Shown here piece by piece: positions 1 through 38,054 of a stretch of DNA of 38,054 nucleotides. Numbering within the stretch: the stretch's first letter is position 1; every line of letters begins with the position of its first letter. A model generated the notes under the pieces. That model saw only the letters and a program-made list of their open reading frames with translations. It was not told the DNA's origin and did no database searches. The position numbers and the translations under genes are program-made. Origin of the DNA: a virus; the IMG/VR virus record IMGVR_UViG_3300032058_000002, positions 1 through 38,054 of that record; one strand, 5' to 3'.

Positions 1-1054
1 CCTTAACACACTGTAAACCTGCATTACAAATAACAGGAATACCATATGAGATAAGTGTTAAAATTCTAACATATAGAGCATAGTTGTTAATAATCCAAGG
101 TTTAGTAAGAACAATACTTGCATCAAACTCAGAAAGTGTTTCTGGAAGAGATGTTACATAGTGATTATCAATAAAGAAATTTTTATTACCTTCTATAGAC
201 TCAAAATACTTACTAAAATAGTTAGTAAATATTTTCTTGTTATTAGGTGAAAAAGCATGCAAAAATGTTATATAAACACTACTAAGATCTTTTTGATCTA
301 AGGAAAATAAGAATTCAGGGTAGTACCAAGGCTTTATTTCACCTAACCATACAAGATTAAGGGCAGAGGAAGATCCTAGTGGTTTTCTTGTTACTGTTGT
401 TGTTTTATCAACTCCAAATGGAACTTTCAATAGTGTGGAAAACTGAAATGCTTTCCAATCAAGTTTTTCAATCATAAAAAACTGACCTTCATAGCCGAAA
501 CGCTGTGAATCAAGTGCATATAAAACGCAGTTTGCCCTTTTAAGTAAAGGTACATGTTGTTGTATGAACCTATCCCAGGCTATCTTTTTATATACCCTAG
601 AAAATCCTAATAGATTGCAAGGCTCTTCACTTGGTATAAAATTCCAACCGTCTACAATGAGATTAATATCATATGGCAATACTGCACCATTTAGCATACC
701 AACTAAGTTGTGTGTTGGTAATATAACAACATTGAACTTTTTAAGTTTACGGTCTAGTTCCTCAGACCACAACCCTCTTGCAGCTTTTAAACTATATGTC
801 TGTATTGAAAAGGGTAGCTGTCTAGTATAAACAAACTCTTTATTATAATATAAATCAGGTACAAATAATGTAACACCAAAATCTTTTTGTTGTGAAAGCT
901 GAAGTGCAATATTCCAAGAACGGATACCAAAAGCATTTGCATAAGAATATAAATGGCACACCTCTTCTTGTTCTTCTTGCGTAAGTTTACTGAGATTATT
1001 TTGATCTAATTGGAAAGGCACTGTTGATGTACTTATAACAGCAATAGTTTTCAT
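1..1054 (-). CDS. Glycosyltransferase, GT4-like (3' end cut by window)
   Basis: The frame is open from an ATG at 1054 to the window start, giving 351 residues with the C-terminus missing. The start has a good ribosome site (AAAGGAG, about 8 nt upstream). The N-terminus (MKTIAVISTS) looks like the first beta strand of a GT-B fold. Mid-protein there is VPFGVD followed by LVWLGEIKPWYYPE, which matches the 'FGvd ... WLG.i.pW' signature of family-4-like glycosyltransferases. The last visible part, LISYGIPVICNAG, matches the sugar-nucleotide-binding 'yG.Pvv..' motif. It would transfer a sugar from an activated donor, but donor and acceptor cannot be read. It lies 29 nt downstream of the gpJ-like baseplate gene and probably shares its transcript. 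That position suggests modification of a virion or host-surface glycan, which is inference. Confidence 0.75.
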   Translation of the reverse strand, partial: MKTIAVISTSTVPFQLDQNNLSKLTQEEQEEVCHLYSYANAFGIRSWNIALQLSQQKDFGVTLFVPDLYYNKEFVYTRQLPFSIQTYSLKAARGLWSEELDRKLKKFNVVILPTHNLVGMLNGAVLPYDINLIVDGWNFIPSEEPCNLLGFSRVYKKIAWDRFIQQHVPLLKRANCVLYALDSQRFGYEGQFFMIEKLDWKAFQFSTLLKVPFGVDKTTTVTRKPLGSSSALNLVWLGEIKPWYYPEFLFSLDQKDLSSVYITFLHAFSPNNKKIFTNYFSKYFESIEGNKNFFIDNHYVTSLPETLSEFDASIVLTKPWIINNYALYVRILTLISYGIPVICNAGLQCVK

Positions 1055-1083
1055 ATGTTATACTCCTTTATACAAAGTTGAAT

Positions 1084-2541
1084 TTACACCCATTCAGTTA
1101 ATGTAATAGTACCTGTAACTGCATATTCTTTAGATGATAGTAATATATCCCCAAATGCAGTTAACGTGCCTCCTCCTACAGGTGTTAGTACACAGCTTGC
1201 AAGATTAATGTTATCTACACCAGAATCTTTGCCAACTGCAGTTACAATATCTGATTTTTCAATCGAACCAGACAACGCATTTTCATCAATAACATTTGCA
1301 ATAATAAGTTCAAGAGAGGATTTATATGAATTAAAATCATACCCTTTTCGTAGTGCTAAAGAAAGTTGTACATTGATTTGAACCTTCGTGAAGCCAAATA
1401 CTAAATAATCCCTGTTAATATAATAATTTTCTTCTGCTTCTAGAGCTTGTTGTATATCGTTAAGTAGCTTGTTATAAATATATAACAATGTTACTGTTTG
1501 TCCGCTTAAGAAAGTACCAAAATTTGTCTGACCTTCAGAAGTTAAAACAAGCTTATCAAACCCCTTTGTAGAGTTTGCTAAAATTCCTGTATCTTTTTGA
1601 AGTGTATAATATGTTGGAGGTAGGGGTACACCATCAACAAGACATGAAATAATAGATAACACCGGTTGTTTACTGAAACGAATTGATGTTGAAGTATATT
1701 GTAGATTTGTAGGATCATTCAAGCCTAGTGTTGTAATCTGTAGTTCTTCTGTGTATGGCTCGGACGTTTCACCGTATACATATATATCAGTACACCCACC
1801 AAATCCTCCATCACGTACCATTAAAGGATGTCCAGAAGGAACAACAATAACAGATTTTGAAAATTGCTTTACAAAAGAAATTAAGCCGGCTTGTGTACCT
1901 AAGTTACGACCTTGAAATTTTTCTCTTACACGGTTCAGTTTAGATGAAACTGATTCTCCATAAGAACCACCTGTAATTGGTGCAGTATTAATACATCCGT
2001 CTATACCTGAGATTGATCCTGTAATTTGTGTAACTGTGTTTGAGCCTGCACTATATTCTGGACCAGCACCAAGTGATTCAACTAATGCTTGTATTTCCCA
2101 CCTATTTGTACTAGAATTAAAAAATGCAGTTTTAGTTGCTGCATAGAGTGTGTATGTTGCAATAACCCTAAACTGTAAAGGTTCTGCACCACCTGTTGAG
2201 ACGAGTGTACCTTCAGGGATTACAATATCTTGAGTTGGTTCTGTGTATGTATAAAATACAACTAAGCCTGTTGATTTTGTTGGTTCATAAGGAGTAACAC
2301 CATAATTTTCACAAAACTCATCTACATCTGCTTCATCCAGTTCATTATAGTAAATAAAGGGTGCGTGTAGTTTATACATATATGTAAGAGATTGGTATAG
2401 ATAATACAATATACCTGCTATTGGAGCTTCTATAAACAAATCTCTTTCAGGAGTACCCTCAGTAAGGTCTAGTTGAGGTAATCTCTGCAAATAAGCAGAG
2501 ACAAGATCAGTACGAATAGAGTCAATCGTCTTTTCTAGCAT
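1084..2541 (-). CDS. Baseplate wedge protein, gpJ/gp6-like (Baseplate_J family)
   Basis: This 485-aa protein has the gpJ layout. The N-terminal helical part includes TEGTPERDLFIEAPIAGILY, where the family typically has 'pGs..r.l.e..a'. Near residues 95-115 comes the diagnostic segment TQDIVIPEGTLVST. A long beta-rich middle follows, and the C-terminal part carries repeated short wedge strands. Phage Mu gp47 and P2 gpJ are about 300-360 aa; T4 gp6 is 660 aa. It would form the wedge ring that joins the central hub to the baseplate periphery. Its ATG overlaps the stop of the gp25-like gene by one base (TAATG), with AAGGGG as ribosome site, so the two are probably translationally coupled. The family call rests on motif and context. 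Confidence 0.85.
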   Translation of the reverse strand: MLEKTIDSIRTDLVSAYLQRLPQLDLTEGTPERDLFIEAPIAGILYYLYQSLTYMYKLHAPFIYYNELDEADVDEFCENYGVTPYEPTKSTGLVVFYTYTEPTQDIVIPEGTLVSTGGAEPLQFRVIATYTLYAATKTAFFNSSTNRWEIQALVESLGAGPEYSAGSNTVTQITGSISGIDGCINTAPITGGSYGESVSSKLNRVREKFQGRNLGTQAGLISFVKQFSKSVIVVPSGHPLMVRDGGFGGCTDIYVYGETSEPYTEELQITTLGLNDPTNLQYTSTSIRFSKQPVLSIISCLVDGVPLPPTYYTLQKDTGILANSTKGFDKLVLTSEGQTNFGTFLSGQTVTLLYIYNKLLNDIQQALEAEENYYINRDYLVFGFTKVQINVQLSLALRKGYDFNSYKSSLELIIANVIDENALSGSIEKSDIVTAVGKDSGVDNINLASCVLTPVGGGTLTAFGDILLSSKEYAVTGTITLTEWV

Positions 2542-2987
2542 TATAATACCCCTTCAAATAATCCTAGATTTTCTGTTTCTCCAGTAGCTAATGACAATTG
2601 TATATCTACAACTATTTTGCGTCCAAGTTGGGGATCTGTAACCATATATGTATTATGTGTTATGCTAGTAATAATCTCACCTACACTAAGATTTTTTCTT
2701 GCTTCTTGTAAACGTATGTAATTTTGTATACTTTGTTTTATTAAGATTTGTGCAAGCTGTAAGGCTTCTTTATCTGTTAGCTCATAAAAGAGATCTTTTC
2801 TATGAAGCTCAGTTCCATAAAGTGGATTATATCTATAAAACCCTGTAATATTTTCTTCTGATTCTACTTCAGTACAGAGCATTTTATAGAAATCTCTACT
2901 TGCTTTTTCTTTACCAGTTACAAAGTTAAAATGTCCAGAAGGTAAAAAAACAAAGTCTCCGTTACGTATCTGTAAACCAACAGCCAT
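2541..2987 (-). CDS. Baseplate wedge protein, gp25/gpW-like
   Basis: This 148-aa protein has the size and position of the gp25 family. In contractile tails and type VI secretion, gp25 sits beside the gpJ/gp6 wedge protein and links sheath to baseplate. The central part (roughly residues 60-100) has LFYELTDKEALQLAQILIKQ followed by YIRLQEARKNLSVGEI. This fits the family pattern of a helix that precedes the 'ep R......v' region and a final pair of strands (KIVVDIQLSLATGE). The ATG has a GGGAG site rather far upstream (about 13 nt), with a small GAGT/ACTC inverted repeat between them that could shorten the distance. It overlaps gpJ by one base. The T4 family's EPR-type core motif is not exact here, so the call leans partly on neighbours. 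Confidence 0.7.
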   Translation of the reverse strand: MAVGLQIRNGDFVFLPSGHFNFVTGKEKASRDFYKMLCTEVESEENITGFYRYNPLYGTELHRKDLFYELTDKEALQLAQILIKQSIQNYIRLQEARKNLSVGEIITSITHNTYMVTDPQLGRKIVVDIQLSLATGETENLGLFEGVL

Positions 2988-3055
2988 AGTTGAGTATACA
3001 CTCCCTTAATAATATTTACATAAACAATAAGAATAAAATTAGAAATATTAAGATA

Positions 3056-3550
3056 CTAAACACTTTGCAAGGCTGATTTATATGCATCTAAATCTCCTTT
3101 TGATTGTTCTAACTTTTCAATTAACATTGTAAGATTAGCAATCTGATTTACAAGCCTCATACGATTTATTCTTAGTTCATATATAGTTTGAAATATTTTT
3201 AAACCCGATAGATTCATTATAGAATGAATTGAAGCAATCTCTATAGTAGAAGAATTTTGTAAATCTTGTGTGTTAGAAGTAAATATACTATAAATAATAT
3301 CTTTATTACTATCAGAGATTGAATTTTCTAGCCTTTCAATTCTTTTAGAAAGTATAGTTAGTTGTGTGCTTTTTACACCCTTTAAATGTTTATATAGTTC
3401 TATTTTCTTGTCAATTTGCTGTTTTGATATATCTATAATAACTTCAGCTGATTTTGTTGCTTTGTATGGAACATTGTCTACTATAAATATTCTCTGTGAA
3501 AATTGCTTAATATATTTTTTTGTTTCAGGTGAAGAGAAGTTTAAAGCCAT
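3056..3550 (-). CDS. Unrecognised baseplate-operon protein, helical
   Basis: I do not recognise this 164-aa protein. It starts at an ATG with an AGGAG site and lies 2 nt after the PAAR-like gene. The first 45 residues are mixed strand and helix (FIVDNVPYKATKSAEVIIDI). The rest is almost wholly predicted helix with heptad-like hydrophobic spacing (for example LTILSKRIERLENSISDSN and LVNQIANLTMLIEKLEQ), suggesting a two-segment coiled coil. Lying between the spike tip and the gp25-like gene, it is likely a minor baseplate component or an assembly factor. That role is inferred from position only. A 68-nt gap after it holds nothing beyond the next ribosome site. Confidence 0.6.
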   Translation of the reverse strand: MALNFSSPETKKYIKQFSQRIFIVDNVPYKATKSAEVIIDISKQQIDKKIELYKHLKGVKSTQLTILSKRIERLENSISDSNKDIIYSIFTSNTQDLQNSSTIEIASIHSIMNLSGLKIFQTIYELRINRMRLVNQIANLTMLIEKLEQSKGDLDAYKSALQSV

Positions 3551-3552
3551 TG

Positions 3553-3963
3553 TTAATCTCCTGATACTTTAGTTTGACCAGCATTAGTAACAGCCATTGT
3601 ACATGAGCAAGGTACAGGTGAACCTGTATTTGTATTTAACCATTGTCCTGAACATGTACCTGAATCATTTAATCGGATAATACTTTTACCTTCAATTTGA
3701 CATTTAACACTAGTACCCATTAAACTACCTGAACCTGCAATAAACTGAAAAGGTCCTGCAGGAGCAAATGGACAAGGTGCACCGGGATTCCACACAAATT
3801 GTATCTTATCGATCATTAAAAACCCTTCTGGTGAAGAGCACTTAGATGAAGGTGTATAAATAACCCCAGGTCTTGGTAGTGTCACAGGACCAGTTGGAAC
3901 ACAAGGTCCAGAAACTAATGTAAATGTAATTACAAGTTTATCATTAGCAAATAGAGTACCCAT
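3553..3963 (-). CDS. PAAR-like spike-tip protein (cysteine-rich)
   Basis: This 136-aa protein follows the spike gene by 9 nt. It has seven cysteines (residues 21, 42, 64, 88, 104, 119, 121), many glycines and prolines, and short beta strands. The second half reads GTSVKCQIEGKSIIRLNDS and ends TNAGQTKVSGD. This resembles PAAR-like (DUF4280-type) proteins, which have a 'v.v.Gk.v.r..D' strand and a terminal 'aGQ.KV'. PAAR proteins form a small metal-stabilised cone that caps the trimeric spike and makes first contact with the target membrane. The cysteines could bind zinc or iron. Position right after the gp5/VgrG-like gene supports this. The exact metal ligands and the family assignment are inference from pattern, not from a search. 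Confidence 0.6.
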   Translation of the reverse strand: MGTLFANDKLVITFTLVSGPCVPTGPVTLPRPGVIYTPSSKCSSPEGFLMIDKIQFVWNPGAPCPFAPAGPFQFIAGSGSLMGTSVKCQIEGKSIIRLNDSGTCSGQWLNTNTGSPVPCSCTMAVTNAGQTKVSGD

Positions 3964-3972
3964 GATTTCCTC

Positions 3973-5265
3973 TTAAGAAATTGTTAATGCACCATTAATA
4001 CTTACAGGAGAACCTGTTAGTGTAATCCCACCAGATGATTGTATTTGCACAGGACCATTTGACTGTATTTGTAGTCCACTAGATGTAAGCTGTATCGTAA
4101 CAGCATTATTACCACCTTTGATAGTCATATCGCCACTACTTGCAATTTGTATGCTACCTTTATCATTCTTAATTGTAATCTGATTTTCTTTTGTTATTTC
4201 GATTGAAGACTTTTGATTATAAATCTTTACAACTTGTTCCTTATCAATGAAAAATGTAAAGTTTGTATTTTTAATTGTTATACAATCTTGTGGATTTATA
4301 ATAACTTCAGCATTCTGTATCTTCAAATGTAATTGTGTTTTTGGTGTATTATCTTGTTTCCCAGTTTGAAATGATACATAATCTTGTGTTGCATAATCAT
4401 ATAAAAGAAACTCACCTTGGTCTGTGATACCTATACCTATACCACTTGCCATTCTTAAAAGAAATTGTAAAATCTTGGATTGTATTTTCTCTTGTTGTCC
4501 TCTTACATCAGTTACTTCTGTACTAAGAGATAATACTCCAATTGTAGGATATTTATTAACATTAGTGGATGAATCTACAATTTCAGGTTCAAGTCCTGTT
4601 TCTGGATCTACAGCTGTACCAACAAAAACAGAAAACTCTCTTAATTGCTTAGGATCATTATATTTTGATTTGTATTCTTCTTCCTTAGGATCAGAATCCG
4701 CATTTCTAAGAATATCCCCTGCACGTAGTCTAACTCCTGAAAACTCAAACTTACCAGTACTAATAAATAAATTTAGTAATGAAGAAACTGAATCAAGAAG
4801 AATATAATCGTTGTATCCTGTTTCAATTAAAACATCGCCTGACTTATTGAGATATAATTTCGACCCTCCAATACTTGTAACTTCAACTTCCCCAGGATTA
4901 AGTGAGATAAAGGGCTTATACGATGTAACTTCTTTTGTATCTTTAGGAAATGTACCATTTTCAATACCCTCAAGAAAGTATCCTAAATGTACCCATCCTT
5001 TCATTCCTCTTCCTAAAATAACATATGTTACCTCTGGGATAGGTACAAATCTAAAACCTGCTCCAACAGTTGTTACAGGCAAGTTTATATTAATACCAGT
5101 AACTTTACTATTTATTCCAAGTATAGGAATATCCACGGTCATTTTCATAGTGTAAGGATCAACAGACAACACTTTACCTATTGTAATCTCAGAAAAATCT
5201 TGTGCAGTTGTATAATCACTCTGCACACGGGGTAAAAATGAATCATAAAGCTTATTTATATTCAT
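3973..5265 (-). CDS. Central tail spike, gp5/gpV/VgrG-like
   Basis: The 430-aa product has an N-terminal OB-fold-like region at about residues 28-100, including IGKVLSVDPYTMKMTVDIP and VILGRGMKGWVHLGYF. This is the usual start of gpV, gp5 and VgrG spike proteins. The C-terminal 80 residues are a run of short alternating strands with regular spacing (QITIKNDKGSIQIASSG, MTIKGGNNAVTIQL, LQIQSNGPVQIQSSG, ITLTGSPVSINGALTIS), typical of the triple-stranded beta-helix needle. No lysozyme domain like that of T4 gp5 is visible. It would trimerise on the hub and pierce the envelope when the sheath contracts. It sits between the hub (12 nt upstream) and the PAAR-like tip (9 nt downstream), which is the expected assembly order. 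Confidence 0.85.
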   Translation of the reverse strand: MNINKLYDSFLPRVQSDYTTAQDFSEITIGKVLSVDPYTMKMTVDIPILGINSKVTGININLPVTTVGAGFRFVPIPEVTYVILGRGMKGWVHLGYFLEGIENGTFPKDTKEVTSYKPFISLNPGEVEVTSIGGSKLYLNKSGDVLIETGYNDYILLDSVSSLLNLFISTGKFEFSGVRLRAGDILRNADSDPKEEEYKSKYNDPKQLREFSVFVGTAVDPETGLEPEIVDSSTNVNKYPTIGVLSLSTEVTDVRGQQEKIQSKILQFLLRMASGIGIGITDQGEFLLYDYATQDYVSFQTGKQDNTPKTQLHLKIQNAEVIINPQDCITIKNTNFTFFIDKEQVVKIYNQKSSIEITKENQITIKNDKGSIQIASSGDMTIKGGNNAVTIQLTSSGLQIQSNGPVQIQSSGGITLTGSPVSINGALTIS

Positions 5266-5277
5266 AATCCTGCCTCA

Positions 5278-8200
5278 TCAAGATTTAGGTTTAGGTGTCC
5301 TCTTAAGATACGTTTCTACAGTAACTTGTTTTGGTTTTTTGCTCTTACCTTGTTCTGAGGGTTCAGGGATATCAAATGTTAGTTTATTCTTTTTTGTATC
5401 CCATTCATTCTCTACAAGCTCCCATATAGAAGAATTATCAAAATTATATGCTAGTTCATATAACTGGCCAAAATAACTGTCTTCAGTTACCTCACGAAGA
5501 TTATCAGGTCTCTTCTCATGACCTTGACCATATAGTTTCCTAATGATATTTTTCTTATTATTTTTTAGTTGTATAATTAATGATTTTACACCTTCAAGCT
5601 CTGCATTTTTTAATCTTAATCTGTGTAACTCTTCGTCAATCTGTAAACCTGATGTAGTGTTCTTTAACTTATCTGAAATTTCTTTAATGTCTTTTTCAAG
5701 ATTTTTACTTTTTTCTTCCTGTTTATATAGTTCAGAATCTTTTCTTGATCCATTGCCAATATTAATATACTGATTTTTTAATTCTGTAATTGTAGATGTT
5801 AAATCATTAATAACATTAATAAATGATTCTATATTACTTGCGCCAACAGCAGCAATAGAAGTATATGTAAAAGGAGAATCATTATAATTTATATGTCCTA
5901 TCATAGGATGAACAGAGAATAAACCTCCAGAAACTTTTGTTTCAAGTAATTTCTTCACAGCACTACCTGCCAGCTGTGCAAGTGGTGCACCTACAATAAC
6001 GGAAGCTTTATTGCTTACCCTTCTTGATGGTACAGTAACACCACCAGAAAATGGGATATAACTAGTACTGTAATAGGGTTCAACAGGATGGGTTTTATCA
6101 GATGGATTTTTCCATGCTTCTCGAATATTAACATCTGCATAACCAGAAAAAGCTTCTTTTGTTTGATGTATAATCCCTGTAGTATCATTTTCTAATGAGG
6201 TTATTCTACCACGTTTTGTAACTGTAGTATCAGCATAAGAAACATCAACAGTTGCATCAATTCTAGAAATAACTGAGTTAGAAGGATGATTAGATGATAA
6301 TGAACTTGTTAGTGTAACTTGTGTAGTTGTACCATTATACACTACACTCTGCACAACTTTTTCTTCTACAGATTTACCAGATAATGTAAAGTGAATAGCA
6401 TTATATAAATCATGATATGATTGCACTTTAATTTCTTTATCTCCAGGATTACAATCCTGAGACAAAGTATATGTTTGGGGTATATCTTGAAAATCTGAAA
6501 CTACTGTATTTGCTTGATACTTATGTTTTAAAGGTACAGTAAGTACAATGATATCATCTGATCCACTAGTGTAAACATCACTAATAGTTGAGTCTTCTAC
6601 AACATCTTGATTAATTGTTAATCTAGTAGCATTTCGCAAGAAGTTATAATTACCAGAAGGTTGTAAACTGATCTCAACACCATTCAGTTGCAAAGTGGAA
6701 CTTAGTTGATAAGTAGTACCTTCTTGATCTACAATAGTTGTTACACTATCAAATGAGTCTTTCAGTGGTGAATCAATAAGAAATGAAGTAGCAGAAGACC
6801 ATCCATTAAATTTTACAGTCTGTTTGAAAACAGAATGTAATGTAACATTAGTTAATGCAGAAAGATCTTTAACGTCAAGTAATAGGATAACCCTCTGACC
6901 AGTTAACGCATCTAGTGCAAGCTGGTAGAATACAGGTATATCTTGATTATCGGATACAACCGCAGATGTTGTGAAGTTATGCAATAATGCTTCTTGTAGT
7001 CTAATATAGTTCCCTGAAACAAACTCTACTCTAACTGTTTGTGTAAAACCACCTTCTTTAAATACTAACGTTAGTTTTCTTTCCAAGTCACGTGTATGTG
7101 CATACAGCAGATTGTTTCCTGTTACAGATATATCTTCTGAAAGATAAAATTTTTCACCCAACTCATTTTCAATGTAAGAAACATCTTTTAATGATTTAAA
7201 ATGAGGAAACTTTAATGAACTTGGTTCTATAATTGAAACTCGAGTGCCTGTTATATTTCCAATCCTAAATGATTCAGTTTGTGTTCGTTCCAATATAAAT
7301 GTAAGGTAACGAGGTAGTGATGAATTTCTTAAGTCAACAGGTATAAATCTAGAGGATTGAGACAATGTAGAAGTTACAGCGTATGATGTAGAATTTCCAT
7401 CCGTAACAGAAATCGGAGATACTGAAGTCGGAATATATGTATCTTGTAATGCTTCTTGTAAGATAATTCCATTAGATGCAACTGATTTTATGAACACATT
7501 CTCCTCTTGGTGTTTTGAAAATCGTAGTTTAAGTTTTTTAAGTAAGTTACTTATTACTCCATTAGTGTTAGCACAAACAAGAAATGTATTTCCTGATCTA
7601 GGTTCAATTCTAATAGAATAATGTGTGCCTAAACCATCAACAAGTGAGATTTCATCAAGCTGATAGGAGTACATGAGTGGTGCTGATAGCATCAGTGTAG
7701 TATTGTTACGCACACACGAAACTTTTATATTTTCTGTTTGGTTACTACTAATCACAATAGCATTAGATATTGCTAAGACAGGTGAAAGGTCTCCTGTACA
7801 TTCAATATAAAACTGCCCTAAATTTGCAGGAGATGCTAATGTACCAATAGGTTCTAATATTCTAGTAAAACGAAATGCAATTTTATTACCAAGTGCACCT
7901 TCAAGTGTACTAGTAAGTGTTGCTAAAACAATACTTTTATATTGTTTACCGTTAATAACACTAGTTGCAGACTTGGTATATCCTTTCTGTGGCACCATTG
8001 TAGTAGATGTAGGCTTCACAACTCCAATAAGTCCTGCAACACCAGCTTGTGCTGCTAACGGTAAAACTGATTTTCCAGCAGATTTCAAAAGTGATGTAAG
8101 TTTTGTGCCACTTTTACCTTTACCAGTTACTCCTATGGACTCAAAATATTCTTCTTCTTTTTTGCGTAGCTTTACTATATCTGATTTAGAAACAAGGGTA

Positions 8201-11200
8201 AAATCATCTTCTTCTCCATATGCATATGTTAGTGCATTCTTTCTAATATATGTTAGCTGTATACCTGAATTAAATGTACTACCGATTTGAAACTCAAGCG
8301 TATACTGTGATAATCTCCCAATAATATCCTTGGCCTCAAGATAAATAGGTCTATTAAGAAACAATTCGGGTCTTCCAATAACAGTTGCAGTTGTTTGATA
8401 TACTTGACCTAAAAATCGCTTAAATATAACCTCAGCATATTTTAGTGCTTCTTCACCTGATTGTATAAATAAGTTTGTTACTTGCGGACCAGAATTATAT
8501 CCATACAACCTTACATAATCTTTACTAGGTTGATATAACCCTGCTTTCGCAAAATCCTTCAATGCTCCTAATGTAACAGGTGCTTGTAGTAATTTTGGAA
8601 GATAATCTTCAACAATTTCTTTCTTCAAATCAAGTAAATCGCTATTATCATGTAGTAGTACTATTTCACTACCTTTTATGAGATCCATAATAATGTTTGC
8701 ACGAGGTACACCGTTAATTTTAACTGTATATAAATCTGATTCTTTATTGTAAAAACGGTTAAAGAAGTCTTGTGCTAACTGAGAAGTAATTGGTTTAGTT
8801 GTATCAATTGCACAAATATCTTTGATAAGAGAACGCTTTGTAAACAACCTCCCTTCAGGACTACTACCCGCATACTCTTCTAGTGCTTTAAATAGAGATG
8901 GGAATATAGTACCAATAACTAATTCTTCTTTTTCTTGCTTTTTAAAGACTTTCCATATAGCTGTATCTGGTATAATAGATGGGAGTTGTATATCCATATA
9001 AGCCCATATCCCTTTAACGTCACCTGTATATGAATCAAGCTTTGAAATAGTATCATCTACAAGCTTAGAGAATGGTTCAGTAGTATATGTCTTAAAAAAT
9101 ACTAAAGGTAATTGTACAAAATAATATTCCATATGCTGTTTTTCATATTGTTTTTTCTTAAGTTCATATGCTGGACCAAGTCGGTTGTACAAGTCAGGAG
9201 GAAATCCATCTGCAATATAAGCTTGCATACCTAATCTATTTGATGATAAATCAGATTGACTTAATGCAAACAGTGTGCGAGCAAATTCATCATTTTGTAA
9301 AAGTGTGTTTTCTAAAGGAGGATATCCAGACATTGTTTTCCCTGCTTGTACAGATACAGATGTTTTAATATACTCAGGCTTAAAATCCATTGTAACAGAG
9401 ATTCTATCTTTTTCCATGAAAAGATAAGGATGTGATGCTTTGCGATTGTATGCGTATGCAGTTGTTGTATATGACATAGCATTATTTTCTGTACCCTTAT
9501 TATTTTTACCAATCTCTCCAAAACTATTAATTGTTACTTTTTCTTGTGCATAGGTAACATCATCTTTATCAGCTTTACTATAAAAATCTAAAGGATGCAT
9601 ATCATACAATGCAGGTTCAATAAAAATATCCCCCATTGGAGAAGAAAATAAATCAAATTCAATAGCACCTACTAGTTTTTGTAGTGCATCAAATACTGTA
9701 ATCATATTGGCTACGGATAATGAGAAATTTCCAAAATCTCCTGCAAGGGGGGAACGTTCAATCTGAAATCGCTTCGGTAGTAGTAAAAACACACGGGGCC
9801 TGAACAAGTTAATGTTTGTTCCTTTATCAGCACCTCCCCTAATTTCAACACAAGAACCAAACACTGATTCGCGTATCTTTTCAATTGGGGATACAACTAA
9901 TTTATCAATTGCTTTAGTACCACCAAGATAGCACTGTTCCCATATCAATTGTCCTTGATCAAAGCAGTTAACAACTTCATATGTTAAAGCAGGGTGTATA
10001 CCTGCAACACCAAAACATTTATTATCATACCATCCAGTACCCATATCTTTTGAGGTAGGAACAACTGATTTACCTTTAGGCGGTTGCAAAAGAGGTGCGT
10101 ACTCCCAATATCTAGTACTAAGATTATAATAATGCTCAAGCATAAGTTTACTACTGGAATCAGTAGAAGACATTAGTGAAGGTATAGGTATAAAATTAAG
10201 TTGAAAATACGCAAGATTCCAAGGGCTGTAGGTTAATGAGTTTAACTCCTTCATAGGAGTTTTAGCAATATCAATTATTGGATCAATCCCAGAAGATCCT
10301 GTCATAAAGTTAACAACAGCTGATCCAGCTTTACGAGCCACATCTATAACTTTACTAGTTGCACTTGTTAGATTTTTTGATGCTGATTCCTCCCTTTTTT
10401 CTGTGAACATAAAATTCTCATGGAAACTAAATGATTTGACAAGAGTGTCTTTCGCACTTTTATAATCTTTTATTTTATCCCCTGTTTCCTTATCTTTACC
10501 TATTAAAGATGCCTTTATCTTATCATCTTGGCCATAAAGATAGCAAGATTCAGTAACTAATGCATAGTCAGGACCAAATAGTACTGATTTAGATACAACA
10601 TCAACTCCTGATCTCTGCAATACAGAACCTAAAATATCAAATGTTCTGGATGTGCTAGCGTTTCTAAAACGCATTTCCATATTACCTGCAGATAATATAG
10701 AACCTCTCTCTGTAATATTTTGTTTCTTAAGTAAACCTAAAATATCTGTACACTCTAATGTAATTACATCCTCTTGTGGATATACCATTGATTCACTGAT
10801 TGTAGAAATCATTCCAGTGAATGCAAAATACCAGAAATTAGAAAAACGACCTTTCATGAAAACATAAACAGGATCACGATAATCAAATACACAATCATTT
10901 ACATATTTTGTAAGACCACTAAAATGTTTAATCTCAAATATAACTCTAGTTACACCTTTAATAGAAGGAACAGGTACACCTCCTGAAAGAGCACTTTTTA
11001 CAGTACTAAATGTTCCTTTAACTAGTTTCGATGCTTCTTTTACCGTAGCAAGTAATCCTGCGCCACCTACTTTCTGGAGTATGTTATCAACATCAAATCC
11101 AAGATTTTGTCGTTGTCTAATCCACTCATAATCATATGCAGAAAGTATATCTTTATCCTCCCTCCAATTTTTATGCAAATCAGATCTAGAGATACAATAA

Positions 11201-11475
11201 CGGCCTCTAGGATTAGCAAGTTTTATTGTACACCTGCTTGAACCTTCTAGATTATGAGTTATACTACAGGAAATAACATCTTTTGTAACCTCACAGCCAC
11301 TGATAAAAATACGACAACCAGGATTTAAGTCTATAATGCATCTACCTGTAGAATCATATCTTTCAATGCCAACATAGCTTAAATCAGAACTCAGGTCCCA
11401 TGTGCCAGGAACAACTCCTGAGTTGTTGGAAAACATCTTATCAACTATATTTGAAATAGTTTTAACAAACTCCAT
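5278..11475 (-). CDS. Giant baseplate hub protein with tandem beta-module extension
   Basis: This is the largest protein in the window, 2065 aa. Residues about 60-250 resemble gpD/gp27/gp44-type hub domains: VISCSITHNLEGSSRCTIKLA, then FAFTGMISTISESMV and VITLECTDILGLLKK. Around 1020-1090, VIGRPELFLNRPIYLEA and STFNSGIQLTYIRK look like the closing part of the hub. About 500 further residues interrupt the hub. From about 1178 to 1750 there is an array of 75-80-aa beta modules (listed separately). About 1885-1980 forms a charged coiled coil, and the end is basic and proline-rich (KRTPKPKS). It starts 3 nt after the previous stop, with no strong ribosome site, so coupled translation is likely. 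Typical hub proteins are 300-500 aa, so the extension is unusual. The hub assignment is firm by context; the extension's role is unknown. Confidence 0.75.
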   Translation of the reverse strand: MEFVKTISNIVDKMFSNNSGVVPGTWDLSSDLSYVGIERYDSTGRCIIDLNPGCRIFISGCEVTKDVISCSITHNLEGSSRCTIKLANPRGRYCISRSDLHKNWREDKDILSAYDYEWIRQRQNLGFDVDNILQKVGGAGLLATVKEASKLVKGTFSTVKSALSGGVPVPSIKGVTRVIFEIKHFSGLTKYVNDCVFDYRDPVYVFMKGRFSNFWYFAFTGMISTISESMVYPQEDVITLECTDILGLLKKQNITERGSILSAGNMEMRFRNASTSRTFDILGSVLQRSGVDVVSKSVLFGPDYALVTESCYLYGQDDKIKASLIGKDKETGDKIKDYKSAKDTLVKSFSFHENFMFTEKREESASKNLTSATSKVIDVARKAGSAVVNFMTGSSGIDPIIDIAKTPMKELNSLTYSPWNLAYFQLNFIPIPSLMSSTDSSSKLMLEHYYNLSTRYWEYAPLLQPPKGKSVVPTSKDMGTGWYDNKCFGVAGIHPALTYEVVNCFDQGQLIWEQCYLGGTKAIDKLVVSPIEKIRESVFGSCVEIRGGADKGTNINLFRPRVFLLLPKRFQIERSPLAGDFGNFSLSVANMITVFDALQKLVGAIEFDLFSSPMGDIFIEPALYDMHPLDFYSKADKDDVTYAQEKVTINSFGEIGKNNKGTENNAMSYTTTAYAYNRKASHPYLFMEKDRISVTMDFKPEYIKTSVSVQAGKTMSGYPPLENTLLQNDEFARTLFALSQSDLSSNRLGMQAYIADGFPPDLYNRLGPAYELKKKQYEKQHMEYYFVQLPLVFFKTYTTEPFSKLVDDTISKLDSYTGDVKGIWAYMDIQLPSIIPDTAIWKVFKKQEKEELVIGTIFPSLFKALEEYAGSSPEGRLFTKRSLIKDICAIDTTKPITSQLAQDFFNRFYNKESDLYTVKINGVPRANIIMDLIKGSEIVLLHDNSDLLDLKKEIVEDYLPKLLQAPVTLGALKDFAKAGLYQPSKDYVRLYGYNSGPQVTNLFIQSGEEALKYAEVIFKRFLGQVYQTTATVIGRPELFLNRPIYLEAKDIIGRLSQYTLEFQIGSTFNSGIQLTYIRKNALTYAYGEEDDFTLVSKSDIVKLRKKEEEYFESIGVTGKGKSGTKLTSLLKSAGKSVLPLAAQAGVAGLIGVVKPTSTTMVPQKGYTKSATSVINGKQYKSIVLATLTSTLEGALGNKIAFRFTRILEPIGTLASPANLGQFYIECTGDLSPVLAISNAIVISSNQTENIKVSCVRNNTTLMLSAPLMYSYQLDEISLVDGLGTHYSIRIEPRSGNTFLVCANTNGVISNLLKKLKLRFSKHQEENVFIKSVASNGIILQEALQDTYIPTSVSPISVTDGNSTSYAVTSTLSQSSRFIPVDLRNSSLPRYLTFILERTQTESFRIGNITGTRVSIIEPSSLKFPHFKSLKDVSYIENELGEKFYLSEDISVTGNNLLYAHTRDLERKLTLVFKEGGFTQTVRVEFVSGNYIRLQEALLHNFTTSAVVSDNQDIPVFYQLALDALTGQRVILLLDVKDLSALTNVTLHSVFKQTVKFNGWSSATSFLIDSPLKDSFDSVTTIVDQEGTTYQLSSTLQLNGVEISLQPSGNYNFLRNATRLTINQDVVEDSTISDVYTSGSDDIIVLTVPLKHKYQANTVVSDFQDIPQTYTLSQDCNPGDKEIKVQSYHDLYNAIHFTLSGKSVEEKVVQSVVYNGTTTQVTLTSSLSSNHPSNSVISRIDATVDVSYADTTVTKRGRITSLENDTTGIIHQTKEAFSGYADVNIREAWKNPSDKTHPVEPYYSTSYIPFSGGVTVPSRRVSNKASVIVGAPLAQLAGSAVKKLLETKVSGGLFSVHPMIGHINYNDSPFTYTSIAAVGASNIESFINVINDLTSTITELKNQYINIGNGSRKDSELYKQEEKSKNLEKDIKEISDKLKNTTSGLQIDEELHRLRLKNAELEGVKSLIIQLKNNKKNIIRKLYGQGHEKRPDNLREVTEDSYFGQLYELAYNFDNSSIWELVENEWDTKKNKLTFDIPEPSEQGKSKKPKQVTVETYLKRTPKPKS
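6240..7640 (-). repeat. About six tandem 75-80-aa beta modules in the hub protein
   Basis: Protein-level repeats are spaced about 230 nt apart. Each unit ends in a strand like 'V.D....(T/F)Y.L' followed by a new 'L....G..I.L' start. Examples are SVTDGNSTSYAVTSTL (near 7385), SYIENELGEKFYLSEDI (near 7160), VVSDNQDIPVFYQLALD (near 6940), TIVDQEGTTYQLSSTL (near 6715) and VVSDFQDIPQTYTLSQD (near 6475). The DNA is too diverged to show as a nucleotide repeat. Confidence 0.6.
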
Positions 11476-11478
11476 GAA

Positions 11479-12225
11479 CTATAAACCTAACCCCCTCATT
11501 AAATCACCTGCACCGGAACCTAGTCCAGCAAACATACCTAATGTACGTTCAATCATACCAACTGGTCGTATGTTTTCTACATTGTATGTAAAACGATAAG
11601 AAATAGTTTGTGCATCATCGGAACTCTCAGGTATCTCAAAGCTTGTAAAATATCCTTCACATACAACACCTTCAGGATAACGTTTTGTAAAAATCTTAAT
11701 GTATTTAGTATTGTAATGCTCTACACCTGATCTATCAATAAAATACATAGGTTCGTTAGCAAGGTCTTGTAGTCTCTGTAAAAACTCCCTTGGTGAGTTA
11801 TTGATTGCAACAGATTTTCCTGTATATGTAGAATAATTACGTATAAGTGATTGTTTATTTGTGAGGTTCTTTACCATATCACCTCCAAATGCTTTTGTAG
11901 CTTCCATGCTTCTCTGAAACAGACCTTGCATAGCCATATTAGCAAGTACTGAGGATTCTGATTGTATTGCAATCCACCCACATACACCCTCAACAGTCAT
12001 TTCTGTGATAGTACGTCCATAGTGAAATGTAACAATACTACCTGCAGTATATTGTACATTTTGTTGAAAGTTATATTTCAAAGTTAATTTCTGAGGATTT
12101 ATCCACATTTCATACCAAGAAAGTAATGCACTAAGTTGTTCCCCAACTACATTATTTGCAAGGGAACCTAGTGTTTGCATCTGTAGCTTTCTTGAAGAAA
12201 ACTGAAAAGGAGTAAATCCTGCCAT
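11479..12225 (-). CDS. Tail/baseplate protein between tape measure and hub
   Basis: This 248-aa protein lies 4 nt after the tape measure gene and 3 nt before the hub gene, with a good GAGGTAAG ribosome site. The segment MWINPQKLTLKYNFQQNVQY, then GSIVTFHYGRTITEMTVEGV, matches a pattern I know from tail proteins of large myoviruses: a 'NP..l......' strand, a basic or polar strand, then a 'yG..l..i.v.G' strand. The last third (FTSFEIPESSDDAQTISYRFTYNVENIRPVG) is again beta-rich. In contractile phages this slot encodes tube-baseplate connector or LysM-type hub-associated proteins. No LysM domain is clear here. The role as tube initiator or connector is inferred from position. Confidence 0.6.
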   Translation of the reverse strand: MAGFTPFQFSSRKLQMQTLGSLANNVVGEQLSALLSWYEMWINPQKLTLKYNFQQNVQYTAGSIVTFHYGRTITEMTVEGVCGWIAIQSESSVLANMAMQGLFQRSMEATKAFGGDMVKNLTNKQSLIRNYSTYTGKSVAINNSPREFLQRLQDLANEPMYFIDRSGVEHYNTKYIKIFTKRYPEGVVCEGYFTSFEIPESSDDAQTISYRFTYNVENIRPVGMIERTLGMFAGLGSGAGDLMRGLGL

Positions 12226-12229
12226 ACTC

Positions 12230-15200
12230 TTACCTCAACTCCTGTGATAATTTTGAACGAATAGCTTCAAAAATTAAATCTTTATCCATTGTATCTGCTT
12301 TTATATTGATAACAATCTGTGGTTTAGTTTCAACATTAACAATAGGGGATATTTCTTTCTTTGAACTATGAATAAGTGTATCTAACGAACCCTTAGCAGC
12401 TTCATTCATTTGTGAAGGTGTTAATACATCAATAGAACCATGTCCTATCATGAAAGCTTCATTCTTACCTAAAGAAGGTAATATATATTCAGAAATATCA
12501 GTAACAATTCCTGACGATAAAGAGACACCTTTTGCACCTGAATGGTGGTGCGTTACTTTACCACTAATCAAATCTGCTGTTGCACCTATCATCTTACTCA
12601 CTGTTTCTGAGCCTTGCCCAGATTTTTGAAGTGCAGCTTTCATTGTGTTCCCTATTTCCGTCATAGACGTTGCAAACCCTGTAGTTAATTGAGTTTGAAA
12701 TTGCGTTAGTACTGCTTTATCACTAGCTGCTCCCCACCATGGAACAGCACTTTTGACAGCCCTGTAGATGATAAATGGAAGTCCAACCATAACACTAGCA
12801 ATAAGAACTATTAAATTAAATGCAGCAAGTTGTATCTTCTGATTATACTCAGTTAAGCCAGCAACTCTAGCAATATTACGTGAGATCTGTTCTTGTACTG
12901 GTAGCGTTTTCCCTTGCAAGGTCTTAACTACTTCCTCATTTTTCAATTCTTTTTCACTTACAGACAATAACGCAAGTATACCTTCCTTACTCATACCAAA
13001 CATCTGTTGTCCTGCTATTATTGCAGCTACAAGTGCTTCATCTTTAGATTTCCCTTTCATAGCCTCTTTTAATGTATCTAGCTTAACAAGTACATCTCGC
13101 TGTGCTGTTATGCTTTCTAATCCTTGGAATATACCTCTTGTACCCTTTTCTGATAGCTTTCCAATAGACAATACAGGTTGTGCCCCTCCTTCAAGATTGA
13201 TTGTGTAAGATTTAGCAACCTCAGCACCTAGTAATTCTTGTACAATACCTTGAGTTGGCGTAACACCGGCTTTCCCACCTTTAGTACCAAGGTATGCAAG
13301 CATAGAGAGACTATATTGTGATCTATCAAACCAGTCTTTCATAATTCGTTGTTGTGTTTGAGCATCACCTATATTAATACCTAACGCTCCTAATTGACTT
13401 GATTTTTCCACAAGTTTTATTAACGAAGATGTAACTATTGTTGTATCTATATTAAACATACGCATTTGTGGAGCTAAATTAGATATGGTCTGCAACAAGG
13501 AAGATGTTGTTACAAGTGTACCTTTAAGTTTACCTCCTAGATTTTCTGTTACATATAATACAGTACGAAATGAATTAGTAGCATCACCAAGACCTGTTAA
13601 GATACCCTTAAATGCTTCTGTACCATACTCGCCAAGTTCTTTATACAAGTTTGCATATTGAAATAACAAAGGGGAACCCTGTGCTAACTGTGTTGTTGCA
13701 TCAAGTCCTGTTTTAGCAAGCTCTTGGGCTAGCCTAAGTGCATCCTCTCTTGTTATATACATGCTTGAATACAGTGCTTCAATGTTAGCAGCACTTCCCC
13801 ATCCACCCTGGGTAGGTGAAGCTGCATATCCTTTCTCAGAAGCAAATGCTCTAGCAGCAAGGGCTTTCTGCTGTGCTACACCAACTCCAAATACTATGGC
13901 ATTTATAACAGCATCTACCATTGTACCTGTTATTTTACCTGCTGATTCACCTAATGCTATACCCGCTAAGGTTGATATACCACTACCCACTGTCTTAAGT
14001 GCACCTGTTAAACCAGTTGATAGCAAATCATTTGCTATTCCTATACCTGTACCTAATATACCATATGTACTTTTAACAGCCATATGTGCAAGTGAAGATA
14101 TAACTGAACCTAACGCCCCTAAAAAAGAACCAAAAGTAGGTTTTCCTATCCCCTTCCCCTGTTCTACTTGTTTCTGTGACATTTCTTCAGGTAGCTTAGT
14201 TAGCATAGTCATAGACTCTTCTTGTACATCAAGTGTGTCCCTACTTATACTTACTTGTTTCTTAGATTGTTTATTTAAGTCATCTAGTGTATTTGCTTGT
14301 TGTACCAGAATTTTCTGTTGTGAAGTTCCAGACATCTCTGCTACTACCTGAGAGGCGGTTTTAAACGATTCTGCTACAACATTCTTAAATGGGACAAACT
14401 CTTCTGGTAAAGCTACTTTAGCTTTTCTCTTCCGACTAGATATAGTTTCCTCTTCAGGTAGTCCAGCTAAACTTAATCCTAGTACATCTGCTGCAATTGA
14501 GTACTTATCTCTACCTAGAAAAGGAAATAATGAAGGTAGTGTTTCTTTGAAACCTTCAGCTACTTCTGGTACTGATGTTTTTGCACCTTCAGTTACCGCT
14601 TTTATAGCATTTCTATGTCCTACACCAAATAGAAACCCAAAAGCTTTTTCAGCAAAAGTAGGTTCCCTTTTTGGTACTCCTGCCGCAGTCATTTCAAAAT
14701 CTCTATTTATCTTTTCAAGTTCTTCTTGTGTTCTCTCCTGTTCTCTTTGTTGTTTTGTATATCTGATCTTAGCACCTACAAATCCAAGAATCCTTTCAGT
14801 AGAAGAAGCATCATATCGTAAATTGCCTTTGTAAGCTTCAACAAAACTTTCTACCCCTAACGCTTTTGCGGATCGTTCTGCTATTCCCCCTATCTTTTCT
14901 TTAACATGTGTGCTAAATGTATAAGGAGAACTAGCTTGTTCTACTTTTTGTATGTCTTGTAGTCTCTTTTTATATTCCTCTAATAATGCAGTTTTCTTTT
15001 GCAATTGCAAAATTTCAAGAACATGTTCATAATTAGTATCTGCTGTTATATCAACTTTAAACTTGTTATTTTTTATCCAGTTATTAAGTTTTTCTTTTAA
15101 ATCATCTAAACTTTTAATTTCAGATAAACTAAAGTCTAGTTGTAACTTAGTATGCTGCCCTAACCATTCATCTAGTAACTTTTTTGACTTTTCTAAATCA

Positions 15201-15676
15201 GAACCTTTGAGCTCAATACCTACTTGAGCGCCCCATTGCTTCAGAATATGTAATAGTTTGCTAGCATCATCTTGCACACTTTTCAACTCTTGCTTTAAGT
15301 TGCGTATAGATTGAATATGATTTTCAACAAGCTTGATTGAATCTGTAGTACTAAGATTATATTGTTTTTGTAAAGCTGATAATTGCGCTTGTACTCCTGT
15401 AATAAGAGCTAAGGAGGATCTTAAAGAACCTAAATACTCTACAGAATCTTTAATAACATTCTGAAACGATTGTGATTGGTCTAGTAGCTGCTTTGCTTTC
15501 TGGTTTGTGCCACCAAAAAGTGAATAAATTGATTGAAGTGCACGCTCTACTTCTGCTATATCTCCTCTCAGTGCAGATATCACTTTTGTAGGGTCACCTG
15601 TTTCAGTTGCTAGTGATTTGATTCTTTCAAGTAAGATATCTCGCTTCTGCTGTTGTGTACTTTGTTCTTCAGGCAT
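12230..15676 (-). CDS. Tail tape measure protein
   Basis: The 1148-aa protein has the expected position (after the frameshifted chaperone pair) and composition. The N-terminal 330 residues are long charged helices with coiled-coil spacing. A glycine- and alanine-rich hydrophobic block covers roughly residues 510-610 (for example GTGIGIANDLLSTGLTGALK). A second hydrophobic segment lies near 970 (LIVLIASVMVGLPFIIY). Near the C-terminus there is an HHHSG stretch followed by EAFMIGHGSIDVLTPSQ. Tape measure proteins set tail length, fill the tube and are ejected first, and hydrophobic segments may act at the host membrane. At about 0.15 nm per residue it predicts a tail near 170 nm, which is inference. 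Start: ATG with AAGGAG 6 nt upstream. Confidence 0.85.
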   Translation of the reverse strand: MPEEQSTQQQKRDILLERIKSLATETGDPTKVISALRGDIAEVERALQSIYSLFGGTNQKAKQLLDQSQSFQNVIKDSVEYLGSLRSSLALITGVQAQLSALQKQYNLSTTDSIKLVENHIQSIRNLKQELKSVQDDASKLLHILKQWGAQVGIELKGSDLEKSKKLLDEWLGQHTKLQLDFSLSEIKSLDDLKEKLNNWIKNNKFKVDITADTNYEHVLEILQLQKKTALLEEYKKRLQDIQKVEQASSPYTFSTHVKEKIGGIAERSAKALGVESFVEAYKGNLRYDASSTERILGFVGAKIRYTKQQREQERTQEELEKINRDFEMTAAGVPKREPTFAEKAFGFLFGVGHRNAIKAVTEGAKTSVPEVAEGFKETLPSLFPFLGRDKYSIAADVLGLSLAGLPEEETISSRKRKAKVALPEEFVPFKNVVAESFKTASQVVAEMSGTSQQKILVQQANTLDDLNKQSKKQVSISRDTLDVQEESMTMLTKLPEEMSQKQVEQGKGIGKPTFGSFLGALGSVISSLAHMAVKSTYGILGTGIGIANDLLSTGLTGALKTVGSGISTLAGIALGESAGKITGTMVDAVINAIVFGVGVAQQKALAARAFASEKGYAASPTQGGWGSAANIEALYSSMYITREDALRLAQELAKTGLDATTQLAQGSPLLFQYANLYKELGEYGTEAFKGILTGLGDATNSFRTVLYVTENLGGKLKGTLVTTSSLLQTISNLAPQMRMFNIDTTIVTSSLIKLVEKSSQLGALGINIGDAQTQQRIMKDWFDRSQYSLSMLAYLGTKGGKAGVTPTQGIVQELLGAEVAKSYTINLEGGAQPVLSIGKLSEKGTRGIFQGLESITAQRDVLVKLDTLKEAMKGKSKDEALVAAIIAGQQMFGMSKEGILALLSVSEKELKNEEVVKTLQGKTLPVQEQISRNIARVAGLTEYNQKIQLAAFNLIVLIASVMVGLPFIIYRAVKSAVPWWGAASDKAVLTQFQTQLTTGFATSMTEIGNTMKAALQKSGQGSETVSKMIGATADLISGKVTHHHSGAKGVSLSSGIVTDISEYILPSLGKNEAFMIGHGSIDVLTPSQMNEAAKGSLDTLIHSSKKEISPIVNVETKPQIVINIKADTMDKDLIFEAIRSKLSQELR

Positions 15677-15685
15677 ATATACTCC

Positions 15686-16111
15686 TTATAGTATATCTTT
15701 CTTAACTACAGATTCAGGTAACACAACCTTATGTGTCTCTATATCTACTAATCCTACTCCTGGAACGTATTTAGAGTTTGCAGATACATGTTCTATTCCA
15801 CCAATAAGAGCACGACCAGATTCCTTTAGGTTCTTCTGTTTTTCTTTATATTCAGAGTACACTTTATAAATTTCTGGATGAGTTAAATAACCAACTAACT
15901 CTGCAGCAGGTTCAAACAGAGATTGCCATTCTTTTAACATGCGAATGCGTAAGAAATGGAAGAGCATCAACCATTGCACATCTTTTAAGCTTTGTACTTC
16001 ATTTGAATTTGGATTCCAACCATTCATTGCGCACACCAGGTATTTTAGGAATTCAAAGTCACCCATCAACTCCTGGAGTGTTTTTTCATCTGATGATGGG
16101 TGACTTAGGAG
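15686..16111 (-). CDS. Tail assembly chaperone, frameshift-encoded C-terminal part (gpT-like)
   Basis: This frame is open from 16120 to a stop at 15686 and should be reached by -1 slippage from the upstream chaperone gene at 16117-16111. The added part is 141 residues, beginning LLSHPSSDEKTLQELMGD and continuing through a tryptophan-rich helix region (FLKYLVCAMNGW, VQWLMLFHFLRIRM). That resembles the T part of lambda-type G/GT chaperones. The only internal starts are a TTG at 16069 and an ATG at 16066. Their AGGAG is 0-3 nt away, too close for normal initiation, which favours frameshifting. The predicted fusion protein is about 403 aa (16896 to 15686). It would bind the tape measure protein and recruit tube subunits, and is normally absent from mature virions. 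Confidence 0.75.
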   Translation of the reverse strand, partial: LLSHPSSDEKTLQELMGDFEFLKYLVCAMNGWNPNSNEVQSLKDVQWLMLFHFLRIRMLKEWQSLFEPAAELVGYLTHPEIYKVYSEYKEKQKNLKESGRALIGGIEHVSANSKYVPGVGLVDIETHKVVLPESVVKKDIL

Positions 16112-16117
16112 TTTTTT
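16056..16117 (-). promoter_or_regulatory. -1 programmed ribosomal frameshift signal
   Basis: On the minus strand, codons read CTA AAA AAC TCC TAA. The heptamer A AAA AAC (16117-16111) is a canonical -1 slippery site in the correct phase and lies one codon before the zero-frame stop. Four bases later a perfect 13-bp inverted repeat begins: AAGTCACCCATCA at 16106-16094 pairs with TGATGGGTGACTT at 16068-16056, around a 25-nt loop. The -1 frame then stays open for 141 codons. Confidence 0.85.
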
Positions 16118-16896
16118 AGTTTATCCAATGCTTCATTTCTTCTTTTATCTACTTCAACATATGCTGCATAAAGGCTATCTATTACTGATGGTGGAAAGTG
16201 CTCAAGATATCTGCGTAATGCTTTTTTAACTGCAATAATATACGCCATTTGTGTAGAATAATCGGATGCTTTTATTGTATCTTGGAACATTTCATAAATA
16301 GTAACACCATTAATACCTTCCAGCGCATATACAATCTGTGCAAATGCAATAGCAGACAACCTACCTACTGTGCTGTTAATCATATCGTCTACTTCATCAA
16401 GTACTAGTAGCATATCAGATTGGTCTAACGCACGTAAAGTCCACTTCTGCTGATACAGTAAAACATCCTCTTTATACTCACCTTTAGCAATCAAAGACTT
16501 CAAAACATCAAGTGGTTTTTGTAAACCCTGTACAGCAGGTTTTACTTTTTGTAAATCTTCAGTGATTTTCTCTTCAATGATTGATTCTTTGGAAGGACCA
16601 GTATTTGTAACCGTTTGAGAAATACGAGAACGCTGCTGTGCATTAGGCATCTCTACATTTGGATCTTGATGCAAATCAGGTATATTAGGTTGTTGTGTAT
16701 ACGTGTTAAGTTGTTGTGTATACGTGTTAGGTTGTTGTGTATACGTGTTAAGTTGTTGTGTATATGAATTGTCTTGTGCTTGTGCGTGCTGAAAATTTTT
16801 TACTTGATTTTGCAACTGCTGTGCTTGTCTTTCAAGTAACACCTGTTCTACAGGCATGAACTCATCAGATAGATTAGGGTTTGTTATAGGTTTCAT
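16105..16896 (-). CDS. Tail assembly chaperone, main product (gpG-like)
   Basis: The frame extends upstream to 16923, but the ATG at 16896 has a perfect AGGAGG 5 nt upstream, so I choose it (263 aa). The N-terminal 100 residues are glutamine-rich and low in complexity, with a YTQQ(L/P)NT repeat. The rest is helical and acidic (for example VLDEVDDMINSTVGRLSAIAF). It lies between the tube and tape measure genes, where lambda G and its equivalents are found, and ends just beyond a slippery heptamer that fuses it to the next frame. In lambda and many other tailed phages, G and GT together coat the tape measure before tube assembly. Sequence similarity to G is not obvious; the call rests on position and the frameshift. 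Confidence 0.75.
   Translation of the reverse strand: MKPITNPNLSDEFMPVEQVLLERQAQQLQNQVKNFQHAQAQDNSYTQQLNTYTQQPNTYTQQLNTYTQQPNIPDLHQDPNVEMPNAQQRSRISQTVTNTGPSKESIIEEKITEDLQKVKPAVQGLQKPLDVLKSLIAKGEYKEDVLLYQQKWTLRALDQSDMLLVLDEVDDMINSTVGRLSAIAFAQIVYALEGINGVTIYEMFQDTIKASDYSTQMAYIIAVKKALRRYLEHFPPSVIDSLYAAYVEVDKRRNEALDKLKNS
16690..16767 (-). repeat. 21-bp tandem repeat in the chaperone gene
   Basis: Three full 21-bp units (16690-16710, 16711-16731, 16732-16752) differ at one position, an alternating a/g. A partial fourth follows to about 16767. They encode the seven-residue repeat NTYTQQ(L/P). The period is a multiple of three, so unit gain or loss keeps the frame. Confidence 0.85.
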
Positions 16897-16923
16897 TGTA
16901 ACCTCCTGTCTTAGTACAGACAT

Positions 16924-16942
16924 TAAAGTTTATAGCATAACA
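16924..16942 (-). promoter_or_regulatory. Candidate promoter of the chaperone-tape measure genes
   Basis: The 19-nt element TGTTATGCTATAAACTTTA lies 27 nt before the chosen chaperone ATG. It matches at 17 of 19 positions the element upstream of the sheath gene. TG-T-TATGCT could serve as an extended -10; no good -35 is seen. The predicted start of transcription falls upstream of the AGGAGG site, as needed. Confidence 0.45.
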
Positions 16943-16978
16943 GCAGATACGAATATATTCACTATATCCGTATCTGCT
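16942..16978 (-). other. 16-bp hairpin between tube and chaperone genes
   Basis: AGCAGATACGGATATA (16978-16963 on the minus strand) pairs with TATATTCGTATCTGCT (16957-16942) around a 5-nt GTGAA loop. The one non-Watson-Crick position is G-U in minus-strand RNA, so the structure is built for that transcript. It begins 8 nt after the tube stop. No U-run follows, so it is not a standard intrinsic terminator. It may protect the 3' end of tube mRNA or act as a partial attenuator. Confidence 0.6.
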
Positions 16979-16986
16979 ATACTATA

Positions 16987-17655
16987 TTATACATAATACT
17001 TAATTGGTCGAATTCTAGTTGCTATTACAGTACCTTCTTCTAATATTGCTTCATTCCTTTCTGCTGTAGGTATTCTTTCACCTAGTTTAGTTATCCAGCA
17101 TTCAAAAAATACTCTACCAAAGATAATAGCACCAGTTGTTGGTGCATAATATACTTCAAATATATCAATTGGTCTAACCTGCTGCAGCAAACTTACATAC
17201 GTATTAAGTAAGGTTGTATCATTAGAGTTTGGATCGCGTGAAACATCTCCTTCAGTTCCTGCTAAGTCAGCCCTAACCATCGCTGCGAGTAAGTTAGAAC
17301 TATACAAAGCATAGCGTTTTAAGTTAATAGTAATTTCCTTCTGCTTTCCAGGTATAACTTCACATGCTTCGCCAGGCCAGTAGTTGGTTTGACCAAAAGT
17401 TTGTTCAGTTAACGCACCCCAACCTGTACCAAATGTATTATTAGGGAAAGGTTCAATCTGGTGTATAGTTTGAGCGTCACGTGTTAAATCATAACTAAAC
17501 TCATTTATGTAACCAATTGCCATGTGCTCAGTTCCGAATCGTACCCCCATTGTAATGGACTGTATTGCAGATCTTGGTACAGGTGTTTCAACACCAGGTA
17601 CTCCTCCACCTGCCATACCCCAGTTAATTGGAAGTATTCTATTAGGAAGTGCCAT
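16987..17655 (-). CDS. Tail tube protein
   Basis: The 222-aa protein directly follows the sheath gene (13 nt gap, with AGGAGG) and precedes the chaperone pair, the standard position of the tube gene in contractile phages. It is beta-rich with few charges. It contains strands typical of the tube fold, such as SITMGVRFGTEHMAIGYINE, the segment IPGKQKEITINLKRYAL, and a C-terminal FGRVFFECWITKLGERIPT followed by EGTVIATRIRPIKYY. Tube subunits of the gp19 type stack as hexamers inside the sheath and carry DNA to the cell. I saw no exact family motif, so the name rests on size, fold-like pattern and order. The 16-bp hairpin after it could help raise its mRNA stability. Confidence 0.8.
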   Translation of the reverse strand: MALPNRILPINWGMAGGGVPGVETPVPRSAIQSITMGVRFGTEHMAIGYINEFSYDLTRDAQTIHQIEPFPNNTFGTGWGALTEQTFGQTNYWPGEACEVIPGKQKEITINLKRYALYSSNLLAAMVRADLAGTEGDVSRDPNSNDTTLLNTYVSLLQQVRPIDIFEVYYAPTTGAIIFGRVFFECWITKLGERIPTAERNEAILEEGTVIATRIRPIKYYV

Positions 17656-17668
17656 AGATTATTTCCTC

Positions 17669-19969
17669 CTACAGTAATATAGTGTAATATCCTTCAGTAT
17701 ACTTATGCGTATAAACAGCATAGTATGAATACTTAATAACAACTGTATCAGGTTTTTGTGAAGAAACTGCTACATTTATATCCCCAATTGACTCAATAAG
17801 TCTATTGTTAAGGTATGAGATAAAGAGGTTGGATAAGTAACCTTTAATCATTCCAGCATATCCACCTCTATTATAAATCAAAGAACCTCTAAATGTTCTA
17901 TCCATCTGGATAGCAACATCTCTTGCAATATAATCTTTAGCGGTAATGATATTAATGTTATTGCGTTTGACTGTGCTGTTATCGGTTGTCAAATCATCAA
18001 CAACTTTAAACACACCACCTGAAGAAGTAAGCAAGAAGCAACTATCGCTACCAGCTTGCTGTAACATATAATCTGTATAGTAACTATCGTAATCATCTTC
18101 AAATGGTTCTAATCCAGGTACTACACGACCAAGCAATGTTGTTGTTGGACTTGGGAAAGAATCCCTAAAAGCCATTACAGCTGCACCAATGAAAGCACCA
18201 TCAACAACAGTTGTTGCTTGTTGTCCTGTTGTTGGATCTGTATAGTAATATTTTGCACGAGTGGCATTAACAAACACAACCCGTTCACACTTTAATGTTG
18301 TAGCTATTCCACGAAGTGAATTCGGATCTGAGCTATCCCCAACTGGTGTTAAAGCTGGTGCACCTGTCCAAGCCATACGATATCGACCATTATCTGGTAA
18401 ACTGCGTTCAACAACATGTGCTTGTAATGCTGCACGACATAATGGTGAAGAATTAAGTATAGCAACATCTTGTACATCCCTATACTTGATAACATCAAGT
18501 GCATTAATATAATCAGAAATAGTTGCAGTGGGTCTGACCTGAACTATCGCAATTCTTGGAACATTGTAGTTCTTGAGTGCAAGTTTTGCAATCATCACTA
18601 AATCATTTTGTGGTATTTCTTCACCAAGATCATCTAAGACATCCTCAAAAGTCCAGAATTCTTTATATTTCATGAAGTCTGTACTTGGTCTATTAATTTC
18701 ATAAGAAACATAATATGTACCACCAGTTGCAACCTTCGGTGTATTTTGTATTGTAATACTTTGACCTATTTTCAGTAAATCAAGATTGGCAGGATCACCT
18801 GTTATAGTAATAGATGTTCCTCCAACAAGCACTTGTACTTTTATAACAAACATATAGTCAGTACCACTGATATTAGCAACAATCTGTGAACTATTAGCAG
18901 CACGTGCTATTGTTACAGGGGAAGCAAGCCTTAATTCTAACTGACCTGATGTGCTTGTTATTGTCTGACCATTCGTTATTGTAACAGTACTAGAACTTCC
19001 TGGAGTTGTAGCTGAAATCCTAATGTCTCCTCCAACGATTGCAACATTAAATCCATCACTAGATATAGCTGCATTCAGTTTTGAAACTAAATCACTGTAT
19101 GTAGTAGCACCTGTATCTAACATGATGCCATATTGTTTAGAATTGACGTTAATATAGTAAACATTACCTGCTATCAATCCAGAAGAAGTCCCACCTACAA
19201 TACCTGTTAAGCCAAATTCCTGATAAGCACTTGTTGCATCTTGTCCAGCAACTGCTGTTTCAGGTGTTGCACTGAGTGCAGCTAACAAGTCATTTGAAGT
19301 TCCTGCACCTATTGAAACAGTAGAACTTGAACCAGTAGTAGTATTGGTGACACGAATATCTCCACCAACAATAGATACAGCAAAGCTAGTTGATGAAAGT
19401 TGTGTATTAATTGCGTCAACAAGACCTTGATATGTCATTCCACTAGTAACAACCACTGAATAATTTACTTGTGAACCAGATGTAGTACCTATCTTGATTT
19501 CATATGCACCTACAGATAATCCACATCCAGCTGTTCCTACAATACCAGTTAACCCAAATTCCTGATAACCTGATGTTGCATTAGAACCAGGTACACTTGG
19601 ATCAGGTGTTGTACTTAATGCACCAAGTAATCCTGTACCTACAACCCCACCTGTAATAGTGTTACTTTCACTATTCACTAACCATGTAATATCACCAGTT
19701 GTTAAGTTAACTGAGATATCTACACCTTCAATTATGTCATTCAATCCACGTTGTGTTCCGCACTGCAGTATACGATATATACCAGTAGAATACTGCTCAA
19801 GTTTATCAACTGTTCCAGCAACTCTTGTAACACTTTCAAATAAGATTTTCTTATAAGGACTTGCTTTACCTATAAAACATGGTTTTCGCTGGGTGCTAGT
19901 TGGATTCGGTGCACCAGGTATCTCTATTTCCTCAATAACAGTCCCAGGTAATCTATAACCTAATGCCAT
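17669..19969 (-). CDS. Tail sheath protein with duplicated insert
   Basis: The 766-aa protein is longer than T4 gp18 (659 aa) and much longer than compact sheaths (about 390-490 aa). The N-terminus (LGYRLPGTVIEEIEIPG) and the final strands (DTVVIKYSYYAVYTHKYTEGYYTILL in part) are sheath-like; the C-terminal arm would link neighbouring subunits. The conserved core lies at about residues 400-766, including NDLVMIAKLALKNYNVPRIAI and the segment FIGAAVMAFRDSFPSPTTTLLG. Residues about 114-333 are two tandem copies of an inserted beta domain that interrupts the N-terminal half. The sheath contracts to drive the tube through the envelope. It begins a transcript unit with its own candidate promoter at 20056-20074. 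Its start has a GAGGAG ribosome site about 6 nt upstream. Confidence 0.87.
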   Translation of the reverse strand: MALGYRLPGTVIEEIEIPGAPNPTSTQRKPCFIGKASPYKKILFESVTRVAGTVDKLEQYSTGIYRILQCGTQRGLNDIIEGVDISVNLTTGDITWLVNSESNTITGGVVGTGLLGALSTTPDPSVPGSNATSGYQEFGLTGIVGTAGCGLSVGAYEIKIGTTSGSQVNYSVVVTSGMTYQGLVDAINTQLSSTSFAVSIVGGDIRVTNTTTGSSSTVSIGAGTSNDLLAALSATPETAVAGQDATSAYQEFGLTGIVGGTSSGLIAGNVYYINVNSKQYGIMLDTGATTYSDLVSKLNAAISSDGFNVAIVGGDIRISATTPGSSSTVTITNGQTITSTSGQLELRLASPVTIARAANSSQIVANISGTDYMFVIKVQVLVGGTSITITGDPANLDLLKIGQSITIQNTPKVATGGTYYVSYEINRPSTDFMKYKEFWTFEDVLDDLGEEIPQNDLVMIAKLALKNYNVPRIAIVQVRPTATISDYINALDVIKYRDVQDVAILNSSPLCRAALQAHVVERSLPDNGRYRMAWTGAPALTPVGDSSDPNSLRGIATTLKCERVVFVNATRAKYYYTDPTTGQQATTVVDGAFIGAAVMAFRDSFPSPTTTLLGRVVPGLEPFEDDYDSYYTDYMLQQAGSDSCFLLTSSGGVFKVVDDLTTDNSTVKRNNINIITAKDYIARDVAIQMDRTFRGSLIYNRGGYAGMIKGYLSNLFISYLNNRLIESIGDINVAVSSQKPDTVVIKYSYYAVYTHKYTEGYYTILL
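18971..19630 (-). repeat. Tandem duplicated domain inside the sheath
   Basis: Two copies of about 105-115 residues (19630-19286 and 19285-18971). Matching landmarks are LLGALSTTPD/LLAALSATPE, then YQEFGLTGIVG in both, a Y.I.V/I strand, TYQGLVDAINTQLSS/TYSDLVSKLNAAISS, VGGDIR in both, and GSSSTV in both. The pattern resembles the hook-IN type module of flagellar proteins and surface modules of other phage proteins. Confidence 0.8.
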
Positions 19970-20055
19970 ATTTTATCTCCTCTATACTGTTTACAATTTC
20001 TCCTATACAGAAAGGATTTTCTTATTTACATCACTATAATAATAGAAAACTAATA

Positions 20056-20074
20056 TAAATTTTATAGTATAACA
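20056..20074 (-). promoter_or_regulatory. Candidate promoter of the sheath gene
   Basis: The element TGTTATACTATAAAATTTA starts 3 nt after the upstream gene's stop and ends 86 nt before the sheath ATG. TG-T-TATACT is a possible extended -10. It is 17/19 identical to the element before the chaperone gene. The rest of the 108-nt gap (19970-20077) holds only leader sequence and the ribosome site. Confidence 0.45.
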
Positions 20075-20077
20075 AAA

Positions 20078-20776
20078 TTACTTTATTTTAGTCTCACCTG
20101 AAATATCTATACTAGAAAGTTGTACAAATGTTTTACTATAATCTTTAAATCTATATTCCACTAAAACAGATAACTCAATTGTATTTGTACAAATATATTG
20201 TAAACCTTGTTCATCTGCAATTTCTTTTTCACTACCTACTCGTATAGGTTCCATTGTTGGTGAGATAGCAAAGAATGATTTATCATCATCTTGATAAATA
20301 AATGTAGTTTTAAAAAAATGTATAAAACAGAATCTAACAGCATCAATCAGTTTTCTACGTTCTTCAGGTGATAACGTAGCAATAAGTAATGTTACTTGTA
20401 AGTTATCCATACCACCAAATACTTCTTGACCATACAATAACCCATCAACACCTATATACTTATCAATATACACCAGATTATCTGAACCGATGTATACAGG
20501 TTTCTCTTGATGTTGCATAACAACAACAGCAATCATAGGAAATTTTCTAGTTGTATAGGAAAATACTTTCGAAACAAATAACTTTTTCTTGTCCTCAGAA
20601 TTTTGAAAGCTTTCAATTGAAGGAAACACAACAGAAAAATAGCTACTATTTTGGTTAAAAAAAGTTTTAAGAATTTCAACAATAACAGAAGATGTCTGCG
20701 TCTCAATAAAAGACCAATGAAAATCCTCAAGAGGTGCACCTATGACATCAGGATGTTGTCTTGCAAATAAACTCAT
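20078..20776 (-). CDS. Probable neck or tail-terminator protein
   Basis: I do not recognise a family with certainty in this 232-aa protein. It lies immediately upstream of the sheath gene, where contractile phages usually encode tail completion or terminator proteins. The protein opens with a hydrophobic helix region (SSVIVEILKTFF), has strands IAVVVMQHQEKPVYIG, then LLIATLSPEERRKLIDAVRF, and ends in beta strands (IELSVLVEYRFKDYSKTFV). This helix-strand mix and the regular beta tail are compatible with the terminator fold that caps tube and sheath. Its ATG overlaps the previous stop by four bases (ATGA), so the two are coupled. The role is inferred from position. Confidence 0.55.
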   Translation of the reverse strand: MSLFARQHPDVIGAPLEDFHWSFIETQTSSVIVEILKTFFNQNSSYFSVVFPSIESFQNSEDKKKLFVSKVFSYTTRKFPMIAVVVMQHQEKPVYIGSDNLVYIDKYIGVDGLLYGQEVFGGMDNLQVTLLIATLSPEERRKLIDAVRFCFIHFFKTTFIYQDDDKSFFAISPTMEPIRVGSEKEIADEQGLQYICTNTIELSVLVEYRFKDYSKTFVQLSSIDISGETKIK

Positions 20777-21018
20777 TTTTCTATACTTATAACATTACAG
20801 AGTATTGTTTTATTCCTTAAAGAGCTTGTAACATATACTTTATCAAAGTATAGACAAGGAGAATCTTTAAATATACAACAAGGTTGTTTTTCCTCATCAT
20901 ATACTAGATCTTCTACTCTACCTGAACCAGGGCACTCAGATGGTCGGATGATAACACCATCATCATCAATCAAGATTTCTGAAAACAGTACTTCAACACT
21001 ACTATTTTTTATCCTCAC
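20773..21018 (-). CDS. Small unrecognised protein, cysteine-containing
   Basis: This is an unrecognised 81-aa protein (83 aa if the GTG at 21024 is used). I prefer the GTG at 21018 because GGAGGAGG lies 6 nt before it, but directly abuts the first GTG. It has four to five cysteines (one near residue 30, CC near 47, one near 55 and one near the end) and a CPGSGR turn, so metal binding is possible. It overlaps the upstream gene by about 17-23 nt and the downstream gene by four bases, so it is embedded in a coupled operon of neck-region genes. No function can be assigned. Confidence 0.55.
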   Translation of the reverse strand: MRIKNSSVEVLFSEILIDDDGVIIRPSECPGSGRVEDLVYDEEKQPCCIFKDSPCLYFDKVYVTSSLRNKTILCNVISIEK

Positions 21019-21688
21019 ACTCACCCTCCTCCTCTATACGTGCAAGATGTAGCTGGTCGTTGTCAACGATAATTTTCCACATCACACCACCTACTTTACT
21101 TTGATAATGTGTACTACTAACTTTGTCTACTAACCTTTTTACATAGGGAGTTAATGGTATTACTCTCTTACTGTTAAGGTAACTATATGCTCTTTCAGTA
21201 TCAGCAATCTTTTCAGAATATAAATCTTCACTCTGATATGCCATTTTCTTGGCAAGAGAAAGTAGATAAGCAGCTTCACGAGGGCATAAGTTAGTATGAA
21301 CATCACCTTTAACTAACTCTTGAACATCTGTAACAGTTAAATTGTTTTCACCCCATACACGAAGTGCTTTCATTAAATCCATTCCTTGTTTTCGATATCG
21401 CTGATTCAAATCAAGTAAGAAAGGTACTGCATCTTTCAACACTTGAGTTGACTTTTTGTTCTTCAAATCTTGTTTTAGCTTTTCTTCCATATCAAGTAAT
21501 CCTCCTTTACCTGTATAATAATTAGGTATTTCTTCAATATGATCTTTTGCAATATCTTCTACATATTCAGATATGCTATTCTTAGCTTTTTCACTATCAT
21601 TTTCAGCATCAGTAATAATTTTCTTAATAGTATCTTTATGCTCTTGTTCTATCATTTTACCAACTTCTAGTTCTTTTTCTTTTGACAT
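21002..21688 (-). CDS. Unrecognised helical neck-region protein
   Basis: This 228-aa protein is not recognised. The first 90 residues are highly charged helix (KEKELEVGKMIEQEHKDTI and following). Then come a hydrophobic helix (VLKDAVPFLLDLNQRYRKQG), a middle region with CPREAAYLLSLAKKMAYQSE, and a short beta segment (VGGVMWKIIVDN). It has GAGGTG as ribosome site and lies 17 nt after the zinc-cluster protein gene. The mixture suggests a soluble virion or assembly protein. Position between probable neck genes is the only clue to its role. Confidence 0.6.
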   Translation of the reverse strand: MSKEKELEVGKMIEQEHKDTIKKIITDAENDSEKAKNSISEYVEDIAKDHIEEIPNYYTGKGGLLDMEEKLKQDLKNKKSTQVLKDAVPFLLDLNQRYRKQGMDLMKALRVWGENNLTVTDVQELVKGDVHTNLCPREAAYLLSLAKKMAYQSEDLYSEKIADTERAYSYLNSKRVIPLTPYVKRLVDKVSSTHYQSKVGGVMWKIIVDNDQLHLARIEEEGECEDKK

Positions 21689-21705
21689 AGTAATTCACCT
21701 CACGA

Positions 21706-22716
21706 TTACAATAAAGTATAAATTACACCACCAACATCTTCTATTGCACGTATTAACTCAGTATCAAATTCAGTATGTAACAATTGAAGTTGCGGACCAT
21801 ATGTATACTTTGTGAGTTTAACAGCCCTGTATCGCTGACCTGAAAACGTACCAGTTAAGAACTCAATTACATCAGTTTCTTCAACTCTTACTTCAGGCAT
21901 AACCCACCAACGCAATGGCTTCTTAACAGTCCAACCATATTCACCTTGTGCTACTTCTTCAGTTGGAGCAACACGAGAGGCTAAAAATGCAGGTATATGT
22001 ATATTAAATCTATTATCAATCTCCCAAAGAGTTGGATGGTTTCTATATCTAAATCGTATTGAATTAAACTTACTACTAGGAGATGTAGAAGTTTTTCTTT
22101 CAAATACAACTCTAAACTTAATTTGTGTAGGATATGGTTCAGTAAATACAAGCGATTGTGCTTTACGATTACTTAACAAATCAGTTGAAGGTACCATTGT
22201 TAGTTCTGTCCATGTAGTACCATCTATAGAGTAATAATATCTTACTCTATTTATACTAGGATCAAACTGATCTGCTACAAGAAAATAATCTACCTCACAA
22301 AATTTTTCTAATGATAACCATGTAGTTTCTATATAACCTGTCAATGCTGTACCTGATAGTGTAAATGCTTTTCTATCAGCTTGGACAATAACCCCTGGAG
22401 ATTGATAATCATATTTTGATGGGGTTGACAGTGTATACTCTTTGTAACCATATTTTTGATAACCTTCTAAGTAGCCTGTTCCATCACATAAAATATGTGT
22501 TTTATCAGGAGTATTTGTTTGAGAGTTCCAGCAATAGCATCTAGTAAGCCCAGGCACAACATTACCTATTGGAGTAATAGTGGAATTCTTAAACAATGTA
22601 CAAGGAGAGCCAAACCCATTCATAATAATACGATTACGGTTTAGTAGTCTGTTGTAGATATTATATTTATCTACAACCCCACGTATATCATTTCTGGTTG
22701 TATTAGTCCATCTCAT
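21706..22716 (-). CDS. Probable neck protein with four-cysteine cluster and discoidin-like region
   Basis: The 336-aa protein has two notable parts. At residues 39-90 there is a cluster C39, C60, C62, C77, with RCYCWN and LCDGTGYLEGYQK. The 'CxGTGy..G' form resembles the DnaJ-type zinc loop that also occurs in neck proteins of some large phages. From about 95 to 225 is a beta region with YYYSIDGTTWTELTMVP and IKFRVVFERK, resembling a discoidin (F5/8 C-like) jelly roll, which often binds sugars. The rest (WWVMPEVRVEETDVIEFLTG) is again beta-rich. It would be a virion protein near the head-tail joint, by position. The ATG overlaps the Nudix gene by 14 nt. Zinc binding and the jelly roll are inference. 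Confidence 0.6.
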   Translation of the reverse strand: MRWTNTTRNDIRGVVDKYNIYNRLLNRNRIIMNGFGSPCTLFKNSTITPIGNVVPGLTRCYCWNSQTNTPDKTHILCDGTGYLEGYQKYGYKEYTLSTPSKYDYQSPGVIVQADRKAFTLSGTALTGYIETTWLSLEKFCEVDYFLVADQFDPSINRVRYYYSIDGTTWTELTMVPSTDLLSNRKAQSLVFTEPYPTQIKFRVVFERKTSTSPSSKFNSIRFRYRNHPTLWEIDNRFNIHIPAFLASRVAPTEEVAQGEYGWTVKKPLRWWVMPEVRVEETDVIEFLTGTFSGQRYRAVKLTKYTYGPQLQLLHTEFDTELIRAIEDVGGVIYTLL

Positions 22717-23263
22717 ACAAGCTCTTCTTGAAGATAAAATAAACCAATGATAACATAGATATAATTTCCATACTTGTACTAGAAGTGATAAGTTTTTCTA
22801 TAGCAAAGAAATCGACCCACAAGTTTGTGCTTAACTGCTCAAAATAATCATCACCAGTAGTTGGTGTTGCAGGTTCCAAGTAAGACGACAAATCAACTAA
22901 GTATACATAAAATTCCTTTTTGATACAAATATAAGGAAAGAGAATTTTCTTAATAAGTGCTACATCATTTTCAGAAACTTTATAACCAGTTTCCTCTTGT
23001 AATTCTCGTATTGCTGTTATAACAGGATTAAACTCTTCTCCTCTATCTATCGTCCCTGAAATAGGTCTAAGCACCATACCTAAGTGAGGTGTATATTCTT
23101 GTCGGATTAGAAACCGAACACTATTTTTATGCAAAGACTCATTATAATACACTTTAAATGGAAGAATATAAACTCCACCAGGTTCAACAATATACTCATA
23201 TCCTTCTGAACTCTTAAATACTTCTAGATACTTACCTTTATATTCAAGTTTATCACTCACCAA
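22703..23263 (-). CDS. Nudix hydrolase
   Basis: This 186-aa protein carries a Nudix box at residues 70-94: GTIDRGEE ... AIRELQEETGYKV. The catalytic REL.EETGY is exact. The stretch between the first glycine and REL is two residues longer than the standard GX5EX7RE spacing. The family hydrolyses nucleoside diphosphates linked to another group; the substrate cannot be read. The overall layout (N-terminal VEPGGVYILPFKV strands, SVRFLIRQEYTP before the box) is closest to the ADP-sugar pyrophosphatase type. It starts at TTG (23263) or GTG (23260), both served by AGGAGG (9 or 12 nt away). It overlaps the upstream gene by 4-7 nt and the downstream gene by 14 nt, so it is co-translated with virion genes. 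Confidence 0.85.
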   Translation of the reverse strand: MVSDKLEYKGKYLEVFKSSEGYEYIVEPGGVYILPFKVYYNESLHKNSVRFLIRQEYTPHLGMVLRPISGTIDRGEEFNPVITAIRELQEETGYKVSENDVALIKKILFPYICIKKEFYVYLVDLSSYLEPATPTTGDDYFEQLSTNLWVDFFAIEKLITSSTSMEIISMLSLVYFIFKKSLYEMD

Positions 23264-23589
23264 TTTGTATTACCTCCTGAAGGAGATTCACCTGTGATAG
23301 GTGCACTGATAAGACCTTCAAGTGTGCAAGTATCTTGATCAGGAACCAGTATTTTCTTCTTAAAACCAATAACAGGTATACTAATAACATACTCAACATT
23401 TTTTAACAATGAAATTGTAAACAAACCATTGCTATCTGTAACTGAACTTATAACATCTTGCGAAATGAATGCATTAAGTTGTGCATGGACAGTTCCAATC
23501 TGATAAGGCCTAGCAAAAACCAATACACCAGTAACACCAGCACCTGTACCAGATATTACTGCTCCTGATATTATACATGTATTCGCCAT
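23257..23589 (-). CDS. Transthyretin-like (carboxypeptidase-regulatory-like) beta protein
   Basis: The 110-aa protein shows the pattern of a small seven-strand beta sandwich: CIISGAVISGTGAGVTGVLV, then the typical 'vTD.nG.F.i.l' core as SVTDSNGLFTISLLKN, then VEYVISIPVIGFKKKILVPD. This type of domain decorates virion surfaces and fibres in many phages. It ends with a loose glycine/serine tail. A short linker separates it from the ribbon-helix-helix gene upstream, and its end overlaps the Nudix start. A neck or tail decoration role is inferred. Confidence 0.65.
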   Translation of the reverse strand: MANTCIISGAVISGTGAGVTGVLVFARPYQIGTVHAQLNAFISQDVISSVTDSNGLFTISLLKNVEYVISIPVIGFKKKILVPDQDTCTLEGLISAPITGESPSGGNTNW

Positions 23590-23596
23590 AACACAC

Positions 23597-23773
23597 CTAA
23601 TCCAATTTGATTCGATCTTCTAAGTAAGCTTTTATAAGCAAATAGAAACCTTCTTGTATAGTATACCCTTCTTCTTTAAGTTTCTTCTTAAACGCATCAT
23701 AAATATCTATAGGTACTCCTGAAATACTTAAACAAGTTAACCCTTTTTTCTCACTTTTAACTCGTACAGGCAT
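23597..23773 (-). CDS. Ribbon-helix-helix protein (58 aa)
   Basis: This small gene encodes 58 residues and ends in TAG. The ATG at 23773 has AAGGGGG about 11 nt upstream. The sequence GLTCLSISGVPIDIYDAFKKK followed by GYTIQEGFYLLIKAYLE fits the CopG/Arc pattern: a short beta strand, a helix starting 'p.e.y..f....', a turn 'eGyt', and a second helix. Such dimers bind operator DNA. It sits in the middle of virion genes and would share their transcript. It may regulate this cluster or be a small repressor of another region. The DNA-binding role is inferred from the fold pattern. Confidence 0.7.
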   Translation of the reverse strand: MPVRVKSEKKGLTCLSISGVPIDIYDAFKKKLKEEGYTIQEGFYLLIKAYLEDRIKLD

Positions 23774-23907
23774 TGGTATAACAACCCCCTTAATACAGGA
23801 TCACTAACTGTAGAAACTAAAGCAGAAGCAAGTAGTTCTAAGACTCTATTACTATAATAAATCTGCTTTATTTCTCTATTACTTTTTCGTACGTTAAATT
23901 TTAACAT
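23737..23907 (-). CDS. Possible small protein (56 aa)
   Basis: This open frame of 56 residues starts with an ATG 9 nt after the previous stop and overlaps the start of the ribbon-helix-helix gene by 37 nt. It is basic at both ends (MLKFNVRKSNREIKQ and LKVRKKG), with a hydrophobic middle (VLELLASALVSTV). The ribosome site is weak (AAAGAAAA). It fills an otherwise empty 143-nt gap in a region where genes abut, which supports it. I do not recognise it, and it could be a chance frame. Confidence 0.4.
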   Translation of the reverse strand: MLKFNVRKSNREIKQIYYSNRVLELLASALVSTVSDPVLRGLLYQCLYELKVRKKG

Positions 23908-23916
23908 ATTTTTCTT

Positions 23917-24168
23917 TTACTTAACACTAGACATTGTATTATCATGTACCATTCCTAAAAGGTTTCGTCTAATTGATTCATACTTTAATATTTCAACAGT
24001 AGCATCTCCATTACGTAAATCTAAACTAAGAGAAGCACATTCAACTGGGTCATAAAATACCCAAGAACCTGTTTCTTTATCATAACCTTTTGCAAGTTTT
24101 ACACCTGAATAAACTAAAAAAGTTGCTAGCACTAAATCTCTAGTGTAAAACAAAGAATCATCCTTCAT
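23917..24168 (-). CDS. Small phage protein, DUF5659-like
   Basis: The 83-aa protein starts four residues before the upstream gene's stop, in an overlap. Its pattern (FYTRDLVLATFLVYSGVKLA, then GSWVFYDPVECASLSLD, then NGDATVEILKYESIRRNL) resembles the short DUF5659 type found in phages: 'f.t.dl.la..L...g', a 'f.F.d...' strand, a 'v....y...r.l' helix. That family has no known function. The assignment is by eye. Confidence 0.55.
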   Translation of the reverse strand: MKDDSLFYTRDLVLATFLVYSGVKLAKGYDKETGSWVFYDPVECASLSLDLRNGDATVEILKYESIRRNLLGMVHDNTMSSVK

Positions 24169-25123
24169 CTGTCCACCTCTGCTTTATACGTTGGGTAAGC
24201 CATTGCGATAGCTCTGGTAGACTTACTTCCTGTAAGTTCTTGTTTGTATTAACTGGATACATCTTTTGAGTATCCTGCTGCCGATGATGCATAGTTTGCG
24301 TATTACTAAACAAGTTAGGTTTTGTAACATACTCAGGTTCAACTTTACTAAATGACATTGATTCAAGTTCACTGTGTATATCCTGTTTTGTAAGAGGTAT
24401 CAGTTTCAATCCTCTTTGTAAATACAATGGAGCAAGAGCGACTCCGTTTACAATAGGAACATCTGCTTTAAAATCGTACTTGTATCCTTCATAAACAATA
24501 CTTACAACAACACTTACAAGTGCATTACATATTGTTCCATCTTCAAACAATTTTGATACCTGGCTTGAAATAAATGTATAGCGAGGCACTTGATCTACAA
24601 GTTGTGTTAAAACATCATCAAGTACATATTCAACAACTTTAAATACATGTTCTTTGTAAACACCTGAAGAATCATATTGTTTGCGTTTAGGGACATTTCG
24701 ATTCATAAAATCTTCTAGCTTTTTATCAAGCTCTTTAATTTTATCTTGTATGTAAGAATCAACCTCATCTAGTACCTTTTTCAACTTCTGCTGAAAATCT
24801 ATATCTTGTACTAGAGTTTTAATCTGTAAAACTTCAGCCCATATCTTTTGAAGCTCTTCAGGTGATATTCCTACAGTAGTATCCGTTGATAGTGTAAGAT
24901 TATCAATCGATACATCTGTTTTTGCTGGACTAGATTTTGCAGTCTGGTCAACAGGAGGTATATCTATAATCTTCTCACTATCAGCTTTTCTACTTAGTTT
25001 ATACTCTTGACGAAATTTTTCCTTTTCATCCGCTCCAAGTATATCTTTACGAATATCCCTATCATAAACTTGCTGAAAATAATCCTCTATAGAAGAAACA
25101 GAAGGTATTTTTATCTTACCCAT
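24158..25123 (-). CDS. Unrecognised virion-region protein with coiled coil
   Basis: This 321-aa protein is not recognised. The N-terminal 60 residues are charged. Residues about 85-150 are a coiled coil (LQKIWAEVLQIKTLVQDID, then KLKKVLDEVDSYIQDKIKEL). A compact domain follows at about 160-270, with HVFKVVEYVLDDVLTQLVDQ and alternating strands (ALVSVVVSIVYEGYKYDFKA). The tail is glutamine-rich (TQTMHHRQQDTQKMYP). It starts at ATG with AAGGA upstream. Position between capsid and tail genes suggests a neck or internal head protein, by inference only. Confidence 0.6.
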   Translation of the reverse strand: MGKIKIPSVSSIEDYFQQVYDRDIRKDILGADEKEKFRQEYKLSRKADSEKIIDIPPVDQTAKSSPAKTDVSIDNLTLSTDTTVGISPEELQKIWAEVLQIKTLVQDIDFQQKLKKVLDEVDSYIQDKIKELDKKLEDFMNRNVPKRKQYDSSGVYKEHVFKVVEYVLDDVLTQLVDQVPRYTFISSQVSKLFEDGTICNALVSVVVSIVYEGYKYDFKADVPIVNGVALAPLYLQRGLKLIPLTKQDIHSELESMSFSKVEPEYVTKPNLFSNTQTMHHRQQDTQKMYPVNTNKNLQEVSLPELSQWLTQRIKQRWTDEG

Positions 25124-25141
25124 GTTATATAATCCTTATTG

Positions 25142-25354
25142 TTAAGAGATAACAACCTCATTCTCAGTCTCATAAGCAACTTTAAGGTCTTTCTTGTAAT
25201 CATACGATATAATAGAATCACGAGTAGTCGATGAAAAATCAGCTTTGATTCTTCTATAACCATCTAAATAATCAGCACCTTGCTCTTGTTGTTTTACCAA
25301 AGCTGTCTGCTTGCTACTAGAAATAAATCGTACTAAACCTGTATATTTCGCCAT
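25142..25354 (-). CDS. Small unrecognised basic protein
   Basis: I choose the ATG at 25354 (70 aa) because AGGTG lies 6 nt upstream; the frame also has a GTG at 25363. The protein is basic, begins AKYTGLVRFISSSKQTALVK and ends in an acidic strand (VAYETENEVVIS). The 63-nt stretch above it is very AT-rich, with TATATTATAAACTATAAT that may include a -10. No family is recognised. Confidence 0.5.
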   Translation of the reverse strand: MAKYTGLVRFISSSKQTALVKQQEQGADYLDGYRRIKADFSSTTRDSIISYDYKKDLKVAYETENEVVIS

Positions 25355-25417
25355 AGTATTCACCTCATTATAGTTTATAATATAGTTGAAAAAATAATAG
25401 AATACTAGAAGTATTTA

Positions 25418-25921
25418 TTAAGAAAGGAAATCAATCTTTACAGTGGAATTTTCTCTGTATAAAACAGAGCCATTGTTTGAAAAAATATGTTGTATATCTT
25501 TTAACAAGGTCTGTTTACTAGGTAAACAGTTAACATAATGCATTACTCTATAACCTGCTTTAACTAACCGCTTATCCCTTTCATTATCATGTTCTTGTGT
25601 ATGAAAATAAGAACCATCATACTCAATAACAAGTTTCATACTTTCAACTAGAATATCAGGATTTAAAGCACGACCTGAATCAACAACAAGTGATGATCCT
25701 GTAGTAGCATCTGAATAAATACTTTTAACAATCTTAAAAAGCAGTTGTTCTTTAGTAGAATACTTACGAGAACCTAATGTAGTAGCTGCTTTTTTCATAA
25801 GCTTACTTTTACAGGTTCTACAAATGTTTGTAACAGATTCTCTCATATTGTTTTTTGAGTTACCAACTTTAGTAACAAAAAGATCTTCTGTTGTGCCACA
25901 ATATTTGCATTTATGAATCAT
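25418..25921 (-). CDS. Vsr/DUF559-like endonuclease with N-terminal zinc ribbon
   Basis: The 167-aa protein has a zinc ribbon (C5/C8 and C34/C37). It is followed by a PD-(D/E)XK-type nuclease core: a helix acid near E58, then NPDILVESMKLVIEYDGSYFH (D89, E100, D102), then DNERDKRLVKAGYRVMHYV. This order matches Vsr-like and DUF559-like enzymes, often free-standing homing endonucleases in phages. It overlaps the upstream virion gene by four bases (ATGA), so it rides in the structural operon. It would nick or cut DNA and might promote its own spread, or act in repair. Target and activity cannot be read from the sequence. Confidence 0.75.
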   Translation of the reverse strand: MIHKCKYCGTTEDLFVTKVGNSKNNMRESVTNICRTCKSKLMKKAATTLGSRKYSTKEQLLFKIVKSIYSDATTGSSLVVDSGRALNPDILVESMKLVIEYDGSYFHTQEHDNERDKRLVKAGYRVMHYVNCLPSKQTLLKDIQHIFSNNGSVLYRENSTVKIDFLS

Positions 25922-26847
25922 AGCGGTGTATAACCTCTGCTAAAGAAACCTACTAGCGTATTCATAGGCAATACACCATGTTCTTGTATCATATTTGTTG
26001 CAGCACCGATAATACCTAAAGCAGCAAAAGGTACAGTACCAACACCTACACCATAAGAATTAACACAATCCCACTTAACAAGGTCTTTCTGTTTTGCATA
26101 CTCAGCAAGTAGTGTATCATGCCAACCCTTAACATGAGAAGCTCTATCATATGTAATCTGTAACCCAGAATCGGAAGCTGTAAAGTGTATATCCACCTCT
26201 AAGATGCCCCAAGAAATAAGGGCTCGTATAAGCGCACCTTGTATTATTAGATCAAACATCTTGTAAGGTACACCATTATAAAAGGAGTAAGGATTAGTGT
26301 ATACAGTCTCCTCTTGTACACTTGTAAAATACCAATAATATGTACTTGCAGGGGGATGAATGTTTATCTCAACTAACGCTCCTTCAATAAATTGCATGAG
26401 TTCATCTACTGAAAATTTCTTATCAAAACCTCCTGCGAAAGAAACTACACCACCTTGACCCACACCATCTGTATCAGAAATAACACTACCTGGATTTGGT
26501 AATCTACGTCTCACAAGATCTAATCGTGTTAGAAGTGATTGCAATATCTCATATTCCATAAAAGTTAAAACTTTAAATCCCCTATCTCTCAACACAAGAT
26601 AATCTGATATAGGTGTTGTGTATGAAGGAAATAAACAAGAATTCGTAGCTTTAAAAACAACAGTATCAAGTGTAGTGTCTAATTCACTTAATGATCGCCA
26701 CGTAATATAATCTGGTAACTGAGATTGAGCCTCTTCAGGATATGTATCATATAGTATATATGCTACCTTATCTACACTATCTAACTCAATACTCTTGAAA
26801 ATAATTCCAGTTGTTTCTTTAGACACAATATCAAGCAACCGTATCAT
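25918..26847 (-). CDS. Conserved-looking neck/virion protein
   Basis: I choose the ATG at 26847 (309 aa) because AAAGGTG lies 6 nt upstream; the frame also opens at 26856. The C-terminal half resembles a conserved protein of large myoviruses: YKMFDLIIQGALIRALISWG, then LEVDIHFTASDSGLQITYDRA, then LAEYAKQKDLVKWDCVNSYGV and a glycine-rich end. The middle has HPPASTYYWYFTSVQE. It lies between the capsid-side genes and the endonuclease. A neck or head-tail adaptor role is likely by position, but the family has no established function that I can name. Confidence 0.6.
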   Translation of the reverse strand: MIRLLDIVSKETTGIIFKSIELDSVDKVAYILYDTYPEEAQSQLPDYITWRSLSELDTTLDTVVFKATNSCLFPSYTTPISDYLVLRDRGFKVLTFMEYEILQSLLTRLDLVRRRLPNPGSVISDTDGVGQGGVVSFAGGFDKKFSVDELMQFIEGALVEINIHPPASTYYWYFTSVQEETVYTNPYSFYNGVPYKMFDLIIQGALIRALISWGILEVDIHFTASDSGLQITYDRASHVKGWHDTLLAEYAKQKDLVKWDCVNSYGVGVGTVPFAALGIIGAATNMIQEHGVLPMNTLVGFFSRGYTPL

Positions 26848-26873
26848 ACACAACACCTTTGCTAAACAAAAGA

Positions 26874-27716
26874 TTAAAGTAATTGTTTTCGTTGAATTAC
26901 ATACATTTTTACATCAGTGTCTTGAACTAAACTAAGTATATGATCAAGTTCATCAACAGTAAAGTTCTCACTCTCCATCCACTCAATAAATTCAAGCGGA
27001 GTAATACCTTGAGCTTTTGTTTCCGGTTTCTTACCAAGAGAAAGTTTTTCTAGCTGTGCAAGCACAACAGGCCTAATAGGATTAGTAACATTTTTACCTT
27101 CTTTCTTGGCTTCTTCAACATAAATCTCTTTTTTCATCTGAGAGATTTTAGATTGAGTGAAGGATTTTAATTCTTTCTCCTTTCTATACTGCTCTACTGT
27201 TAGCCGTTTTAACAAAGGTTTACCTGAGTTTTCTGATAAAGCGCGTCTTAAGTGGTAGGATTCTTTTAATGTTTTCAAATCTGTATACTCAAGCAAATCT
27301 ACAACAGAACCTTTTGGTATTGAATCTATACCAATACCCGTTATAATAACATGACCATTTGTTATATTCTTCACATAGAATGTTTCATTTCCAAATTCAT
27401 CATGATAAGGTGTAAGAGTATTTTCTTTTACCCTCTCCCTTTGTACTGAAGGTGATGCTGAAACTTGAGATTCAACAGTTGTATTAATAACAGAGTCAAC
27501 TTTTTTGTTAAGTTCTTCTAGTACTTTTTGATGATCCTTAGGTATACTTGAAGCTGTTGTAGTTGGAGTAATAGCAAAATCTTCTAAAACAAACTCACCT
27601 TCAAGACCTCCAGGAAGTCCCTCTACATTAACAGCACCTTGTTGAATCTTTTCCTTTAGCAACCTTTCTTGGTTTTGTAGCTTTTGTAGTAATTCATCTT
27701 GAATGTTTAAAGTCAT
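26874..27716 (-). CDS. Unrecognised virion-associated protein
   Basis: The 280-aa protein is not named with confidence. Residues about 1-100 are charged and low in order. A small domain at about 108-175 has FYVKNITNGHVIITGIG, then IPKGSVVDLLEYTDLKTLK, then SYHLRRALSENSGKPLLKR. This form ('vkN.s...v.I.d.g..Ip.g...dL', 'S..L..al..G.l') recurs in proteins of large phages. The C-terminus is helical (LEFIEWMESENFTVDELDHIL). It is the first gene after the capsid terminator, with its own promoter at 27776-27803, AAAGGAGAG ribosome site and clear ATG. Confidence 0.6.
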   Translation of the reverse strand: MTLNIQDELLQKLQNQERLLKEKIQQGAVNVEGLPGGLEGEFVLEDFAITPTTTASSIPKDHQKVLEELNKKVDSVINTTVESQVSASPSVQRERVKENTLTPYHDEFGNETFYVKNITNGHVIITGIGIDSIPKGSVVDLLEYTDLKTLKESYHLRRALSENSGKPLLKRLTVEQYRKEKELKSFTQSKISQMKKEIYVEEAKKEGKNVTNPIRPVVLAQLEKLSLGKKPETKAQGITPLEFIEWMESENFTVDELDHILSLVQDTDVKMYVIQRKQLL

Positions 27717-27775
27717 ATCATCTCTCCTTTAATTTAATTTCATTTAATGTGATGTAACATACTATATAATTAATA

Positions 27776-27803
27776 ATTATATGACTAACACCTAAAATGT
27801 TAA
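27776..27803 (-). promoter_or_regulatory. Sigma70-like promoter of the neck operon
   Basis: On the minus strand TTAACA (27803-27798) and TATAAT (27781-27776) are 16 bp apart. The -35 matches five of six consensus bases and the -10 all six. It lies just below the capsid terminator and about 60 nt before the 280-aa gene. The remainder of the 164-nt gap is the terminator and leader. Confidence 0.7.
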
Positions 27804-27813
27804 CTAAAAAATT

Positions 27814-27844
27814 AAAGCTTAGCCCTGTTATAGGGCTAAGCTTT
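27814..27844 (-). terminator. Intrinsic terminator after the capsid gene
   Basis: AAAGCTTAGCCCT and AGGGCTAAGCTTT form a perfect 13-bp stem with a 5-nt loop. On the minus strand it is followed by AATTTTTT. It lies 37 nt after the capsid stop codon. Confidence 0.85.
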
Positions 27845-27880
27845 ATTAAACAACAAAAGGGGGTTCTTATAGTATTATAA

Positions 27881-29020
27881 TCAATCTGTCAACCATGCAG
27901 GTACAGAAGCAGTCTGTTTAATAGCAACTGCAACTGAACGTGGGTTCAATACAGCCATTGAAATCTGTTCAACAAACAACCATGCATATTTAGGTTTGCC
28001 AAATACAAACTGATCAGCAGGAAGAACCTGTAAGTTGATACGAATCGGCATTACACCTAATGTACGACCGCCAGTTACTGCAAATATAACTCCTGGAGGA
28101 ACAGAAACATTTTCTAATCCTCGCTCGTCTACACCTGCAGTTACAAAAATGTCAATACCCCAGATTGACCCAAATATACCAGTCAACAAGAAATCGCGTG
28201 AGGTCATCGGATCAAAATCCATTGCATTCATCGCTTTCTTTAAATCGCCAAATTCCTGACGATTCATGATGAATTTTTCAACCTGCAAACGATGTCTTTC
28301 AACCTGGAGCTGTAAGTTTTCAAGAGCTTCTTTACCTAATGCACCAGTGAGATAGAGAGGAGAATTTTCCACTGTGCTTGCCTGATACAATTCACGCATT
28401 GCAGCCCTATCTTCCTTCAGCATAATCTGATAGAGCGTCTTGTTGTGAATACGATCAATAATATCAAACTGGCGCTGATAAACTTCACTTAATGTAACCT
28501 GAGGCATTGAAGTTACTAAGAATTCATATGGAAATACACGGTCCCCCTTTACCTGGGTTTCAACTGTGTAACCATCTTCCTGAATAACTAGCGCAGCAAC
28601 ATTAATATCCTTCTCGTAGCAGTTAATCTGACCCTGTGCAAGCTCGTGTGTATAGAAAATTTGACGGCAAAATCCCTGATAATCGAGCCTTTCAAGAATC
28701 AGTGGAACCATTTCAGCACCAAATTTCAATCTCTCTTCAGGACCAGTTTCAAAAGCGTATGATAAAATACGCTGTTTATCTTCATACGTATAAGGTGACT
28801 GATTTTTATTTGCATATTTGCTACGAAGACGCCCAAACTTATCTATATTCTCCATGGCATCTTTAATACTATATGCATTCAACTCACCTTTTGCATTGAA
28901 CATATCATCTTTACTATCAACTTCTTTTCCATCAGAACGGAAGCCGCCGAAACCTTTCGGATTCATCAGCTGTTCTGGAGCACTTGCAACCTTCTTAGGT
29001 TTCATGTTAGCAGACCACAT
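27881..29020 (-). CDS. Major capsid protein
   Basis: The 379-aa protein has the features of an HK97-fold capsid protein. It has a charged, flexible N-terminal arm. A long helix-rich E-loop-like part follows (FGAEMVPLILERLDYQG, then GQINCYEKDINVAALVI). The P-domain helix is VERHRLQVEKFIMNRQEFG, and the end is strand-rich (GRTLGVMPIRINLQVLPAD). Its DNA is visibly richer in G and C than its neighbours, as expected for a highly expressed phage gene. The ribosome site is the strongest seen (AAGGAGGTGATAG). It is followed by the strong terminator and preceded by the decoration-like gene. An N-terminal cleavage by the protease-like protein is possible but not visible. Confidence 0.85.
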   Translation of the reverse strand: MWSANMKPKKVASAPEQLMNPKGFGGFRSDGKEVDSKDDMFNAKGELNAYSIKDAMENIDKFGRLRSKYANKNQSPYTYEDKQRILSYAFETGPEERLKFGAEMVPLILERLDYQGFCRQIFYTHELAQGQINCYEKDINVAALVIQEDGYTVETQVKGDRVFPYEFLVTSMPQVTLSEVYQRQFDIIDRIHNKTLYQIMLKEDRAAMRELYQASTVENSPLYLTGALGKEALENLQLQVERHRLQVEKFIMNRQEFGDLKKAMNAMDFDPMTSRDFLLTGIFGSIWGIDIFVTAGVDERGLENVSVPPGVIFAVTGGRTLGVMPIRINLQVLPADQFVFGKPKYAWLFVEQISMAVLNPRSVAVAIKQTASVPAWLTD

Positions 29021-29034
29021 ATTCTATCACCTCC

Positions 29035-29724
29035 TTACAGTCTCATCTTAATATGAAGTTCTGGATCATCAGCTGTAGGGGGTTTAGTGACGATACCAAT
29101 TGTCGCACCCGAACCACCTACAGTTAATAAACCATCATTACCTGCTCTTACTGTAGCACCTAATGTCCAAGCTGCTGCTGTGTTATACACTAATGTAGCT
29201 AACTCAGCATTTCCTTCAAGCACAGATACTTTGCCGCTCATCGTCTGGTCGATACCAGCCTGATTAGGATCTTTGTATCTGTATGTTACTAAAACAGTAG
29301 CAGGCACATTAGTAGTACTTACTCGTGTTAAAACACCATTAGTTTCATCAATAGTCCAGTTATTACCTGAATCTGATGAAATAGCAGCACCTGTACTTGG
29401 GTTTATAACAACAAGTGATCCTGTAGCAATGTAAGGCTTCAAGTAAGCCTTCTGGTCAGAACCAAAAGTCACCTCAGCATTTACAACAGGGCGATAAAAC
29501 CAAGTAGTCTTATGGCAGTAAAATAAACCTATAACAGGTTCATTACCACTATACTTAGTAACAACAACTTTATTACCTACCATTTTCAAACCTGCAACCA
29601 TACCTGCCATAAAATCAGTTGCACTATCTACATCACGCCAACCCGGGGTTTCTCCACCAGCCAGACGACGAACTGTGTTTGGGATTCCACTCCTGCCAAT
29701 AGGCGGAAGCATATTAGATACCAT
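29035..29724 (-). CDS. Capsid-associated (decoration-like) protein
   Basis: The 229-aa protein directly precedes the capsid gene, with an AAGGAGG ribosome site. It is mainly beta strand and rich in Gly, Thr and Val. The C-terminal part (LVYNTAAAWTLGATVRAGND, then LLTVGGSGATIGIVTKPP and LHIKMRL) has the form of many decoration or capsid-neighbour proteins: 'lG..v.....dG.l......iG.v...P.....l.i.l'. The central strands (DETNGVLTRVSTTN) look Ig-like. A role in stabilising the shell is inferred from this form and from position. Confidence 0.65.
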   Translation of the reverse strand: MVSNMLPPIGRSGIPNTVRRLAGGETPGWRDVDSATDFMAGMVAGLKMVGNKVVVTKYSGNEPVIGLFYCHKTTWFYRPVVNAEVTFGSDQKAYLKPYIATGSLVVINPSTGAAISSDSGNNWTIDETNGVLTRVSTTNVPATVLVTYRYKDPNQAGIDQTMSGKVSVLEGNAELATLVYNTAAAWTLGATVRAGNDGLLTVGGSGATIGIVTKPPTADDPELHIKMRL

Positions 29725-29736
29725 AGTGTATCCTCC

Positions 29737-31701
29737 TTACTTACTTAAATTTTCCATCTGGTATGCACGCCAGAAGTCTGCATATAATTTTCTTGAGTCA
29801 TCTTTCTTATCAGAAGGAGTTCCTCTTAAAGGAACAGATGCTTGTTTTACTTTAACATCACTTTCTTCTTTTCTAGGTTCTGCATTCTTTGATACCAGCT
29901 GAGAACCATCATACGCTTTTACAAACTTAACAATCTCACCAAACTTGTTGAGATCTTGATGATATAAGAAGTCAAATGCTTCTTTGATAACATTTACCTG
30001 GCTATCCTCATAACCTTTCAAGAAAGCATTATGTACAATAGCATCAGCAACATCTGCAGATACATTTAATGTAGAAGTAATCTCTTCAATTAATGCATCC
30101 TTCAGAGGATTAGGAATAAGCCCTTTTAGTTGCTGCTGACAAGCTAAAGAAGTTGCAAGCCTAGCTTTCATTAAGGAAGCTTTAACAGCTCTCTTAATAG
30201 CATCAGCTGCATACTGTTCGTCTGTTGCACTTGCTTTTTTAGGTTTTGGAAACTTAGCTTTGAATTCAGAAATATCTGTCCTCTTACCCAATGAAATAGG
30301 AGAATTTTCATCTGGTAAATTATCCCCGGTACCTTTTAATGGAGCTACTTCTTTATTGTTAAGCTTAGTATCCTGTTTCTGTGTACAAAGGTCTTTCCAA
30401 GAACCATACAACTGACCTTCTTTTTTCTGTTCCATCCTATTTTGCCTAAGTGCAGCTAACCTTTCTCTCAATCTAGATATAGTTTCTTCTCTTGAAGATT
30501 TTTCTTGTAGCTTTCTCGTAGGCTCTTCTTTTAAAGGAGCTTCTTTACCTTCCTCTTTTTTACCTTTTTCTTCTTTCTCTTTACCTTTTTCTTCTTTCTC
30601 TTTACCTTTTTCTTCTTTCTCTTTACCTTTCTCAAGCATTTTACTTTCAGATTCTAAGGCTTTATTACCTTCTTCTAAAAAGTTGTTTCCTTCCTCAATT
30701 GCATTATCAATATCTGAAAGTTCATCAACAGAAAGGTTTTTCTGATTCTGATCTCTAAAGGAAACACCTTGGCTAACAGCTTCAAGTACCTGGTTTAACA
30801 AATCTTTTACAGTTTCAAGTTGCTGTTGAATATCAGAATCCGAAGGTTTCGGTTCATCTAAGAATTTTAATGCACCAAGATCTTCATTAGCTGAACCATC
30901 ACTTACTTCATCTACTGCCCCTTTTGCTTTTTTTAAGTTTGTAAAAAAAGCATGTTTTACTTTCATCTGTGCAAGTTTTCTAAAACCTGACTTTGCTTGA
31001 TGTACAGAACCTTTGATTTGATTAACAACATTCTGTGATGTTAAAGAAGCAGTTGAGATAACACCATCTTGAATTTTAATGTCCATATGTCTCTCCTTAC
31101 TTACAGTTGATTGTTTACTACCTGTTGGTACAACAGTTTGATTCTTGTTTTCTAAGAGTTTCTTAAAAAACTCTTTTATTTCATCTTCCTTTCGGGATTT
31201 AATATAATCCCTAAGCAAGATATCTATATCCCAACCTCTTGAAACAAGGTTTTCAAGGATAGATACAACATCAATCTGATTTAGAACTTCTAATAGTAAT
31301 TCAAGTGAGCTTTCCCTTTCATCTGCTGAATTTTTAATCTTAGATGCTCGAGTAAACATTGGTTGATAAGTAAAAGTATTCTCTGTAGAAATATCCTCTA
31401 CATTACGATTGGAATTAATTTTTATATATTGATCATATAAAATATCCTTTAAGTCCTTGGAAAGTGAATCAATTGCTCTTATGTACAGCTCTTGTTCTGG
31501 TGTTAATTCCACCGGTTCTCCTGCAGGAGGCCAACCTAGTTCAAGTGCACCTGTATCTCCAAGATCTAGCCCACCTTCTCCTACAGGAGTTACATCATGT
31601 AGATTAGGCACTTCGTGTACACCAACATCATCTATATCTTCATCAGATATATTAGTATCTCCAATATCTAATCCAGTAGGACTATCAAGAGTTTCTGGCA
31701 T
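29737..31701 (-). CDS. Scaffold-like / procapsid core protein
   Basis: The 654-aa protein has an acidic N-terminus (DIGDTNISDEDIDDVGVHEV), long charged helices, and a lysine/glutamate run of EKEEKGK repeats at about residues 357-381. The part after that contains SREETISRLRERLAALRQN and ends in a folded region near 500-620 (ADAIKRAVKASLMKARLA, then FLKGYEDSQVNVIKEAFDF). High charge, helix and repeats upstream of the capsid gene fit a scaffold or core protein that templates the prohead and is then removed, possibly by the protease-like protein. No scaffold family motif is recognised. The leader (31702-31878) carries an AAGGTGAG ribosome site. Confidence 0.5.
   Translation of the reverse strand: MPETLDSPTGLDIGDTNISDEDIDDVGVHEVPNLHDVTPVGEGGLDLGDTGALELGWPPAGEPVELTPEQELYIRAIDSLSKDLKDILYDQYIKINSNRNVEDISTENTFTYQPMFTRASKIKNSADERESSLELLLEVLNQIDVVSILENLVSRGWDIDILLRDYIKSRKEDEIKEFFKKLLENKNQTVVPTGSKQSTVSKERHMDIKIQDGVISTASLTSQNVVNQIKGSVHQAKSGFRKLAQMKVKHAFFTNLKKAKGAVDEVSDGSANEDLGALKFLDEPKPSDSDIQQQLETVKDLLNQVLEAVSQGVSFRDQNQKNLSVDELSDIDNAIEEGNNFLEEGNKALESESKMLEKGKEKEEKGKEKEEKGKEKEEKGKKEEGKEAPLKEEPTRKLQEKSSREETISRLRERLAALRQNRMEQKKEGQLYGSWKDLCTQKQDTKLNNKEVAPLKGTGDNLPDENSPISLGKRTDISEFKAKFPKPKKASATDEQYAADAIKRAVKASLMKARLATSLACQQQLKGLIPNPLKDALIEEITSTLNVSADVADAIVHNAFLKGYEDSQVNVIKEAFDFLYHQDLNKFGEIVKFVKAYDGSQLVSKNAEPRKEESDVKVKQASVPLRGTPSDKKDDSRKLYADFWRAYQMENLSK
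30559..30633 (-). repeat. 21-bp tandem repeat encoding EKEEKGK
   Basis: Three identical 21-bp units (30559-30579, 30580-30600, 30601-30621) and a 12-bp partial copy. They encode the charged heptapeptide and keep the frame. Perfect identity suggests recent expansion. Confidence 0.9.
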
Positions 31702-31818
31702 GTAGTTTACTCACCTTACTATAAACAAAAATATTCTAATCAGTAGTCTACTACTAACAATAATCATAGAAAAATAACTTCAAATCTTAAGAAACAATTA
31801 ATAATTTTTATAGTATAG

Positions 31819-31847
31819 TTGATTAATAGTGTATATGTTATTATTAT
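31819..31847 (+). promoter_or_regulatory. Promoter for the lone plus-strand gene
   Basis: TTGATT (31819-31824), a 17-bp spacer and TATTAT (31842-31847) give a sigma70-like promoter 32 nt before the ATG. The same 177-nt gap must also hold a promoter for the minus-strand scaffold gene. TTAAGA-16-TATGAT and CTATACTATAAAAATT are weak candidates there. Confidence 0.6.
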
Positions 31848-31878
31848 TTGTTACAAAGGTACCTAAAGGAGGTAGTAC

Positions 31879-32559
31879 ATGAAAATAACACAACCTTATG
31901 GTAATAAGATACTAACACTACAAAACATATTGCAAGCTGTATTCAATATTGATATAATTAATCCTCCTAGAAAAATTAATAACCTTAAAAATTCAGTATG
32001 GTACTGTATTGGACTTCAACCAATTAACACTGAGTGGATACAAAGTGAGGATGATATCACATTGTTTGGTCTTAAATCTGTAAAAGTAGGAGACAAGTGG
32101 CCAAAACCTTCAGGACCTGCTAGAAGTGTAATAATTGCAAAAAAACTTATAGTCGCTCGCAAGTATTTACCTCTAACAAAAAATCAGTTTGCAAAAGAGA
32201 ATATTTTTTATTTACAAAGCATAGATGAAGATGTGTACATAACGATTCTAAACACACACTACTATACATATTCACAGCTGAAAATTCACAACCCATTACA
32301 ATTTTGTACACAGCCTTATGTTGTTGAAGAATATCTTGAAGTACTAGAAGAAAGGAAGGATCTCATACGTACAATATATAATTACTTAAGAAACAAAGAA
32401 CTTGAAGACCTAATTAAAGATCTACAGCACTCTGATTACATAATAGATGAGTACTTACGTGCAGTCTTACGTACATTAAATTTCACTAAAGCTGAGAAGA
32501 AGATATATACATTGAATAATACTAATTTAGTAACAGAACTAAGTTTATCACATCCATAA
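31879..32559 (+). CDS. Unrecognised protein on the opposite strand
   Basis: This is the only convincing plus-strand gene in the window (226 aa). It has a strong AAAGGAGG ribosome site and its own promoter. The N-terminal half is mixed (KNSVWYCIGLQPINTEW, then ITLFGLKSVKVGDKWPKP). The C-terminal half is helical and charged (VEEYLEVLEERKDLIRTIYNY, then ELEDLIKDLQHSDYIIDEY). It separates the head genes into two minus-strand blocks and overlaps the convergent gene by 12 nt at its 3' end. I recognise no family. The insertion into a structural block with its own promoter is moron-like, so a role outside the virion is possible. Confidence 0.75.
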   Translation: MKITQPYGNKILTLQNILQAVFNIDIINPPRKINNLKNSVWYCIGLQPINTEWIQSEDDITLFGLKSVKVGDKWPKPSGPARSVIIAKKLIVARKYLPLTKNQFAKENIFYLQSIDEDVYITILNTHYYTYSQLKIHNPLQFCTQPYVVEEYLEVLEERKDLIRTIYNYLRNKELEDLIKDLQHSDYIIDEYLRAVLRTLNFTKAEKKIYTLNNTNLVTELSLSHP

Positions 32560-34719
32560 CAAGTCTAGTAGTGTCTTATTAGTATCAGTACGAGTTTCTT
32601 CTACCTCTTTAATATCGTTGTTTTCTATATCTTTAAGGAAGGGTGACTTACTTTTATCTACATTCGCAAAGTCATCTTCCTCTTTCATACCAAGATCTTG
32701 ATCTTGTATAGTGTGTTCTTGTTGATTAGAAGAGGGTTCAACAATAGCTTTTCCTTCAGGATCGACAACAACAGTACCATCAGGTTTTACAACAACCGTA
32801 CTTGTTCGGACATTTTTAAGATATTTAGCTGAGCGAGATATAAGTTGTGGTACTATTTGATCTTCAATAATTTGAGAAATTTCAGATTTGTAGGGTTCTG
32901 TTGCAAAAGCAGTACCTAATGTTATGTTAATTTGTTTTATCTTATCTCTACACAGAGAAGCAATCTTATTTATAATTACTGAAAATGCAACTTTTTCTTC
33001 ATTAGAAACAAACACATTTGAATTAAATATAGTAGCTTTATATTCTTCAAACAACCTTACAACTGAAGATGCAAAATCTACAATACCACCTTCTGATTTA
33101 ATAGAAAAAGAACTATAATTATTTTTTAAGAACTTGTATACACCCTCACTTGTTTTGATTCCTGCTTTTTGTAATCTTTGTAATATGTTTGCAGACAGCA
33201 GAAATCTAGTACATGAATACATAACAGCATACCGAATACCAGCCTGTATAGTTTGATCTACTAAACTACTAACTTCTCCATCCTGAGTTAACACTTCATC
33301 TACTTTCTTCTGTGCTTGGTTTTCTTTATTCTTATCTTTAAAATATGGTGCTAAGTCCTTTGAAATATGAACACATCTACTAACAAGCAATTTTAAATCC
33401 TGTGAAAACTCCTGCTTGAACGATTGCAAAAAATTTTCATCATATGCTTCTGCACATCTAGAGTATAATAAGTTTAAAAAAGCATGACGAAACCACTTAG
33501 ACAGTTCAGTTTCATTTTCATACACTGATGCTTTTTTGTTGTTGCCTAGATTAACAGAATGTATTTTTACATAAGTCCAAATATCTTTAATGAGATCTAT
33601 ATTGCTAATCTTAGCTGATTTTACCCACTCTTCATATAATGATTCAAGCGTTTTACCATGTTTTGCATTTTTTGATATAAAGTAATAGAAATCAGTTGCA
33701 CCTGGTCTAACAAACATGTTATGATATTGATCAAAAGCTTCAAACATTGCTTTTGTAGCAATAAACTTTAATGAACCTAATCTGTCTTCAATAATATAAT
33801 CAGATATGGTCTTATTATTAGAATCTTCAAGTTTCTTTTTCATATACTCCTTATCTTGAGTAGTAAAATTCTCATCTAAAATAATTTCAATATTTTCTGG
33901 GGACATAGTTGTATCTCTAATTTTATTAACAAATTCTTTTAAATTATCATAATCATGCACATCAGATTTTACACCAACATCAACAGGACTAGGTGTTTCC
34001 ATAGGAATATCTCTTAATAAAACAGCTTTCTTAGAAATTACATCATATCCTGGTACACCAGGAGTAAATTTTTGTTTCAAAGCTTTAGATATTTCTTGTA
34101 AATCATACTCTACGCCCATTTTCTTCGCTGCTAGTAGGTCTTCTTTAACTTTAGCTATCCAATGCTTTACTTTATTATATTGATCTGCAATAGCATCTTT
34201 TGTAGTAGAAAAATATTCCTGTAAAGCATTGAACATATCTTCAGCAATAGCATCTTCTTCTTTCTTATTTTTTTCCGCACTTTCTTCAAATGAGCTTGGA
34301 ATGGGTACAATATCCTCACGTATGTTACTTATCCGTCGCTTTACAAGAGAGAGCGGGTCAACTAAATTGTTAACAAGCTCTTCAATTTTCTGTGCTTTCT
34401 TGTAAAGAATACTATCAATGTTTTCCATTGCTGTTTCACCTCGTTCTTTCTTGTTTTTAAATGTAACATGTACACCAAGTTGGTTTTGAAAAGCTCTGTT
34501 AGTATGATAAAATTCTTTATAGTCCTTAATGTACTGATATGCTTGATCTTTTGTTCTCACAACTGCTGATTCTATTTTTACTCCATTTTCAAAGATTTCA
34601 ACAGTATATCCCTGTCCAAGCTGTGATCCAGGAGCATTCTTAAAAATAAAAATATCTGTACCAACTTCACCGTGTATGAGTCTTAAGCTCTCTCTGTTGT
34701 TCTTTATACTTCTTATCAT
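32548..34719 (-). CDS. Large unrecognised head-region protein
   Basis: The protein has about 723 aa from the ATG at 34719; a TTG at 34740 in the same frame would give 730. A second ATG at 34428 has a much better site (GAGGTG, 9 nt away) and would give 626 aa. Residues before it (for example GYTVEIFENGVKIESAVVRT) look coding, so either one long protein or an additional internal start is possible. The body is helical and charged, with no motif I recognise (for example ILDENFTTQDKEYMKKKLED and LYSRCAEAYDENFLQSFKQ). It overlaps the upstream gene by about 53 nt. A role in head assembly or as an internal head protein is inferred from position. Confidence 0.6.
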   Translation of the reverse strand: MIRSIKNNRESLRLIHGEVGTDIFIFKNAPGSQLGQGYTVEIFENGVKIESAVVRTKDQAYQYIKDYKEFYHTNRAFQNQLGVHVTFKNKKERGETAMENIDSILYKKAQKIEELVNNLVDPLSLVKRRISNIREDIVPIPSSFEESAEKNKKEEDAIAEDMFNALQEYFSTTKDAIADQYNKVKHWIAKVKEDLLAAKKMGVEYDLQEISKALKQKFTPGVPGYDVISKKAVLLRDIPMETPSPVDVGVKSDVHDYDNLKEFVNKIRDTTMSPENIEIILDENFTTQDKEYMKKKLEDSNNKTISDYIIEDRLGSLKFIATKAMFEAFDQYHNMFVRPGATDFYYFISKNAKHGKTLESLYEEWVKSAKISNIDLIKDIWTYVKIHSVNLGNNKKASVYENETELSKWFRHAFLNLLYSRCAEAYDENFLQSFKQEFSQDLKLLVSRCVHISKDLAPYFKDKNKENQAQKKVDEVLTQDGEVSSLVDQTIQAGIRYAVMYSCTRFLLSANILQRLQKAGIKTSEGVYKFLKNNYSSFSIKSEGGIVDFASSVVRLFEEYKATIFNSNVFVSNEEKVAFSVIINKIASLCRDKIKQINITLGTAFATEPYKSEISQIIEDQIVPQLISRSAKYLKNVRTSTVVVKPDGTVVVDPEGKAIVEPSSNQQEHTIQDQDLGMKEEDDFANVDKSKSPFLKDIENNDIKEVEETRTDTNKTLLDLLWM

Positions 34720-36382
34720 AAACCTTACCAACTTTATCAATATCTAGAAAAGTTTCAAGATTACCTAAAACTTTATGTATTTTAGGTCCATTAACTTCAG
34801 GTTCATCACTTCGTGGTATAGTAGTTGGATCTACAAAACCATTTACTACATCAATTCCATATGCCTTTTTCTTTCCTACTCTATGACATACATATATACA
34901 CATCTCATAGTGATCTTTTTTAGTGAGAGATGGGAGAGCATAAAAAACAGTTAATGTTAGTTTCGCTTCATCAGCCTTCTGTTTTGCTTTTTCCTTTACT
35001 TCTTCATCACCAGAAAGACTTGGTACACCTGTATCTAACGGTGGTATAAATTGTCGTGTAGGTGTTCTCTCAGCAACCTCAGGTAAATAATCTTCTTTGT
35101 AAAATAGAATGTAAGCGTTTTCCATACGAATTGATAACTGAGTAATGTCTTTAGCTAACTGTAAGTTCAAACCTAACTCAGATTGTGCATTCAGAAGTTG
35201 AGAGGTAAGGAAATTAGCTTGTGAAGATGTAATGAAATAGTTTAAAGGTCCGATCTCAATTCCACCATAAAATAATATATTAGATGTATCAAGAGAGAAT
35301 TTTTTAGGGTCATAATCTAAAAAGAAATCAACTTTCTGGTAGTTATCTATACCTCCAACTTCAATTGCTTTTTCAAGATTATGATCACTAAGTGCTTTAC
35401 TAATTTCATCTATCTTACGCCTGAATTCATCTTTAATAAGATAATATACTCCTCCAATTCTTACCCCTTGTTTATCTGTAAGAGAACCCTGGTAAATAAC
35501 CTTACCTGTATCCGGATCAGTAACAGTATAAAATACATGAACATATATAACTATATCTTTTTTATTACCGTAATGAACAAAAGATTGCTTCGTTTCTATC
35601 GAAACATTTCCTTTTCCTCGGTAGGTTCTTGGTACATCTTTAAGATATGTACGAACTATTTGAACTACACTCTCTAACCTTTTGAAATATACTTCTCTAT
35701 AGCTGTTTTTATCATTTAGATCACAGATAAAAAATCTATTAGAACCATATACAACATATAACTTGTTAGTTGAATCTACAAAAAGATAACTCGGTGAATT
35801 CTCTATTATCTTTGAATACCCTTCTGGTTCTGTAGGAATAAGATCTTTGAAATCTAATGCTAGATTTTCTGGAATAGAATCCGATGATAGGATAGATGTT
35901 ACTTTTTTCGCAACATTAGGATGTAGTAAATCTAACACATCCCCTAATACTACAGGATTTGTTGCTACAAATTCAGGACCTACACGTCCACCAGAATATT
36001 CAACAATGTATTTAAAAACAACTGCTAACTGATTGTGTTCCACTATTCGTAATTCTGGTAGGGTTTTCAGTATATCAGAATTAGAAGGGGTATATCTACC
36101 AATAGAATTATTTTTTCTATCTATAACTTCTTTAACATTTTTCTCTTTTCCTGTAGTTAGTGCTTTTACAGATAATTTTTGTATTGTTGATAAAACATCT
36201 GGAAGTAATATCTTATTTAAATAACCTAAATCAACATCTACATTCTGAGAACCAGTTGCTTTGTTTGAATATACAAGATACAATTTCTGTTCATTAAACA
36301 ACTTCCCTGTAATATAAAAGTAATATGAAATTTTTTCCTTACTATGATCATCTGCTGCAAAGTGTATAGTAGCACATTTCAT
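34667..36382 (-). CDS. Unrecognised head-region protein
   Basis: The 571-aa protein follows the protease-like gene by 1 nt and starts at ATG with AAGGAG. It has many alternating strands (KISYYFYITGKLFNEQKLYL, then YLFVDSTNKLYVVYGSNRFF, then IVIYVHVFYTVTDPDTG), a helical segment near 400 (LLNAQSELGLNLQLAKDITQ) and a final beta/helix part. I considered a portal, but saw no portal-like helix arrangement or clip pattern, so I do not call it. Lying between protease and scaffold genes it is likely a head component. Confidence 0.6.
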   Translation of the reverse strand: MKCATIHFAADDHSKEKISYYFYITGKLFNEQKLYLVYSNKATGSQNVDVDLGYLNKILLPDVLSTIQKLSVKALTTGKEKNVKEVIDRKNNSIGRYTPSNSDILKTLPELRIVEHNQLAVVFKYIVEYSGGRVGPEFVATNPVVLGDVLDLLHPNVAKKVTSILSSDSIPENLALDFKDLIPTEPEGYSKIIENSPSYLFVDSTNKLYVVYGSNRFFICDLNDKNSYREVYFKRLESVVQIVRTYLKDVPRTYRGKGNVSIETKQSFVHYGNKKDIVIYVHVFYTVTDPDTGKVIYQGSLTDKQGVRIGGVYYLIKDEFRRKIDEISKALSDHNLEKAIEVGGIDNYQKVDFFLDYDPKKFSLDTSNILFYGGIEIGPLNYFITSSQANFLTSQLLNAQSELGLNLQLAKDITQLSIRMENAYILFYKEDYLPEVAERTPTRQFIPPLDTGVPSLSGDEEVKEKAKQKADEAKLTLTVFYALPSLTKKDHYEMCIYVCHRVGKKKAYGIDVVNGFVDPTTIPRSDEPEVNGPKIHKVLGNLETFLDIDKVGKVYDKKYKEQQRELKTHTR

Positions 36383-36383
36383 C

Positions 36384-37280
36384 TTACCTTCTCCTTAAAG
36401 AAATCTGGTACAGTTCATCAATTAGTAAATCAAACTTATAGTTTAAATTTTTCTTTTCTTCAAATGTTCTAGCTGTTCTAATAAGCTGATAGACTATATT
36501 GATCAAAGCTAGTTTTTGCTGACCTTCACTACTTTCTGACGCAATTTTTAATACATACCCAGGAACTATCTTTGATATAGCATCAACAACATATGCTGTA
36601 GGACATGCAGGAGTTGTTACAATAGATAAATCATAAAAATTAACACCTTTAAGTAATTCTGCAACTTTTTTGCCGTTAACCCTACCAAGTCGTGAATACC
36701 TTAAACAATCACATAAATCATTCTGGCTTTTTACAGTATGACCACAAGCTGTACAAATACTATATTGAATTGAACAACCCATTGATACAGGAACACGTTG
36801 AGGATATAACTCAAGCATACGTGCAACAGATGGTGCTTTCTTTTTATCTACACCAAATAATGTTGTTATGTGCATATCCTCATAATTATTCTTAACCATA
36901 ACCGCATCAAACACAACCCCTATTGCATACTCAAGTGAGCGTGCATCATGGTTTTGATATACATGTGCTGTTCTATATGAAAGGTATCTAGGAATATTTA
37001 ATGTTGGGTCTATATCCTCAAGTTCAGTTACATCAAAATAATCGCCATTCTTATTTACAGCATGCTCCCACAATCCTTTACCATACTTTGCATAGTAATC
37101 ACCAAAATCAAGAGTTCTAGTAGTACTATAAACATAATCTTCAACAATCGGGGACAATAACAACTGACTTGATTTTGATTTTATCTCAAACGCAACCCTT
37201 TCTTTTGTAAGCTTTTCCAAACTTGAAAAAGGAATACATGCTGTGCTACTATTTATCTGTAACGTTTTTGCATCTTCCAT
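36384..37280 (-). CDS. Prohead-protease-like protein with cysteine cluster
   Basis: I choose the ATG at 37280 (298 aa), preceded by GGAG 6 nt upstream; the frame also has an ATG at 37292 without a ribosome site. The layout fits phage capsid-maturation proteases: AHVYQNHDAR (His about 111), IGVVFDAVMV, ITTLFGVDKKKAPSVARML, and VSMGCS (Ser about 166). Between that serine and the closing strands is a cysteine cluster (CTAC at about 176-179 and CDC at about 190-192), then FYDLSIVTTPACPTAYVV. Large phages have proteases of this kind with a probable zinc insert. It would cut scaffold and capsid proteins inside the prohead. The catalytic assignment is by pattern. Confidence 0.7.
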   Translation of the reverse strand: MEDAKTLQINSSTACIPFSSLEKLTKERVAFEIKSKSSQLLLSPIVEDYVYSTTRTLDFGDYYAKYGKGLWEHAVNKNGDYFDVTELEDIDPTLNIPRYLSYRTAHVYQNHDARSLEYAIGVVFDAVMVKNNYEDMHITTLFGVDKKKAPSVARMLELYPQRVPVSMGCSIQYSICTACGHTVKSQNDLCDCLRYSRLGRVNGKKVAELLKGVNFYDLSIVTTPACPTAYVVDAISKIVPGYVLKIASESSEGQQKLALINIVYQLIRTARTFEEKKNLNYKFDLLIDELYQISLRRR

Positions 37281-37297
37281 AGCAATCTCCATACTAT

Positions 37298-37306
37298 ATT
37301 ATATCA
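37298..37306 (-). promoter_or_regulatory. Extended -10 promoter before the protease-like gene
   Basis: TGATATAAT fits TGnTATAAT exactly. It ends 18 nt before the chosen ATG, and the ribosome site lies in between. No clear -35 is seen. Confidence 0.5.
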
Positions 37307-37328
37307 AAACAAAAAATAGAAGATATTC

Positions 37329-38054
37329 TTAAATTATTAAGTCCAGGAATAACGTAGAACCTGCTTTCATGTGAATATTTTTTTCTCGGGAGAGGATACG
37401 ATAAAGGTCATAGAAGTGTTTAAGATTTTCAACTACATCAACATCTGTATCAAATATCTGTGTAATATACATAACACCTGAAACTAATGTAGGTATAAAA
37501 GAAGCTATATTTCCATAATCTTGTGATTTCAGTAAATCAATGATAATGTGAATGCAATCCGCAATAGATTGAAAAGCCTGGAAACTTGTAGGTGTAATAT
37601 TTTTACTATCTTGGGAGTGTAGGAGTGCTAAACAAGATAGGAGTATTTCTCTAAGTTGTACATTGCACTTATCAACATACTCAGAGTTATCTAAAGGTTT
37701 ATCTCTTAAGAAATCTTCAAACTGAAAAGAAACTTCGCATACCTCTTGTATATGTCCTATCAGCTGATCTATATTTGTTACATGAATAGATGCTACAACA
37801 TTTGTATCTTCCTTTAAGGAACTAGCACTAAGTAATGTATTGAACAAGTTATTTGCAGAATCTTCTACTTCATCTAATAAGGAATTTAAAAATTTCTGGA
37901 TAAGACCTTGATTATTTATATTTCTTAATACTTGATACTTCAGTTGAGATATTCTTTGAACAGAATTAATACATAATGACTCAACATCACTAGAACCATT
38001 TGTAAGATTTTCTAAATTACTTAACAACTCTATAACTTCTTTTAAAGATGAAAG
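37329..38054 (-). CDS. Unrecognised helical protein (5' end cut by window)
   Basis: The frame stays open to the window edge; a TTG at 38027 is possible but has no ribosome site, so the true start is probably outside. The visible 241 residues are nearly all helix, with leucine and serine rich stretches (LIQKFLNSLLDEVEDSANNL, then LREILLSCLALLHSQD, then SFIPTLVSGVMYITQIFD). No family is recognised. It lies 48 nt ahead of the protease-like gene and may be a head or portal-side factor. A 36-nt gap follows with only the next promoter. Confidence 0.6.
   Translation of the reverse strand, partial: LSSLKEVIELLSNLENLTNGSSDVESLCINSVQRISQLKYQVLRNINNQGLIQKFLNSLLDEVEDSANNLFNTLLSASSLKEDTNVVASIHVTNIDQLIGHIQEVCEVSFQFEDFLRDKPLDNSEYVDKCNVQLREILLSCLALLHSQDSKNITPTSFQAFQSIADCIHIIIDLLKSQDYGNIASFIPTLVSGVMYITQIFDTDVDVVENLKHFYDLYRILSREKNIHMKAGSTLFLDLII

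Follow-up and report, generated by a model that had tools for sequence, protein, structure and literature searches.

The window analysed here, a 38-kb virus record (38,054 nucleotides), belongs to a large tailed phage that probably makes two tail-chaperone versions, a part of its ribosomes slipping by -1 at AAAAAAC before an RNA hairpin. The sequences point to a programmed -1 ribosomal frameshift of the lambda-type G/GT tail chaperone, stimulated by the downstream RNA hairpin, and we put the probability of this reading at roughly 0.93. A lambda-type tail chaperone frameshift with a downstream stem had been proposed from the letters of the window alone (the sequence-only reading), and the comparison with seven related phages bears it out: the slip site and the -1 T frame are found in all eight genomes, a covarying stem in seven of them, and a homologous joined gene in Bacillus phage G. 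The frameshift signal is very probably real and of a well-known kind. Judged by its pattern of change, the stem exceeds what the protein requires and is under selection as RNA in seven of the eight genomes. The slipping itself, any rate it may have, the boosting role of the stem and the roles of the proteins are inferred. The locus provides, in a little-known phage group, a chaperone frameshift stem that is conserved by compensatory changes beyond the requirement of the protein, and annotation of these phages should join the G and T frames into a single fusion gene.

Organization of the locus

All genes around the frameshift site are carried on the minus strand, on which the window has the order sheath, tube, G, T and tape measure (Table 1). 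The two frames overlap and are flanked by the genes of the major tail protein and the tape measure, as seen in the gene order of the window and of the relatives L002 and L003. The open reading frame of G extends further than the start adopted in the table, to an ATG at 16923, which would give 272 aa. A second assembly is 99.9% identical to the window over 12.8 kb and shows no differences in the G-T region.

Table 1. Features of the frameshift site and of the neighbouring genes, in window coordinates
Feature	Position	Strand	Details
Probable tape measure gene, directly downstream of T	12230..15676	-	Length and position; phage G and Myrna have an annotated tape measure at the equivalent place
T, -1 frame	15686..16111	-	141 codons and stop at 15688-15686; homologous -1 frame in 8 of 8 genomes
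Stem 3' arm TGATGGGTGACTT	16056..16068	-	Covers the T-frame ATG 16066-16064
Loop, 25 nt	16069..16093	-	Contains a small ACTC-CAG-GAGT hairpin (folding)
Stem 5' arm AAGTCACCCATCA	16094..16106	-	Family-conserved core from G 16104, 6 nt past the heptamer
Zero-frame stop TAA	16105..16107	-	One codon (TCC) after the heptamer; last two A within the lower stem
G, zero-frame tail assembly chaperone	16105..16896	-	263 aa; ATG 16896 aligns with relatives
Slippery heptamer A AAA AAC	16111..16117	-	In phase (Leu CTA, Lys AAA, Asn AAC); in-phase A AAA AA(A/C) in 8 of 8 genomes
Probable tail tube gene, upstream of G	16987..17655	-	Position and conserved gene order
Tail sheath	17669..19969	-	Similar by tblastn to sheaths annotated in Bacillus phage G and in Myrna-like phages

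Slip site, reading frames and stem

At the site, the minus strand reads ...GAT AAA CTA AAA AAC TCC TAA GTC ACC CAT CAT... The sequence-only reading had placed A AAA AAC in phase one codon before the zero-frame stop and had given the -1 frame 141 codons; both statements can be read directly from the sequence. Across the junction the -1 reading is N|LLSHPSSDEK..., so that the predicted junction peptide of GT is ...LKNLLSHPSSDEK, and T would be made only as part of a GT fusion of about 403 aa. In all genes of the window, A AAA AAC occurs in phase twice, against 3.8 occurrences expected from codon usage, and the copy at the end of G is the only one that stands at a gene end; the in-phase heptamers A AAA AAA and A AAA AAG are also rarer than expected among these genes.

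The perfect 13-bp stem described 4 nt past the heptamer is there exactly as claimed. Folding gives -21.9 kcal/mol, with a z of -4.2 against dinucleotide shuffles of a 72-nt stretch. Only two inverted repeats in the 38 kb have perfect arms of at least 13 bp with loops of 3-40 nt: one is the frameshift stem, and the other lies between genes at 27813-27845, where a T run comes after it on the minus strand, and is probably a transcription terminator. The spacer of the window amounts to 4 nt only if two A-U pairs below the core are counted, and these pairs are found only in the window, L014 and L015 among the eight genomes. The core that is shared begins directly after the stop codon, at GTC, leaving a spacer of 6 nt in seven of the eight genomes, which falls within the approximately 5-9 nt past the heptamer that characterize stem-loops of the dnaX and IS type.

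Conservation of the slip site among relatives

Seven further phages were collected by protein searches with G, with the sheath and with the gene that follows the tape measure, leaving out near-duplicates. These relatives are found on viral contigs of 38-253 kb. They bring the set to eight sequences, for the most part pieces of uncultured phages, whose fused chaperones share 32-64% pairwise identity. In every relative G adjoins T, and T starts in the -1 frame at the last base of the heptamer. The slip site is CTA or TTA followed by AAA AAC in six genomes, CTA AAA AAA in L002 and TTA AAA AAA AAT in L003, which means that a Leu codon ending in A and an in-phase AAA AA(A/C) are kept in all eight. 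The zero-frame stop comes 0-1 codons past the heptamer throughout, and the alignment of the eight genomes is free of gaps from the slip site through the end of the stem. An in-phase slippery heptamer near the end of G, with T in the -1 frame, is the arrangement of the lambda type, and it is present in each of the eight genomes.

A scan of 2.9 million viral contigs for the heptamer-to-stem pattern returned only members of this phage group; given that the pattern was built from group members, it is the absence of outside matches that is informative. A direct DNA search of a phage collection gave no matches, nor did tblastn with T or with the G of L018, and a scan of bacterial genomes with the protein profile found no relatives. 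The DNA pattern scan of genomes produced nine matches, which were taken as chance given that none had G or T nearby.

Selection on the stem

Compensatory changes in related phages, named from the start as a check on the stem, are present: the stem is kept in seven of the eight genomes, with pairs changed on both sides. In these seven it has the form GTC(AC or GT)CC... / ...GG(T or C)GAC, with 10-12 of the 12 core positions paired. Over the whole alignment 83% of the cells are paired in the stem, a value that falls to 26-54% in register-shifted versions, and changes on both sides are seen in nine cells, whereas shuffles give 2.8 (0 of 500 as high). RNAalifold recovers the same helix. The change between CAC and CGT (His-to-Arg) in one arm tracks a silent change between GGT and GGC in a Gly codon of the other arm, and this swap of CAC+GGT and CGT+GGC, an A-U/G-C double change, is forced by well-supported branches of the tree to have occurred at least two times.

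Given that the stem arms encode conserved residues, a synonymous null was used, in which the -1 protein was held fixed and its codons were resampled from the usage of the same genome (three genes per genome). The MFE has a z of -2.8 to -4.8 against this null in seven genomes, and of +0.5 in L003. It can be argued that the frameshift is real and that the stem stimulates nothing, being produced incidentally by the conserved peptide (S-H/R-P ... L-V/M-G-D). Indeed, synonymous recodings of the same peptide already pair about 7-9 of the 12 positions; moreover, lambda and P2 showed no significant fold after their slip sites, in agreement with a remark in the literature, where certain tailed phages are described as seemingly shifting without stimulatory signals (PMC5009743). 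Nonetheless, we consider a by-product improbable, given that the folds of seven genomes lie so many standard deviations below what the peptide imposes, that the silent Gly change has repeatedly accompanied the His/Arg change on the opposite arm, and that an unrelated hairpin stands at a comparable distance in Myrna-like phages.

Start of T and origin of the frame change

A second explanation does without a frameshift altogether: T would be translated separately, by re-initiation or internal start at TTG 16069, ATG 16066 or later, coupled to the termination of G, and the stem would serve as a gate. These are the first starts of the T frame in the window and lie just past the G stop; AGGAG is found 3 nt upstream of the ATG, and seven of the eight genomes have ATG or GTG at the place of this ATG. 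In L003, however, the codon there is TTA and the first ATG, GTG or TTG of the open frame comes only at codon 57, inside the conserved domain. In all eight genomes, moreover, the alignable part of the T frame, conserved residues included, reaches back beyond the ATG to the slip site, and these two observations together argue strongly against a separate start. To this are added the conservation of the heptamer in eight of eight genomes and the fact that AGGAG is not conserved at a workable distance, given that inspection by eye of the eight genomes revealed no conserved, well-spaced Shine-Dalgarno element at the start of T. Separate translation of T is therefore very unlikely. The same observations bear on the proposal that the stem blocks independent starts. 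Its far arm does cover the T-frame ATG and may mask this internal codon, but masking does not appear to be the general purpose of the stem, given the TTA of L003 and, by eye, the lack of a conserved, well-spaced Shine-Dalgarno element.

The sequence-only reading had also pointed to a possible competing pairing of ACTCCT (16112-16107) with AGGAGT (16074-16069). This complementarity is present in the window, but it is not a feature of the family, given that only in the window (P 0.007) and in L002 (P 0.023) does it exceed the synonymous null, the other six of the eight genomes not being above it; with eight tests made, this evidence is weak. The pairing would link the slip region with the loop, and would thus resemble a pseudoknot more than a structure competing with the core stem.

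Long A runs are known sites of transcriptional slippage, and the frame could change by slippage of the polymerase on the A run during transcription. The slip-site runs of 6 A in the window, 7 in L002 and 9 in L003, and the lack of a stem in L003, would suit such an origin. A run of six is short for transcriptional slippage, however, and the covarying stem at the position of a ribosomal stimulator, together with the geometry of the in-phase heptamer, points to the ribosome, leaving polymerase slippage still less probable than a separate start of T. Split frames on A runs are also a common assembly artefact, but both the 99.9% identical assembly and the seven diverged phages show this split, each with an intact T frame, which makes a sequencing error or a decayed gene a negligible prospect.

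Proposed mechanism and the stem-less relative

In the programmed ribosomal frameshift favoured here, most ribosomes would decode CTA AAA AAC TCC and stop at TAA, yielding G. When AAA occupies the P site and AAC the A site, the distance between the first base of the P-site codon and the core stem would be 12 nt, which would put the stem at the mRNA entry, where it would slow the ribosome; the frameshift hairpins of dnaX and HIV pause ribosomes at 11-12 nt from this base (PMC7282821). A fraction of the ribosomes would then re-pair on AAA AAA and read on through CTC CTA AGT..., yielding GT. In lambda, the binding partner of G is the tape measure protein, and T brings in the tube protein (PMC5009743); assuming the same roles, G would coat the tape measure protein in this phage, and tube subunits would be brought in through the T part of GT. 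A_AAA_AAC is far less shift-prone than A_AAA_AAG in E. coli (PMC5009743), and bacterial ribosomes appear poorly tolerant of AAC-to-AAA re-pairing (PMC4066793), which would make a strong hairpin plausible as a booster.

The one genome that departs from this arrangement, L003, has no stem and carries a run of nine A at its slip site (6470-6530). Given that its sister L002 (support 100/99) keeps the stem, L003 has probably lost it, and its absence there means that the stem is not strictly required. Any link between this loss and the nine-A run is a guess from one case. A possible, though rather doubtful, extension is that in this group a strong hairpin under selection, working on a heptamer weak in E. 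coli, sets the G:GT ratio, with a GT share unlike the low level of lambda, and that the L003 lineage replaced the hairpin by a longer A run, possibly acting partly at transcription. If true, this lineage would have traded one way of setting the G:GT ratio for another. With seven members that have the stem and one without, the group forms a natural set for testing how the chaperone ratio is set.

Protein identity and comparison with known systems

The identification of G and T as chaperones is based on gene order, weak profile matches, fold similarity and homology to phage G. Scans of G and T against Pfam and PHROG returned no confident family, with weak matches of G to the PHROG 'tail assembly chaperone' in two of the eight members; the same scans gave no family matches for the tail tube candidate. 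Structure models were of moderate confidence (pLDDT of 66 for G and 73 for T). Foldseek matched the G model to the tail assembly chaperone of Rhodococcus phage Finch (4e-5) and to gp181 of Bacillus phage G (4.5e-5), and the best match of the T model was gp182 of the latter. Homology to known chaperones is also indicated by hhalign, in which the family profile aligned with the gp182 fusion of phage G with an E of 4e-6, the alignment running through the junction.

Bacillus phage G has a joined CDS, gp181/gp182, noted as a tail assembly chaperone, with the gene order and the -1 direction of the window, and its slip site, GAA TTA AAA AAC TAG, carries A AAA AAC, as the window does, at the E-L-K-N codons of an ELKN* ending. 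It differs in having only a small downstream hairpin (fold z of -1.3), a much longer T and TAG directly after the heptamer. The mycobacteriophages Myrna, Phabba and ScoobyDoobyDoo carry, ahead of the tape measure, a chaperone CDS that is annotated as joined, and a strong hairpin stands about 6 nt past the heptamer, although their heptamer is G GGA AAA and the sequence of their hairpin is different. A hairpin at the chaperone frameshift is therefore not unique to the group of the window; no paper describing one was found in the open-access literature. The Myrna chaperone was also considered as a sequence relative, and the comparison gave no convincing similarity.

Phage lambda shows the arrangement proposed for the window: a -1 slip shortly before G ends yields a GT fusion, and the two frames lie between the genes of the major tail protein and the tape measure (PMC5009743). 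Its heptamer is G GGA AAG, and no significant fold follows it. HK97 was not kept as a control, since the script apparently selected a heptamer other than its real slip site. In lambda-type G/GT systems, GT is a minor product and is absent from virions. The signals of E. coli dnaX and of IS elements combine, as here, an A-rich heptamer with a stem-loop. An upstream Shine-Dalgarno stimulator also belongs to dnaX; at the slip site of the window no upstream stimulator was recognised. The heptamer of dnaX is A AAA AAG (PMC5009743), unlike that of the window, and frameshift stimulators generally start 5-8 nt downstream (PMC4066793).

Other features of the window and its relatives

The sheath of the window has 766 aa, versus 463 aa in L002 and L003, and the extra part precedes the conserved C-terminal domain. 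In L002, an ORF of 610 aa (3002-4834), homing-endonuclease-like by eye, separates the sheath gene from the tube gene. The variable N-terminal part of G contains a 21-bp tandem repeat (3.8 copies, 16685-16764) encoding NTYTQQ(L/P) repeats that are absent from the relatives. Another tandem repeat of 21 bp, perfect and in 3.4 copies, is found at 30559-30630 within the ORF 29737-31701. Rfam and tRNA scans of the window gave no matches. An ORF in the structural gene cluster (22703-23263) has a Nudix-box-like motif (GTIDRGEEFNPVITAIRELQEETG).

Finally, the contig L021 (Virus Rctr197k) has at 13422-14656, in the equivalent gene position, a probable unannotated -1 frameshift. Its record annotates two separate CDS; C CCT TTA stands in phase at 13913, a T-like frame is open in -1, and the family profile aligns, weakly, across the junction.
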